The position numbers and the translations under genes were made by a program. Under the pieces are notes generated by a model that was not told where the DNA came from, ran no database searches, and worked only from the letters and a program-made list of their open reading frames with translations. DNA of 64,000 bases from Acorus gramineus (lineage: Eukaryota; Streptophyta; Magnoliopsida; Acorales; Acoraceae). Within the stretch, counting starts at the first letter, position 1. Every line of letters begins with the position of its first letter. The DNA lies in NCBI GenBank assembly GCA_030737835.1, contig JAUJYN010000012.1:2029431-2093430 (forward strand), in the 5' to 3' direction. This document shows, piece after piece, positions 1-64,000 of the stretch.

Positions 1-256
1 TCCAGCTTTCGATTCTGCAAAAAGCTGCCCCATTTGGCTGCACGATTTTAGCTTTTCAGCTTTTCAAAAAGCAAAAGAGCCAAACTTTGATGAAAAAAAT
101 GAAAGAAAGTAAAATCCTTCAAGTTCATGCACTTCATTAATTAAATTGGGCTCTCTTTTCTTTGGATTGGTACACTTAGTTTAAACTTTCAACATCATCA
201 ATTGTGTACACCATTGGTGTGATTTACTATGTTGTTTTTTCCCCTCTTATGGACAG

Positions 257-546
257 GTCTCCTAAATCTCCCAGCTGGATCTCCAGATATAGCAATCTTC
301 AAAAATCCTTCAGGTTGAGCTCATAATCATAACCTCCCTCTATAGAACCTTTTTATACCATATAAACATTAATCTTAACATTAACATGTATCATTAATGC
401 TTGCAGCGGTCTCCAATTCCTCCACACCTTCAGCCCAGACAGGATCAACTTCTGATGGCCTTGTGAATCGGGTCGATTTCATCACCAATGTTGCGATCTC
501 CGTAGTTTCAGCGATCTTCTTATCGATGGTCCCATTCGGCGCATGA
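257..546 (+). CDS. 3' end of an unrecognised gene, last two exons
   Basis: Two exons are proposed, 257-313 and 407-546, split by an intron that starts with GT at 314 and ends in the acceptor TTGCAG at 401-406. The joined frame is open for about 65 codons and stops at TGA 544-546. The last stretch, about 20 residues ending in FLSMVPFGA, is hydrophobic and looks like a C-terminal membrane segment. Upstream of 257 there is an AT-rich intron-like stretch with its own acceptor at 255-256, so the gene continues beyond the left edge. I do not recognise the family. A second frame across the same junction also stays open until a TGA shortly after 450, so the frame choice rests mainly on the longer reading and the hydrophobic end. 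Confidence 0.45.
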
Positions 547-869
547 AAGCTTAGTATATCAATATCAATATAATGTTTTTTTTTTTTTGGTAGATGAATG
601 ATTTTCTCCAGATGAGGAGATGTGAGGGTTGTGAGGGTGCAACGGGGTGGTTTATGGTAAATGTTTTTCTTTCAGTTGTTACAGACTTGATGAAAGCATG
701 TAGTAAAACAGTCATTGCAGATGGAATGAGCATTGCTTTTGTTTCATCTAGTTTCCATCTTTTTCAATGCATTATGATTGTTTTTTCTTGTGTTTTAAAA
801 CCTAATCCGACCTGCCTAGTTGAACCAGTTAAACTTTCATCCGCTTTGAATTCCAGTTCAGTTTACCCT
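547..869. other. Intergenic, no gene seen
   Basis: Likely 3' untranslated and flanking DNA of the gene ending at 546. A short open frame at 594-872 has no recognisable motif and begins inside T-rich DNA, so I treat it as chance. Confidence 0.4.
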
Positions 870-1245
870 TAAAATCCGATGATATAAAAAATCAGTAAAA
901 CTCAGTCAACCAAACGATTGAACCGAAGGTTTTGTGAACCGGTTACGAGTTGAATATATGAAACAGTTCTTTATTCGTAGAAATTTATAATTAACCACTT
1001 GTTAGTATATAAAATCTAATAAAAAGTTTAGATTTCATATATTAAAATCATGTTAGGATAAGTAAAATCTTTATGTAAAGATTTTCTAAAATATTTCATA
1101 ATTTTTATTTAGTAATGATAATTAATATATTTATTATATTATAATTATGTCATAGTTTAAATCCGGTTGATCCAAAAGGTTGAACCAGTGATATTTGATC
1201 TATTCATTTTGCCAGTTCATCGAAAAGTTTGGTTTTTAATAACTG
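870..1245. mobile_element. MITE-like repeat, first copy
   Basis: The ends carry imperfect inverted matches built around 'ttgaacc' and 'ggttcaa' motifs (near 915-960 and 1165-1215), with an AT-rich centre. A related arrangement lies at 38875-39205 inside a peroxidase intron, including the shared stretch 'gtcatagtttaaatccggtt' here versus 'gtcacagttcaaatctggtt' there. No coding capacity and no clear target-site duplication were seen. The superfamily is not resolved. Confidence 0.4.
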
Positions 1246-1582
1246 ACTTTGTAGACGCCACAGCCTATGCCATGTTAGTATATACTTTATTATAAAAAAA
1301 TAGGGAAAATTAATCAGGGGTCCCTAGAGATATCCATGTATTAACCATTAGTCCTTGAACTGTTTTAAGTTTTTTTAAGTCTTTAAGAGCCCCAAAGTAT
1401 TTTATTTGGGTCCCTAACAGTAACTGCCGTTACATCTATCTAGTGAGTTATCCGTTGTGCCCTTTTGAGATCCCCTCTCTCTCCCCATCACATCCTAGCC
1501 ATCGAGAATTGCTAGTTTTCTCCCAAAAAACACTTCCCAACCCTTCCTCACCATCAAATGACCTAATCTCCCAAACCCTCCC

Positions 1583-1712
1583 CCATTGTCGACAGTCCGA
1601 CCCCGCCTTGTTGATGGGTGTGAGACGGATCCTCTGTTGTCGACGGCTGCGACATCCAATCCCCTCATTGTCGACAAATGTGACGACCGATCGCCCCATT
1701 GTCGACGGTTGT
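1583..1712. repeat. Degenerate repeat with TTGTCGAC cores
   Basis: Four units contain a (C)ATTGTCGAC or TTGTTGTCGAC core spaced roughly 30 to 45 bases apart inside the Mutator-like element. Sequence between cores is rich in CGA and GAC. Open frames across it in several frames are a by-product of the repeat and show no known domain. Confidence 0.4.
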
Positions 1713-3059
1713 TGGTGACGATGATACTTGCTAGAGATACTTTGCATGGATTTCTCCAAGCCAGTGTTATCATTGGATATGGTTCAATTTCTTTTTACTT
1801 GTTATTATTGTTATTATGATTCTTGAAAGGAATATTGGGTCTCAAAGTTGTTAGATTATGGAATTTTTTTTTTTTGCTATTTCTAATTTTTGCTTTTCAT
1901 GGAATGAGATTTTTTTTTTTCTATATATTTTTTACTGAATTGGGATGAAGTGGATGTGTTGTGATTTATTCTATCTTGTGAGTTTGCACACTTTTGAAAT
2001 CCCTGAAGTGTATTGCAAACAATTTTCGATTGAACGATCATGGTTAATTGGGTGGTCCTTTTTTTCCTCCATATTTGGGGTACATGGAAAAGAAAGCTTA
2101 GGTTGCTTATGCTTATGCTTCCATTTTAATGGGCTTGAGACTGTTTTGATTAATTAGATTGTGCTACCTGTATTTGATTTTTTTGAATCATACTTTGATA
2201 TTTATCTACCAGAGTTGGGGATAGGGCAAATAAAAGTAGAAATAGAGTTCAGGTCCTTGGAATGGATGTTAATAAGTAGAGGTCAGATGGAATGTTACAA
2301 ACAAGATGATTATTTCTTATATTTCTATAATTGAAAAAAAAAGTAAATTAAAATTAACCAAACCACGGAGAGTAAATGCTTAAAAGAAGATGCTAGGTAG
2401 AATGAGACCATTAATCTTGTTGACAGAAAGATCATTGATGAAACACAAAAAGAGTTTAGAGACACTACAAAGGATCAACAATAGATAATGTGGTTTGTAC
2501 TTACAAATCATCTAAAATGTCCAATCCGAGATAGCTCAATAGGGATCAGACCATTGACATTGAAATTTTTGAGGACAGATTCATGCAGAAGCCAACAACA
2601 TAATCAACAATGACAGTAAAACCTTGTCTGCTAATGATAGGGACTAACTAAGTGATTGCATAAAAAGTATCAAGTACAGAGGAATACTGAAGTGGAAATC
2701 TAAAACACTCACCTTTAGGAATAGATATAACAACGAATGTTAAAAGGAAATAGTGAGGCAAGTCACTGTTGATCTAAATTTAAATAGCACAGCAGACAAT
2801 TCCTAAAATGCTTGGAAAAATCAAGTGCATAGGGATTGCTCATCCAGATGCATAGTAGAGTTATTTGTAAATCGTAACTCATAATGCTTGAAAAAAAACC
2901 AGAATTGAAGAGGAAGAAAAATACAAGCACAGATTGTAATCAAATCCCTAGTCATCTATGTTAGAGAATATCTGAAGCAGATACCCTTTTTTTAAGTATA
3001 TATAATTCTGTGTATATTTTGGAAGATAGAGAGCAGTCATATTTACAAACAGAATTCAA

Positions 3060-4920
3060 GGTACACTCTTATGCTCCTCTTGTATATTGTTATGCTTCTT
3101 CTGTACACTGTTATGCTACCCTTGTACACTATTATGCTTCTAATATGATATAGAAACTAGCTTAACATTGGTCATCTTGTATCCAGAACTCTAACTTGTT
3201 AGTTTTGCTTGTACTCTTTGTAGTTATAAAGATATCCACATGACATAAGAACTCCAAAAAAAACTTCAAAATTTGCTATTATGCTCATCTTGTAAAATGT
3301 TATGCTTCTCTTGTACACTATTATGCTCCATATTAATGTAATTATGGTACTCACTCCATTTGCTAGTAGGTATCCAATCAGAAAATCATATATTCTGATG
3401 AGGATGATCATTTTACCTCCACCAAGAAAACCCGAGCATCATCATTAGAGATCCTCCAAATCCCAAGTCTTCCACCAAGACTTTGCCCCCCCCCCCCCCC
3501 CCCCCCCCCCCAAACCCTTTTGAAGTCATGAACCAAGACCCATGAAAAGTCCAAACCCAAGTCATCCACCAAGACCCAGGCCAAGTCCAAACTCAAGCCA
3601 TCTATCACGAGGAACAAAAAGGAACAAGGTAAACCCTTTCAGCACTGTTAAATTGACTAAGTACACCCTTAACTTTCTTGTGTACATTGTTAAAATTTCT
3701 CGTACACTGTTAATTAATTTTTGTACATTTTTATAATAGAGACTGTGAGGCCCTTCCTCCCCAAATCTATGCTAGTATAATACATACGGCGAGTACATCA
3801 AAAAGGGAACGAACATGGAATGGGGGCAACAGGACATACCAAGGTTCTGAGGAGAGTATGCAGCAAAAGTTATTCGAAGAAAGAAAGAGTGATGCTCGGA
3901 TAACGGGTTTTTAAAAAGAGTGAAAGTTATAAACAAAAATGTAAATATTATTCTATGATAATTTTGTAAATCCGTGGTGGTGATTTAAACATCATATGTT
4001 TGAAATGTTGTAAATCAGTGTGCTAATTTAAATAGGAGGTCGAAATGGTGTTTGAAATGTTATATATATCAGGTTGAAATGATGTTTGAAATGCTTGTTC
4101 GCTATTACAAATTAAACATGTTATATTGATTATTCTGTGTACACCATTATAAATGGTTTGTACATTGTTATCTATCTATCAATAGGGTACCTTATTCACA
4201 TTGATTGTTCTGTATATACTATTATGTTTCACATGTACACCATTATGTACAATCTGTACACCGTTATGTTTGGAGGGGAGGAAAACAAAGAAGAGAAGGG
4301 GTTGGGGTTAAAAATGAAAAAAAAAATGGTAGAGTTAACTAATGATGGATGAAATGATCTAAACAAAATGGATGGATCGATGGAGGGAGGGATTTAAAGA
4401 AAAGTAAAAAAAAAATCAAGGGATCTATTGTTATTACAGTTGTATTCTCAAAGACCCTTAATTAATTTTTCAAAAAAAAACATAAAAAATTGTGTGTTAA
4501 GAACATGTACTTTATTTTTTTAAAAATCATGTACTTATTGGACAATGTATTCTATAAAAATATTTAACACGCATGCATTGATCAGTGTGACTACAGTACT
4601 AACAATGTGACATTTTCCTTGACATAATGCATGTGCCAATATTTATCAATCCAGGAAGGTAAGAGGTAAAAAAAAAGAAAAATTTCAAATATTTTATCAA
4701 CCCTTGTTATTTTAGGGCCATGGATTTCTTTTTACATTTGAAAACACACTAAGTTATAGCCGTTATATTTTTGTCCCTTCTATCTCTTTTTAGCTACTTA
4801 AACTGATTTGGAATCCAAATATATACATTTGTATATTGTTATTTACTCTGTCTACATTGGTAACTTGTAGAATGTTATCAATCCTTTGTATATTATTGTG
4901 TGTTTATGTAGACTATTAAA
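3060..4920 (+). repeat. Dispersed short repeat, consensus near TTGTACACTGTTATGCTTC
   Basis: More than a dozen same-strand copies occur in clusters: 3060-3150, 3285-3345, 3660-3735, 4130-4275 and, more degraded, 4830-4920. Each has a TGTACA-like core followed after 2-3 bases by TTATG or a variant. The last cluster lies outside the proposed right end of the Mutator-like element, so either the boundary is wrong or the repeats predate it. Such arrays can be subterminal transposase-binding sites, but that is inference. Confidence 0.5.
3486..3511 (+). repeat. Homopolymer of 26 C
   Basis: An uninterrupted run of C lies inside the Mutator-like element, between the word CTTTG and AAACCC. G/C runs this long are rare in AT-rich plant DNA and are prone to sequencing and assembly error. 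Confidence 0.9.
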
Positions 4921-5309
4921 TCTCTTACATATAATTTGTACATATGGATGATATATGGACAGAATTGGAAAATTATAACTACTAATAGAGTTTTTTGTAC
5001 TTCAGTCATTTTACTATGAACTTATTTTTGAATGACAATCCCTACCTTCCTCCAAAAAAAATTTAGAGTTCTTTTATATGCCTGAGGGGTCTGGAAAAAA
5101 AAATGAGTAAAAAATAAAAACCAGTGTGATAAATATGATCCAGAAGTTCACAGTAATTCAATTACAGTACATTACGCGGAAGAAGAAATTTTGCCTGCAA
5201 TATCCACAAATGAATCGGAATAGAAAATTTTAAACAATTTTCCCATATGTTCCAACAGAATGAGCCAAATATATATATATATATATATATATATTGTGTA
5301 CAATCCTTT
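4472..5309. other. AT-rich intergenic DNA with an (AT)n microsatellite
   Basis: No gene is seen. It contains the degraded TGTACA-type cluster near 4830-4920 and an (AT)n tract of about 28 bases at 5267-5295. Confidence 0.5.
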
Positions 5310-5527
5310 TTTTACCCTAACTCTAATACACATATGTTTTATTTTTTATTAATTATAGTATACTTCATCTAATGAGATAATACTTTGATATAAAAAAAAT
5401 GAATTATATTATCCATTGAAGCGCATAAATCCATTTATATAAATTATGTGAAATTTCTAACATATTTTCTTTTATAACGTGAGTATATGACGCTAAGGAG
5501 ATATATAATATTAAGATTAAAACTAAA
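5310..5527. repeat. Diverged direct repeat flanking the first Harbinger-like element (left copy)
   Basis: This stretch resembles 9100-9330 in the same orientation. Shared landmarks in order are 'tacacatatgtttta', 'ataaaaaaaatgaat', 'catttata', 'gagtatatg' and 'taaaacta'. The two copies bracket the element at 5532-9067 and seem to be an older duplication, too long and too diverged to be a target-site duplication. Confidence 0.45.
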
Positions 5528-6419
5528 AGGAGGGGCTGTTTGGCAGCAGCGGAAAGCGGATTTTAAGTGCTGATGAATAAGTGCAGAAAGAGGTTATGAT
5601 GATAATCTTTAAGAGTTCAGTAATAAAAGCGTTTGGTTCGACGGATACTTTTATGCAGTTATTTAAATAAGTGTGTTTGGTTAACCAAGTGACATATGTG
5701 CTTATTGAAAGGGTATTTTACTCCATTTTATAAGTGCAGAATGTTATTTTGATGTTTGATTGAAATGATTGTTTAAAACAAATTTTTTTTTTTGAGATAT
5801 TAAAGATAATTCTTTTTTAACATGTTAAAAATACATCAACCATTGCTATCCTGGTTAGAACCAAAATAAACTTGCGCCTCGTTACCCACATGTTGAAAAT
5901 CAATATGTTTCTTGTTTAATCCGTTGAAAACTCTGAATGCTATATATTTTCACATATCTCATAGGATTGCAAAAACTCATCAATTGGACTGCAAACACAT
6001 CCAAATGCCATTGTTTAAAAAAAATACCCAAATAAAAAAAACCGGGTTGGGCCCCTTTTGTTAGAGTTTGACAGTTATATAAATTCTACAAAACTACACT
6101 CATAAAAATGTTTCATATTAACATAAAAGTTTGTTGGGACAAATAATAGGCAATTAAATTAATTGGTTTGACATGTTGATTAATAGATAGCACTCTCTTC
6201 GGATGTCAACGCTCCCACATATAAGTTTGTTCTTGAATGTGTTACAAAAGTGACTGCTCCATAGAGATATTTATAATGTTATAGACATGCGTGGGCTAAT
6301 AGAACTTCTACATTTTACTTGATAGCTAGGATTAAAAGCAAAAAGAAGATAGCAAACACTAACAACATTATACAAAAGCATGCACAACATCTAAAAATCA
6401 TTAAACCCGTTGGTCGTTG

Positions 6420-6527
6420 TCATGCATTGTCGTCCTTCTCCACCTTCCTAAAGATTTGCGGTTGGTTAGCTTGAAACTCTCCCATCCTGGGCACTGTATC
6501 CGCCCACATGAAAGAATTATTGTAGTC
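6420..6527 (-). pseudogene. Exon-like captured fragment of unknown origin
   Basis: On the minus strand an acceptor-like ATGCAG is followed at 6527 by 35 codons and a TGA stop. The peptide begins DYNNSFMWADTVPRMGEFQ. It keeps an open frame right after the acceptor and reads like the last exon of a plant gene. I do not recognise it; a distant resemblance to NOI/RIN4-type peptides is too weak to use. It lies in the sense orientation relative to the promoter-like end at 8667-8834. Confidence 0.3.
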
Positions 6528-6818
6528 CTGCATCCAACCAAAATATACAAATCAATATGGAAACATAAAAAAAAAAGAAGTGAATATGTATCAATGAAGA
6601 CAAGTGCACTTATATGAACACGTACCAATTCTTGAATTGCCTCTGATCCATATTTTAACAACATAATACACATGAATATATATACCAATCATGCTCAAAT
6701 TATATCTAATGCTTGTTGTCTGTTTAGTATTGATGTTTGTTACCTCAAGTGACTGAAGGAAGAAATCATTTTTACTTGCTAACCTCAAATGCCTTGTTAT
6801 TATATATTAAGGGTTCCG

Positions 6819-7160
6819 ATGGCCAACAAAACAAACTTCACTGAATGGCTAAAACCATCAACTAATACCACTTGTTCTTCCTCTCCTTCTCCACCCCCAC
6901 CATCACTAATTCTCAGTAGGTTCAAAGAATTCAAGACCATCAAAGAAGAGGACACGTGTGTCGGCGTGTCACTGCAGATTGGTTTGCCTAACTCAGGAGA
7001 GAATTCTGATCATGTTGAGTGGGAATCCATGGATTGTGTTAAGAAGGATGATCAGAAGTACATGTTTTGGATACCTACACCAGCTCAGATCCTTATTGGG
7101 CCAATTCAGTTCTCTTGTTCTGTGTGTAGGAAAACCTTCAGTAGGTACAACAACATGCAG
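6819..7160 (+). pseudogene. Exon 1 of a WIP/TT1-type C2H2 zinc-finger gene, captured fragment
   Basis: The frame from ATG 6819 gives 114 codons ending exactly at a splice donor (ATGCAG, then GTATGA). The middle has the acidic plus LQIGLP motif of WIP proteins (residues about 58-63). The end has the hallmark [20 protein letters not shown], then [14 protein letters not shown]. In this plant transcription-factor family (TRANSPARENT TESTA 1, WIP2/NTT) the first intron falls right after NNMQ or NNLQ, and exon 2 starts with MHMWGHG. No such exon is visible between 7161 and the element end at 9067, so the zinc fingers are incomplete. The reading frame has no stops, so capture may be recent or the fragment may be under selection. 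It lies antisense to the element's promoter-like end. Confidence 0.7.
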
Positions 7161-7756
7161 GTATGATTTATGTCTTTGCTTAATGAAAAGATTATATTAT
7201 ATTGCATGTGTATGAGTACTTGCTGTGTCTCATGCAAGGTAAGTATCAGATGCTAGATGTTTAACCCACAGTGATCAATAACATGGATGGGTGTTAATAA
7301 TTTTGAGTCTTGTTGTTGCAACATTTGGTGATTAGCATTCCATTTAGAAAATATAATTAAGAATTTTAAAATATTTGACTTGTATTCTGTCCATGCTTAA
7401 AAAGAGGTGACCTATAATTGTTTTGTTAGGGAATGTATCCTTGATGATTTTTTATTAAATCTACCATTTAAACTACCCAAAAGCATGAACATCACCTCAA
7501 CTTCTGAAACCCCCAAAAAATAAAAACCCACCTTCCAAAAACCCCCCACAGAATCAAAACAAACATCAAACAACCAAAGATTAAAAAGAAAAATCAAAGC
7601 TTCACCTGATCTTCTACAAAAACAATGCTAAAAAACTCAAACTTCAAAAATAAAAACTTCATCAGCCCATTTAAAAAAAGGGGACCTGAGGAAGATCAAA
7701 GTCACCCCAGATGGTCATAGAGAATCCTATCGGAGATTGAAAAAACAAACCCACCT

Positions 7757-7757
<1 letters not shown>

Positions 7758-7787
<30 letters not shown>
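7758..7787 (+). repeat. (CT)n microsatellite
   Basis: About 15 uninterrupted CT units inside the Harbinger-like element. On the minus strand it encodes the low-complexity arginine-glutamate repeat seen in a spurious frame. Confidence 0.85.
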
Positions 7788-7791
<4 letters not shown>

Positions 7792-8666
7792 CTATCTTTT
7801 TGAAACCTCTTCAGATGGAGAGGTGAAAGAGCAAGCACAAAAAGAAAGACCCCCACCAAAAATGCAGTAAAAATGTGTTGACAAAGGTATGTAAAGAGAG
7901 AGAAAAGAGAGATGGCTTACACGGTACTCTCTCTCTCTCTGTGAAAAATCACTCCTTTTATTTCTTCTCTTTTTTGGGTGTTAGCATTGCATGCATGAAA
8001 ATCAGAGAATGAAAGAGAGTTTTAAAGTGGAACAGGGGATGGATCTGTATATGAAAACCATTGAATATCTTTTAGTAATTGATTGATAAACCTTGTTGAA
8101 ATAAAGCTTTACACATGCATAAACAGCAGAAGATTGACGTGATTTTAATTCTATAAAAAATACCAAGGGTGGTAAAGGAGGTGAATCAAAAAATACCATT
8201 GAAAAAAAAAAAACACAGAGTATAAAAAAAACACAGAGTATCCGATGCAACTAGCTGAAATATACCATTGACAAAAAAAAAAAAAAACACAGAGTAACTA
8301 GATATGACTATATTGCACCTCCCAAATATCCCAATCAACTGCTTTGATCCATACCCAAAAGGAACCCCATCAAACAGAAAGAACACAATCAACTTTAGGT
8401 ATTAAGGAATAGAAATAACTCACTGAGGAGAGGTTTAAGAGACCTTGACTGCTAAAGGGTGGTGGTGGCGATGGTCGAGCTGGCTTCAGATCTACCACGA
8501 TGAGAGGCAAACAAGGAGTTAGATAAACCCATATGGCGGTGAAGGAGGTGAAAACAAAAACCAGATCTACGAAAATAAATGACGATGATGAAGTCTGTGT
8601 GATCCGCACAGGTTGAAATCGGAGGCGGAAAAAGCAGAAAAAAAAGGGCAACACGTTCGATCTTAC

Positions 8667-8834
8667 CCGGAGATGCGAAGATGAGGGGCCGGCGAAGAAG
8701 CGAGACGGTGAATCGGTGATGGAGGAGGTCGTTCGGGGAGATCGGCGCAGCGGCTAGGGTTTCTTATTTGGGGCGAACATGTTTTTTGATCGAGAGAGAG
8801 AGAGAGAGAGTTAAAAAAATGTTTATATATGGAT
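8667..8834 (-). promoter_or_regulatory. Inward-facing promoter and 5'UTR-like exon of the element
   Basis: Reading the minus strand inward from the right end, there is a TATA-like CCATATATAAAC (8821-8832), then a pyrimidine patch made of CT repeats (8793-8811). A GC-rich stretch with AAACCCTAGCCGC, typical of plant 5' leaders, follows and ends at the donor CCG/GGTAAGA at about 8667/8666. The order of parts matches a plant core promoter plus a first non-coding exon. Transcription is inferred, not shown. Confidence 0.45.
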
Positions 8835-9099
8835 GGTAAATACATCGATTAATCGAGGGCAGGATTGACTTTTTGGAAGAGTAATATCGCGGAAAGAGTA
8901 AAAAAAGTGTCCTCCCGATCACTTAAAAAACGAGCATCTTTTTTACTTTTTGAGGATTTTAAAGTACTGAATATAAGAGTCCACCAAACACCATGTGTTT
9001 TTATAACTGCTTATTTTTAAGTAATCAGCTTAATAAGTGCTGAATGGAGGATCAACCAAACACCCCCTAATATTACGTATAATCACTTTTTCAGTCTCA

Positions 9100-9330
9100 G
9101 TTCAAGTCTACACATGTTTTAAATTTTTTAAAAATAATATATCTCAACTAATATGACACATGCTTTTATAAAAAAAAATGAATCATATACTCCAATTAAT
9201 TACATTGATGCATTTATAGAAAATTTGAAAAAAAATTATCGAAGCATATATCTTGTTAATCTGAGTATATGTTTTCAGTGATTTTCTATCAATACATATA
9301 AAACTAGAATTAGGACAAGGAAAATTACGT
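9100..9330. repeat. Diverged direct repeat flanking the first Harbinger-like element (right copy)
   Basis: Partner of 5310-5527; see that entry for shared landmarks. Confidence 0.45.
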
Positions 9331-10320
9331 AACATCACAAAAACTAAAAAAATGATTAAGGGTATCAGAGTTTTAAAAAAAACTTACGCAAAATCCCCTC
9401 GTAACATAGTACATGATCCTTGTAAACTAAAGTACCTCCTTGAATGAATCCTTGAGACATCATGAACAGATGCTTCTCTGTGGTCCTCACAGTAACCTCT
9501 TCACAAAATTGTACATTGCAGAAACAACAGCAAATCATTTCCAGAACAAAAAAAAATAGAAAAAATCATTTCTTACTCTCATTTCAAAGAAGCAATCAAT
9601 TTGAAACTTTGAAGTTTGAAATTTGAAGTGAGAAACAAAAAGAGAGGGAAAGCCATTATTCATGGCACCAACTCCCACAATAGCTGTTCTTCCCACCCAA
9701 TCCGAAGCAATCATTCCCAACCACCACAACTGTTTTGGGAGATTTTACACTCAATTTACTGTTCTATTTATCTTTTTTTTTTTTTGTGAATAAGTAAATC
9801 ATAGCCCACATTTACCTATTTGGGTAAAGAAATAACCGAAAATAGGGCTGAATACTGAAGAATAGTCCTTATCTGTTATTTGTTTATCTCAGATATATCA
9901 TGATAGCTATGTCTAAATAAGATAAGATAAGGTCTAATAACTATTTAAAGACAAAAACAAGAATTGTTTATCATGATTTATCTATACCAATAGATATTTC
10001 ATAAAATATTTTTCTTTATCATTTTAAAAAATTTATCTCACATAATAGTCTCACATACACATTTTAAAAACTGTCACATCTATCAAATCAGTCACACATC
10101 TCTCACACTTATTAAATGTATGATTGTCATTTAAAAAGTCATAAACTTTTATTCATTTTTTTTTCATCACTTATCATCTCTTTATCTAAGATGAATCATA
10201 TAATAAAAAAATCACTTTTATATTTCTCAATGAGAATAACAGAAAAGATAATGAAACAAAAATTTACTTATTCAACATGGATTGCTATTAATCCTGATTT
10301 ATGAGGTGAAAATAAGCATA
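9331..10320. other. AT-rich intergenic DNA
   Basis: No supported gene or bounded element. Short frames at 9535-9729 and 10116-10304 lack motifs and lie in low-complexity sequence. Confidence 0.4.
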
Positions 10321-11327
10321 TGTCACACCCTATACAGGCCCAACATGTATGGACTAGAATAAAGATAGAAAAATTGTTGGATGTAACATTTTTTTTCTCA
10401 TTTTTTTGGATATATGAAAATTATGTTTGAAATTTTTTATTCTTGTTCATTCTTAGATATTTCAGATAAAATTTCTTCTTCCACTAACATTTTATTACAT
10501 CTTGTTTTACTAGTAGATCGACTCGAATTTAGAATCCCTCGTCCAAGAGAGGTATCCCTTGTTGGAGAAATGACTGAGACTTCAAATGAACATTTCGAGT
10601 CGCATTACGACGTCGCTCTCCTTAAGACAATATTTGCCCCCAATATAGTGTGCAGAGGGGTACTGCAAATCTGTCTGCATGATAACTCGAAGCAATATTT
10701 CCACCAACATCTACCAACCAACGATGATAGACAGAATACCGACGAGGAACCCAAGTGAGCCAAGACCCTAGTATTAGATTCTGGAGAAACCCAATACTAT
10801 AACAGAGTTTAGGAAAAAAGAGAGCCTTTTATGAATTTGAAGTGGTTTGAATGGTTTAAAGTCATGCCTACAAGTAGACATTAAAACACCCTTTCAAGGC
10901 ATCCCATGAGGCTTAACCACCTTCAATCTGGACCATTGGATCTTCAGTTACAAGATCGACGGCCCAGATCGATCACCATCCGATCCACCCTTCCTAAAGG
11001 CACCCTTTGGTCAGTGTAACCAATTCTTGATCTATCCAACGGTGCACATTGCATTTGACGTGTCCACCATTTGAACGGTCCAGATTGCATCTGATGAAAT
11101 GATCTCCACCGTCTGTTTAGCCAAAAAAAAAAAGGTTCCTAAAGCACCGTGTGCATAACACCTTACCATTCCTAAACCAAATAATACTTTACAACCACTT
11201 TACTTTATATAGTGCACAAGTTTAATCTCTTTTTCCGATGTGGGACCAAAACTCAACACACAAATTTACAAACATAAGACCCAACTTACAAGACTCATAA
11301 AAATACATTTTGAAACACCACTAACAT
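10321..11327 (+). mobile_element. Possible solo LTR of a Ty3/gypsy-type retrotransposon
   Basis: The stretch begins TGTCACACCCTATAC, a start seen in many plant gypsy LTRs. Near its right side it has the phrase CCGATGTGGGACCAAAACTC, common in plant repeats, and it can be ended at TAACA (11327). No 5-bp target duplication is evident, and no primer-binding site, gag or pol is present. A 114-codon frame at 10414-10758 inside it has no known domain. It could be another type of repeat. Confidence 0.3.
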
Positions 11328-11438
11328 CCCTTACCAATCATTTCTTTCCCTTATAAAGTTAGTGGCAAGTGTCGTGTATAGCCTCTTGTATGGTATTCAC
11401 GTATTCTTTATTTTTTAAAGAGAAGTAATTGTTCAGAT

Positions 11439-11975
11439 TTTTGACAATTTTATCCATGTGAAAATAAATAATACTAATTGTGAAAAAAATATATACGAAG
11501 CCCGAATCAATTACTGATGCACGTTCATGGAAAGAAAAAGAGGGTGTTCGATGTGTGTTTTGCGGCAACAATGGAGAGAGTAAGAAGAGAGAGAAGCGAG
11601 GAGAGAAAAAAGAGGAGCAGTCCCCTTCAGGTTCCTCCAGAGATTCCAATTTATATCATAGTTGTGTTCTTTATATTGCTTGGAAGATTTATTTAGGGTC
11701 TCATTGAAGTAACCATGTATTCTCCTTTCATCTTGCATTTTTTAAATTTTGAGCAAAACTTGAGAGAATATTATTATCATTATTATTTGATATAGTGGAT
11801 TGTTGTTGGAGTGCCACGTGGATTTAGACTAAAACCAAACTACGTTAAATTAGGTGTTCTTTTATGGTTTGTATGCTTTTACATTTTTCTGTTGGCGTCG
11901 GTGATTGATTCAGGTTTCGTATATGTTTTTCCACGATTGATATTATTTATATTTATTTCACGCATAAAATTGTTT
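11439..11975. mobile_element. Foldback (long-TIR) MITE
   Basis: The left arm (about 11445-11512) and right arm (about 11889-11965) are inverted copies. Left has 'caattttatccatgtgaaa', 'aaataata', 'atatacgaagcccgaatcaa'; the reversed right has 'caattttatgcgtgaaa', 'aaataata', 'atatacgaaacctgaatcaa'. The loop includes a GA-rich stretch near 11570-11630. No transposase. Length and structure suit a Mutator-type MITE, but the target duplication is not clear. Confidence 0.6.
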
Positions 11976-12545
11976 CTTGATTTTAGGAGATTCATTTTAA
12001 ATATTAATTAAGATCAAATCTTATTTAATACATATCAATTAAGTGTGTACCATAATTTGATTTCATCGTGTCTATCAAATGTGATAGATCAAGATATAAT
12101 ATGAAACAATATGTAAAGAAACTATATATTTCTTAAAAGAAACCATTTCTTTTATTATTTTGATTCTTTAATAGGATTTTTCAAAAATATTTTCTCAACC
12201 ATGTATTGAAACTGTGTGAGAAGTACTGCACATATTTATGTATTTTGGACACATCATCATTAAACCTTGGGAATCTTCCTTCCCTTTTCCTGCCTTCAAC
12301 TGCAATCATTTTATTCACAGTGGATGCATAGGCCATGCTTTTCTTCTGTTCCCTTCTTTTCTATGCCAAAATCTTTCTCCTCCTCACTTTTGACCACAGC
12401 AGTGCATAAGATGATTGAGACTCTCTGAATGGATTTATATATTTCAAAAAATAATTATATTACTTGTGAAATGACATGATTTGTTCATTTGCTGCAGCCA
12501 TGCTTTCAGAGTTTGATCTTAACATCTTCTGAACAACAATAGAAA
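11976..12545. other. AT-rich intergenic DNA
   Basis: I see no gene, element ends or RNA gene here. Confidence 0.4.
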
Positions 12546-13145
12546 TTAGTTTTAGGGCTGACCATGGCCCTAAGCGGATAAGGCAAGATATCCCCTGGGG
12601 CCCTCAAATATGAAAATTATAATATTTTTTTGCTTTATAATTTTCAAAAAACCTACTTTATAATTTTCAAAGATGATTGAAAATTATCAAAAAATAAAAA
12701 AAGTACTTTATAATTTTTTTTTGCTTTCTTTTAATTTTTTTACTTTAAAATTATCTATTTTTTGTTTATTTGTTTGTTAATTATTTTTTTATTTCTATTT
12801 TAATGGGATTTTATTTTATTACCATTTAATTTTCAAAAAAATTATGTTAATGGATTTGTGTTATTTTTCTATATTTTTTTTTATTATTTATTTTTGTGTG
12901 TTTTTATATTGTTTTTTTTAAATCGTGTGATGTTTTTATATATGTATCTATTTTAAATTCTAATTGTTCTTTAAATTTTTGTTTTGATTTTATTGGGATA
13001 TGTTTTTATCTTATTTAAAAGAAGTAGAATTTTAAATTTTTTTCAAAATAATTTATGACAAGAGAAATTTTCTTGTAAATAAGAGGCCCTATTTTAGGAT
13101 TTCGTGCAAGGCACCACTTACTAAAATGTTTTCCAAGGCGCGCAC
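12546..13145. mobile_element. Possible hAT-type remnant
   Basis: The left side has 'tttagggctgaccatggccc' and 'cctggggccctcaaat'. The right side has 'aagaggccctattttagg' and 'gcaaggcaccacttac'. Between them is extremely AT-rich sequence with no coding capacity. The paired GGGCC/GGCCC words suggest a decayed element, but no clean inverted ends or target duplication could be fixed. Confidence 0.25.
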
Positions 13146-13924
13146 GAAGATTATGTGGTTTGACAAAAATTATCTTCGTTCACAAAAGAGAGCAGGATTC
13201 AATTTACTATAATTTACAAAAAAAACTGTTGGCTTTTTTTTTTTTGCACCGTCTATTTCTCTCAAAAAATAAATGAAACCTTATACTGGATTGTATATCA
13301 GAAAAATTCATCTCTCTTAACAATAACAAGGAAAATACTAAACAAATAAGATTAAAATGACATAAAATAACCAAAATATCTATACAAAAAATTGGGTCAA
13401 TATGATCCTAAGTCTTCGTGAACAGGTCCACACATGCTAAAATGCATGATATATCACAATAGTTAAAATATCAGATTAGCTTAGCCTTAAGAGAGTGTCA
13501 TTCTTTGGTATTTATTTTTCTCTAATAAAGAGTTTTCAGTTCAATTTAAATATGCAGGTAATTATAAATATAATAAAACTCAAAATAACAAAACTATTCA
13601 AAGGTAATTGGGATGGTTTTTTTTTAAAAAAAATTAATTATAATTTGTTCAAGTGACAAGATAAGTCATGTTCTTAATTTTTGTTGAGGCATTAATCAAC
13701 CTTGGAAATCAAATTCCAATATGTAGAGTTCATATGAAAATATTATATAGATTGTACAAAAGTATTAAAAAAAAATAATCTATATGATTATTTTGATATA
13801 TTGAGCACAAATGGTGGTTCCATTTATTAACAAAAATCAGCTTACTACATTCACAAGAAACTTAATATCTGTCATTTTTTTCTTGAAATAATATTGAAAT
13901 CCAAACATGAAACTTTTGAAGGTT
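13146..13924. other. AT-rich intergenic DNA
   Basis: Nothing recognisable beyond A and T tracts. Confidence 0.4.
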
Positions 13925-14200
13925 TTTTTACATATGTACCCCTAAAAATCACATTTTATTAAAATATCCCTGTTGAATTACTATTTTCAATAATATTTTT
14001 CAAAAAGTTCTAAATTGCTCCTAAATGTTTTTTTAGGGATATTCTTGTAAAATTAAAAATACTTATATTATCTTTAAATACCCCTAAAAAAATCATATAC
14101 AATTTAACTTTTTTTAGTGGTATTAATGGTAATATAGTTTCAAAGAGATATTTTGACAATACAGGATTTTTTTAGGGGTATATATGCAAAATACCAACTT
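13925..14200. mobile_element. Small MITE
   Basis: Inverted ends: left 'acatatgtacccctaaaaat' and, reversed from the right, 'gcatatatacccctaaaaaa'. The inner sequence also has repeated 'tttttagggatat' words on both strands. No coding capacity. Confidence 0.5.
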
Positions 14201-15250
14201 TATTTATGGGGATATTTTTTTTTTTTTTTGGGTTTATTAGGTGTGAACCTTTTAATTGGTTTTGATGCTTAAAGGAAATATTAATGATCCAATTTCATGT
14301 AGCTTTCATGATTCATTATAACACATACATATGATGAGGGTGCTTTGTAATCATGGACGATAATTAAAGACAAATACGATCAAAAGTGATTTAATTTTTA
14401 TTGACTACTGGAAGACAAGGCCTATAAAAATAATCTAAACTGTCCAGTTGCAAATAACCCACAAAATCTTAATTATTGACTCCAGTAATACTTCTTCCTT
14501 GTATTTTTAATTAAAAAATAGTCATTTTAAACCAACAATAAAAGAAAGGAAAATACTCCAAAAAATCTAACTTTTAGAACTACACAAATTAGATATTTTT
14601 AAAATTAAATACATTCAATTCATTCAAAAAAATGTTAAAAGGACAAAATTTCTACTATTACTTTTATAGTTTTAACACGCATATCAATTTTTTTTAAAAG
14701 TTATATGTTTATTAATAAAGTATATATTCAATTTAAATTAATATATTTTTATCATTTTTAATCCAATATTATCATACTAAAGATATATCAAGTCATTTTA
14801 TTACAAGAAATTTTTAATCAAATGGGTATGCAGTTATTCTCATTCTAATTATATTAAAACACCTAAAAAAATCTACATCTTGAACATAGACAATTTATTC
14901 AGAGTCCTCCATTTTTGTGATCACCATCACTTAATATTCTACAGAAAAATTGTCCTTCCATTTATGAAATTTAAGAATTCTAAATTAACTCTAATAACTG
15001 CTCATTTTAATTATGCTAAAACACCAAAAAAAAAAAAAAAATAGAAATTTTTTTATATTAGTACGTAAGTATCTAGATGGACGACAAGTGTCCATATTAA
15101 AACATTTTCATCAAACAAAAAGATCTTTGATTGAAAACTCATTAATACACTTTAATGAACAAGAAAAAAAAAAGAGGGAGGGACAAAAAAGAAAAAAAAA
15201 AGCAAACACTACTAACAAAAGAAAGAAAGAAAGAGAGACTAAATAAGTCT
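14201..15250. other. AT-rich upstream DNA of the F-box gene
   Basis: No gene is supported. The lysine-rich frame at 15013-15246 is A-tract low complexity. A GA-rich stretch at about 15260-15300 probably belongs to the 5' leader of the F-box gene. Confidence 0.4.
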
Positions 15251-15327
15251 CAAAAATAGACAGGGAGAGAGAGAGACCTTACAAAGCAAGAGGAGCTGGA
15301 GAAGGGAAGGCCCGTCCCTTCCTCTGG

Positions 15328-18300
15328 ATGGAGGGACTGGCCATGTTGAGGCAGTTCATCGCCCAGTTCCAGTACTTCTGGGAACTCTATGGGACCCTCC
15401 CTTACCATCAGCAACAAAGGCAATCTCTCTAACTCTCTTTAGGTTCTTGATTTTCTGTATTGGATCTCTTTTGTATCTGTTGAATTTGGATGGTTTGGTC
15501 TGTGTTTTGGACTCTTTACTTAAATGGGTATCTGGGTATGTGTGAAAGTTTTGCTTTTGTTTTGGAGGTTCTTTTTGGGATTGGATTTGATGGGTTTTTG
15601 ATATGATGAGTAATTAGTTTGAATGAGTCTTTTATTTTATGGTTCGGGGTTTGTTAGGATGTAATTCCTATTTGTATGGGTTCTTTTATTGAGTCAGGTT
15701 TTTATTTATTTATTTGAATATGAATGATATAATATGCAGAGAGAGAGAGAATATTCATTTTAAGTGCCTTTTAGCATTACGAGGTTGAATTCTAGCTCTT
15801 CTTCGAAGAGCAATCTACCAGTTTTGTTTTCTGTTGAGAGTTGTTGATTCTATAGTTAGTGAGTTTGGGGTCTGATTTGAAGTGGGTCTTAAGGGTTTGG
15901 GTCTGGATTTTGTTGGGAGGTTTTTGAAGATGGGATTCATGAGAAAAAAAAAAAGAGAATTGGAAAGTTGAAGGTTGGTGAATCAATGTGGGGTTAATTT
16001 TATCTATTCTAATTTAGTTTTGATACATAATTTAGATTAATAATCCATGTTTTTTAATTTAGATTAATAATCCTTGTTTTTTAATTTAGATTAATAATCC
16101 ATGTTTTTTCTTGTCACAATTAGATAAATTCATGAAAACTGAACTTATCATTTCTTGACTTCTACAAGTTTCAAGTGACTTGTTCTCTTATTTTCATGGA
16201 TGGTCTAATTCTAGAGTTTGTGGTTGTTCAAATTTTTTTTTTTTTAGACGAGGAAGCGAACATTAATTGGGAAAATCATGGATGCACAGTGTTACCCAAA
16301 AACCCTGAACAACAGGTAAGCCCAAGGGATTTGAACGACCTGTGGGGAGCAAACCCATAGCTCTAGCCAAATAGCAAACCCATGTGGGTTGCAGAACTCG
16401 TTATTGTTATTTATGTATGCATTTCTTACCTGATACAACATGGATATGTTATTTTAAAATAGCAGAAGAAAACAGGATGTGATATGTGTACAAGTCCCTC
16501 TTTGACATGTTGGTGGTTTTAGAGTTTGTACAGTTTAAAACCTTGAGTCCACTTATGTTAATGGGATTGCTGCAACTAGAACAGATCATAAACCATGTGT
16601 CTCTATTTAAATTTATGAAGGAACTTTGTTAATTGTGAAAGCTCAATTGTTGATGCACCAATAATGTCTATTGTCTTTTTAAGTTCTATATGCACTGTTC
16701 ATGTTCATAGATATGACTTTTGGCTCAAAAAAGTTCAATAAAGACATATTAGAGTTTGTTTACAAACTCGTCAGAGATATCAATGAACTATAAAGTGAGT
16801 TTGATGGTTCTGTGTCTTTGGCATACTATAATTTTTCGACTATGTTCCCATTGTCTTGTAACAGCCAGATAATTCCTTATTTTGTGATCTTGTTTCTGAA
16901 GTAATTATCAATAGAATTGGTAGACCAGGAAGAACTTTTTTTTTCTTTTGGTTGTTCAGATACACAAAAAAGGTTTATTAGAGAAACATGTTTTGGAGAG
17001 ATTTAGGACAACATATTGTTGTTCTCTTCATTTTTTTCTCTACGCAAGTAGTGGATTTTGGACGTGGCCTCCTTGGATACTGCCCACATCGGGGGCTGGT
17101 CTGTTTTTTATTGTTTTGATATACTTTGTATTGGACTAGTTTCCGGATTAATAAATCGTGGTGGCTAGTCTACCATGTTCTTTGGAAAAAAGGAAAAGGG
17201 GGGATGGGGGTGTTTGCATGTTTAGGTTGTGGGAGGGAATTGACAAAGGAAAAAGAAAGGGAGTCTATGTTTATGTCGCTTTCTCTTTTTGTCTTACCCC
17301 TTGTTCGGATGTTTTAGATACACTATTAAATTTTGTAGAAGGAAGGTATCTGCAAGGGATCTAGATCAATAGCCCCACCTCATATTACTAAAAAATGATG
17401 TCATACTCACAAATTATAACATTGTAGTACCTACCAATTTTTTCATTTACCAATTTTTTTTCTTTATTACATTGTAATTTGACTCTCTAAACAAATTCGA
17501 CTAATTTGAATTAGAAAAATTTATTGGTCAATTGACATTTTTTATGTTTGACAAGTGGCATAGAATGTTTAGGGTTGTTTGGTTGATCTGAATTATGGGT
17601 GAGATTCAACTAGAGCATTTGTAATTCAACTGGAATCACATACGAGGTCTCATTAAATGCAACCTGGAATAGGTTAGGGAAGAGGGATGCCGGAGAAGCA
17701 CCTTTTAGATGATAACATATGCTTAAAGCATTTCTGAGTTATTTACATTATTTTTTTTTCCCATCTATCATTTGCTTCTGTGTGATTCTTCTGTTTTTCT
17801 TTGTGTTTCTGTGCATAAATTATTTCTAAAGCTTTTATACCTATTCTGAAATCTGAATATTAAGCTATTGTTGGTCTCCCTTCTTCAACATACACATATA
17901 TAATGTTCAGTCATTGTTTACTAGCTCTCATAACCAATCTGTGGTTTTTTTTTGTACTTTTTCCACGTATCATTATGCATCCCTCTTATAACATCTCCAT
18001 CTGATCATAGTATACTTCAGGTAGCGAGCTCCAACTTCTCTTCTAATTTTTTTTTTGTTCCACTGTGGTCCTCATTGCCAGACATACCCACGGTTCATCT
18101 ATTTTAGGACCTTATGGTTCACTTTAAGACTTAAAGTGTCTCTCATATGTTCTCAACATCATTGGTCAAAGACCTTTCTGAATATTGTGAATACTTGTAG
18201 TTTGTAGTCCCTCTAATCATTCTATGTCACTTTTGTGACTAAATAAAGCAGTGCCCCTTGCATACTAGATGAACACTGCAAGTATGGTCTAAATATTCAT

Positions 18301-21300
18301 TTATCGTGGCAGTTGATTACTGCAGTACTGCTTAATTGCTTGTCATATGTATTTTCCCATGTTATGGTGAGCTTCTTGTTTACTTATGTATTCTTATATA
18401 TTCTGATCTCCATCTAAGAACTTCTTTATGTTTATGAATTTCTTTATTGTTGACGTGACATTGATGATAACTTGAGATTTTTTTGGTCTGTATACATGAA
18501 TTTCAATAGTGCTCAGAAAAGTCAAGCAAGTGAAATGTCAAATGTTTATACTTTCTGAGAGTTTAGGCATTGTCCATATTTGATAAATAACATGTTTGAA
18601 ATGAACCTGATGGAATCAATAGAACTGCATGTGGAGATCATGAGTCACGACATGAAAACTGTGATGATGGGATGGTGTGCTCTTTAAGCCTACTAAAGAG
18701 ATTTATAAGTGGATATTTGAAGATATTAACAAAAATGAATTGCTAATCTATTGACTGCATCCAGTAGGGTTTTAGATGAATTTTATCATAGTTCAACAAT
18801 TTAGAATAAGTAAAAAAACAATAAAGAAGAGGGGGGAAAAACCTTAAATCTCTTATGTCCTTATCATAGTGGAGGATTATAAATACATAGCAACAGTTTA
18901 TACGAGCAATTTTTTTATTATTATAAAAGAACAAAAAAAATCCTTAAAATTTCTCTTCCCTTGTGACAATGGACGATAATGGGTGTTGTTTGTGTTTTTG
19001 ATGAAATTTTTTAGATATATATTTTTAGCCATCTTCTTCAGTTCTGTGATTATCGCAACAGTGAAACCCTTAAGCAAGCAGTGATTTTAGTTGTGAAAAG
19101 TGCAGAACTCTCATGAAGGGATCGTTTTGATTTTCTTACGTTGTGTTATAAAGACTTTGTATCTTCGTCTTACTGTATGAATCCTCAAGTGGATCGTGTC
19201 TTCCAATTACCTGTCATAGTATTTAGTATCTAATTCTCTGGTTACTTCAATTTATTTTTGTTAGTTATATCTGCACCTTGAATTCTATTCACATTTCACA
19301 GAATAACTGATATTACACTAACTTGGAACCTTCACTGATCCAACTCCTGCATTGCTGTGTAATTCAAATGGCTTTTCAAGTGACAGTAATAAATTTAGTT
19401 ATGATTGTTGGTATATGTTCATGGTCAGAAACCTAGTACTTGATGGGTGCTAATGTGTCATTCAGATAGATATTAAAACACCCTTAGAAGAAGAAACAAT
19501 GTAGTCTTGATGAAAAAACTTGGAAACTACTTTCCATAATTCTGGTAAATTTGGAGTACATTATATTGAGTTCACAAGGTATTGTTGTATCCTTGATCTG
19601 GTATTACTGTTAATGTTTGTAATGAATTCCTGCATGGTCTTGTCTGTCTTAAACTATATAGAGGCATACAATCATGCATGTGTATGTATCAGCTCCACAT
19701 TTTTTTTTTATTATTGGTCATTAGTAATTCCTTCTAGTATAGTGTTTTTTAATGCAGTTTTCTTGTACCAGCTTATTTTATGATTTTGATATCTGTCAAC
19801 TACATGGATGACTCATTACTAGAAAATCATCGCTTAAATTAGTTTTAGCAGTGGTTCCATAGGTGAAAGTGGTGTGACTTGGGTGTTTTAATCTTGTAAA
19901 CAATTTTTGTCTGACTACAGTGGTGTGAATGATATGAATAACCAATTTCATGCATGGAAGAATATTAAATATGTTTCCCCAATTGTTCAACTGATTTAGA
20001 CATTGAGGCATAGTTTGGTAAGGGGATAAGTGTTGAGATAAGGGGATAAAGAAAAATATAAGGGTTCAAGAACAACTTATCCTTAAAATCTTATCTTCTT
20101 GCCATGCTAAGTTTAAAGGTGTCAATGCATGCAAATGCATCGCTACTTAGTTTAAAATACATGCTGTTTGGATTTTGAATAATCTAGCTCATCTTTTCGA
20201 CATCAAATCAGCGCTTCTGACATATCGGTGTGTTTTCTGTGCAGTTGGTGTCTTCTTGGCCTAGATAACACCTCCATAGAAGATGATCTCAGCATCATAG
20301 AGACCGGAAGAAAACACAGAGCTTTCAAGATGATAGAAGCCAATCGATCTCTGCCCATCAAGAGACCACGAAGAGAGACTAATCGCAAGAGGAAATCCTG
20401 CATCATCTGCTCTACAAAGGCAATGGAACCACACATTTGGAAGGATCTCCCAGAGGACCTCTTCGAAGCAGTCATCGCAAAGCTCCCCATTGCCACCATC
20501 TTCCGCTTCCGCCTGGTCTGCCAAAAATGGAATTCACTACTCACTTCCCGAAGCTTTTCCCAACACTTCGCCGAAGCCCAACAGGTACTGTATCCTTGGT
20601 TTTACATCATAGATCACGAGAACGAAGGCAACAACAGCGTCATGTACAACCCGTCTTTAAAGAAATGGCACCACCCACACATGCCTCCCCTTCTACAAAA
20701 GATGATCGTCCTCCCTGTCACATCCGCCGGAGGCCTCATATGTTTCTTGGACATGGGACACCGCAACTTCTCCGTGTTCAACCCACTCACCAACTCCTTC
20801 AAATCGCTCCCCGCAAGGCCGGTCTACGTGTGGTCTCGTGTGGCAGTTGGGATGGTCACTATCAATGATGGGTACAAGATACTATGGTTGGGTTGCAATG
20901 GTGATCATGAAATCTATGACTCAACCGAAAACCGATGGACCCATCCAGGGAACATCCCTCCGACAGTGAAGCTCCCGCTCTCCCTCAACTTCCGATCGCA
21001 GCCGGTCCCCATTGAAAGCAAGCTATGCTTCATGCGCTCCGATCCGGATGGGATCTTGACTTACGACGTGGTGAGTGGCGCTTGGAAGCAGTTTGTGATA
21101 CCTCTGCCGCGGCATTTGTCGGATTGTGCATTGGCGGAGTCCGGCGGGCGGTTGATGCTCGTTGGGCTGCTGACGAAGAATGCTGCGAGTTGCGTTGGGG
21201 TGTGGGAGCTGCAGAGGATGAGTCTTCTGTGGAAGGAGGTTGACAGAATGCCAAATATATGGTGCTTGGAGTTCTACGGGAAGCACGTGAGGATGAGTTG

Positions 21301-21487
21301 TCTCGGAAACCAGGGGCGGCTGATCTTGCTTTCGCTCAGGTCGAGCCAGACGAACAGGTTGGTGACTTACGATGTCTCGAAAAAGGAGTGGCGGAAGGTG
21401 GCGACGGGGAGGGTGGCTCCATGCGGGGCTAGGCAGTGGGTTGTTTGGGGAACCGCATTTAATCCGTGCCCTGCCGCAGTGGCATGA
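15328..21487 (+). CDS. LCR: F-box/kelch-like protein, LEAF CURLING RESPONSIVENESS (LCR) type, miR394 target
   Basis: Predicted substrate-recognition subunit of an SCF ubiquitin ligase. Exon 1 is 15328-15419 (MEGLAMLRQFIAQFQYFWEL and 10 more codons) and exon 2 is 20245-21487. Joining them gives 444 residues in frame. The intron would start GC (15420-15421) and end TGCAG (20240-20244); no GT donor lies between the last exon-1 codons and the in-frame TAA at 15430. Exon 2 opens with WCLLGLDNTSIEDD and a basic patch (KRPRRETNRKRK). The F-box follows (MEPHIWKDLPEDLFEAVIAK to NSLLTSRSF), then a kelch/galactose-oxidase-like C-terminal half with LPVTSAGGLICFLD, YDVVSGAWKQF and VDRMPNIWCLEFYGKHVRM. The VDRMPN codons form the miR394 site. 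In Arabidopsis, LCR regulates leaf shape and shoot-meristem competence under miR394. The first exon is assigned from frame and family similarity and is less certain than the second. Confidence 0.85.
16029..16109 (+). repeat. 27-bp tandem repeat, three copies
   Basis: Unit aatttagattaataatccat plus gtttttt; copies at 16029-16055, 16056-16082 and 16083-16109, nearly identical. Lies in the first intron of the F-box gene. Confidence 0.85.
16232..16383 (-). mobile_element. tRNA-derived SINE-like retroposon
   Basis: On the minus strand the head has an A-box-like TTGGCTAGAGCT and, about 35 bases on, a B-box-like GGTCGTTCAAATCCC. A tRNA-unrelated body follows, ending in a 13-base A tail (T run at 16233-16245). 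Possible imperfect flanking duplication: tgtggttgttca versus tgtgggttgcag. Sits in the F-box gene intron, opposite to the gene. Confidence 0.5.
20006..20113. mobile_element. Short MITE near the F-box gene acceptor
   Basis: Left 'ggcatagtttggtaagggg' and reversed right 'acttagcatggcaagaag' are imperfect inverted ends around a core of 'ggataag' and 'cttatcc' words. Similar words occur in the larger element at 32045-32539. Confidence 0.35.
21235..21254 (+). promoter_or_regulatory. miR394 target site in the F-box mRNA
   Basis: The 20 bases ggaggttgacagaatgccaa pair with mature plant miR394 (UUGGCAUUCUGUCCACCUCC) at every position except one, opposite miRNA nucleotide 14. The site is in the coding region over VDRMPN, as in other plant LCR genes. 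Pairing across miRNA positions 2-13, including the slicing positions 10-11, is complete, so mRNA cleavage is expected. Confidence 0.9.
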
Positions 21488-22639
21488 ATTCTCTTCTGAT
21501 GTGTGATTCGTTTTGATTTTATGAGCTTCTGGAGGTACTCCCTCTTCATAGAAAGCAAGACTTGAAACATTAACTTTGGTGAAGCTCTTTTTATGATGTA
21601 TGGGGCATGTTGATTTGTGAGGTGTTGGGATATGATGGTTACATTGTCACTGTTTTGGGAGAATGAAATAAACAGATGCTCTGTCTACTTCCAAGGCAGA
21701 TGAAATTCTTTTTCAGACTATGATGTACAGGTGACCAGGCTGTTAAACATTCAGATGTACATGGTGGATGACTGTGTAAGAGCAAGGACAGGTAGACCGC
21801 CTGTTGCTTCCTAAATATAGGATTTGATTGCATATTGTTATGTTTTATGTTTTAAAGGGACTCATTGTTTTAAAAAGCGTGCATTGGTTTATAAGAGTTG
21901 TACATGTCCACATCTCTTCTCATAGAGCACATGTTCTCTCATAAATTGGTACCAGCAAACTAAAATAAATATGAACACCAATATGTGGGGCGAGGAATGT
22001 GAATATATATAAAATCCTATCCAAAGGTGATGATTACCTCCAACAAATGATAAGTCAGTTGGAGCTCCCCTTTTAGGTGAGGGTCTGCATATTTTTAATA
22101 ATAAACTTGCACTCAAAAGTCTTTAACACTGATATAGCGTTGGTCAAAGGGACTTTGACGTTCAAATCAATGGAAAATGTCACGTAGATTTTTGGTGGAT
22201 AAGAAGAATGACATACCCCTGAATGTCTTCCCATCTCTCCTCCTCCTCCTCCTTCCCCTTCCCCTTTTACAACCGAGGGGACCACCTCATGTTCCCGCCT
22301 AATCGTCCCTTTATTTTGGTGAATATCTTTTGACATAGAAGATTCGCGAGGTACAATATTGAGGGTTTGTTATGATGTTGTGGTCATGTGGCATCAATTC
22401 GTTCATGTCAACAATGACTATGGCAGAATGCAGTGATCTCGTCGGGTGCAGGATGCGCCCCACTAGCTAAGGTGGTCACAGTAGTCTCAACCCCACCATA
22501 ACCATGAGTGGGTTGCAGTGGTCCCTATTTATCTACAGCAAGTTGGGCCTAGGTCTGACATGTCAGTCATAGAGATGCTTCAACAGCCTTGCTTTGGAAG
22601 GGATTTTTCCATGTGACTAGTCTAAGCCTCCTCGGGATG
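21488..22639. other. 3' flank of the F-box gene and intergenic DNA
   Basis: The first about 300 bases probably hold the 3'UTR. No other gene is supported; a CT-rich stretch at 22231-22265 gives a glycine-rich spurious frame. Confidence 0.45.
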
Positions 22640-22818
22640 TCACTAGTCTGGTATTTCCCTCTTCTCTAACAGGTTTTCTAAGCTGTTCTCCTCGGGCGAA
22701 GGATAAGGTCTTTCTAGCTATTTTTTCTTGGGCAAAGGGTAAGGTCTTCCGAGCCATTCTCTTCGGGCAAATGATAAGGTCTTCTGAGCCGTTCTCCTTG
22801 CGCAAAGGATCAGGTCGA
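22640..22818 (+). repeat. Minisatellite, about 35-bp unit, four or more copies
   Basis: Clear units start at 22681, then about every 35 bases. Each holds a variant of gctgttctcctcgggc followed by 'aaggataaggtctt'. A partial, weaker unit may precede 22681. On the minus strand it stays open, encoding a repeated KRMARKTLPFAQE-like peptide, most likely by chance because the period is not a multiple of three in every copy. Confidence 0.6.
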
Positions 22819-23820
22819 CAAACAGTTTTGGTCTGTGATTTTTCAGGTTGGTTGAGCTGCTTGTGAACCTGATTTGAACGAACACGTGGTGCATTCGGGA
22901 TGAGCGTGAGATTTTTCCTCTACACTACTAATACGTTAGACTCATATATTTTTAAGAGCAGATACATTAATATTTATATACACACTTTGGATATTTGAAC
23001 GTTGAATCATTTTATTCTTTTAATACAAGTTTTGATAAGAAATATTCAAGTACATGCTTATTTTTACATGTGATGGAAAATAGATGGTCAATCTACATGT
23101 TGCCTCAAGTAAAAGATATCTAAGTAACATAGCATTATGTAGGGTTCAAACTAAAATTGATATGGCATCTAAAAACCAAATCCTTTCCTAGCACAAGAGC
23201 ACATTCTTTAAAAGAATTGAACAGTGTATGAATTAAATTAAATAACTTAAAAATCAAATTGAATAATTCATGAATCAAATGAAACAATACAATGTTATTA
23301 AATTGAATAATTCATAAATCATAGTGAATCATTCATTAACTGAACTGAATGACTCATGAATTACACCAAACAAAGTGATTTTGAAATACTTATATTCATA
23401 ACATTAACTTAGACTGAAAGAATTTTGAATTCAATTGAAATAAATCTAGTACAAACATATCACACCAATTTTCACATTTAAATTTTTTTATTCACATCTC
23501 ATTCTTCTTTTATTCACGGCAACCACACAATAAAACTTCATTATTACAATCCACAAAGACGATATCAAAAAAATATATATGTAATATAATAAAAAATAAT
23601 TTATTCTTTATATCTACGTTAGAATATTTATCTATTTCAAAATAATTCATATCAGATATTCAGGATAATCTGATTCACGGGTATTTTTGTCAAATCAAAA
23701 CAAATCCAAACCGAGCAGTTACAAAAGTCGCCGATTTCCTTCTTCTCTTCCTCGTCGTCAACCTAAAAAAAAAAAAACACCTTTTCGTCGTCTCTGTGTT
23801 TTAGATCATCTTCGAAAGCA
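22819..23820. other. Upstream region of SEC61 gamma
   Basis: AT-rich, with loose repeats of 'aattgaataattcatgaatca' type at 23220-23370. No gene seen. A CT-rich leader-like stretch (23735-23820) precedes the SEC61 gamma start. Confidence 0.4.
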
Positions 23821-24127
23821 ATGGACGCCGTGGAATCGATGATCGATCCTCTGAGGGACTTCGCCAAGGACAGCGTCCGCCTCGTCAAGCGTTGCCACAA
23901 ACCCGATCGCAAAGGTATCTCAATCTCGATCGATGATTCGTTTTTTTTGTTTCCTCTTTTTTGTTCGGATTTTGATTCGTTTTGATCGGATCTGATGATC
24001 GCGCGGTCCAGAGTTCACGAAGGTGGCGGTCCGCACGGCGATCGGGTTCGTCGTCATGGGGTTCGTGGGGTTCTTCGTGAAGCTGATCTTCATCCCCATC
24101 AACAACATCATCGTCGGGTCTGGTTAG
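23821..24127 (+). CDS. SEC61G: Protein transport protein SEC61 subunit gamma
   Basis: Two coding exons, 23821-23914 and 24012-24127, split inside a Glu codon (AAAG/GTATCT donor, GTCCAG acceptor), give 69 residues, the usual family size. Exon 1 encodes [20 protein letters not shown] and the amphipathic part with RCHKPDRK. Exon 2 encodes [20 protein letters not shown] and the single membrane helix through [12 protein letters not shown]. Subunit gamma is the small tail-anchored clamp of the ER Sec61 translocon. The stop TAG is followed at once by GTAAAT, a good donor, so a 3'UTR intron is likely. Exons are GC-rich against AT-rich flanks. Confidence 0.95.
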
Positions 24128-25001
24128 GTAAATCTTCGTCGTTTTCGTAGGGTTTTAGGGTTTCCTTGGATCTACTGTTGTTTGTTGATGGATCTATGTG
24201 AATTTCCACAGTTGGTGTAGGTTTTGTTTTGATTCTTTATTTGGTTATGAGACATCCAATTCTATCATATGTGGCTCTGTTGATTGGAATCTTTGTATCT
24301 AACATTTGCGCCGTGATGTATAACAACGTGATTCATCAGGGAATTTTGTTGATCTAAGAACTCTTCTATGTGATTCAATTTTTTGTCTTGTTTTCTCTGT
24401 TATTAATAACCTGTACTTTTGATGTGATCTTTATGTGACCGTGTAGCTTAAAATTTCTGGTGTGAAACTGTCCTAACCATTTCTTAAATTTTTTATTAAT
24501 TTGTTTTGTTGGAGTATAAACATGAAATAATTATTAGAGAGTTGAAGATGAAATAAGCAATGACAAAGGAGGTGTGAAAATGAGGTTATTTATTGGTTTC
24601 TTCATAGAATGGCAAAATAAAAGGATCGATAAGGGGCCAGTGAAATTTACTCCCAGCATGTGTCAATGATTTTCATGATTCCTTGGGTAGTTAAAAGGAA
24701 TTGTGTAATCATTCTATTAGATCTAGACTGTGGAATTAGTTAGGAAGGACGAAAGGTTGTTGTCCTTGTGTCTTCTAGTTTATCTGTTCAATAGTGACAT
24801 TTATTTTTGTTGATTATTATAATAAGTAATCATGATGTCCAGTTATGCGGAGGATGAAACGTGAAATTTGAGCGAGGAGCAGTGGGAGCTTAGAAGTTAA
24901 TAAGTTAGTGAGACTTTTCTTCATATCTCCTATTCGGTTTGTCTTTACAGATGTTCATGGATCTGCCACGCTCAATATTTTTCATTTTGAAGAATGTATA
25001 C

Positions 25002-25303
25002 CATAGTTTAAAGTGCGGCCTCACATACCAGTACGAGTGGCCCTAGGCGCACATTGACATGCATATGCGCTGCATGTGCCATCAATGTGCGTTCATGTGC
25101 GGCCAGGTGTTGGGGTTCGTTCCAGCCATGAGGCATGCGAACCTAATTCGAACAGGGTTCAAACAGCCCTTGAGGCATTCGAACTCAATTCAAATGCGGT
25201 TCAAACGACCCATATACTAAATTTTTTAAAAAACAAATAAAATGTACAATGTGCGGTCGCATGTGCTATCTGCGGGACTCCACCACATTGTTTTTAAACT
25301 ATG
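25002..25303. mobile_element. hAT-type MITE with intact 8-bp target duplication
   Basis: Inverted ends CATAGTTTAAA and TTTAAACTATG are flanked on both sides by ATGTATAC (24994-25001 and 25304-25311). The inside is rich in CATGTGCGG and GCGGCC-like words, with GTTCGAACC-type repeats. No coding capacity. Lies in the proposed 3'UTR intron of SEC61 gamma. Confidence 0.75.
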
Positions 25304-25405
25304 ATGTATACTATAATTGGAAAGTGTTGTTTGTATATGCTTTTGGGTGGATTTCATAACTCCATTATTTAAAGATGTTGGATATAACGAACATTAAAAA
25401 CAAGA

Positions 25406-26260
25406 TTTTTTTTTTTTTTGAAGAAAGGGTAGACAATATATCAATGATTTATTGATCCAGGAAGATTGTCAATATTCAGAAACGAGATATACAACAGACA
25501 CCTGCCAAAGACCATAGCAGAGGCAGCTACAGTCCCAGCCCATCACTACCCAATCACTCTTTGACAGTCAAAACCTCATTTATAAATTCAAAATGTGATG
25601 CATTGGCAATAAATCTACTCCAATCCACAAAAAATATCTCAATTGCCTCCCAAATGTTAGTCACCATTGGTGTAGTTCCTTTGAAGATTGCTTGATTTTT
25701 GCCAACCAAATCGCCCACTCGCTCGTTGGAACAAGAGATTGCGATATTGTGGCTTTCTTACTCCTATCTCCTTTTAGGCTCCGTTTCGGAGCGCGTTGGG
25801 GGTGTCTGCGATAGGCAAAACATTGGGGGGGGGGGGGCAGACTTGCAGTGGGGGGAAGCCATGTTTCACGGAGTTGGGGAACGCAGGGAAAAACGGCGAA
25901 TGATGGGATACGACAAAGGAGTATAAGGTGCCCAACGCATATATGAAAAACTTGTTTGTCTTCACGTTTGCGTCGGCCCACGGCCTCCAACGCCACCACT
26001 CACCCGACACGCTCCTAAACGGAGCCTTAGTTTTAATCTCCTCCCCGCTCTCCACAGTTGTTCAAGATTAACGGGATCACCACTGTGATCTATTAGCAAA
26101 GGCCATACCTCCTTTGCCATCGGATATTCATAAAAGAGATGCTCCAGAGTTTCTGGCTCCACATTGCAATAGTCACAAGTCAATTGTTCTTTGATAACCT
26201 CCTGATAGAAATAGTCAAATAGCACTTTTCTGTTTCAAAACAGCGGTAGGAAATGACATC
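25406..26260 (-). mobile_element. LINE (L1-type) 3' end, 5'-truncated and split by a MITE
   Basis: On the minus strand, 26225-26040 encodes EQLTCDYCNVEPETLEHLFY, then AKEVWPLLI. This is the zinc-binding segment at the C-terminus of plant LINE reverse-transcriptase proteins. After the inserted MITE (25777-26036) the frame resumes with QSLVPTSEWAIWLAKIKQ and a stop, then a 3'UTR and a 14-base A tail (T run at 25406-25419). The element lacks everything upstream of this segment. Confidence 0.75.
25777..26036. mobile_element. Tourist-like (PIF/Harbinger) MITE nested in the LINE
   Basis: 260 bp with ends GGCTCCGTTTCGGAGCGCG and, reversed, GGCTCCGTTTAGGAGCGTG, flanked by TTA on both sides (25774-25776 and 26037-26039). 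A G13 run lies at 25825-25837. Open frames crossing it are chimeras of LINE and MITE. Confidence 0.75.
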
Positions 26261-27084
26261 TATGCCTTTTTACTCATGCATTATTAGATGGGCATGTGAT
26301 CCATCAATTTGCTTTTGACCATTTGTTTTGAATCAAGGTACATCTAGACATCTGTATGTGTGAAATTTTAAGACAGTTTTGATGGCTGCTTGCCTTGTTA
26401 AAGTTTTTATTTTATTTTATTTTTTTGTTGTTACTTTGTTAGTTGATTGGAAAGGATAATGCTGTTTCATTCCGTTCTTTCACTTTAATATTACAAATTG
26501 CTTGCCATTGTTTTTCTCTTTTAGCATTTCATGTGATTCTGTTCCATACAATTTTTTCTTTTCTGCTTCCGTTATAACTTTCTTCTTCCCTTCATTTTTT
26601 TTGTTTAATATAATCTTCTGTTTATATCATCTGTAATTTTTTTCAATTTTTTCTTCTGTCATCTTTTTTCACTGCCATAATGTTTTTTTTTTCTATTTCC
26701 TCTTCTTTTGATCTTTTCCTGGACATTTTATTTTCTCTTTAAACTTCTATCATTGCACTTTGTTTTCCATATTTTTGTGTCTCCATATCCGTATTCTTGT
26801 TCTTCTATTAGGTTTTCTTCTTCTAACCTTCATCAATTTGCTTCTTGTCATTCTTCTTTTGTTCATATTACTATTTTTTTCTGTTATTTTATATAAACAT
26901 TACCATGTCTTTCTTCTCTTTTCCCTGGTTTTCCTTAGTTTGAATGGTGATGAATAAACAAGTGAATTCTTCTAAGTAAATTTGTTTAGTGATTCAAGTG
27001 GATGAGAAGATTGATTATGTTTTTCCAAAACTTTTTTTATCTGATTGGCTGATGTTGAATTTTTGTGTGATCGGTAATTAACAG

Positions 27085-27470
27085 GAATCAAAGAGGAAAT
27101 TTTATAGGACAGCTAGGTTGTCTGGAACTGAATGTTGTACTTTTAGAAGACGTGCATCTGAAATCTGGATCGTTGAAGTGGGTTTGTGGCAAAACTTGGA
27201 AGGATGTAGTTCTCATGAGCAGCTTTTATAGGGGGATAAAATAGCACATTATCATTTTTAATTGTGACGTTGTACATTGAAAATGTCTCTACAAAGATTG
27301 TCTGTGTGAAGGGAAGAATTGTAATGTGGAGTGAAACCATAAGAAAAGAAGTGAAAAATAACATGCAACCACAGGAATAACCGCTGATGGGGATTGGGGT
27401 AAAGTCTTTTGATAGTCATGCAGAGAATTGTGTCCCTAAAATGTGCTTGGAGTTTTGTCAATTATGAACA
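27085..27470 (+). other. Possible 3'UTR exon of SEC61 gamma
   Basis: Begins after an acceptor TTAACAG (27078-27084) and is less A/T-simple than its surroundings. With the donor directly after the SEC61 gamma stop, it would end a 2.95 kb 3'UTR intron. Supported only by splice-site appearance and composition. Confidence 0.3.
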
Positions 27471-27975
27471 TGTAGATTCTTTAAATTTTGTTATAGTTTC
27501 TGTTTTTTGAATGAGTATTTTATATGGGTTTAATCAAGAGCAAATTCGATATAGTTTTTTCTTCTTTTGAGTGAGAGTTGTATATGTTTAACTGAGAGCA
27601 GAGTCGCACAGAGTCACCAACTAACTCATCTCTGATTTTCTTCATATTGGCGTAAATTTTCATCTTAGTACCCAATGTTTGAAATGTGGCCGCATATGCT
27701 CTTTTGAGCCACTCAACCCCATTTGATTTGCCATATGCTCCTGCTCATATAACATGCATATGCAGCCAGCAGACTGCATATAAGTAATCAAATAAGATAA
27801 TAAAAAAATAAAATAGAGGAAATGATCAAGGCAAACATATTCAAAAAAGAACAATACGAGCCAAGTGATGAACTACTATATACATAATTCTAATCTCTGG
27901 TCTTTTTAGGTGTCATATCTTCCACAATTTTCTATTTAAAATAATTACCATGTAAAAAAAAAACCATCTTATTTT
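27471..27975. other. Intergenic DNA
   Basis: No gene or bounded element seen. Confidence 0.4.
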
Positions 27976-28533
27976 TAGGGCTGCAACTTGGAATGATTGG
28001 GTCAAGTTGGAGCTCAATGAATCCATTAAGGTGGAAGAGGCCAACCCGAATCCAACCAAACCTAACCCTCAAACATGAGGAGTTTGGGTGTGGTTCGGGT
28101 TTGAGTTTGATTCAGGTTTAATTTTCAAAATGATATTCTAAATAATTTGAATTTTGCATTAGTCACAAAAAAACATGGTCGACACTCTGGTGAATAGAGA
28201 TAATAGAGATGAAAATGAGATAAGTGATGGAGAGAATGAAAATTGAAACAAAGAATGTGTAATAGATTGTGTGTGTGTGTAATAATAATAAGTAATTGGA
28301 CAATGCAGATTTTAGGGTCACGGATTGAAATCTGAATCAATCTTTTAAATTTACCTCACCCATCAAGTTCAGGTTGAACCTGAGTAACTTGACTCCTCAA
28401 CCCAAACCTAACCCGATTGGGTCGGGTTTCTCAGGTTCGAGTTTGGATTCAACCAACCCCCCGCCTCTAAAATCCCAATCCAACATGCACTAAAGTCAGG
28501 TTGAGTTGGGTTCAACCCGCATAATTCACCCTA
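27976..28533. mobile_element. hAT-like MITE, copy 1
   Basis: Begins TAGGGCTGCAACTTGG and ends in a CACCCTA. It is full of 'ccaaccc', 'gggttgg', 'gggttcaa' words in inverted order. The same design appears at 42787-43416 (TAGGGTGCAACTCAG to GTTGCACCCCTA). No exact 8-bp target duplication. No coding capacity. Confidence 0.5.
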
Positions 28534-29919
28534 TTTGTTTTCAATTTCTTCAAATGAATTTTAAAGGAAAATGGATTGAAATTATCCCAGAGAGAAGGAT
28601 AAGAGAAGTGAAAAGGTTACTCTGATAAAAATTAGGATATCTCAAAATTCAACTTTTATATTGGATGCTTTTTTTCTTCACGTACATTGGTTTACATTGT
28701 CATGACCTTTCAGACCCCAACATTGGCCTTGGGTTCTTGAGACATTTATGGCCATTTTTAAGTTTCAACCACAATTCATTTTGCTTTTGGTCATTCATGT
28801 CATTATGCAGATCTTAATTCTATTTTCATCCTGTTCTGAAGCTTTTTTCTCATTGGGTTTTGCAGCTAATATTCATTTTGTAGGATGGGCACGATGCGTG
28901 TTAGGAAGGCAAACGTTAGACCTTAAATGTGGATGTGCTCTCAATTTGAGTGTTTTTAGAGTAAGAGATGATCATACAATTGTTCTGTTAGTTTTAGTTG
29001 GTTTTGCACTTGGAATTTTCCTTTTAGAACTCATATAAGCATTTTTCAAATTGCATCTTTGCAAGGAACAGTCATTCTGTTTTTTTTTCCTCAGTTTTCC
29101 GTGCTTTGATTGATTTTTTTAAATGTGTATGTTTAATATGATGAAGCATATATTTCATTTTTAATGAATTATATATTCAGAATCATATATCTTATTAGTG
29201 AATGAGACTGTACGTGTAGTAGTACCCATATGTGGATAATGGTAGAGACAACATTATATATGTGGATAATGGTAGAGACAATATTATATGCAATCTGTTT
29301 TTCAACCAAATAATTGATCGACAACATTATCTGCTTCAATCCTCTTACGCAACCAAATAATTCAGATTCCAGGTTGATGTTCTGCTAGTGTTGAAAGAGT
29401 TGTCACTACTGATTTGTTTAAAGTGATGCTGATGTTATATTAAATTGGATGAAAGTGCATGTGATCTAACATGGCCATAATGTTATTCTATGGAAGACCC
29501 CCAACTGCCACTTAATGATTTGGATGATTTAGGGTTTGACAATGTTGCGTACTTACATGCTTTCCTGAAGGTATATGCTTTTATCACCATGAATTGAATG
29601 TATATTCTAAGGGATTCGATGTAACATATTTCATGTAACCAAGTATATACTTCATGAAAAAATTATTGTAAGTAGTAGATTTGCTTACAAGTTACAAGGA
29701 GTCTGTTATTACTTATCAGTGCGATGATTCTAATAAAGTTTCTAATAGGATGATTGACACAGTGAAGGTCATGTATGATGACCCTTGATATATGGCATGA
29801 AAGATTGATCTAGTGACCCAATTTTGTGAATAATCAAGCTCTTTTTAAACCACTGAAAAGATGTCATGTTATTTTATCACTTGAGGATGTGTGTTATCAT
29901 TTTTGAAGAGTGCAGATCA
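28534..29919. other. Intergenic DNA with a 30-bp tandem duplication
   Basis: No gene supported. A hydrophobic 96-codon frame at 28748-29038 has no homologue I can name and no gene-like context. At 29228-29287 a 30-bp unit containing 'tgtggataatggtagagaca' is repeated twice. Confidence 0.4.
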
Positions 29920-30225
29920 AGTCAGGATTAGCTTCCCAGTCTTGTTTGTACCGAATTAAACTGTATAGCCCAGTGATTAAACTACATACTACATAGCCTA
30001 TGAATTGAACTGTACAATAAGTTGTTGGGTACATATTCACTCTCTTATTGAAAATCGACGATATTTTGGAATCCATGTTTTATTCAATAGCTACTGGATT
30101 CAATAAGAGAGTGGAATATGTGTTCAACAATTGGTTGTGCAGTTCGATTTTTTAGTTATATAGTTCGATTAAAAGATTGTACAGTTCAGTACAGACATGA
30201 CACTGATCAAAGCCGGTCCTGACTC
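29920..30225. mobile_element. Palindromic MITE, copy 1
   Basis: Left half carries 'gaattgaactgtacaat', 'gttgggtacatattcactct', 'cttattgaa'. The right half carries their inverses ('ttcaataagag', 'agttcgatt'). A related element lies at 42385-42735. No coding capacity. Confidence 0.5.
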
Positions 30226-30524
30226 TTTTTGAATCGGTGAATTGTTATTTTTTTTTGTTCAAAATTTTGGTTAATTTTTTTGTTATTATTATTTTTTCTT
30301 TTATGTATATAATTTTGTACATGTAGTTAATATATTAATGTCAAGTTCTCTGTGTGTCACTGCAGCGTATCGACATTGAATTTCCGAGGGCATGCTGTGT
30401 CACATCTCATGTACCCTAGGTTTTGAATAACTTCTAGACAATTTAAACAATAATTTAGTGCCCTATGTTTTGAAGAATTTTAGTTGTTTTAAACAAGAGC
30501 TATTGGTACACGCTGCCCGCGGAA
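30226..30524. other. Intergenic DNA
   Basis: Nothing recognisable. Confidence 0.4.
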
Positions 30525-31012
30525 TGGTTTATATAACCTCTTAATATTTCATAAAGTTCATATAACTTTTTAAAAACACTTATGTAAATTTAAATAACGA
30601 GTTAAATTTTTCACTGACAGATGAGAAATATTTTATCAATATTTTATTTGGTTAACATTGATTAAAAATACAGTATACTAAAACCTCATACAATATGTTA
30701 AAATGCGGAAATCTATTATAAATGATGATTATACTCCTTTGGATAGATTTTATAATATATTTAGATTGGTAAAATCATCACTTACAGTAGTTTTTTTATA
30801 TTTTTAACCTATTGTATAGGGTTTTAGTATATTGTGTTTTCAAATAAGGTTAATTAAACATAATATTAATAGAATATTCATCATCTGTCAACAGAACTCA
30901 AGGGGGTATTTAGATTCACATAGGTGTTTGAAAGGCTTATATAGACTTAAAAAAAAATCATGAGATTATATGAATTTCAGACAGTTTATTGGGTTTACTC
31001 GGAATTTTCCCA
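30525..31012. mobile_element. MULE-type foldback MITE, copy 1 of 3
   Basis: Shares the whole internal order with 31361-31896 and 51547-52074: 'cacttatgtaaatttaaata', 'ctgacagatgag', 'ttggttaac', 'tatactaaaa', then the inverse set ('gttttagtatattgtgttt', 'catctgtcaa', 'gggttta'). The left terminus is not preserved; the right ends in gaattttccc. Confidence 0.6.
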
Positions 31013-31360
31013 TTAAAAAAATAAGTGGACTGTACAGGTACTGTAAATAGTGTTGTACTTAGACAACAATATGTAGGGTCACATGTGATGAAGTCCACTA
31101 CATTACCTTTACACCGCCATTAGACCAAGTCAACTTTATGAAAATAAAAAATATGGGACAACAATAATGCACGACCTAAGTTTATAAGAATTTTTAAGAT
31201 GCCAATACTATATATATATATATATATATTTATGGTGATCTGAAGTTGTTGGGGATCTTCTGTCCATGTGACATGGTCGAGGTTACTTGTTAGCTTGTGT
31301 TTCAATCTACATACTTGAATCTTGCCTCAAAACAGCTTGCAAAAACCACATTAAAGAAAA

Positions 31361-31896
31361 GGGAAAAATCCATACAGCCCCGTGAAATCTGATCAAAATT
31401 CATATAACTCTTTGTCTTTTCTTAAAATCTATATAACTGTCTGAAAACATCTAGTAAATTCAAATAACCCCCTTAATAAAATTATCGTTGACAGATGATG
31501 AATATTTTATGAATATCTTGTTTGGTTAACCCTGACTGAAAATAAAATATACTAAAAATTCCTACAATGTATTAAAAATGTGAAAAAACCTATGAAAATG
31601 ATGATTTTGTCATTTTTGGATATATTATAAAATCTCATCCAGAGGGTAAAATTGTTATTTATAAAAAACTTTTCGCATTTTTACCAAATTATAGGATTTT
31701 TTTGGTATATTGTATTCTCTATCAGGGTTAACCAAACATAATAGTCACAAAATATTTATCATCTGTAATCGTAAATTTTATTCATGGGGTTATTTGGATT
31801 TACTAGGTATTTTCATGGGGTTATATGGATTTTAAGAAAAGTTATGAGGTTATATGGATTTCAGTCAGTTTAGAGGGGGTTATATGGATTTTTCCC
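31361..31896. mobile_element. MULE-type foldback MITE, copy 2 of 3, with 9-bp target duplication
   Basis: 536 bp with ends GGGAAAAATCC and GGATTTTTCCC. The flanks are an exact 9-bp direct repeat, TAAAGAAAA (31352-31360 and 31897-31905), the hallmark of Mutator-like insertion. Arms are inverted copies over most of the element, with a centre near 31620. Confidence 0.85.
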
Positions 31897-32044
31897 TAAA
31901 GAAAATGATTTTTTTGCATAATGCCCCCTTCTAAAACATAGATGCAAATTTGTCATATAAAATACACAAATACAATGATTGTTCTTTTATTTGTTATTAG
32001 ATGGGATCAAAATTAGAGTATATACATTTTTTTTTGAATATTTG

Positions 32045-32539
32045 GGCCTAATTTGGTAAATGAATAAATTTTTAGGATAAGTTAGTCTAATTTATAAGGA
32101 TAAAAAATTCACTATTTATATTCAAATTTGCATTTGTTAATGCTTTTTATTATCCTCATTTTTTATGTTCTTATCCTCAATCTTGCATTTGGATCAAATA
32201 TAGAATAACTTCAATTTTTTTAAAAAAATACCAAATCTATCATTCCTATTAATGGGGCATTAATATTGTTTAGTGGAACATATTCTTTCTTTTTTTTTTT
32301 GGTTTTTTTTTTTTTGAAAGAATAGTAATAAATGTTATTCCAATTTTACAAAATAGGGATAAAAAATTGAGACAAAGTCTGTTCCATCTTTTACCAAAAA
32401 CAAATTATCCTTATTTTTTATCTCAAAATGTGGACAATTTTCTATGCTTTATCCCCTTTTTTATGCCATATGGGATAACAAGTGATTTAACCCAATTTTT
32501 TCCTTATCCCAACCCCTTGTTCCCATGCCAAATTAGGCA
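32045..32539. mobile_element. MITE, about 495 bp
   Basis: Ends GGCCTAATTTGGTAAATG and, reversed, TGCCTAATTTGGCATGGG. Inner arms have paired 'ggataa' and 'ttatcc' words. Poly-T tracts near 32287-32315. No coding capacity and no clear target duplication. Confidence 0.5.
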
Positions 32540-33212
32540 TTGATGTTTAAATATAGGCACTGGTTAGATGAGCAGACAATATATTAAGGATAAAAGATGG
32601 TAAAATAAAAGAATTTGAAGGTTGAAAGTAGGACTAAAGAGCTTCTCAATAGGGGGTCAGATTAATTTTTTGAAGAGGATGGTTCATGCAAGATAATAGA
32701 ATTTAAATACTATACAATACAAATAAGTATACTTTTTAATAAACATCAATTCAGAACTTTTCACATCTGCTTTTAAATTGTTTCAGATATTCAAATGTCA
32801 GATTATTATTATTATTATTATTTTTACTATTTGGATATATGCACATGATTCCTCAAGGTGGCATGTGCAATATACCCATTAAAAATAAGGTTATGAAGTA
32901 CCTATGGTCATTTGATACCACATTATTGGGTCTTGCACCATGTGCCTACACACATAAAGATGGCTTATGCTATACAACTCAACAAAACATTAGTTGACTT
33001 CCATGGATAAGATTAACATGAGAAAGCTAAGGCTTATTATATGATGAAATTAAAGTATAAGCTATTAAACAGGTCACCATGGTGTATTAACTTGAATAAA
33101 TTAATCTTCTGCTAAGGATGGTGAGAGGAGATGATATCAAGAGAAGAAACTGCTGGCATGCATATGTTTCAAATAAATTTAAACAATATTTTTAAATTTA
33201 AACAATCTAAAG
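32540..33212. other. Intergenic DNA
   Basis: No gene; an (ATT)n tract lies near 32803-32822. Confidence 0.4.
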
Positions 33213-33223
33213 GTAATGTCATT

Positions 33224-33306
33224 GTCGACCCTAGTGGTCATAGTACAATGGTTCAGAACTTAACGGTGTTACTGATAAGTCCTGAGTTCAAAAAAAAAAA
33301 AAAAAA
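33224..33306 (+). mobile_element. Minimal tRNA-like retroposon with 11-bp target duplication
   Basis: An 83-base insert starts GTCGACCCTAGTGGTCATAG, carries a B-box-like GAGTTCAAA and runs straight into an A tail. It is flanked by exact direct repeats GTAATGTCATT (33213-33223 and 33307-33317). The structure is that of a SINE reduced almost to its tRNA-like head, mobilised by LINE machinery. Confidence 0.75.
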
Positions 33307-33317
33307 GTAATGTCATT

Positions 33318-34509
33318 TGATTATGAAATGGGGATAAAAATCATTGGGTACTGTTGTGAGATTGATGTTTTGTATTCTGACATGAGTGAGCCAGTTCATG
33401 AAATATTTTGATCATTTTCTTTTTATTTATTTAGTTTTTTTTCCTTGTTCGGGTTAAAGAGATATTAAATTTGTGATAAGTAGTTTGTGCACAGGTTCCT
33501 ATAACAGAAAGGAATGATACTGAGGAGATGAGTGTTGAAAGTTTTTGTAACCCGATTATTTGATACGAGTGAATCAATTTCTCATCTCCTTCGTTGATGA
33601 AAGCAAAATTTATAAAAAATAAACATAAATTTGTCTGCTCTCTTGTTTTGTCGCTGCATTTGATAAATACTCCTGATAAATTTTAATGTTAGTGATAGTC
33701 GTGAATAATATAACCCCTCTTGCATTCTTCACATTATACGATATTTTGTGGTAAAAGCCATGTTGGTTGATTTATATTACTCACATTATACGATTTTTTG
33801 AAAGTGTACAATCATGTAATGAAGTGTGGATTTTGAAAATGCATTTGTATATATCTATTTATGCGAAGAAAAAAAAAATCACATGTTTTATCTGATGGTT
33901 ATATTCAAGGTTCATGAAATAAAATGTAAGATTGCTTATAAAGACTATAACAACTTATTCAACCACAAACAACTCATAAAAAAAGCCTCTATAAAACAAC
34001 TTAAAAACTTTCATTTCCAAAATGCTCCCTCTTAATTAATTTGCCCTCATCATCTTTCACGCATATTCGAATCCAAAGTGGGATATCTTAATTAGTAGTG
34101 CTATCCCATATTTCTTATCGAGATAGCTAATTCAATTACAAGAATAAGAATAAGAATAAAAAATCAATAATAATAATAATAAACACTTTATTAGTTAGTT
34201 AGGCTGTCACTGTCTCAGATGGATATACTGTTGCACTATCTCTAACAAACATTGCACTAAAAATGTCATGTGGCACGCAATCAATTTTTTTAGGTTTTCT
34301 TTTTCACTTTTGTGAGGCTAGCAAAGGCAAAGCCTGTAAATTACAATTTTATTTTACAAGTTAATTTATCTTAACCTGTGAATTATAATTTTTAGGGTTG
34401 AATAATATAAGAACCGATTTCATCAGTTCAAAACCATCAAAAGAGTAATATGTTACCTTTAAAATTTTAATTTTTGATGTACAAATTAAATACAAAAATC
34501 AAAAGTGGT
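33318..34509. other. AT-rich intergenic DNA
   Basis: No gene is supported; the frame at 33826-34035 lacks motifs. Short repeats of 'aagaat' at 34140-34165. Confidence 0.4.
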
Positions 34510-34615
34510 GGTTTTTTTTTTTTTTTGACAAGCAGCTTAAAGTTGGTTTCATTAAATAAGATGAACTATGAAAATATGTATTAGGTTTTGGTGCTTTAGC
34601 CAATTGAGCTACATA
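34510..34615 (-). mobile_element. SINE-like retroposon fragment
   Basis: Minus strand starts with a tRNA-like TAGCTCAATTGGCTAAAGCA (A-box region) and ends in an A tail (T run at about 34511-34527). No clear B box or target duplication, so it is degraded or a chance resemblance. Confidence 0.35.
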
Positions 34616-35276
34616 TATATAATGTTTATATCGGATGACAATTGTTTTTAAGCACAACATGGAGGAATGTGTTTCGTTACATTAAATATTTAAGTTTTAG
34701 TTTTCTATAATTTGAACATATATTATTCATTAAAAGTATATATATATATATATATTATAATTTTTATAAAGATATCTATCTTGATAAATTAAATGTATAT
34801 CTTAAAAAAAATTATTACATGGAGATTACATGCGAGTCTACACACATGGTTTCATCTAAAAGTTGTTCAAAACATATTTTACAGGTTTTCACTTTAACCC
34901 TTATAAATGATTGTTTCAAAGGAACCAAAAAGCAAAAACATGTTTTTGATGAAGTCAGGGCCCTGTCTTTGACAAGGGGCATTGAGAATATGGATTTGGT
35001 GGTGGAACTATACAAATATTGGTGTGTGGGGGTGGGGTTGGTGGTGTAGGTGATGCAATGTGAAGTACATATAAAACATGTAGATCTTTATGGGCATGTC
35101 ATGAAAAGTAGTGCATTATGACTTGATTTAATTGAAAGATAAAACTTAGGAGTGTGATCAGTTATTGATTGAGTTTTTGTCTTTTTATGTGACATAAGTA
35201 GACTATAAATGCATTTTCCACGTATGTATTTCATTAAATAAAAAACCTAGCAATAACGGATTCAAATTTACATACA
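34616..35276. other. Intergenic DNA
   Basis: No gene supported. An (AT)n tract lies at 34736-34756. Frames on both strands at 34815-35049 overlap each other and have no motif. Confidence 0.4.
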
Positions 35277-35414
35277 TTTATATGCATGTATATACATAGT
35301 TGCATGTGTGTGTGTATAGTAATCGAAAGAGTATTAAAATAAGGTATTTATATGCATGTATATACATAGTTGCATGTGTGTGTGTATAGTAATCGAAAGA
35401 GTATTAAAATAAGG
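35277..35414 (+). repeat. 70-bp tandem duplication
   Basis: Two nearly identical copies containing 'tatatgcatgtatatacata' and 'gtaatcgaaagagtattaaa'. The second copy ends at the left border of the giant foldback element, so its last bases may form part of that element's target duplication. Confidence 0.85.
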
Positions 35415-36708
35415 GTTAAAGACATCTAAGTCCCTATAAACATGGGAAAACCCATATAATTCCCTATTAAAATTGGAACAGACGTACGAGTCCCTAAAAA
35501 CTCACAAAAACCCAATTATCATCTCTGAATTAAATTTTCATCCAAACTTAACAGAATATTCCAGAATATTCCATCACATTTAATTGTGTAGACATTGAAG
35601 TCCCTATAAACAGTAATAAAGACAAATTAAAAGATAAAATTGCCCTTGAAAGACTTTTATATTAAATTGTGTACGCATTGTAATCCTATAAACAATCATA
35701 AAGACAAATTAGTAGTCCTCGTAAAAGATAAAATTGCATCTGAAAGATTTTTACATTTAATTGGATAAACATTAATGTCTTTATAAATAATCGTAAAGAC
35801 AAATTGGTCCCTATAAAAGATAAAAATGCTCCTGAAGGATTTTTACATGTAATTATATAGACATTGCAGTCCTTATAAATAATCATAAAGACAAATAATA
35901 TAATTTTTTTTTTTTTCATCTTCTATCCTATCGCTCACACTCCACCTAAACAAATAATGAATAATGCTCTTTTCTTTAAAGTGTTTGCTTGCTTTGAAAT
36001 ACCTAGATATATGATTTTTCACAAAATTTGTTTATTTACATTCCTAGCAAAGAGAATTTTAATAAACCCATGCCACTTTTTTTACTTCCCTACAAACAAA
36101 AAGGTAAAAAGAATGCATTTTACTGATCAAAATATTTTTTTACATCCAAATTGGGATCTTCAGGTGGAGTGTGAGCAATATGATAGAAGATGAGAAAATA
36201 TAAAAAAAATAATAATATTTGTCTTTGTGATTGTTTATAAAGACTGCCAATGTCCCAATTAAATGTAAAAATCTTTTAGGGGTATTTTTGTCTTTTATAA
36301 GAACCAATTTGTCTTTACGATTGTTTATAAGGATTGTAATGTTTATTCAATTAAATATAAAAGTCTTTCATGGGCAATTTTATCTTTTGCAGGGACTAAT
36401 TTGTCTTTATGATTATTTACAGGGACTGCAATGTGTACACAATTTAATGTAAAAATCTTTGAGGGGTAATTTTATCTTTTTGAGGGATTAATTTATCTTT
36501 ATGACTGTTTATAAGGACTTCAATATCTACACAATTATATGTGATGGAATATTTTAGGAATATTCCTTAAGTTTGGAGGGAAATTTAACTCAGAGATGAT
36601 AATTGAGTTTTTCTGAGTTTTCAGGCACTCGCACGTCTGTCACAATTTTAGTAGGGACTTATATGGGTTTTCCTATGTATATAGGAACTTAGATGTTTTT
36701 AACCTATA
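35413..36708. mobile_element. Giant foldback element, about 1.3 kb, with subrepeats in both arms
   Basis: Left arm about 35413-35948, loop about 35950-36165, right arm about 36166-36708. Outer ends GGGTTAAAGACATCTAAGTCC and, reversed, GGTTAAAAACATCTAAGTTCC match. Each arm holds about four diverged tandem units of 80-95 bp (left copies near 35587, 35667, 35763, 35853) built from 'aaagacaaatt', 'aaagataaaattgc' and 'gaaagattttta'. The innermost arm pieces 'catcttctatcctatcgctc' and its inverse at about 36175-36192 pair too. TAAAATAA occurs on both flanks (35403-35413, 36709-36716), consistent with a Mutator-like 8-9 bp duplication. No coding capacity. Confidence 0.75.
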
Positions 36709-36716
36709 AAATAAAT

Positions 36717-37520
36717 GCAAGAAAAAAAATCAAATTAAGCTTAATTCCCATGGCCATTAAATCCCCTGGCAGGCTAGGCCGGATTTTGCTTTAAGTGCTC
36801 GATTAATTCCTGTTTAATCTCGCCTTTTAGAACGGGAGAAACGGACGAGCCAATAATGACCAAGTTTGACTTACAATCTTTTCTACAGTTTTAAATGTAG
36901 TCTTATACATCTCATTAGTCTTCTCCGCTCGCTGTAACGAGGCATTCAACTTATTGAAATTTTTTATATATTTTTTATAAATGATATCATTTAATTTATT
37001 AGAGTACATACTTTACATTTTATAAAAATACATACATCATTAGATGATATATATGATTTATACAAAATGAAAACACGAGCATACTATGTTTGGGACTAGT
37101 AATAATACTGAATATAGCATTTTATTTATGTTATGGATTGAACCACTAATATAATGTATATGTAGCCCATCACATACTATCTACCAAAATAGAGCATTAT
37201 CAGACAATCTAGGTCTAGGTCAGACTTTGGCAATTAAGGATCCACATAGATCTATAACAAACTTTGGTAAAATTCAGTGAATTAATAATAAACCTCAAAT
37301 GGTACCCCACTTGCAAAAATGTACAAGTGGAGGACTAATATGGCAAAAACCCCACTGTCCCCACCACATGCAAAAAAACAAAAGGTTGGATACCCAACCA
37401 CGCACCAAAAAATAAGCTTTATTGCTTCCCAATTGATATAAAAACTATATTTTAACCAATAAACCAAGTCAGCACACAACATGCTACAACTCTAATTTTC
37501 TTCATATTCTATCACTCCCT
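36717..37520. other. Upstream region of the peroxidase gene
   Basis: No gene supported; frames at 36827-37009 and 37282-37482 (-) have no motif. Confidence 0.4.
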
Positions 37521-37525
37521 ACCTC

Positions 37526-37536
37526 TTTATATATAG
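37526..37536 (+). promoter_or_regulatory. TATA box of the peroxidase gene
   Basis: tttatatatag lies about 75 bases before the ATG, leaving room for a leader of about 40 bases, which is usual for plant peroxidases. GA-rich leader sequence precedes the start codon. Confidence 0.6.
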
Positions 37537-37609
37537 AGAGCTTTTTTGTTAGCCCTGGCCACACATTAACACATTGAGGAGGAGCTAAAGAGACATAACA
37601 TAGAGAGAG

Positions 37610-40051
37610 ATGGAGATGTGGAGAGGTTTGTGTTTGGTGGTGGTGGTGGTGGCGGCGGTCACCGGTGCGGCCGAGGGTCAGCTCCAGCCGAACTTCTACC
37701 AGTCAAGGTGCCCGAATGTGGAATCAATCGTCCGACAGGCCGTCTCGAGGAAGATCAGCCAGACATTCGTCACTATTCCGGCGACCCTCCGGCTCTTCTT
37801 CCATGACTGTTTTGTTGAGGTACATTTTCAATTAGGATCCAAATTAATTTTGATATTAGCCAATTTTTTTTGGTTGTTAGAGATTCATTAGATGAACTGG
37901 TGAATGAATGGTGTGCATTTGATGTCCTTGTTATATATGATTGAGTGATGCCAATGTTGGACATTTGCAATTAAGGACAAGGATGTGTGAGATTTAGGCC
38001 TTCCTTTGTTTTGTTTTGTTTTGTTTTGTTTTTTTGCATGTGTTTACTTAATATATATATGTGTGTGTATTTTAAGTTGAAAAAGACCTACATATAAATA
38101 CAAAATACAGCGAAAAGAGCCCGGATCCCTATGTGCAAGTGTGCAACAAATACAGACTATCTGCAAGGGTTAGTGAACAAATGCCCACATGGGCAATTCA
38201 AAATATTATTTTTTCATGGAAATGATTTCACTTTAATTGAAATTTATATGAAAATCCATACATGTTCAAGTTATTTATGGGACACATTTTTATTGGTTAA
38301 CTAGGTCCTCAATGCATAAGTTTTTTATCCCTCTAATTGCTTAATTTTCTGTCTCTAGGGTAGGGTTAATTTTTTCCATCATTATTTCAGCATATATATT
38401 TGATTTAGATAGGGTGTTTTTCATAAACAAATTGTTCTTACCCACTAATTAATTAAGGTCCACGACTAATTGGGGAGACACGTGAATCATTTTATTAATT
38501 AAGCTCATGCAATTGGACCATTTTAACGTAGCATCTCAATAATCAAATTAAATTACGGCCAGTTCACATTAATCAAAATTGCATTAACACACACTAATCG
38601 TCCCCGCCCGCCACCACCTCCGCAGGGCTGCGACGCCTCGGTCATAATCCAATCGCCAAACAACGACGCCGAGAAGGACGCCCCTGAAAATCTCTCCCTC
38701 GCCGGCGACGGCTTTGACACCGTCATCAAGGCCAAGCAAGCCGTTGAGGCCCAATGCCCCGGTGTCGTCTCCTGCGCTGACATCCTCACAATCGCAGCCC
38801 GCGATGTTGTTTCACTAGTAAGTCTCACTTCCCTTCTCAATTACACCACCGGCCGACCTTGATACACTCACTCATTCCTGTAGGACTTTCAATCAACTCA
38901 AATGTTGAACCAATACGAGTTGATTAAGTTGGTTGGTTTTATTTTTACAGAAATTATGATTAATCACTTGTTCAAATATTAAATTTAACCACAACAAAAG
39001 TGTTAGATTATATAATAAAATAATAATATGATATTAAATAAAAGTTTAAAAGTATCGAAATATAAGAATTCAAAAGTTTTTTTTTTTCTAAAATATCTTA
39101 TATTTTTTGTAAATTTTTATTTTTGTCATGATATATAATTGTCACAGTTCAAATCTGGTTAATCAACTCAACCAATTCATTCTTTCAATTCAACAATTAC
39201 ACAAATATATATACTCCATTGGAAAAACAAAAATAAAATAAAAAGCACAAGAATATATGCAGAATTTTTAATTTATTCAAACATATACTTTATTTTAGTC
39301 CGGCGGACCGTTCTGGGGGGTGGAACTGGGCCGACGAGATGGACTGATCTCAAAAGCGGGCCGGGTGATGGGAAACCTGCCCCAGCCCAACTTCAGCCTG
39401 AACCTCCTGAACTGGATCTTCAGGAAGAACAACCTGACCCAGACCGACATGGTCGCCCTCTCTGGCGCGCACACCCTCGGCTTCAGCCACTGCAGCAAGT
39501 TCTCCAACCGCATCTACTCCTTCAGCGGCACCTCCCCCGTCGACCCCTCCCTCGACCGTGGCTACTCGCAGCAGCTCATGCAGATGTGCCCGAGAAACGT
39601 CGACCCGCGTATCGCGATCAACATGGACCCCTCCACCCCCAGGTATATAGTCACAGAGTATTCTGAACTCTTTTTTTAATGTTTAGAAAAATACTTTGAT
39701 TATCAGCCTAACTAGCATACTTCTGATCATCGAACTGTGCATTTAGTAATATCTATTTGAAAATAGTTAAATCTGTCATACACAAACTTTGTGACTGATA
39801 TATGTACGTGTTGTCCCACCAGGACATTCGACAACGCGTACTACAAGAACCTGGTGGGGAAGAAGGGGCTGTTCACATCGGATCAGGTACTCTTCGACAA
39901 CTTCCAGTCGAGGCAGACCGTGGTCAACTTCGCGAACAACCCGCAGAGCTTCTCGAACGCGTTCAGTGTTGCAATGGTGAAGCTGGGTCGGACCGGGGTC
40001 AAGACTGGGTTCCAGGGGGAGATCAGGAGGGACTGTTCCAGGTTCAATTGA
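37610..40051 (+). CDS. Class III secretory peroxidase
   Basis: Four exons, 37610-37819, 38626-38817, 39299-39642 and 39823-40051, give 324 residues with GT-AG junctions. Residues 1-23 form a signal peptide (valine-rich core, then AAEG before QLQPNFY). The enzyme oxidises phenolics with H2O2 in the wall or vacuole (lignin, suberin and ROS chemistry). Visible family hallmarks: distal Arg and His in [30 protein letters not shown], proximal haem His in [15 protein letters not shown], the [13 protein letters not shown] region, [10 protein letters not shown] and the C-terminal IRRDCSRFN. All eight disulphide cysteines are present (SRCPN, HDC, GCD, QCPG, SCAD, SHC, MCPR, RDC). The sequence is nearest in my memory to the Arabidopsis PER16/PER55 group, an impression only. 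The intron positions are the classical three of the family. AATAAA at 40084 may serve polyadenylation. Confidence 0.95.
38875..39205. mobile_element. MITE-like repeat in peroxidase intron 2, second copy
   Basis: Left 'caactcaaatgttgaaccaa' and right 'ggttaatcaactcaacc' words are inverted relatives. The element resembles 870-1245 through its AT-rich middle and the 'gtcacagttcaaatctggtt' arm. It lies between exons 2 and 3 with both splice sites intact. Confidence 0.4.
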
Positions 40052-40253
40052 TTTTTTAAGAGTTTAGAGAGATGGGTTTGAATAATAAATTATTAATAAT
40101 AACAAGGTGAGATGCCACCATGTGTTTTGGTGTATTTGTTGATTTTTTATGGTGATTTTTGTTGATGGGTATTGTTTTCTTATTTTATTATTGGAGGAGT
40201 TCAATTGATCACTAATTAAAATGGGTGTTTTGGGACATTATTAGAATTAAGTC

Positions 40254-40800
40254 TGTCAATTATCCGGGAAAAATGTTCATATCCAATTCAAATTTGTATA
40301 TGAAAATTCAGAAAATAATATGATATATGAAAAATCTGTATTCGTATAGAAAATTTTCGGATCGAATACAGATATGATTATATCCGATCCAAAAAAAATA
40401 TCTGTATCAAAAAATATTATTATATTATTATTTATTTAATTATATATTTTTAAGATTAGTATGGGTTTTTATTTTATTTTTACTCTAAAACATGTAATGT
40501 TTTATGTATATACTTATAATTTTATGTTTCATACTAGGTAATTATTAGATTTTTTTATAAAATTTAAATATTAGATATATGATTTTTATTTTTGGATATT
40601 GGATATTTGAATATTTTAATCATTACATATTCATTTTAAATTTTTCAGATATTTTGGATAATTATCTGCATTCGAATCTTCAAATGGTACAGATACTTAC
40701 TTTCAATATCTATCAGATATTTTTTTAAATATCCAGTTTGGATACGAATACAGATACGAGTCTATTCGATCCATATCTATCCGATAGATGAACTTAATTA
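40254..40800. mobile_element. hAT-like MITE downstream of the peroxidase
   Basis: Inverted ends 'ttaagtctgtcaattatccg' and, reversed, 'taagttcatctatcggatag'. The flanks share ATTAGAA (40247-40253 side and 40798-40804 side), near the 8-bp size of hAT duplications. The inside has multiple 'ggatatt' and 'gatatttt' words in both directions. Confidence 0.55.
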
Positions 40801-41280
40801 GAACATGTTAGTTTGTGATGTTACGGACCTTTGTATTTATTCACACTAAGATGTTATACTATGACGCATTTTGGATGTGTGGTTGGATGATTAAAGTCTC
40901 CCATTTTAAATTTAAAGTCATGCAACGCTGGCTTTCTAAAAAAATGTACCCTCTTTTTAAAAAGCGTTGTTTCAAAAGATTTTGAAACGTGGAAAATTTA
41001 ATGAATAAAACGCAGAAAATGTGAAAAAATCGTATTTGTCAAAAATTGACATTTCCATGGCATATTCCACCCAAATGTGGATCTAATGGTGTCTTAGCTT
41101 TTAAAAAATGTTGTTCTGTTAACTTTTCGATCTTTATATTTTTTAGCTTGAAAAAACAAAAGAGAGTTCAAATCTTAAATGTTGAAAATGTGTTTCACTA
41201 CACGTTCAAGAATTTTGCGTGAAATGTATAAATGCACATCCAAATGGTTTTGAACCCAATTTTTTCATCCCAGATATTTC
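40801..41280. other. Intergenic DNA
   Basis: No gene or element ends seen. Confidence 0.4.
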
Positions 41281-41400
41281 ATTAGATCATTTCCTTATTA
41301 TAATGAGATATATTGGATGTATGTTAGAAGTTTTTACTTATTATAATTAGATCATTTACTTATTATAATGAGATATATTGGATGTATGTTAGAAGTTTTT
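41281..41400 (+). repeat. 65-bp tandem duplication
   Basis: Copies at about 41281-41345 and 41346-41400 share 'ttattataatgagatatatt' and 'ggatgtatgttagaagtttt'. Confidence 0.85.
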
Positions 41401-42384
41401 TATATTTTTTAAATTGGTCCATACAATATATTTAAGTATATACATTTCTTTTTGGTAGCTATGTATGTGTTTTTCATCCTATCATCAGGAGAAGGGGTAC
41501 CTTTGTCAACCTATTAAGATGTGGTTTGATGTAATTGAACAGTCGGATGTTCAATATAGATCCCAATATACGTGTAATAGTTGTATAGAGGAGTTATTTG
41601 GCTTGAAGAATTTCAGAGCATTGTATAACTTCTCACTATTGCCAACCCTGAATGCTCACTAGTGTTTTTTGCGGTCTCACTGCCATTGTTATCTACGATT
41701 ACAAAGCAGAGAAACAGTTCATCTTCACAGTTCCCCGCAAACCTAACAATTTTTGTTCAGGAAAACGTTAAACAAAACGAGATTCATAGAAGAGGCGCTT
41801 AAATGTGAGTTTGCTTCACCTTAAAGAGATGGCGGTAGAGGCAGACAAGAACTACTTGGAATCAAATATATGAAGTTGCAGTCAGGACCTTATTCAGGGT
41901 CATATCATTCTTTTGTAGACCCTGAGGATATAGTTATTGTTCTTCTCAACATTATATGATGACAATGATATTTGTGGTTTTGTTCTGTCAGTCCTAATGG
42001 TTTGCATTACAATTCAAGCAGAGATATGAATTTTGCAGATCTCCTTGTGGGGGTCTGCACCTGATAATCTTAACAATTGTGTATTGTATTAACAACTAAT
42101 TATCATTTTTGAACAAGTTTTAGATCACATTATGCCCTGGATATAACTGTAGTATCACTCATCATTTTTTTGTTCTTATTAGATTGTTGTTTTCAGATTG
42201 GAGACCCATTTCTGCTTTACTAAAGATCTGCATTCAGATGCCAAGAGAGGGATTGCTGATCTTGTAAAATACATTAACCTTTTTGTGCTATTGTTTATCA
42301 TTTTTTAGAAGGATTGAGTTTTCATGGAATTTGCATGCCTGAAGTTCACTGAAATCTCAAACTGGGAAGAATCTGAATGCAAGA
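41401..42384. other. Intergenic DNA, possible decayed exons
   Basis: The composition at 41485-41660 and 42195-42270 is less AT-rich, with AG-bounded open stretches. I could not match either to a family, so no gene is called. Confidence 0.35.
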
Positions 42385-42735
42385 GACTCGGTCGGAAAGA
42401 GTCCGGATATAGTGAGGCCTGGCTTCAATCAGTCCATCGCATCGAACTGCACAGTCTATGAATCGAATTACAGAGCATATGAATCGAGTTGCACAGTCAA
42501 TTGGTAGATATGTGTCACTCTTCTATTGGATGTTGATGGTGCGGACTAAACCTAAGCTTGACTGGATTCAATAGGAGAGCGACACTTGTACCTAACAATT
42601 GAATGTGCAGTTCGATTCATAGGCTGTGTAGTTCAATTCATATGTTGTGTAATTTAATACTGACCAGACTAGACTGATTGAAGTCAGGCGTAACTGGATC
42701 CAAACTTGGTTGGAAGAGAGTTCGAACGGACTCAC
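42385..42735. mobile_element. Palindromic MITE, copy 2
   Basis: Left 'gcctggcttcaatcagtcc' and, reversed from the right, 'gcctgacttcaatcagtct'. Inner words 'gaactgcacagtctatgaat' and 'gattcataggctgtgtagtt' pair. Related to 29920-30225 by the shared words around 'attcaata(a/g)gagag' and 'tgtgcagttcgatt'. Confidence 0.55.
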
Positions 42736-42786
42736 TTGTTAGTACTTCAAAAAATGCAATAGTCATCTAAATCCGTTCGATCAGCA

Positions 42787-43416
42787 TAGGGTGCAACTCA
42801 GTGTGGATCGGGTTGGAGTTCAATCCAAACCAACGTGAAGTTAGAGGAAATCAAATCAAATCCAACCCTCAAACCCAAGAAGATCAACACTAAACCAACC
42901 CATTATGTTTGGTTTAGGTTCGAGTTTGATTTAAGTTGAGTTTAAATTGGGTTTGGGTTTGACTTCAAATTTGTCTCATTTTAAGCAATTAAATTATGCA
43001 AGAGTTAATTCTCTACATCAAATAAATGAGAAAGATGAAATCAAGCAATAATTTTATTAGAGAATTAAATAGATCGTTTAAATATATTTAAACAATAAAT
43101 ATAGTAATAAATATATTACTATAGAAGTAATATATATTCTAAGTAAAATAAATTGGACAATTATAATTTTATCACACAAATAAAACAACTAAAATTTATC
43201 ATAAGACATTTAAATTTATCATTCACTACTTTGGGTTCGACCGTTCGAGCTGTGGTGGAGTTACTTGAACCTTTAACCTAAACCTAACTTGAACTAAGTT
43301 CGAGTTGATTGGATTTAGATTCAGGTTGAACCCAAACACTAAAAGCTTAAAACCCTAACCCAAACTCACTTAAAACTTGGGTTAGATTGGTTCAACCCAT
43401 TCAAGTTGCACCCCTA
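42787..43416. mobile_element. hAT-like MITE, copy 2
   Basis: TAGGGTGCAACTCAGTG at the left and AGTTGCACCCCTA at the right form the inverted ends. Inside are many 'gggtttgggttt' and 'aaacctaac' type words in inverted order. Related to 27976-28533. No exact target duplication found. Confidence 0.55.
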
Positions 43417-44169
43417 ATCCGCTATAAAATTCTATCATTACTAACAACACATGTGATCACTTACATGGAGACCATGTCAAGCGATGGTGAGGCTGCTGAT
43501 CACTTTCATAAAAAGTATTTGATCATGAATCACAGCACTAGAAATCTTGTTGATGATCAATATATGATATACTTGTTGAATGCTGATAACCATGCAATTT
43601 ATTTGATTGACTGTTAGCAAGAAGCATTTGCAAAATGCGAAAGCTTAAGATTAACATCATGGAAAAAGAATGACTTGTTAACTAGCTCTACCTTTTCCTT
43701 AAAATGCGAAAGTACAAAATTCAAGTCATCTGGTAGCAAGCTCTACCTTTTTCTCAAAAAAAAAAAAAAAAATTCATGTCATCTAGATGCCACATGAAAG
43801 TGGTTTGGTGATTTTATCAATATCAATGCAAGTAACAATCTGATCCAAAAATTAATGAGTAGATCCTCAAATATCAAAATGGAAAGATAAATAAGAAAAA
43901 GGAATTACATTGAGATTTTATTATTTTTTAATATTTACAAACTTAAATTTGCTCTCTTTTGCCAGGACTCCCTCTTCCTTCATGCCAATGGGTTTCCTGG
44001 TTCCCCATCTCCTTCATGTCAGTCAAAATCTCCATCAAACTACAGGTCGCATTCTCTACAAGGAGCCATTCAATGACAATGGAATTGAAACCATAAAACC
44101 CTCTGTAGCTTGAGCAGGGAAAGTCATCTAAAGGATGTCTTTCTTCGTTTAATGAACCACCACCATACT
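43417..44169. other. Intergenic DNA
   Basis: No gene supported; short frames at 43387-43617 (+) and 43910-44173 (both strands) have no motif. Confidence 0.35.
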
Positions 44170-44790
44170 TCAACCAAACAAAAGCTCCACGCCGTACGCG
44201 AGAGCAGCAGTCTCCACCCCATCAGCATCAGTTCTTCCAATCTGCCAGACCTGAGAATTTCAATATATCGAATCGACTAGCTAAAGAAAGCCAGCTACGT
44301 TGAGCTTTTTAGAGGAGACTGACATTAGAATGCAGTTGATGAATTTATCTGTTATTGAGAACCAAGCAAACCTTATTTTCTTTGGATTTACATGAACATC
44401 TCAATCTGCATTGAGCATTTGTAAACTGGGCATGTGAATATGTCCAGCTACAAGCATCGGTACGCCAACGAATTGTTGGATTGTGCCCATCTTCTTCAAA
44501 TCTGGAATTACATTACCACTGATTTCCACTTCAATTCAAGAACCAAAAAGAACACTGGTTTACTTTTGGCAACCATGTGAACGACCTGCTCACAGCCTGC
44601 AGAATGTTTAAACATTATTAATTCATTGATTCTGAAATACGGAATGTAGAAGAATTTTAAGACAACAAACTCAAAATTTGAATGTTGGATTATATCTAAG
44701 GCTTTCAAGATAAAGGAACCACACCTTTCATCACATAGCAGACTTAGAAGTGCAATCTCAGCCCATATGTAGATAACCTGTGACATAAAA
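44170..44790 (-). pseudogene. Decayed gene remnant, several exon-like pieces
   Basis: On the minus strand three pieces look coding. One near 44770-44680 reads WAEIALLSLLCDERCG. One near 44525-44370 reads VIPDLKKMGTIQQFVGVPML, then VAGHIHMPSLQMLNAD, a TGA, then DVHVNPKKI. The last, 44250-44170, follows an acceptor TTCTCAG and reads VWQIGRTDADGVETAALAYG, then VELLFG and a stop. The GHIH word resembles the GHxH metal site of calcineurin-like phosphoesterases, which is weak evidence. An in-frame TGA sits where TGG would fit, and the middle piece needs a frame shift upstream. I do not recognise the parent gene. Confidence 0.4.
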
Positions 44791-45410
44791 CAGGATTGTG
44801 TTAGGTATCTCCATACCGCTTTTGTGACAGATTTACGTAGCGTTTGAAAACATGTTTTGTTGATTCTTTTGTAGCAGGAATTAGCTTAACCCAAATGCAT
44901 TTCTAAGCGCCTCAAATGGTCGCAGCTTTCTAAGAAAACCCAAAAAAAAAATAAAAAAAAAGAAGCATTTAATTATTAACCTGTAAAAAAGGAATTTTTT
45001 TAAGAAATCTAACAAATGTATACTTCCATTTCCTGGAATCTACACTAGATGCCAGTTGCAAAAAAATTAGTATATTTGTATCTTCAACTGACAAAGGATC
45101 CAAGAAAATTTACCTGTCTGGCTAATGCTTCAAATCAGAGATCCAATACATACTTTTCATGTGAAGTGATCCTGCCATATATCTCTTCCACTTGAATATA
45201 AGCATACTTGAGAACTTGAGATTGATCCCGCATGGATTTTGAAATTCAACAGCAATACCAGTCACATTCAACTATCTAAAATAAAATCTTAATTCAGTTC
45301 AAATCCAATACCAAAAGAGACGAAGAATGGCCATATCAGGCAGTGGGAATTTTCTCCATTTTTTCTATAAATGCTAACCAAGTATGAATGCATATTTGAA
45401 ATAACATTTA
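44791..45410. other. Intergenic DNA
   Basis: Possibly intron remnants of the decayed gene. Nothing bounded. Confidence 0.35.
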
Positions 45411-46928
45411 GGTGCTGTTTGGCAGCAGCGGAATGCGGATTTTAAGTGCTGATTAATAAGTGCAGAAAGAGGTTCTGATGATAATCTTTAAGAGTTTTGA
45501 AAAAAAAGTGTTTGGTTCAACGAAAAATATTAAGCAGTTATTTAGATAAGTGTGTTTGGTTGACCACTTAACATATGTGCTTATTGGAAGGGTATTTTGG
45601 ACTATTTTATAAGTGCTGAATGTTATTTTGATGTTTGGTTGAAATGAAGAAAAAATGCTTTTTTTTTTTTAGATATTAAAGATTATTCTTTTAATACATT
45701 GTGGGACTTCCATGTTTCACATGAATTGGATCACAAAATAACAAAAATTCAAGGACAACTTTGACCAAGTTCCTGGTTGACTTGGTCAGTCTCTTGGACT
45801 AGCTTCAACTTGAGAGGGCCTATCTACCAAAGCATATGGTGTTTAATACATTGTACCCACCCATCATGTGCAAAAACCCAAAACCAAAGACAATCAAAAC
45901 GAAAAAAAAACCCAACATAACCATCTCACAAATGGCCAAGAAAACAATAATTCACTCAATCAAACCCAATATAACCATTGGTTCTGCTATGTTGGTTCAA
46001 ACAGATAAATACTAGTAAACAAAGAGAAATTTCAATAACGTTTACATAGAAATTTCAATCCCAGCATGCCTCACCCACCTTACCTTGACAAGGGTGATGG
46101 GGTCCCTACAATGACATAAAAAGGGAACCCACCAAAAAAAAATTGGGTTCCCATATGGAGATTCCACTCCAAGTCTGCTTACACACACAAACTCTTACAC
46201 CACCATAGAAAACCAACCAAACAAAAGCCAACCTGATAGATCTAATGCTGCCATTGTTCTCTTCTTCTCTTTTTCATCATCACTCAGACAGTTGCACACT
46301 GAGAACATATCTTATAGAATTTTAATCAGAATAGCTTCATCATCCTTCGCATCATCCATGGACTAGATCAAATACGCCAAACCATCTATCAAGTAAGAGA
46401 AATATCAAACACTTCAATAATCCATTCTAGAACTAAATGTAATATGCTGTGAGGGTGTGCAAATCATAGTAAATGAAAAACATTTTTTGTTGATGTGGAC
46501 ATCTGTCAATGCTAGGAGGAAAATATGGAGTGAATGAAACATGTTTCTATACACACTAGTGGAATGCAATGAAATAAAACAGATACAACCTAGACGGACT
46601 AAGCAAACACTTCAGTTAAGCAGTGCTACAAACAAACTTACACAAAGGGGTTACTTTTTTTTAAAAAAAAAATAAAGGTATGGACAAGATGCCATGTTAC
46701 AGCAAAGACAAGTCAGGGTGCCCAAAACATAGATGAAATTTTTTTTTAAATACAGCTACACATTAGCAAAGTTTAGAAGGAATATTAGAATGAATAAAAC
46801 ACAAATTCATATGCATTATTGAATCATAGAATATAAGTATAAATAAGAGCAAATCTACACTCATTATGCAAATATGGTACATTCTACTCTTGCAATGCTT
46901 TGAATGGAAAGGGATTATTCTTATACCT

Positions 46929-47452
46929 CTAATCGAGCAGAGTGTCATCCAATCTAATGACTTCATCACCACCATTCCTCACACGGAATTCAACATTCCT
47001 CAGATCACGAAGGTGCTGTAATATCTCTTGAAGAAGGTTCATCCCCTTGTCCCCCTTCTTCAATGAGCTAATGCAATGCTTGAGAAACTCCCTGTCCGCT
47101 TCAAGAGCCTGGAGCCTCTCATAGACATAATCGACCTCCTCCACAATTATCAGCCTATTCTGTTCCGTCTCATACTTTAAATTCTGAGAACCAAAAGCAG
47201 TGGCTGCCTTTCCTTCCTCTTCACCATGCAGCACTTTGTCTCCATTTTCAGAAGCAATGGCATCGAATAGAGGAAGGAGCCTCTTGCCTTTTAGACCCGC
47301 TCTTCTGTTCTGATCATAGTGTATACCATTTATTTCCATAGAACCATTCACAATATTTTCTTTATTTCCATCAGCCTCTTCTGAGAAATGCTCAGATGAT
47401 GATGTGCATTGGACATGGACAAGCAAGGGGTATAATCTGGCAAGATTAGCCC
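46929..47452 (-). pseudogene. Exon of a GTD-binding (DUF593) myosin-binding protein, captured fragment
   Basis: On the minus strand an acceptor ATTGTCAG is followed by about 172 open codons to TAG (46929-46931). The C-terminal part, VDYVYERLQALEADREFLKH, then SSLKKGDKGMNLLQEILQHL and RDLRNVEFRVRN, is the conserved tail of plant GTD-binding proteins. These membrane-anchored adaptors bind class XI myosin tails on endomembrane vesicles. The GTD-binding coiled coil itself and the N-terminal membrane segment are absent from the window. A donor (AG/GTATAAG) follows two bases after the stop, as if a 3'UTR intron had also been captured. The frame is free of stops. No ATG lies at the frame start; a transcript would need an upstream or internal start. 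Confidence 0.75.
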
Positions 47453-48183
47453 CTGACAATTCATATCATTGCTAAAAGACCTCAATGACCTTCATAATTT
47501 TCAAAGAATTGAAAATTTATTTGTATATATAGATGCAAATAAAATGAATGAGAAAAATATAGCATATAACAGTGGATTTAAAACTTAACAGCCTTTAGTA
47601 AAGTGAATTTATGCGGTTATCTAATTTTGGAAGCCATGAATATACAATGCCATCATTAGCTAGCATTAGGTGAGGATTTAAAGAATAGAAAAAGAGGTTA
47701 ACCAGTCCAGAAATACTTTCTTGTTTCATTTTTTCAGCCATACAGACTTTTTGGTTTGTGCTATCACATTTTGATTGGAGTCTGCCTTTTTATCAAGTGC
47801 TTCTCCTCACATGAACACACCTTCAACATTTACAAGAAATCAAGAATACTAGCCGACTCTATATATATAGAAATAGATAGACAAGAACAAAAGATATGAA
47901 AACACATTAAACATATAAAGGTATAACAAAAATTTCTTCTTACAGTAGATGTTTCAGAAATAAGTTTGTTCCCAAACTTTAGCCTCAAACAAACAACATT
48001 AAAAACTGATCATAAATAAACAAATTCACATATATGTAATGGAATAATAATCGATCAGAAACCAAATTAAATTGATTTTACTTCTCCCCACATAGAGACA
48101 CACCTTCATCTTGAATTTACTTCTCCCCACATATGTAATGGAATAAGAACATAAGCATATGAACTGGTATTACCTTCAGGTCG

Positions 48184-48496
48184 GAGCTTGGAGATCGAAA
48201 TAGAGGTCGGAGGTCGATTCGCGAGGAGGCGAGGGGAGATGGTCAATGGGGCTAGATTCTTGCTCTTCGGGTGGTTTCGTGATGTGAACGGGCTTGATGG
48301 ACGGGAGGAGGCGCCTTCACCAGGTTGTTCCGCGATGGTGGAGGGGCTGTCCGCAACAGTGGAGGAGGGGCCGAGAGGCGACGGAGGAGGGGCCGGGAGG
48401 CGACGGAGGAGGTTTCTCTCGGACGAGTCGACTAGATGGGAATGAGAAATGTGTGAGGAGAGAGAGAGAACAGGTCGAAATGGGGCTTATATACCG
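48184..48496 (-). promoter_or_regulatory. Inward-facing promoter and 5'UTR-like exon of the second element
   Basis: Reading the minus strand: TATA-like CCGGTATATAAGCCCC (48485-48500), a pyrimidine patch (48460-48472), then a GC-rich exon-like stretch with the short direct repeat GTCGCCTC(C/T)CGGCCCCTCC. It ends at a donor CTGAAG/GTAATA near 48176. The order matches the right end of the first element, although the sequences differ. It points in the sense direction into the captured myosin-adaptor exon about 0.7 kb away. Confidence 0.5.
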
Positions 48497-49019
48497 GTCG
48501 TAAATAAATCAAAGTAGCAGGGGTATCCAGGTCTTTTCACGTGGGGGACTAATAGGCGTAACACGAGAGCGGAAAAATAAAGTAACGTCTCTGGGGCTGA
48601 AAAATTCCGCATATTTGTGTGAAAAGCGGATACAATTGAGCACTTATTCGGGTCTCTACCAAACAGACAATAAACACAAAACTACTGAAAATTTCCGGTT
48701 TCAGTCCAATAAGACTGAATTTAAGTGGAACCAAACACAGCCTTAGATTGTAGGTAAGAATCTAAGATGGGAAAAGAACCAACGGAACAACAGATGAAGA
48801 GAAAATGAAAATGTAGAGAAGTGCTTGGCAGTCCCATTAATCGCTAACAGTGTATGAATTATGTTTTCACAAAATACATTATTACATTTCATAATTTCAA
48901 CCACACAGGCAATATTGAACTGAAATAGGATGAAATCAAAATGCTAGTAAATCATGAAATATGAAATACGCACGTATTCAACTAGAACTAAATTACTACC
49001 AAACATAAAACATGATGGG

Positions 49020-51317
49020 TTACCTTCCATTGTTGATCAAAGAAAGGCCTTTGCCAGCTTCAATCATCCTACACAAAAGATCCGAAGCTTCTCTTTCCCT
49101 GTTTCTCCCTCGAAGCTTCTCAATCAATTTATTTCCCTTATTCCACAATAAGACACCCTCGTCCAAAGCACAAAGCATCACATCCAAAGCAGAATCCAGC
49201 TTCTCTTCCTGACATAAATTTCTAACAAGCCACACATAACAAGCCGGTGTGACATGGATGCCACGCTCCGTAAGTGCATGGAAGATCATCAGAGCTTCCC
49301 CGGTCCTCTCCACTTGGCAGAACCCGATAATCCAAATTGTATATGGAAGGTAATCAACAGTGTCCCTATTGCGATCCAAATCCAGCAAGTTCACAATGGC
49401 CTGTTTAATGCACCCGGCTTCAAATTCCCTCCTCACTATTGCCAATGCCTCCAACTCCCTATCAGAAAAACCACTTCCCAACAAGAGATAGTCCAACCAA
49501 AGCGTGATAGCCTTCGAAACTCTCCGCATATGACACAAGTTCTTCATGATTGTTACGCAAACAGGCAAGCTCGGATGACAACCACTTTTCAGCATAAGTT
49601 GAAAAACTAAGAGGGAGATCTCGAACCTACCCACGCCATGAAGTCCGTCTATAAGCGTCCCATAAGTAACAACATTAGGGGAGTGCCCCTTGATGAGGAT
49701 ATCCTTGAAGATCTCTAAAGCTTCATTGATTTTCCGAGCTTTGCAAAGGCCATTAATCAAGACTGTGTAGGTCTTTATATCCAGAACAAGCCCACTATCA
49801 CCAAGCCCTCTAAGAAGCTCGTACGCCTTAAAAACTTCACCCGAGTGACAAAAAAAAACTACATGTCTGATGAATGGAGAAGGCTCTCTCCCCCAGTCGT
49901 CCATACTGTGGTAAACAAACAAGGCCTCCTCCAAATTCCCTGCCTTGCAAAGCCCGTCTATGAGAGTGCGGTAAGTCACATTGTTTGGTGAATAACCCTT
50001 CATCCGAAGCTCCTTGAAGAGGTCGAATCCTCTATCAGTCAACTGAGCTTGGCAGAATCCGTTGATCAATATCGTGTAAGTCCAAACATCCGCAATATCA
50101 GAGAGATCCCTGACAATCCTATATGCAATCTCCAAATAACCCTCTCGACATAGACCCTCGACAAGTGCATTGTAACAGAAAGAATTAGGAACCAGACCCT
50201 GCCTCCTCATTTCATTAAGAAACCCAACCGCCTCCACCAACCGACCTGCCTTCGAAAACCACTTAATCATCACTCCATACAAAACATGATTGGGTTCAAC
50301 CTTCTCCTCCTCCAACATCACCTTATACAACCCAACAGCCTCACCGAACCTCCCCCTTCGAAAAAGCCCGTCGATCAAGCAACTATAGTTAAACACCTCA
50401 AGTTCATGACCATCACGTTTAAATAACAGCCCAAGCTCGAGAGCCTCATCAATCCTACCCAACTTGCAAAACCCATTCAACACAACGTTCCGAGTCACCG
50501 AATTCAGACCCAAACCGTTCGATCTCATCGCTCCCACGAGCGAAAGAGCATCATCAACCCTTCCAGCCCGAAAAAGCGCGGACAACACAACAGTATAAGT
50601 CGTCGTGCTTGGAAAAAAACCCCTCTCAAACATTTCATCGAACAACGTTATCGCATCCCTGAACCGCCCAAATTTACACAACCCATCGATCAAAATGTCA
50701 AATGTGGACCTATTCGGGCGGGAACCGGACACAACCATCCGATTAAAAACCCCGACGGCGACTTCAACCATCCGTTCCTTCACCAACACATGAAGAACAG
50801 TATTATAAGTGAACGTGTTCGGACGCGAATCATAGTCACGCATTTTCACAAACGCCTTGAGCGCGTCATCCACAGCCCCAGACGCATGGTAGGCTTCAAT
50901 GATCACATCGAATGCAAGCGGTCCGATCGGAAGGCGGCAGCGACGGAGGTCTCGGAGGACGGTCCAGGCGGAATGCGGACCGCTCGAACGGAGGACGGAG
51001 ACCGCGGCATCGCGGGAGGCGAGGCTGCGGAGGGATGGGATGTGGGTCGACCAGACGAAGAAGCGGAAGGCGGAGAAGGGGCGGCAGCGGAGGGAGGAGA
51101 GGACGGCGGAGACAGAGCGGCGGGTGAGGGAGGGGGCGAGAGGGGACAGGTGGGGTTCGATGTCGGTGAACGTGTCAAGGATTGAATGGACCGATTCGGA
51201 GATTGGGTTGTCGGCGGCGGGGGTGGCGGCCGAGATGACGGCGGCGGCGGTGGAGGCGGAAGGGAATCTGAATGTTGAAGAGGATCTGAGAGTGGATATT
51301 GGAGTGAGGCATAGCAT
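49020..51317 (-). CDS. P-class pentatricopeptide repeat protein
   Basis: Single exon of 765 residues from ATG at 51317. A longer reading to 51341 would need a TTG start. PPR proteins bind organellar RNA with one 35-residue helical hairpin per base and act in its processing, stability, splicing or translation. About 16 P-type repeats run from residue ~135 to ~735, with signature openings such as TFTYNTVLHVLVKERMVEVA, VWTYTILINGFC, NVTYRTLIDGLCKAGNLEEA and VVTYGTLIDGLHGVGRF. No E, DYW or other editing domain follows, so the P class is favoured. The N-terminus is Ser/Thr/Arg-rich with few acids for about 45 residues, consistent with a mitochondrial or plastid transit peptide. Lack of introns is usual for this family. 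It resembles the Arabidopsis At1g79540 type from memory only. Confidence 0.93.
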   Translation of the reverse strand: MLCLTPISTLRSSSTFRFPSASTAAAVISAATPAADNPISESVHSILDTFTDIEPHLSPLAPSLTRRSVSAVLSSLRCRPFSAFRFFVWSTHIPSLRSLASRDAAVSVLRSSGPHSAWTVLRDLRRCRLPIGPLAFDVIIEAYHASGAVDDALKAFVKMRDYDSRPNTFTYNTVLHVLVKERMVEVAVGVFNRMVVSGSRPNRSTFDILIDGLCKFGRFRDAITLFDEMFERGFFPSTTTYTVVLSALFRAGRVDDALSLVGAMRSNGLGLNSVTRNVVLNGFCKLGRIDEALELGLLFKRDGHELEVFNYSCLIDGLFRRGRFGEAVGLYKVMLEEEKVEPNHVLYGVMIKWFSKAGRLVEAVGFLNEMRRQGLVPNSFCYNALVEGLCREGYLEIAYRIVRDLSDIADVWTYTILINGFCQAQLTDRGFDLFKELRMKGYSPNNVTYRTLIDGLCKAGNLEEALFVYHSMDDWGREPSPFIRHVVFFCHSGEVFKAYELLRGLGDSGLVLDIKTYTVLINGLCKARKINEALEIFKDILIKGHSPNVVTYGTLIDGLHGVGRFEISLLVFQLMLKSGCHPSLPVCVTIMKNLCHMRRVSKAITLWLDYLLLGSGFSDRELEALAIVRREFEAGCIKQAIVNLLDLDRNRDTVDYLPYTIWIIGFCQVERTGEALMIFHALTERGIHVTPACYVWLVRNLCQEEKLDSALDVMLCALDEGVLLWNKGNKLIEKLRGRNREREASDLLCRMIEAGKGLSLINNGR

Positions 51318-51546
51318 GCTATGGGTTTTTTTGCACCCCAAATCATAGTAGGTCTTTTTTTTTTGTTTTTTGGTCCTCTTGAAGGGCGGCGGCCTATTTT
51401 TGAAGATCAGTGTTTATATAGTTAAGACGTTTATGTTTACCACCCTGGATTTTGCTTTATGATTTTTCCAATCTTTGCAGTCCTTCAAATAACTAACGGG
51501 GGTGTTGATAATGGTTTTTTTTATGTTTTATTTCAATTTTATTTTT

Positions 51547-52074
51547 GGAAAAATCAATATAACTTCCGATAAACTGTGTGAAATCCTTTTAAAACACTTA
51601 TACGTAAATCCACGTAACCCCCTTGAGTTAAAATTTCATTAACAGATGAGGATTATTCTATGAATATTTTGTTTGATTAACCTTAGCAAAAAACACAATA
51701 TATCAAAAATCTCCAGCAATGTGTTACACATGTAGAAATCATTTATAAATGATATTTTACTCCTCCGCATAGGGTTTTATAATCTATTCAGATGAATAAA
51801 ATCATCATTTACTCATCTGAATAGATTTTAGAATAAAATCATCATTTACTCATTTGAATAGATTTTACGCATTTTTTTATAAATAATGAAAGGTTTTGGT
51901 ATACTGTGTTTTTAGTCAAGGTTAACCAAAGAGTTCCTCATTTATCAACTGAAATTTCACTCAGAAGATTATTTGAATTTACATATATGTTTTTAAGGGA
52001 TTATAAAGACTCCAAGAAAAGTCAGGGAGTTATATGGATTTAAGATAGCTTATAAGGGGTTATTTGGATTTTTC
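51547..52074. mobile_element. MULE-type foldback MITE, copy 3 of 3
   Basis: Same internal order as 31361-31896, starting ggaaaaatcaatataacttc and ending gttatttggatttttc. An extra internal duplication is present: 'aaaatcatcatttactcat' followed by '(c/t)tgaatagatttta' occurs twice around 51798-51868. No clean 9-bp flank; both sides are T-rich. Confidence 0.65.
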
Positions 52075-52130
52075 ATTTTTTTTATTATTCTATATATGAA
52101 TGGAGTATATATTTTATTAATTTATAAAAA

Positions 52131-52206
52131 TATTAGGTATATATGAACCAATATGCTCTCAAAATCGGTATTAGGTATATATGAACCAATGTGCTCTCAA
52201 AATAGA
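52131..52206 (+). repeat. 38-bp tandem duplication
   Basis: Two copies of tattaggtatatatgaacca plus 'at(a/g)tgctctcaaaat', starting at 52131 and 52169. Confidence 0.85.
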
Positions 52207-53403
52207 CTTTGGTTCAAAATTCACAAAACTCATAGATATGTGATGCACCTCTATCACTCTACGCTCAAGCATTGACCCGTTGAAACTGGGCCTGGGCCTG
52301 TGAACAGGCTTGCCAGGTCTGGCCCGGGCTTCGGAATCATGGGCGGACTTGCGGGCCTAGATTTTAAACGTGTTATTTCTTTTGATTTTTTAATTTTAAA
52401 TTGTTAATTTATATATTAATGTTAAAATAACATAAAATTGAAAATCTAATGTTGAAATATTTATATTTATTAAATTTAAAAAAATAAAATATAAAATGAA
52501 TTAATTACATAAAAAAACTGAATCACTACATCTATTGCCTACAAGCAGGGCCGGCCGCATTTCTGAACACTGCATAAAATGTACAAAACATGTATCTTTG
52601 TAGTAATAAGATGTATACTCTGATAAATCATATGGACTGACTTTCAGAAAAGGTAAAATATTATATGATTGGTAACCTGAAAGATGGAAATAGATGATAC
52701 TTGTACAGAAATAGCATGAGATGAAATGGCAAGCTAAACAATCACAGTCCGTGCTCTGATTAACCTGAATCACTCTACTTTTTTTCTTTTCTTTTCTGAT
52801 TAACCTGAATCCTCAGTTCCTTTCTCAGCATTTAAAGGTTTTAATTTAAAATGGTCATGGAAAGTAAAACCATGACCATCCAGTTAAGAAAAAAAATAAT
52901 AGATTTCCTGTGACAATATAACCATTTCCATTCAGTGTGGATGACTCTTCAGACTTAACAGTGGATCATGTTGAGTTACTAAAAATTATGAGTAAGAAAT
53001 CTTGAAGGAAGGGCAGTATTTGGAGGGGAAAAAATAGATGAGCATACCTCATTCAAGAGAAATGCAGAAAGGGACGAGTGGTGGCATGGGAGTGCATGAC
53101 AATAGAGTGATCAAAGAATGAGATGATAGAATTGGGTGGAAATAAATGAGATTGTTTTTCCACCTGAAATTCACATTCTTATAGGAAAGCAATAATTCTT
53201 GAATCTACAAAAAACATAACACACTGTAGAAGAATGTGATTTGAACAGAATAAATATCAACCTTTAGTGTAGACACTAGTTTCATACAGATATTGGTACA
53301 GTCCAGACATTCAACAAAAAAATGTTTAAAAATAAGAAAATAACAGCCAAGTAGCAAGGGGTTAAATATTTAATAAATTATACTGGATTCCCTGAAGCTT
53401 AAA
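52207..53403. other. Intergenic DNA, GC-rich repeat remnant at its left
   Basis: 52275-52375 holds 'gggcctgggcctg' and 'ggcccgggctt' words, and 'agggccggcc' follows near 52547. They resemble ends of GC-rich hAT-type repeats but could not be bounded. No gene seen. Confidence 0.35.
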
Positions 53404-53411
53404 GTCAATTC

Positions 53412-53523
53412 TCTGTGGGACCAGGGACAATCAGGCGAAGATAGCTTTCCCAGATTGACTGTAAGGTCAGCCACGGCCCACGGGGAGTCCCTCCAATATC
53501 GAGAAAAAAAAAAAAAAAAAAAC
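53412..53523 (+). mobile_element. Short retroposon with A tail and 8-bp target duplication
   Basis: About 92 bases of GC-richer sequence run into a 19-base A tract. GTCAATTC flanks both sides (53404-53411 and 53524-53531). No tRNA-like boxes are evident, so it is probably the 3' tip of a LINE or an unclassified SINE. Confidence 0.6.
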
Positions 53524-53531
53524 GTCAATTC

Positions 53532-54767
53532 AAGAATGCAGGAACACCACCAAATGTATGACTTGTGCATATCAGCTCATACTCCAACCAAACCAAATAG
53601 ATTTAGCCCAAGGATGCAGGGAAAGACATTTCTCCATCTATAGCAAATTCCCCAGAATGGGCTTTTAATAACAAGACATGAAACAGATTTCAAAATATTG
53701 TTTGATGAACATTTCAGATACAGTTGGACGTTTCCACAGCAATTTTTTTTTTAATTAAGAAACAAAAGTGAGCAGGTTAGAGTTTCCTCTGCCATGTTTT
53801 TCGGTTTGATGCTATGATGGAAAAATTGATTCATGTATATAAACATATTTAATATTTTAATACAGAACCAACAATTAAAATATAAATCTGTTACATCTCA
53901 TCAGACTCCACAATTTTTGTTTCATTTAAAATTCACAGGACATATAGATAGACACATATCTGCGACATTATTCTGATAATATAAAGCTGATTTCTCATTG
54001 ATCAAGAATCAAATGTACTGAATGCGCTGTAACTAGCAGTAAATAGGACCAAATCAAAAGTACTTAAAACACAGGATATCAAGACTACAAACAAGCATAG
54101 TGAATGAAGAACTGCAACAAAGAATGGTATCAGCCAGATCCAGGGCAGCTTATCTATCAATCAATCTATCACACTTTCTCACACAAAACCTAAGCCTAGA
54201 TACAAAGTGAAGCATCATGCAAAGCAAGAAGATGAAATTATCTTATACTGAGCTATTTCCCCTTCTTTTCTGGGAATATGTAATCAGAACCAACATTATA
54301 TGTTGACATATGGCAGAACACATGAACCTTTCTCAGTCAAAAGTATCACATCGGATATATCTAGGAAACAGCCCAGAAACTTGCTTGCTATTGAGTCAAC
54401 AAGGTGCAGCTGATTCACATTTTCAAAGTAAACAAAACACTTTAAGAAATGAATTTCTCAACTTACAGAATGTAGAGGTTAATGATACCAATGATGACTT
54501 GTCACTTTTGAGTCAACAAGCCTTGTCACTGCATCAAAACACTCATCCGTATGATGCATTTCCAAATTCCAATTCTATATTATTTCACATTGCATGCAAA
54601 TTTGAGGTTAGATGATACCAATGACGACTGTTAAAGAAACTGTGCAGTCCCGGCTTCGCGATATCAGCAACCAGGTCAAAAATGCTGTACAGCACTAAGA
54701 ACCCAAAAGATAACAGAACATGCAATTGGATGTATCTGCTACTATCATCAACAAATCAAGTAACTGG
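53532..54767. other. 3' flank of the J-domain gene
   Basis: Probably contains its 3'UTR near 54600-54767. The frame at 54310-54615 (+) has no motif and lies on the opposite strand, so it is not called. Confidence 0.4.
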
Positions 54768-56981
54768 CTACTCTTTAGCTTGCTCCACCTCTGCTTCCTT
54801 CGCCTCAGTAACTACTTGGAGAAGCTCCAAAGGTGTTGCAGCCGGGTCCAGCTCCCAACAACCCTTTGGAGCATTGTGAGCTTCTTCACCTGTCAGCAAA
54901 TAAGAAGGCATCCGGTGAGAAAATCGAAACATTTCCTCTCTTGGGATCCTCTTGACCTCCTTGGGGTCTAGGTGCCGGTGGAAAACCGTCTTAAAACCCT
55001 CAACCTTCACTAAAGGAATCACGGACACGCCTTGCTCCTCAGTATAGTCTTCAAGCACTTCAACCATATCATACTTGTAAATCACTTCATCTGGGGTGTG
55101 CTCATTCCAATCAGGTGTCCAGTTTCTATAAAGCGCCCAGACATCACCTTGACACGGAACAATTTGTATAACACCACGAGGCCTTTTCTCCCACTTGACC
55201 TTGTGAGAGAAGGCATTGATTGCGTCACTGATTTCATACCTGCTAATCCTGAACTCACCACAGGTCTTTGCAAATCCCGAACCAACCCAGTTCAGTGGGC
55301 TAAATTCGCTATTGGACTTGGAGTTGAGAAAACTGATACGGATCTTGAACGGGTTCACAGAGATGACTTTCTGAATAAATGCATAATAACGAGGCATCCC
55401 ATCTTCACCATCGTACGTGGCCCAGACCTGATTTGGCTCAAAGGACTGTTCAGTCCGGTCTTTGTCAAAATCATAAAAATCGGGATCCGGGACATCAATT
55501 GCTGTAGGTTCAGCTGCCACTCCATCAGAACCAATTTCAGTTTCATCTGATGTATCTTTCTTCACATTAACTTTTTTCATGTTACTTTTAGTTCTATCAG
55601 ACTTATTTTTACCCAGCCCATCTGCGTGTATTGCAGTAGTTCCATTCTCTTTTTCCATTTCTTTATCATTTTCTTTCTCCTCCTTCATTTTATTTTTCCC
55701 CTTCTCTTTTTCCTTCCCTGCAAGTTTGGATGCTGCAGCCTCACTCCACTCATTCAGCTTCTTTCGAATGTCTGCCTTTGCCTTGTCCATTAGCATATTG
55801 CGTGTCTCAAACTGTGAGAGCTCCCTGGCTGAGCAACTACTGTGACGAGTGATTCTAATCCCATTCGGATCCACAGAAAAACCATTAACTTGTTCAGATT
55901 CAGAGACGGCACTGAAACTTTTGGTAGCCCCAACTTGTTCTACACCATTTCTGACATGTCCATTACTACCACCATTGTCAACACTTTTTCTCCTTTTCAA
56001 TGGCCTCCCCATCTTCGGCGGGACAGGCCCCACACCCCTTGAAGACTGGGTTTTCCTCCACAAAGCCTCTTCTCTTCTTGCAGCCGCCTGAGCCTCCTCA
56101 CGTTCCCTCCTCACCTTCTCATATGTATGGTGGACCACACTTGCAGCCTGTACAGCAGCAGCAGAAGAGGCCATTGTGCTCGCAGCGCCAGCCGTTCTAG
56201 AAAAAGGTCCCCATTGGAAATTCTGACTATTGTATGAATCAGGCCGATGAGAAGCATTTCTGTGGTTCGAATTATGATGATGATGAGAGGGATAAGAGTT
56301 GGAAGCTGGCGGAGCGCCGGTTTCTACGGCCAAGAACGGTTCATGGCAATTCGGACAAAGCAGATTGTGATTCAGGTAAACTCGGAGGTACTCATACTGC
56401 ATCTTGCAACCATTACACACGGTCCAAAATGTCTCGGACTTCGGAGGGCGGGCGGGGGCCGCAGTTGTCGCCTTGGACGAGCTCCTCGAAACACGTGCTC
56501 CACCGGAGGACACATTGTTGGTGAAGTTGTAGAACCCATTGTTCGACTGTGAAGGGGGTGGTGGTGGTTTCTGAGAGAACCCCTTTATATTTCTCTTCTG
56601 ATCATAAGCCGATCTCCTGCTCCGATCGGACAACACGCTCCAAGCCTCCGAAACAAGCTTAAAAGCCCCCTCTGCACCGACGGATTTGTTCTTGTCAGGG
56701 TGGAGCAAAAGAGCCAGCTTTCGGTACTGTTTCTTCACAACCTCCTCGTCGGCCGAGGCGCTCACACGGAGGATCGAATACCAGTCATTCTCACTGTTTA
56801 TCTTGCTCTCCGCAGACATATGGACATCGAGGGTCGCCAACATTTGGGTGATTCCGTCGAGCTCGGGATACAGGGTTTGGGCTTTCAAGGCGAACTTTTT
56901 CGCGCCCAACATGTCTTTCGTCGTGAATTTCCTCTCTGCGATCTCCTTCGCCCTAAGCGCCTCATCTCTATTGCATTCCAT
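54768..56981 (-). CDS. J-domain protein with zinc-ribbon-like motif and DUF3444
   Basis: Single coding exon of 737 residues from ATG 56981 to TAG 54768-54770. The N-terminal helices (MECNRDEALRAKEIAERKF) match the start common to this plant family. The J domain spans residues about 66-127 with HPD at 94-96, so Hsp70 stimulation is expected. Four cysteines follow (VCNGCKMQ at 189/192, LCPNC at 209/212), which could hold zinc. Residues about 290-330 form a charged helix, 335-345 a basic patch (KMGRPLKRRKS), and about 430-470 a Lys/Glu-rich low-complexity stretch. The C-terminal DUF3444 is at about 495-715 (PDPDFYDFDKDRTEQSFEPN, QVWATYDGEDGMPRYYAFI, GDVWALYRNW). Function of this J-protein class is poorly known; nuclear location is suggested by the basic patch. 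A second, shorter DUF3444 seen in some relatives is absent. Confidence 0.93.
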   Translation of the reverse strand: MECNRDEALRAKEIAERKFTTKDMLGAKKFALKAQTLYPELDGITQMLATLDVHMSAESKINSENDWYSILRVSASADEEVVKKQYRKLALLLHPDKNKSVGAEGAFKLVSEAWSVLSDRSRRSAYDQKRNIKGFSQKPPPPPSQSNNGFYNFTNNVSSGGARVSRSSSKATTAAPARPPKSETFWTVCNGCKMQYEYLRVYLNHNLLCPNCHEPFLAVETGAPPASNSYPSHHHHNSNHRNASHRPDSYNSQNFQWGPFSRTAGAASTMASSAAAVQAASVVHHTYEKVRREREEAQAAARREEALWRKTQSSRGVGPVPPKMGRPLKRRKSVDNGGSNGHVRNGVEQVGATKSFSAVSESEQVNGFSVDPNGIRITRHSSCSARELSQFETRNMLMDKAKADIRKKLNEWSEAAASKLAGKEKEKGKNKMKEEKENDKEMEKENGTTAIHADGLGKNKSDRTKSNMKKVNVKKDTSDETEIGSDGVAAEPTAIDVPDPDFYDFDKDRTEQSFEPNQVWATYDGEDGMPRYYAFIQKVISVNPFKIRISFLNSKSNSEFSPLNWVGSGFAKTCGEFRISRYEISDAINAFSHKVKWEKRPRGVIQIVPCQGDVWALYRNWTPDWNEHTPDEVIYKYDMVEVLEDYTEEQGVSVIPLVKVEGFKTVFHRHLDPKEVKRIPREEMFRFSHRMPSYLLTGEEAHNAPKGCWELDPAATPLELLQVVTEAKEAEVEQAKE

Positions 56982-57045
56982 GATTGAAAACTTCTATTTT
57001 TTTTATAAATTGGAATTTGTAGGTCCGGATATCCAAACAGTTTCA

Positions 57046-57500
57046 CCTACAAATCTAATGATAAACCAATAACAGACATTACAATTAGAATAACAAATTC
57101 AAAACACAGAAATGAAAATTTAGAGTTTCGGAACACAAACTCGAAACAGAACCATGAGTGAAGGTTTCATTATTCAATCAATTGAGAAGCTCGAAAACAT
57201 AAAACGCGAAAGAAAACCCTAATTTGCTTGAAATGAAGAGATTGCATCTGCCATTAGAGGTCAAACGAGGAATAAGAGAATCCGTGGATCTACACAGAAC
57301 AAAACCTCAGACAAATTTTGAATTCAGTGATGTTTTGACAGAAACCCTAGATTTCCGGATCTAGGCTTACAGTCCACGGCGAGCAGTGAAAACACATTCA
57401 AGAGACAGTTCGTTAAAGATAAAAGCGAAGGGGGACTTACCTATCACGAGTGAATCCACGATCGATCGATGATTTTGAATTGATTGGTCGCCATTAAAAC
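57046..57500 (-). other. 5'UTR intron and leader of the J-domain gene
   Basis: On the minus strand a leader containing ATCGATCGATCGTGG ends at the donor GATAG/GTAAGTCC (57441/57440). A good acceptor, GATTTGTAG, ends at 57047 upstream of the ATG. A 5'UTR intron of 394 bases (57440-57047) is therefore likely. The leader start is not fixed. Confidence 0.6.
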
Positions 57501-59248
57501 AAATCCCTAATTTGCTGTTTTTGTTTTCCCCTTCATAAAATATTTGGGGGAACAAAAAGGAATACAAAAATTAAGATAGGTCACAATAAAATTTTAATAC
57601 TTGTCTATATATTGGAGAAAAATTAAAGCTGTCACTGGCTGCTTTTTTTTTTTTTTTTGCATTATTATTTTTAATTTTTTAACCTAACCAAACAATTTAT
57701 TTTAAAATTTATTGGAAACTCAACTAGGGTTAAATTTTGACCAGAGGTTAAGGTTACCTACCATATACCTAAACATAGTATTTGGGTTTGTAAGGAGTAT
57801 TTTTAAATGCAATATGATTGGCCTTATATAAAAAAAATTTAATTTTTGGTATATTATATGTTTTTGTTTTTTTGAGTGAAATTGGAAATTCAAAAGTATC
57901 GCTAGGTTTTGCATGTGGAGAGAATTTTTATATGTGAATTAATAACCATGTGTTCCCAAGCATGGGTTGTTATTAATGTAGTAATAATGTTTTTTTTTTC
58001 TTAATGATTCAGTTAGGTTAGGTCAAGGCTTTGATTAAATTAACTGTGGTAAGGTTATGTGGTTACCATGGTTTTAGATTAACTAGGGTGACTGATTTAA
58101 ATGGAGTTACATGAACCACATGTAAAAGATATCCCAACCCACCTAGGTCAAGTGTGAATTTCATGGGGGTGGAACCCACATCCCAGTCGTATATCATTTA
58201 TTCAAAAATCATTTTATTTGAGTAAAATAAATTTTTATACAAGTGGACGTGAAAACATAAAAAATGATAACTTAAATTAATTACTCAGATATCAAACCAC
58301 CTTATGACAGATTTATAGAGGTACTCCTCTCATTCACTGAGAGTCTTGGATTTTGAAAAAGATTTGACTAATAAAAGAACAATATAAAACAAAATGAACC
58401 AAGTTCATGAAGGGCATTATTAAGTTTACTATGTGCTATGTATTGATGTGGTTGGTGTTCAGTATGGTATATTGCAAAGTTGGTAAGGTAAAAATTCAGG
58501 CAGAGTTAACCAAACACCATCACTGAAGAACTCAATTCTACTTATTGTCTTCAGACAGTCTCTTGCATTCAATTGTTCAAATGAAACTCAAACCACTATA
58601 AAGATGTCAACAATAGAAAATCCATTACAAATGGAATTAGTTATACTCCAACTGTCACATAGTTGATGAAATTCTGTAAGAGTAGAGCCACTTGAAGCAC
58701 ACATTTTACTATACAAGTTGCATAGCATAAGTTATTGGATATTGACATGTTATTCTCCACTTAGCATTTGAATGAATCATCTTTGGTAAATCATAAAATT
58801 GATACAGTTTTATCCAGGGGACAATGAGACCTACATAATTCATATATCTGATTGGATTGTAAAGCAAACAATTAGTGCTGACAAAAAGAAAAGTCATAAA
58901 TGTCATCTTCATTTATAATATTCATATAATGTTGAGAGGAACAACAGCCCCTCAAGGGCTACGAATGAATGACACAAAAGAATGTTAAAGCCAATAGGTT
59001 TGAAAGATATACATTAACCCTGAACAAGGTCCTGACTCCATCTTCAACAAACATTGGATGCGAAAAAAGTCATCGACTTCATCTTCCCTATTTACCTTTA
59101 AAAAGGTGCATGTGTTGCAATCTCTTTAAGGTGAATTAAGGTGAGCAATGCCTCCAAAACAATGCACATGAGTGTTCACAAATTCAGCCACACATTCATC
59201 ATTAAAGCATCGACAATGTGAAAATAGTATTTGATCCCATGTCATTTA
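57501..59248. other. Intergenic DNA
   Basis: AT-rich; no gene, element ends or RNA gene seen. Frames at 57720-57914 and 58709-58912 (-) have no motif. Confidence 0.4.
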
Positions 59249-59402
59249 GGTCCCATTTGGAACTTATTTTCAAAAACTTTTTTTTTTCAGAAAAAAAACT
59301 GTTTTGTTGATTTTGAAGACATAAAAACCATTAAGAACCGATTATCTGAAAACTGATATTAGAGAAGCAGAATCAACTTGCTAATTTGTTCTAAACGGGG
59401 CC
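59249..59402. mobile_element. Small MITE, 154 bp
   Basis: Ends GGTCCCATTTGGAAC and, reversed, GGCCCCGTTTAGAAC; flanks TTA on the left and TAA on the right, so the duplication is imperfect. Possible Tourist-like type. Confidence 0.5.
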
Positions 59403-59443
59403 TAAGTAGTTCTTTTTTCACTTTCAAGAAGTGACTTATGCAT

Positions 59444-59467
59444 TGATACCAAAAAAAAAAAAAAAAA
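59444..59467 (+). mobile_element. Extremely truncated retroposon: A tail with a 15-bp target duplication
   Basis: The insert is only TGATACC plus 17 A. It is flanked by exact copies of AAGTGACTTATGCAT (59429-59443 and 59468-59482). This is what LINE-driven target-primed reverse transcription leaves when it stops almost at once. Confidence 0.8.
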
Positions 59468-59482
59468 AAGTGACTTATGCAT

Positions 59483-61618
59483 AAGCCTTACCATAGATGC
59501 AAGAATCCTGATGATCGATGTTGCGATAAAATTCAATCTCAAAACATTATAATGGAGCTAAGAAAGAAGCAAACAATTGGCTCACATATAAGCGCCTCTT
59601 CAATCAAAATGGTGAGCTTCACATGGAAATGAGAGGATAAGACTGTTTTTCTGTTTCACATGCAGTCATAGGTGCCACTCGCAATGAGACTGGAAAACCA
59701 GTACTAGTGAGCCTGCGGTGTTGGCAACAGCGGGAAGTTATACAATGCTCCAAAATTGTTCCAGACGAGCCACCTAGAGGCGGCCATGGGGACAATAACC
59801 CAATGGGCTCCATATCTAAATCCAATTAGTGGCATGCCAAAGTACATTATCCCTGGCCATGCCATAGTGAAGAAGAAAAAGAGAGGGTGAGGAAGGAAAA
59901 ATTAATGGAGTCGTGGGATGTCATACATGTACATATACACATCGAATGTTTAGTATACAGTACTATCTGTTCACAGAGGTACTTCTTACTTCCTCTTCAG
60001 TGAGGGGTTCTAGCGAGTCTTACTCCTGAGAAAATAAAACCAAAAATATACCTACAAGAAAAACTATTCTATATGGATGGAGGCTGACAGAAGTTTTGGG
60101 GTACTAAAGTTTTGTTCTTTATACAATGGTATGTCACACTAGAATACACAGACTCCAAATAATTAGATAGGAGATGTAAAAAATCTGTGCATAATATGCG
60201 AAATATGCAACAATGCTTCTAGCCAGACTCAAAATGTGCGAAGAGTTAAGGTCATTGGATCAACCATTTTATGGCATAAATTTCTATAATGAAATAGAAA
60301 ATTCAGGTATGTAGCCATGTAGGGGTTAAAATTCAATTGATACATCAAGCCACCTCCAGTAAGTTCACAGAGGGACCCCCTCTTCAATTAGAGGTCCTGA
60401 TTCTATTCTTACATTCATTGATAGGATAAGATTTAATATAAATTTTTTTTAAAAAAAATACTCACATAACAAAAAAATTATACTGATGCAACCTTTTAGT
60501 AGTGGTTCAAATTGATTGATTCACATGGTTCCAAGTCATTGGTTCATATATGCACTCTACTTTTTAAAAAGTGAATGTGTTAATCATGTTAATTTTATAA
60601 ATTTTTGTGTGCAGCCACTTTGGAGAATGGTGGTGCAATTGTCATCAATCTCAAGGTGCATATGTACATACTAGAAATTCAAAAGAAAATAAGGAAAAGG
60701 TAAATTCATGTTAATCATGCAAAAAAATTAGAGATTGTGTCAAACAAAATAATAGAAAAATTTCACTAATTTTTCTATCTTATTTGTTTTGTTAGAAGAG
60801 AAGTAAATTTTTTTCTCCTCCCTTTAAAAGTGAATGAGAGAGAAAGTGATTTAAAATTTTTCTTTCACTTTCCATCACTAGCACCAAAAAAGAAAAAAAA
60901 AATTGTCCATCAATTTCTCTTTTGATCCAAATTTATTCATTTTTCATATAAAATTATGCACAAACACACACTTAATTTGATCTATCTAGAAAATGTTAAA
61001 AAAGCATGTACACAGCCAGCAACATCTTTATCGTATTTTAACATAATTATGCTATCTATAATTTGGCTATCCTGCATGATAACATTCCTTGTTTTGAATA
61101 TATGCGCGCGCGCTCACATTATATGCAGATAAATTAGAGACAAATTTTAAGCTTAACAGAAGAGTTAATGTGATGAGACGAAACATTGATAAGCAAAGAA
61201 AGTGTCACACCTCAATAACCTCATAGAAGTAGCCTCCACCAATTCGGCCAAGATAATTCCAAATGCTGATGATCATGGAGACGAATGTATGAAATTGTCA
61301 TGTCGATGATGGTCAAACCATATCAAGAACCCAGTAACAACAGGGATACAAATATGCAAACCAAAGCAAACAAGGTAAAATAAAGTTTGAAAATTTGAGT
61401 TTTAAACAAACAAATGCTTATGAACTACAATATAGAAGAAAAGATGACAAAAAAATATATTATTACAATTTAAAATTTATTAAAAGAACTTATAACAGAA
61501 ACCCAACATGAAGAACAGATCTAGTGCATGCATCCAGAGATGCTGGGACAATAATGAAAAAAAAAAAGGTCAAGACAGAATGTTAAAATAAGATTCACTC
61601 GTAAATAAATGAGGGGAT
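59483..61618. other. Intergenic DNA
   Basis: No gene supported. A short GC alternation 'gcgcgcgcg' lies near 61104-61112. Confidence 0.4.
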
Positions 61619-62063
61619 GAAGTTAGGTCCAAAACGCATTAGACAATTTAATAGTGCAATTCAATCGTGACTGTCCAATCCTTTAGAGGCACTATGATTG
61701 AGATATCATATCAGCTTTTAAAATTGAAATTATGATCAATTAAATTATAATCTTTCTTTTTGTAAGATTCAATTAAACTACGTATCTCAAAATGATTAAA
61801 TTGAATGGTCATGATTGAGGGACTAGGTTGGATCCAATAAGCGTTAGATAATTTGATTGTGAAACGCGATCATGACTGTCCAATCTTATTGAATCATTAT
61901 GACTGAGATATTCTATCAGATTTTAAAATTAAAATTAAGATCAATTAAATTCTAACATTTTTTTTTTAGGATTCAATTAAATTTTGTATCTTAATATGAT
62001 AAGATTGGATGGTCACGATCGTGTTGAACAATCAAATTATCCAACACGTGTTAGACCTAACCC
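61619..62063. mobile_element. MITE with three arms (two direct, one inverted)
   Basis: Arm A (61619-61682) has 'gttaggtccaaaacgcatta', 'gacaattt', 'gactgtccaatc'. Arm B (about 61828-61894) repeats this order directly ('ggttggatccaataagcgtt', 'gactgtccaatc'). Arm C (about 62000-62063), reversed, reads 'gttaggtctaacacgtgttg' and 'gaccatccaatc'. Internal 'gattcaattaaa' words are also repeated. No coding capacity. Confidence 0.6.
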
Positions 62064-62128
62064 AATCGCTATGATTGATTGTCCAACGCACATTGTATCT
62101 ATAACCCTATCTCATAAATGACTGATCA

Positions 62129-62219
62129 TTAGCGACGGCTTACGACCGTCGCTAAAAGTATTAGCGACGGTCATTGGCCGTCGCTAACAGTATTAGCGAC
62201 GGTCGTAGGCCGTCGCTAA
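62129..62219. repeat. Three tandem 27-bp hairpins, 32-bp period
   Basis: Units at 62129-62155, 62161-62187 and 62193-62219 each read TTAGCGACGG, seven variable bases, CCGTCGCTAA, with 5-base spacers (AAGTA, CAGTA). The ten-base stems are perfect in all three, while the loops differ. Such AGCGACGG arrays are a known look of subterminal regions of plant CACTA elements. Confidence 0.9.
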
Positions 62220-63513
62220 TACCATCCACCCAATTTATTGACAAAAAAAAAAAACAAAACAAAACCTGTATATATAATATTTGACACAAATATATAATTA
62301 CACAATTAACATTCACCAAATCCTGATTCCAGTTAAATAAAACAAATTCTGAATTATAATGTCATCATTAATTAAAAGAATATATACATATGGACTTAAG
62401 TGAAGATATGAAAAGAAACACACATCCATTGTTGAATGAAAATCTTGCATCATGAGTCCTGCAAAAAAAAAAAAAATACAATCTTTAGGTTATGAATAAA
62501 TAAATTAAAGTAAAACAATAAACCAAATTCGTAAATATTAATCATCTGCTGTAGTCGAAGTTCATGATTTCTTCAACAATGCCATTCACATATGTTCATA
62601 GGCTTTGTCTTACATATCGTGAGCAAGCAAGGGATTTAGAGAGAGAGGCACATAGAATCAGACCTTCAATGTCCAACAATACTCAGGCCATTCATCAACA
62701 TTTGTTGGGAAATCTAGAATTACAAGCAAACATGAGAGTAGCAGTTTTTTTGAGAGAACACAGTCACTGACTGGATTTATATTTTAGTTTTTTTTTTTTT
62801 TTTAAATCGAACAAGTGATTGTTATGTAGTTTTACTGAAAATAGTGAACAGAGGTTTCTTATCTTGTTTCATTTTTATGTATGACTTCTTTATATATTGT
62901 TGAAATTTATCAGTGAAATACCAAGTTTAAAGTCACCATCAACAATGATAACTTGAAATGCTCATCTAGAATTGGTTGTCCTAAATGTTTAATCACATAG
63001 CTTAGCAAAAATTTCACCAAGTTCAAGTTTTTGGTGTTTGAATAAGCTAAATGTAAATGACGTCTTTATAAAACTTGGTCCCTGTTTTGGGGTGTAGAAC
63101 AAGTGAAGAATAAGCCTAGATAGAAATGGAATAGCCAAAAATGAGTTTTTTAATTTACTATATATCCAACTTTATCATATTACTTAGTAGACACAATAGC
63201 AAAATCTTTTTTCAAATGATTTTTATTGTCATTCCTATCATATTAACTTTGACCATCATATTTTTAAATCACTTCACTTTTGTTGGCTTCATAAAAACTC
63301 TTGAGTTGTCATATAATAAAACCTTGTAAACTTCTAGGACAGATGGGAGTAGACTAAGTTTAAGTAAAATCCATCATCATGCAAAATACAAGTGGATGCC
63401 ACATTTGATCACAAACTATAATGATTATATTAAATTTGAAATGTGAATTGATTATGTATTTCTTTGTACAAGAATGAATAGTCATAAATGCAAGAAAAAT
63501 TAAAAAATCGTAC

Positions 63514-64000
63514 CTCATTGTGTGGGTCAGGCATCATCTGATGCATATATTTCTGCATCTGCTCCATGGTTCTCTTCATTTCTTGCATTTCTTGTTCACG
63601 CAACCTCTCTCTTTCACGTAAGCTCTCCATTTCAGAACGCATATCTTCAAGTTGAGAACAGACTGCAACATAACTGCCTTGTGATTGACTCGATGATGAT
63701 CCAAATACTGAAGTAGGCGTTGGACCTAACCCAAAACCGCGGACTCGTCCATGTCTCTCTGGCCCCATAGTGTGAGGGTATATGTCATCACTAACAGTGG
63801 AGCCAGACTCCTGTGTCGATGCCACTTCTCTAAAGCGATCCTGTTAAAAGATAACATATATTACTTTGAATATAATTTAATCATTATTAAGTTTATACAA
63901 TAATTACATACCATTATTTCAGCAGATTTTGGATCTGATGGAGACCCATCTTTCTTGGTATGGGTACGAGCAAAAAGCTCAGCTCGTGTAGGCACACTGC
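63514..64000 (-). CDS. Plant transposase (Ptta/En/Spm, Transposase_24 type), partial
   Basis: Minus strand. Exon from beyond the edge to 63912 encodes VPTRAELFARTHTKKDGSPS, then DPKSAEIM, ending at donor ATG/GTATGT. The next exon, 63840-63514 (109 codons), starts after TTTTAACAG with DRFREVASTQESG. It contains the family signature ERHGRVRGFGLGPTPTS and then a Glu/Arg/Met-rich coiled coil (LEDMRSEMESLRERERLREQ), ending at donor GAG/GTACGA. Both junctions keep frame. No stop or frameshift is seen in this part, so the copy may be young. The order, THxxxDG then RHGRVRGxGLGPTP then coiled coil, is that of the C-terminal part of CACTA-associated proteins. Confidence 0.75.

Follow-up and report, generated by a model that had tools for sequence, protein, structure and literature searches.

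The way in which cut-and-paste transposons acquire pieces of host genes is still debated. The capture model in print for plants has neighbouring insertions jumping together: in the available part of its source, tandem insertion followed by re-mobilisation is the model for Pack-PIF and Pack-CACTA elements, and is favoured for the Pack-TYPE elements of rice, maize and Arabidopsis (PMC8903248). A 2026 review, as far as the text at hand goes, leaves room for a further route, as yet undiscovered, by which unlinked DNA could be acquired (PMC13317346). For the Pack-TIRs of animals, the accessible portion of the report states that multicopy forms require later transposition (PMC8277862). In the rice Ping/Pong and mPing system, a Myb-like ORF1, which has an intron, and a transposase act on non-autonomous copies; no host cargo is described in the sections available (PMC4055405).

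We analysed a stretch of 64,000 nucleotides from Acorus gramineus (the window) that contains an element with a piece of a host gene inside it. Within one genome its family provides relatives free of cargo, an element that bears it and, unlinked to them, an intact donor, which allows the junctions to be compared at the level of single bases.

A Harbinger-like element and its relatives

The preliminary description placed a Harbinger-like element at 45411..48742, and these coordinates proved exact to the base (left end GGTGCTGTTTGG, right end CCAAACACAGCC). Its parts are as follows:

45411-48742: whole element, 3,332 bp, a discrete insertion with TTA on both sides
45408-45410, no strand: left target-site duplication TTA, from flank reading; single TTA at the empty site
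48743-48745, no strand: right target-site duplication TTA, from flank reading; single TTA at the empty site
45411-45422, plus strand: left terminal inverted repeat GGTGCTGTTTGG
48731-48742, minus strand: right terminal inverted repeat GGCTGTGTTTGG
45411-45699, plus strand: left-end family module, 86-98% in the copies fetched; counterpart in sister element 1 at 5531-5816
45698-46050, no strand: interior piece, 97% to relatives L013 and L036, both without cargo
46058-47400, minus strand: captured host DNA, 98% (1317/1344), colinear with the donor at C9:13635451 (L033)
47402-48371, no strand: interior piece, 98% to L013 and L036, 84-88% to the older relative L045
48361-48412, no strand: 22-bp tandem repeat in the predicted leader, its length varying among copies
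48411-48742, minus strand: right-end module, 97-98% to the LRR-cargo elements L041/L042

The clear TTA duplications claimed at the flanks are borne out by an empty paralogous site 61 kb downstream (C32:2139218-2139714), which matches the joined flanks at 489/498 positions and holds one TTA. By this comparison, the window copy is inserted at TTA, within one of two local duplicates.

A published criterion for PIF/Harbinger elements, in the part of the source available, is G(N)5GTT in the terminal repeats (PMC2213677). This motif is present in both repeats of the window element, which are 12 bp long and imperfect (left GGTGCTGTT, right GGCTGTGTT). In a scan that sought the left 3 bp behind a motif resembling the terminal repeat, perfect 3-bp duplications were found at 14 of 22 family copies (12 TTA/TAA and 2 ATA; raw counts with no shuffled control), with L016, L017 and L022, whose right ends were not found, entered as misses. 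A matching duplication was absent at L009, L012 and element 1. Pack-MULEs have long terminal repeats and 9-bp duplications; the window element, with its short imperfect repeats and 3-bp duplication, does not fit this type.

The preliminary description had looked to the shared left end as the way to the rest of the family and its autonomous member; further members were found, transposase-bearing ones among them. With the left 290 bp as query, 824 first-look candidates came up, and all 40 that were scored matched at E <1e-100, excluding chance sharing of the left end. The family is large. Some copies with this left end bear a transposase. In one of them, L024 (left end 91% identical to that of the window element), we found a DDE_Tnp_4 transposase (E 8e-21) and a second ORF of Myb/SANT type (Myb_DNA-bind_3, E 3e-20). 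Among the matches listed (150 of 490 candidates scored), no fewer than 8 of the 40 scored left ends have a transposase on the opposite strand whose near edge lies 1.24-1.31 kb further in. The window element had no transposase among these matches, and its two ORFs of at least 100 residues match no Pfam family at E 0.01. Terminal motif, TTA duplication and the two L024 frames uphold the Harbinger-like assignment. The window element is probably a non-autonomous PIF/Harbinger transposon carrying host gene DNA (a Pack-PIF), and it is highly likely to have been mobilised by relatives that share its left end and encode both the Myb protein and the transposase.

A first element in the window had been said to share about 270 bp of left end with this one; the common stretch measures 283 bp, or 289 columns of alignment, at 86%, with an ungapped core of 238 bp at 89%.

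5532-9068, plus strand: sister element 1, its left 1.1 kb 83% to transposase-bearing L024
6807-7463, plus strand: cargo of element 1, a C2H2 zinc-finger piece, 95% to C9:5142558-5143218

Element 1 has a right-end TATA at 239 and GGA as its left flank. Its cargo, which we take to be WIP-like, is indeed a different host gene piece from the MyoB-type cargo of the window element, and a third cargo, the N-terminus of an LRR kinase, is carried by L041/L042; copies of the family thus do not all hold the same cargo. One of the three donors was read (MyoB-type), while two were inferred from the match list (C9:5142558-5143218 for the zinc finger, C8:5513383 for the kinase). The window element has been mobile with its cargo, four cargo copies lying at different places and the site here having an empty counterpart. 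The idea of an active gene-capturing family is supported by the three cargoes and by recent spread, read from near-identical copies and the empty site, but "active" holds only in the sense of recent spread.

A predicted right-end promoter and a proposed leader intron

The following features were predicted at the right end, taking the leader to start 32 nt past the start of the TATA box:

48486-48493, minus strand: TATA box TATATAAG, 249 bp from the right terminus and followed by a CT-rich tract
48174-48461, minus strand: predicted leader exon, 288 nt, no ATG
48172-48173, minus strand: predicted 5′ splice site GT, CTGAAG/GTAATACC; compare GAG/GTAATACC in L024

Of 19 right ends, 13 have a TATA box at a distance of 225-250 bp from the terminus, the strict motif being missing from the other 6. 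Left-end TATA motifs (10 copies, one bin) sit in very similar sequence.

We propose that the right-end promoter of the Myb-plus-transposase relatives would make a non-coding leader exon, spliced across a long intron to the Myb ORF, and that this intron would be a cargo bay with exchangeable content, in which cargo could be carried while transposase is still made. We put this arrangement at about an even chance. The left non-coding parts of L023 and L054 align with L024 at 83-85%. Upstream of the Myb ORF, in contrast, homology to L024 falls from 90-95% to no match at the predicted leader-intron acceptor and its T-tract; this is so in 29 of the 38 non-self Myb-bearing copies. On the donor side, homology to L024 stops 7-181 bp inside the predicted donor in 20/21. 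It should be noted that part of the acceptor-stop pattern is deletion rather than replacement, since 9 of the 29 copies show 47-55 bp of this intron again at a later point, and homology runs on to query 608 in three others. Stops interrupt the Myb or the transposase frame in two of the three Myb-bearing copies read (L023 and L054).

It is quite possible, at somewhat under an even chance, that the variable region before the Myb ORF is instead unconstrained spacer, drifting or collecting deletions, with neither an intron nor a cargo bay. The reappearing pieces in the 9/29 copies are what deletion from a spacer would leave, just one of the three known cargoes is seen behind the Myb region (the WIP cargo, directly behind it in L054), and the splice sites are read from sequence only. 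A drifting spacer fits poorly, however, with so abrupt a stop next to a left part that can still be aligned, and with a predicted leader of 288 nt that has no ATG.

The leader-intron reading extends to a wider scheme, in which template switching to unlinked host genes would fill breaks in the intron with the splice sites kept, cargo-bearing copies could stay autonomous and spread their cargo, and later deletion of the coding exons would give the Pack-PIF copies of the window. This scheme for a PIF/Harbinger lineage, taken as a whole, is tentative. If the intron bay is true, it would explain why an element that bears a transposase can take on host genes and still keep its mobility.

The captured gene piece and its junctions

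The donor, L033, is an intact MyoB/DUF593-type gene on another contig (C9) with an open frame of 499 residues; the 1,343-bp cargo is made up of its C-terminal part-exon and 3′ UTR. The preliminary description had named a captured DUF593/GTD-binding C-terminus with its acceptor and 3′ UTR donor. It is a C-terminal piece of a DUF593 gene, but the domain itself (Zein-binding/DUF593, parent residues 123-213) is absent, capture beginning at about residue 345. A donor-like AG/GTATAAG does follow the cargo stop codon, but no parental acceptor was captured, because the breakpoint lies inside the parent's continuous open frame. An intact gene spanning the element ends is ruled out, the cargo being a copy of part of the C9 gene and the capture ending within the donor open frame.

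46051-46057, no strand: filler AATTTCA, 7 bp, at the left cargo junction
46929-47465, minus strand: 178-codon stop-to-stop frame with the parent C-terminus from about residue 23 and the same stop codon

At the cargo position, L013 and L036 have 138-150 bp of other DNA between the same flanks, and the diverged L040 reads through the left breakpoint. The left-junction filler is a copy of sequence 23 bp upstream: the 12-mer AGAAATTTCAAT (filler plus neighbours) has just two occurrences on the plus strand of the window, at 46025 and at 46048. Random fillers produced a copy of at least 12 bp in 5 of 20,000 trials, and a copy of any kind in 183 of 20,000. The right junction (47402) recurs in several different arrangements, with the break at the base before TGTGCATTGG; here L045 turns to unrelated sequence and L040 departs from L036. 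For the 47402-48371 piece no clear host donor was found among the 31 candidates, all scored, which were only family members and short partial matches.

The likelier explanation, to judge from these junctions, is that a break inside the element was repaired by template switching to the unlinked MyoB-type gene, with gap-filling repair leaving back-copied filler at the left junction. Our confidence in gap filling is held lower because the right breakpoint is common to other arrangements; the right junction may predate the capture or be a recurrent break point. For the same reason, L013 and L036 may not represent the direct ancestral state. L013 is truncated by the final ~75 bp, and for L036 the 4,064 bp examined showed no left end.

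Family members could also have inserted on both sides of a gene end, lost their inner ends and jumped as a composite. This route, already published for Pack-PIF and Pack-CACTA in the available text (PMC8903248), likewise predicts a left part, host DNA and a right part, and a right part beginning at the same base in several arrangements resembles a ready-made truncated unit. We nevertheless consider it unlikely. Left and right parts together equal an L036-like interior minus only 138-150 bp, which would need a coincidence of two independent truncations; the copied filler is a mark of DNA synthesis; and the donor locus (3.5 kb fetched) matches the element over the cargo only.

The four cargo copies, at different places and two of them damaged at one end, all have the common right junction, 14 common substitutions relative to the donor, and an open frame with the parent's stop. 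The predicted leader of the window copy faces the cargo in sense and could give a chimeric transcript. The open frames and the sense orientation to the right-end TATA would suit a functional chimeric gene that the element had created and selection maintained, but such a gene is very unlikely given that the myosin-binding domain is absent, that the first in-frame Met comes from a derived Val-to-Met change, and that a scan upstream of the cargo gave just three acceptor candidates (60-70% pyrimidines), judged weak. Codon changes in the cargo (2 synonymous, 3 non-synonymous) are too few to judge reading-frame selection and give no sign of selection for protein. The 178-codon ORF has no Pfam match at E 0.01, and its best match among solved structures reaches only E 0.53. 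We accordingly hold a selected protein product from the window copy to be most improbable. A segmental duplication or assembly artefact, with no transposon, could draw on the local duplication of the neighbourhood, but its probability is negligible, as the duplicate lacks exactly the 45411-48742 stretch and has one TTA, and the termini, target duplications and dispersed family copies also speak against it.

Comparison with known systems

The window element resembles the Pack-PIFs of maize and rice, which in the available text are non-autonomous and multicopy, with host fragments as interior cargo and mostly TTA/TAA duplications (PMC8903248). The family detailed there holds host DNA pieces of 163 bp and 58 bp, whereas two cargoes here measure 1.15-1.34 kb, and its capture is attributed to adjacent insertions that were then re-mobilised, whereas one cargo here stands in place of a small internal stretch. 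For the Pack-TIRs, the portion of the report at hand describes gap filling by template switching, with microhomology that is short and internal gaps that are small (median 4.6% of the element; PMC8277862). In the window element, the 138-150 bp replaced and the copied left filler would suit gap filling of this kind, but the right breakpoint is common to other arrangements. Pack-TIRs are animal elements, and their authors, in that portion, leave plants open; the case here is a plant PIF/Harbinger element. A literature search on gene capture in plants by template switching, with filler at the junctions, gave nothing close among the papers listed.

If the intron bay is true, it also predicts where to look elsewhere, for example in the grapevine PIF family Pifvine-3, which has TTA/TAA duplications; in the accessible part of its description the region is not called an intron, and neither a cargo-free relative nor junction filler is reported (PMC2528002). 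Pack-PIF elements are already known; the proposed intron bay is the new part.

Insertion site and family of the element

The Harbinger-like element at 45411-48742 (the window element) ends in GGTGCTGTTTGG and CCAAACACAGCC and is flanked by TTA at each end. We joined its two flanks with one TTA and searched the genome (398.6 Mb, 137 contigs; window at C32:2029431-2093430). Of the three candidates, all scored, two were the window element's own two flanks, while the third, C32:2139218-2139714 (the empty site, L055), holds the joined flanks unbroken with a single TTA (489/498 identical). The window element is thus a discrete insertion, present in one of two local duplicates. The clear TTA duplications reported in the preliminary description are borne out by the TTA on both sides and the one TTA at the empty site. 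The insertion lies 278 bp past the stop codon that ends the frame of a PPR gene.

The surroundings of the element are duplicated ~61 kb downstream at 98% identity (C32:2139218-2139714), and PPR, F-box and MyoB-type genes identify the window as plant DNA. Elsewhere in it, a foldback-like structure (35276-36704) has oppositely oriented 92-bp tandem repeats between inverted arms of 217 nt (35414-35630 and 36488-36704, 86% complementary), and a perfect 70-bp tandem duplication adjoins it.

The genome-wide search with the shared left end proposed in the preliminary description, run with the left 290 bp of the window element, gave matches in 40 of 40 scored (88-100% identical; 824 first-look candidates). 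We examined 22 copies, namely 20 of these 40, each over 9 kb, and the two window elements. In fourteen, a motif resembling the terminal repeat is followed by a perfect 3-bp duplication, a raw count without a shuffled baseline, in which L018 and L028 were entered without an end position predicted beforehand, their ends being equal or nearly equal to those of L020 and L010. The duplication is TTA or TAA in 12 copies and ATA in two. The duplications of L009 and L012 are one base off, the right end of L013 is interrupted, and the left end of L026 is absent; the scan yielded no duplication for L016, L017 and L022, and no matching 3-bp duplication for element 1, the sister element at 5532-9068.

Two copies of ~6.75 kb, L023 and L024, have frames on the strand reading from right end to left end. 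Among those of L024, one encodes a DDE_Tnp_4 transposase (E 8e-21) and another a Myb/SANT protein (E 3e-20), making it a transposase-bearing relative with the same left end; the preliminary description had proposed looking for an autonomous element that shares the ends. With the transposase as query (490 candidates, 150 scored), at least 8 left ends among the 40 scored have it on the opposite strand, 1.24-1.31 kb further in, a count drawing on 43 transposase places among the matches listed. In L023, a tandem array (element positions ~4889-5839, period ~397 bp, units 89% identical) sits within the variable region of this Myb-bearing copy. We classify the window element as PIF/Harbinger because of its terminal sequences and duplication and because its relatives have transposase and Myb frames, and as a Pack-PIF because of the host cargo inside.

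The captured gene piece and its junctions

The frame at 46929-47465 (minus strand) gave 12 candidates in the genome, 12 of which were scored, with eight matches, including four copies of the cargo and its donor gene.

Cargo copies and donor among the matches to frame 46929-47465
Window, cargo copy
C32:11306446, cargo copy
C2:31252400, cargo copy
C2:32798196, cargo copy
C9:13635451, donor, within a 499-residue frame

One other match is a paralogue (47%), and those on C79 and at C2:32048192 cover only residues 2-28 and 2-25 of the cargo frame, mostly the element's own sequence beside the junction. The cargo, 46058-47400, is colinear with the donor DNA (1317/1344 columns identical, one gap) across the stop codon and into downstream DNA; 5 of 155 codons (stop included) are unlike the donor, two of them synonymous. 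The Zein-binding/DUF593 domain occupies residues 123-213 of the donor frame (E 3e-33). Since this domain is required for myosin binding by MyoB proteins (PMC8514473), and the captured part starts past it, at about residue 345, the captured piece is no myosin adaptor as such. The "captured myosin-adaptor exon" described previously thus holds as to its origin in a MyoB-type gene, but not as to the DUF593 domain, which lies outside it.

Two relatives without cargo, L013 (C79) and L036 (C2:32048192), each with one end incomplete, match the window element on either side of the cargo (45698-46050 at 97%, 47402-48371 at 98%) and have 138 and 150 bp, respectively, in its place. In the more diverged L040, the same sequence continues across the left breakpoint, minus some deletions. 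At the left junction of the window element, the filler AATTTCA stands between ACATAGA and the donor's ATCCCA. AGAAATTTCAAT is found at 46025 and 46048 and nowhere else on the window's plus strand; among random fillers of the same composition, a copy of at least 12 bp arose in 5/20,000 and any full copy within 60 bp in 183/20,000. The filler is common to three of the four cargo copies, with L009 missing 39 bp there. The right junction, identical in all four, joins the donor's CAGATGAT to GATGTGCATTGG; L013 and L036 read AATGTGCATTGG at this place. The cargo alignment against the donor, with 46 gap-containing columns left out, has 14 differences that all four copies share and 8 that occur in the window copy alone. 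The shared right junction and the 14 common differences fit a single capture followed by transposition.

The right breakpoint (window 47402), the base before TGTGCATTGG, lies inside the near-palindrome CAATG-TG-CATTG. An older relative, L045, turns to unrelated sequence there, and L040 departs from L036 at that same base; three or four arrangements meet at it (window 47402, L036 1512, L013, L045 755, L040). It is possibly a recurrent break point: either breaks recurred here, or the junction predates the capture. Because several arrangements meet at this base, we hold a single-gap capture of the cargo only as likely.

Two cargo copies, L026 (C2:31.25 Mb) and L032 (C2:32.80 Mb), are without the first 70 bp and have the same foreign left flank; in L032 the right side also breaks off. 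Both seem to belong to a single larger unit, duplicated or nested.

Other cargoes of the family

Element 1 carries a zinc-finger piece that we take to be WIP-like; Pfam gave no hit for it. Its positions 6807-7463 match C9:5142558-5143218 at 95% (40 scored of 133 candidates), which we read as the donor because the neighbouring parts of the query are unmatched there, save one 54-bp match nearby (85%). The piece is also present in copies at C70, C85, C3 and C10. In L054, the C85 copy, the family left end (95% to element 1 over 682 bp) is accompanied by the L024 coding part at 85% and then the WIP piece at 99%, so that element 1 is most readily explained as the remnant, after internal deletion, of a copy that had Myb and transposase and already carried the cargo. 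L054 has a stop in its transposase frame and stops in its Myb frame. The stretch 6644-6810, immediately ahead of the WIP piece, shares 96% identity with DNA that in another copy (C43:4618829-4619611) lies 239 bp from the Myb region, suggesting a stepwise build-up of element 1.

A further cargo is found in L041 (C10:19658395) and L042 (C7:16462453), copies of a 2.04-kb element at different sites (98.6% identity over 2,051 columns; 4 mismatches, the remainder gaps). Compared with the window element, their right 334 columns are 97-98% identical and their left end 77-81%. TAA stands at each side of the C10 copy; the C7 copy has no perfect duplication. The cargo holds a 366-residue frame with a Met start and LRRNT_2 and LRR domains. 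This frame, the N-terminal part of an LRR receptor, follows the right-end TATA box in sense. Over 1,150 bp the cargo is 99% identical to C8:5513383-5514532 (40 scored of 159 candidates), the closest donor match among the three cargoes, and the element part of the query has no match there; we infer that this locus is the donor. The copies examined hold three cargoes (DUF593-gene, WIP-like and LRR), in agreement with the earlier view of one family with different cargo, for which a cargo list had been suggested.

A predicted right-end promoter and leader intron

Of 19 right ends, 13 have a TATA box 225-250 bp from the terminus with a CT-rich tract after it, and only one further TATA motif match occurs across the right 700 bp of the 19. 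L023 has TATTTAAA near this position, and the five other right ends without the motif have a GCCC end. The leader predicted for the window element runs from the TATA box to CTGAAG/GTAATACC (288 nt, no ATG); the corresponding place in L024 reads GAG/GTAATACC. L023, L024 and L054 have a T-tract and ATGTAG, then the Myb ATG, and differ in sequence upstream of these.

An L024 query running out of the Myb ORF into the variable region gave 114 candidates, 40 of them scored, or 38 after leaving out L024 itself and one matching only a middle piece. Homology ends at query 367-385, the predicted acceptor and T-tract, in 29 of the 38, and continues in nine (to 420, 511, 511, 513, 538, 608 in three, and 801). 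In nine of the 29 stopping copies, 47-55 bp of query 553-607 return after a gap, so deletion accounts for some of the pattern. A search from the other side (89 candidates, 40 scored) found 21 non-self copies that cross the predicted 5′ splice donor; 20 of them end 7-181 bp inside the predicted intron and one continues. Mere drift is a poor account of this sudden loss of homology at the acceptor, since the left non-coding parts of L023 and L054 still align throughout with L024 at 83-85%. Given these abrupt stops at the acceptor and just inside the donor, we propose that the predicted leader intron upstream of the Myb ORF would act as a cargo bay.

We found no description of a leader intron as cargo site in the open-access papers searched. 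Gap filling with microhomology is described for animals (PMC8277862). Pack-PIF elements are already published for maize and rice (PMC8903248) and for grapevine, there as elements whose long 5′ region contains host DNA (PMC2528002).
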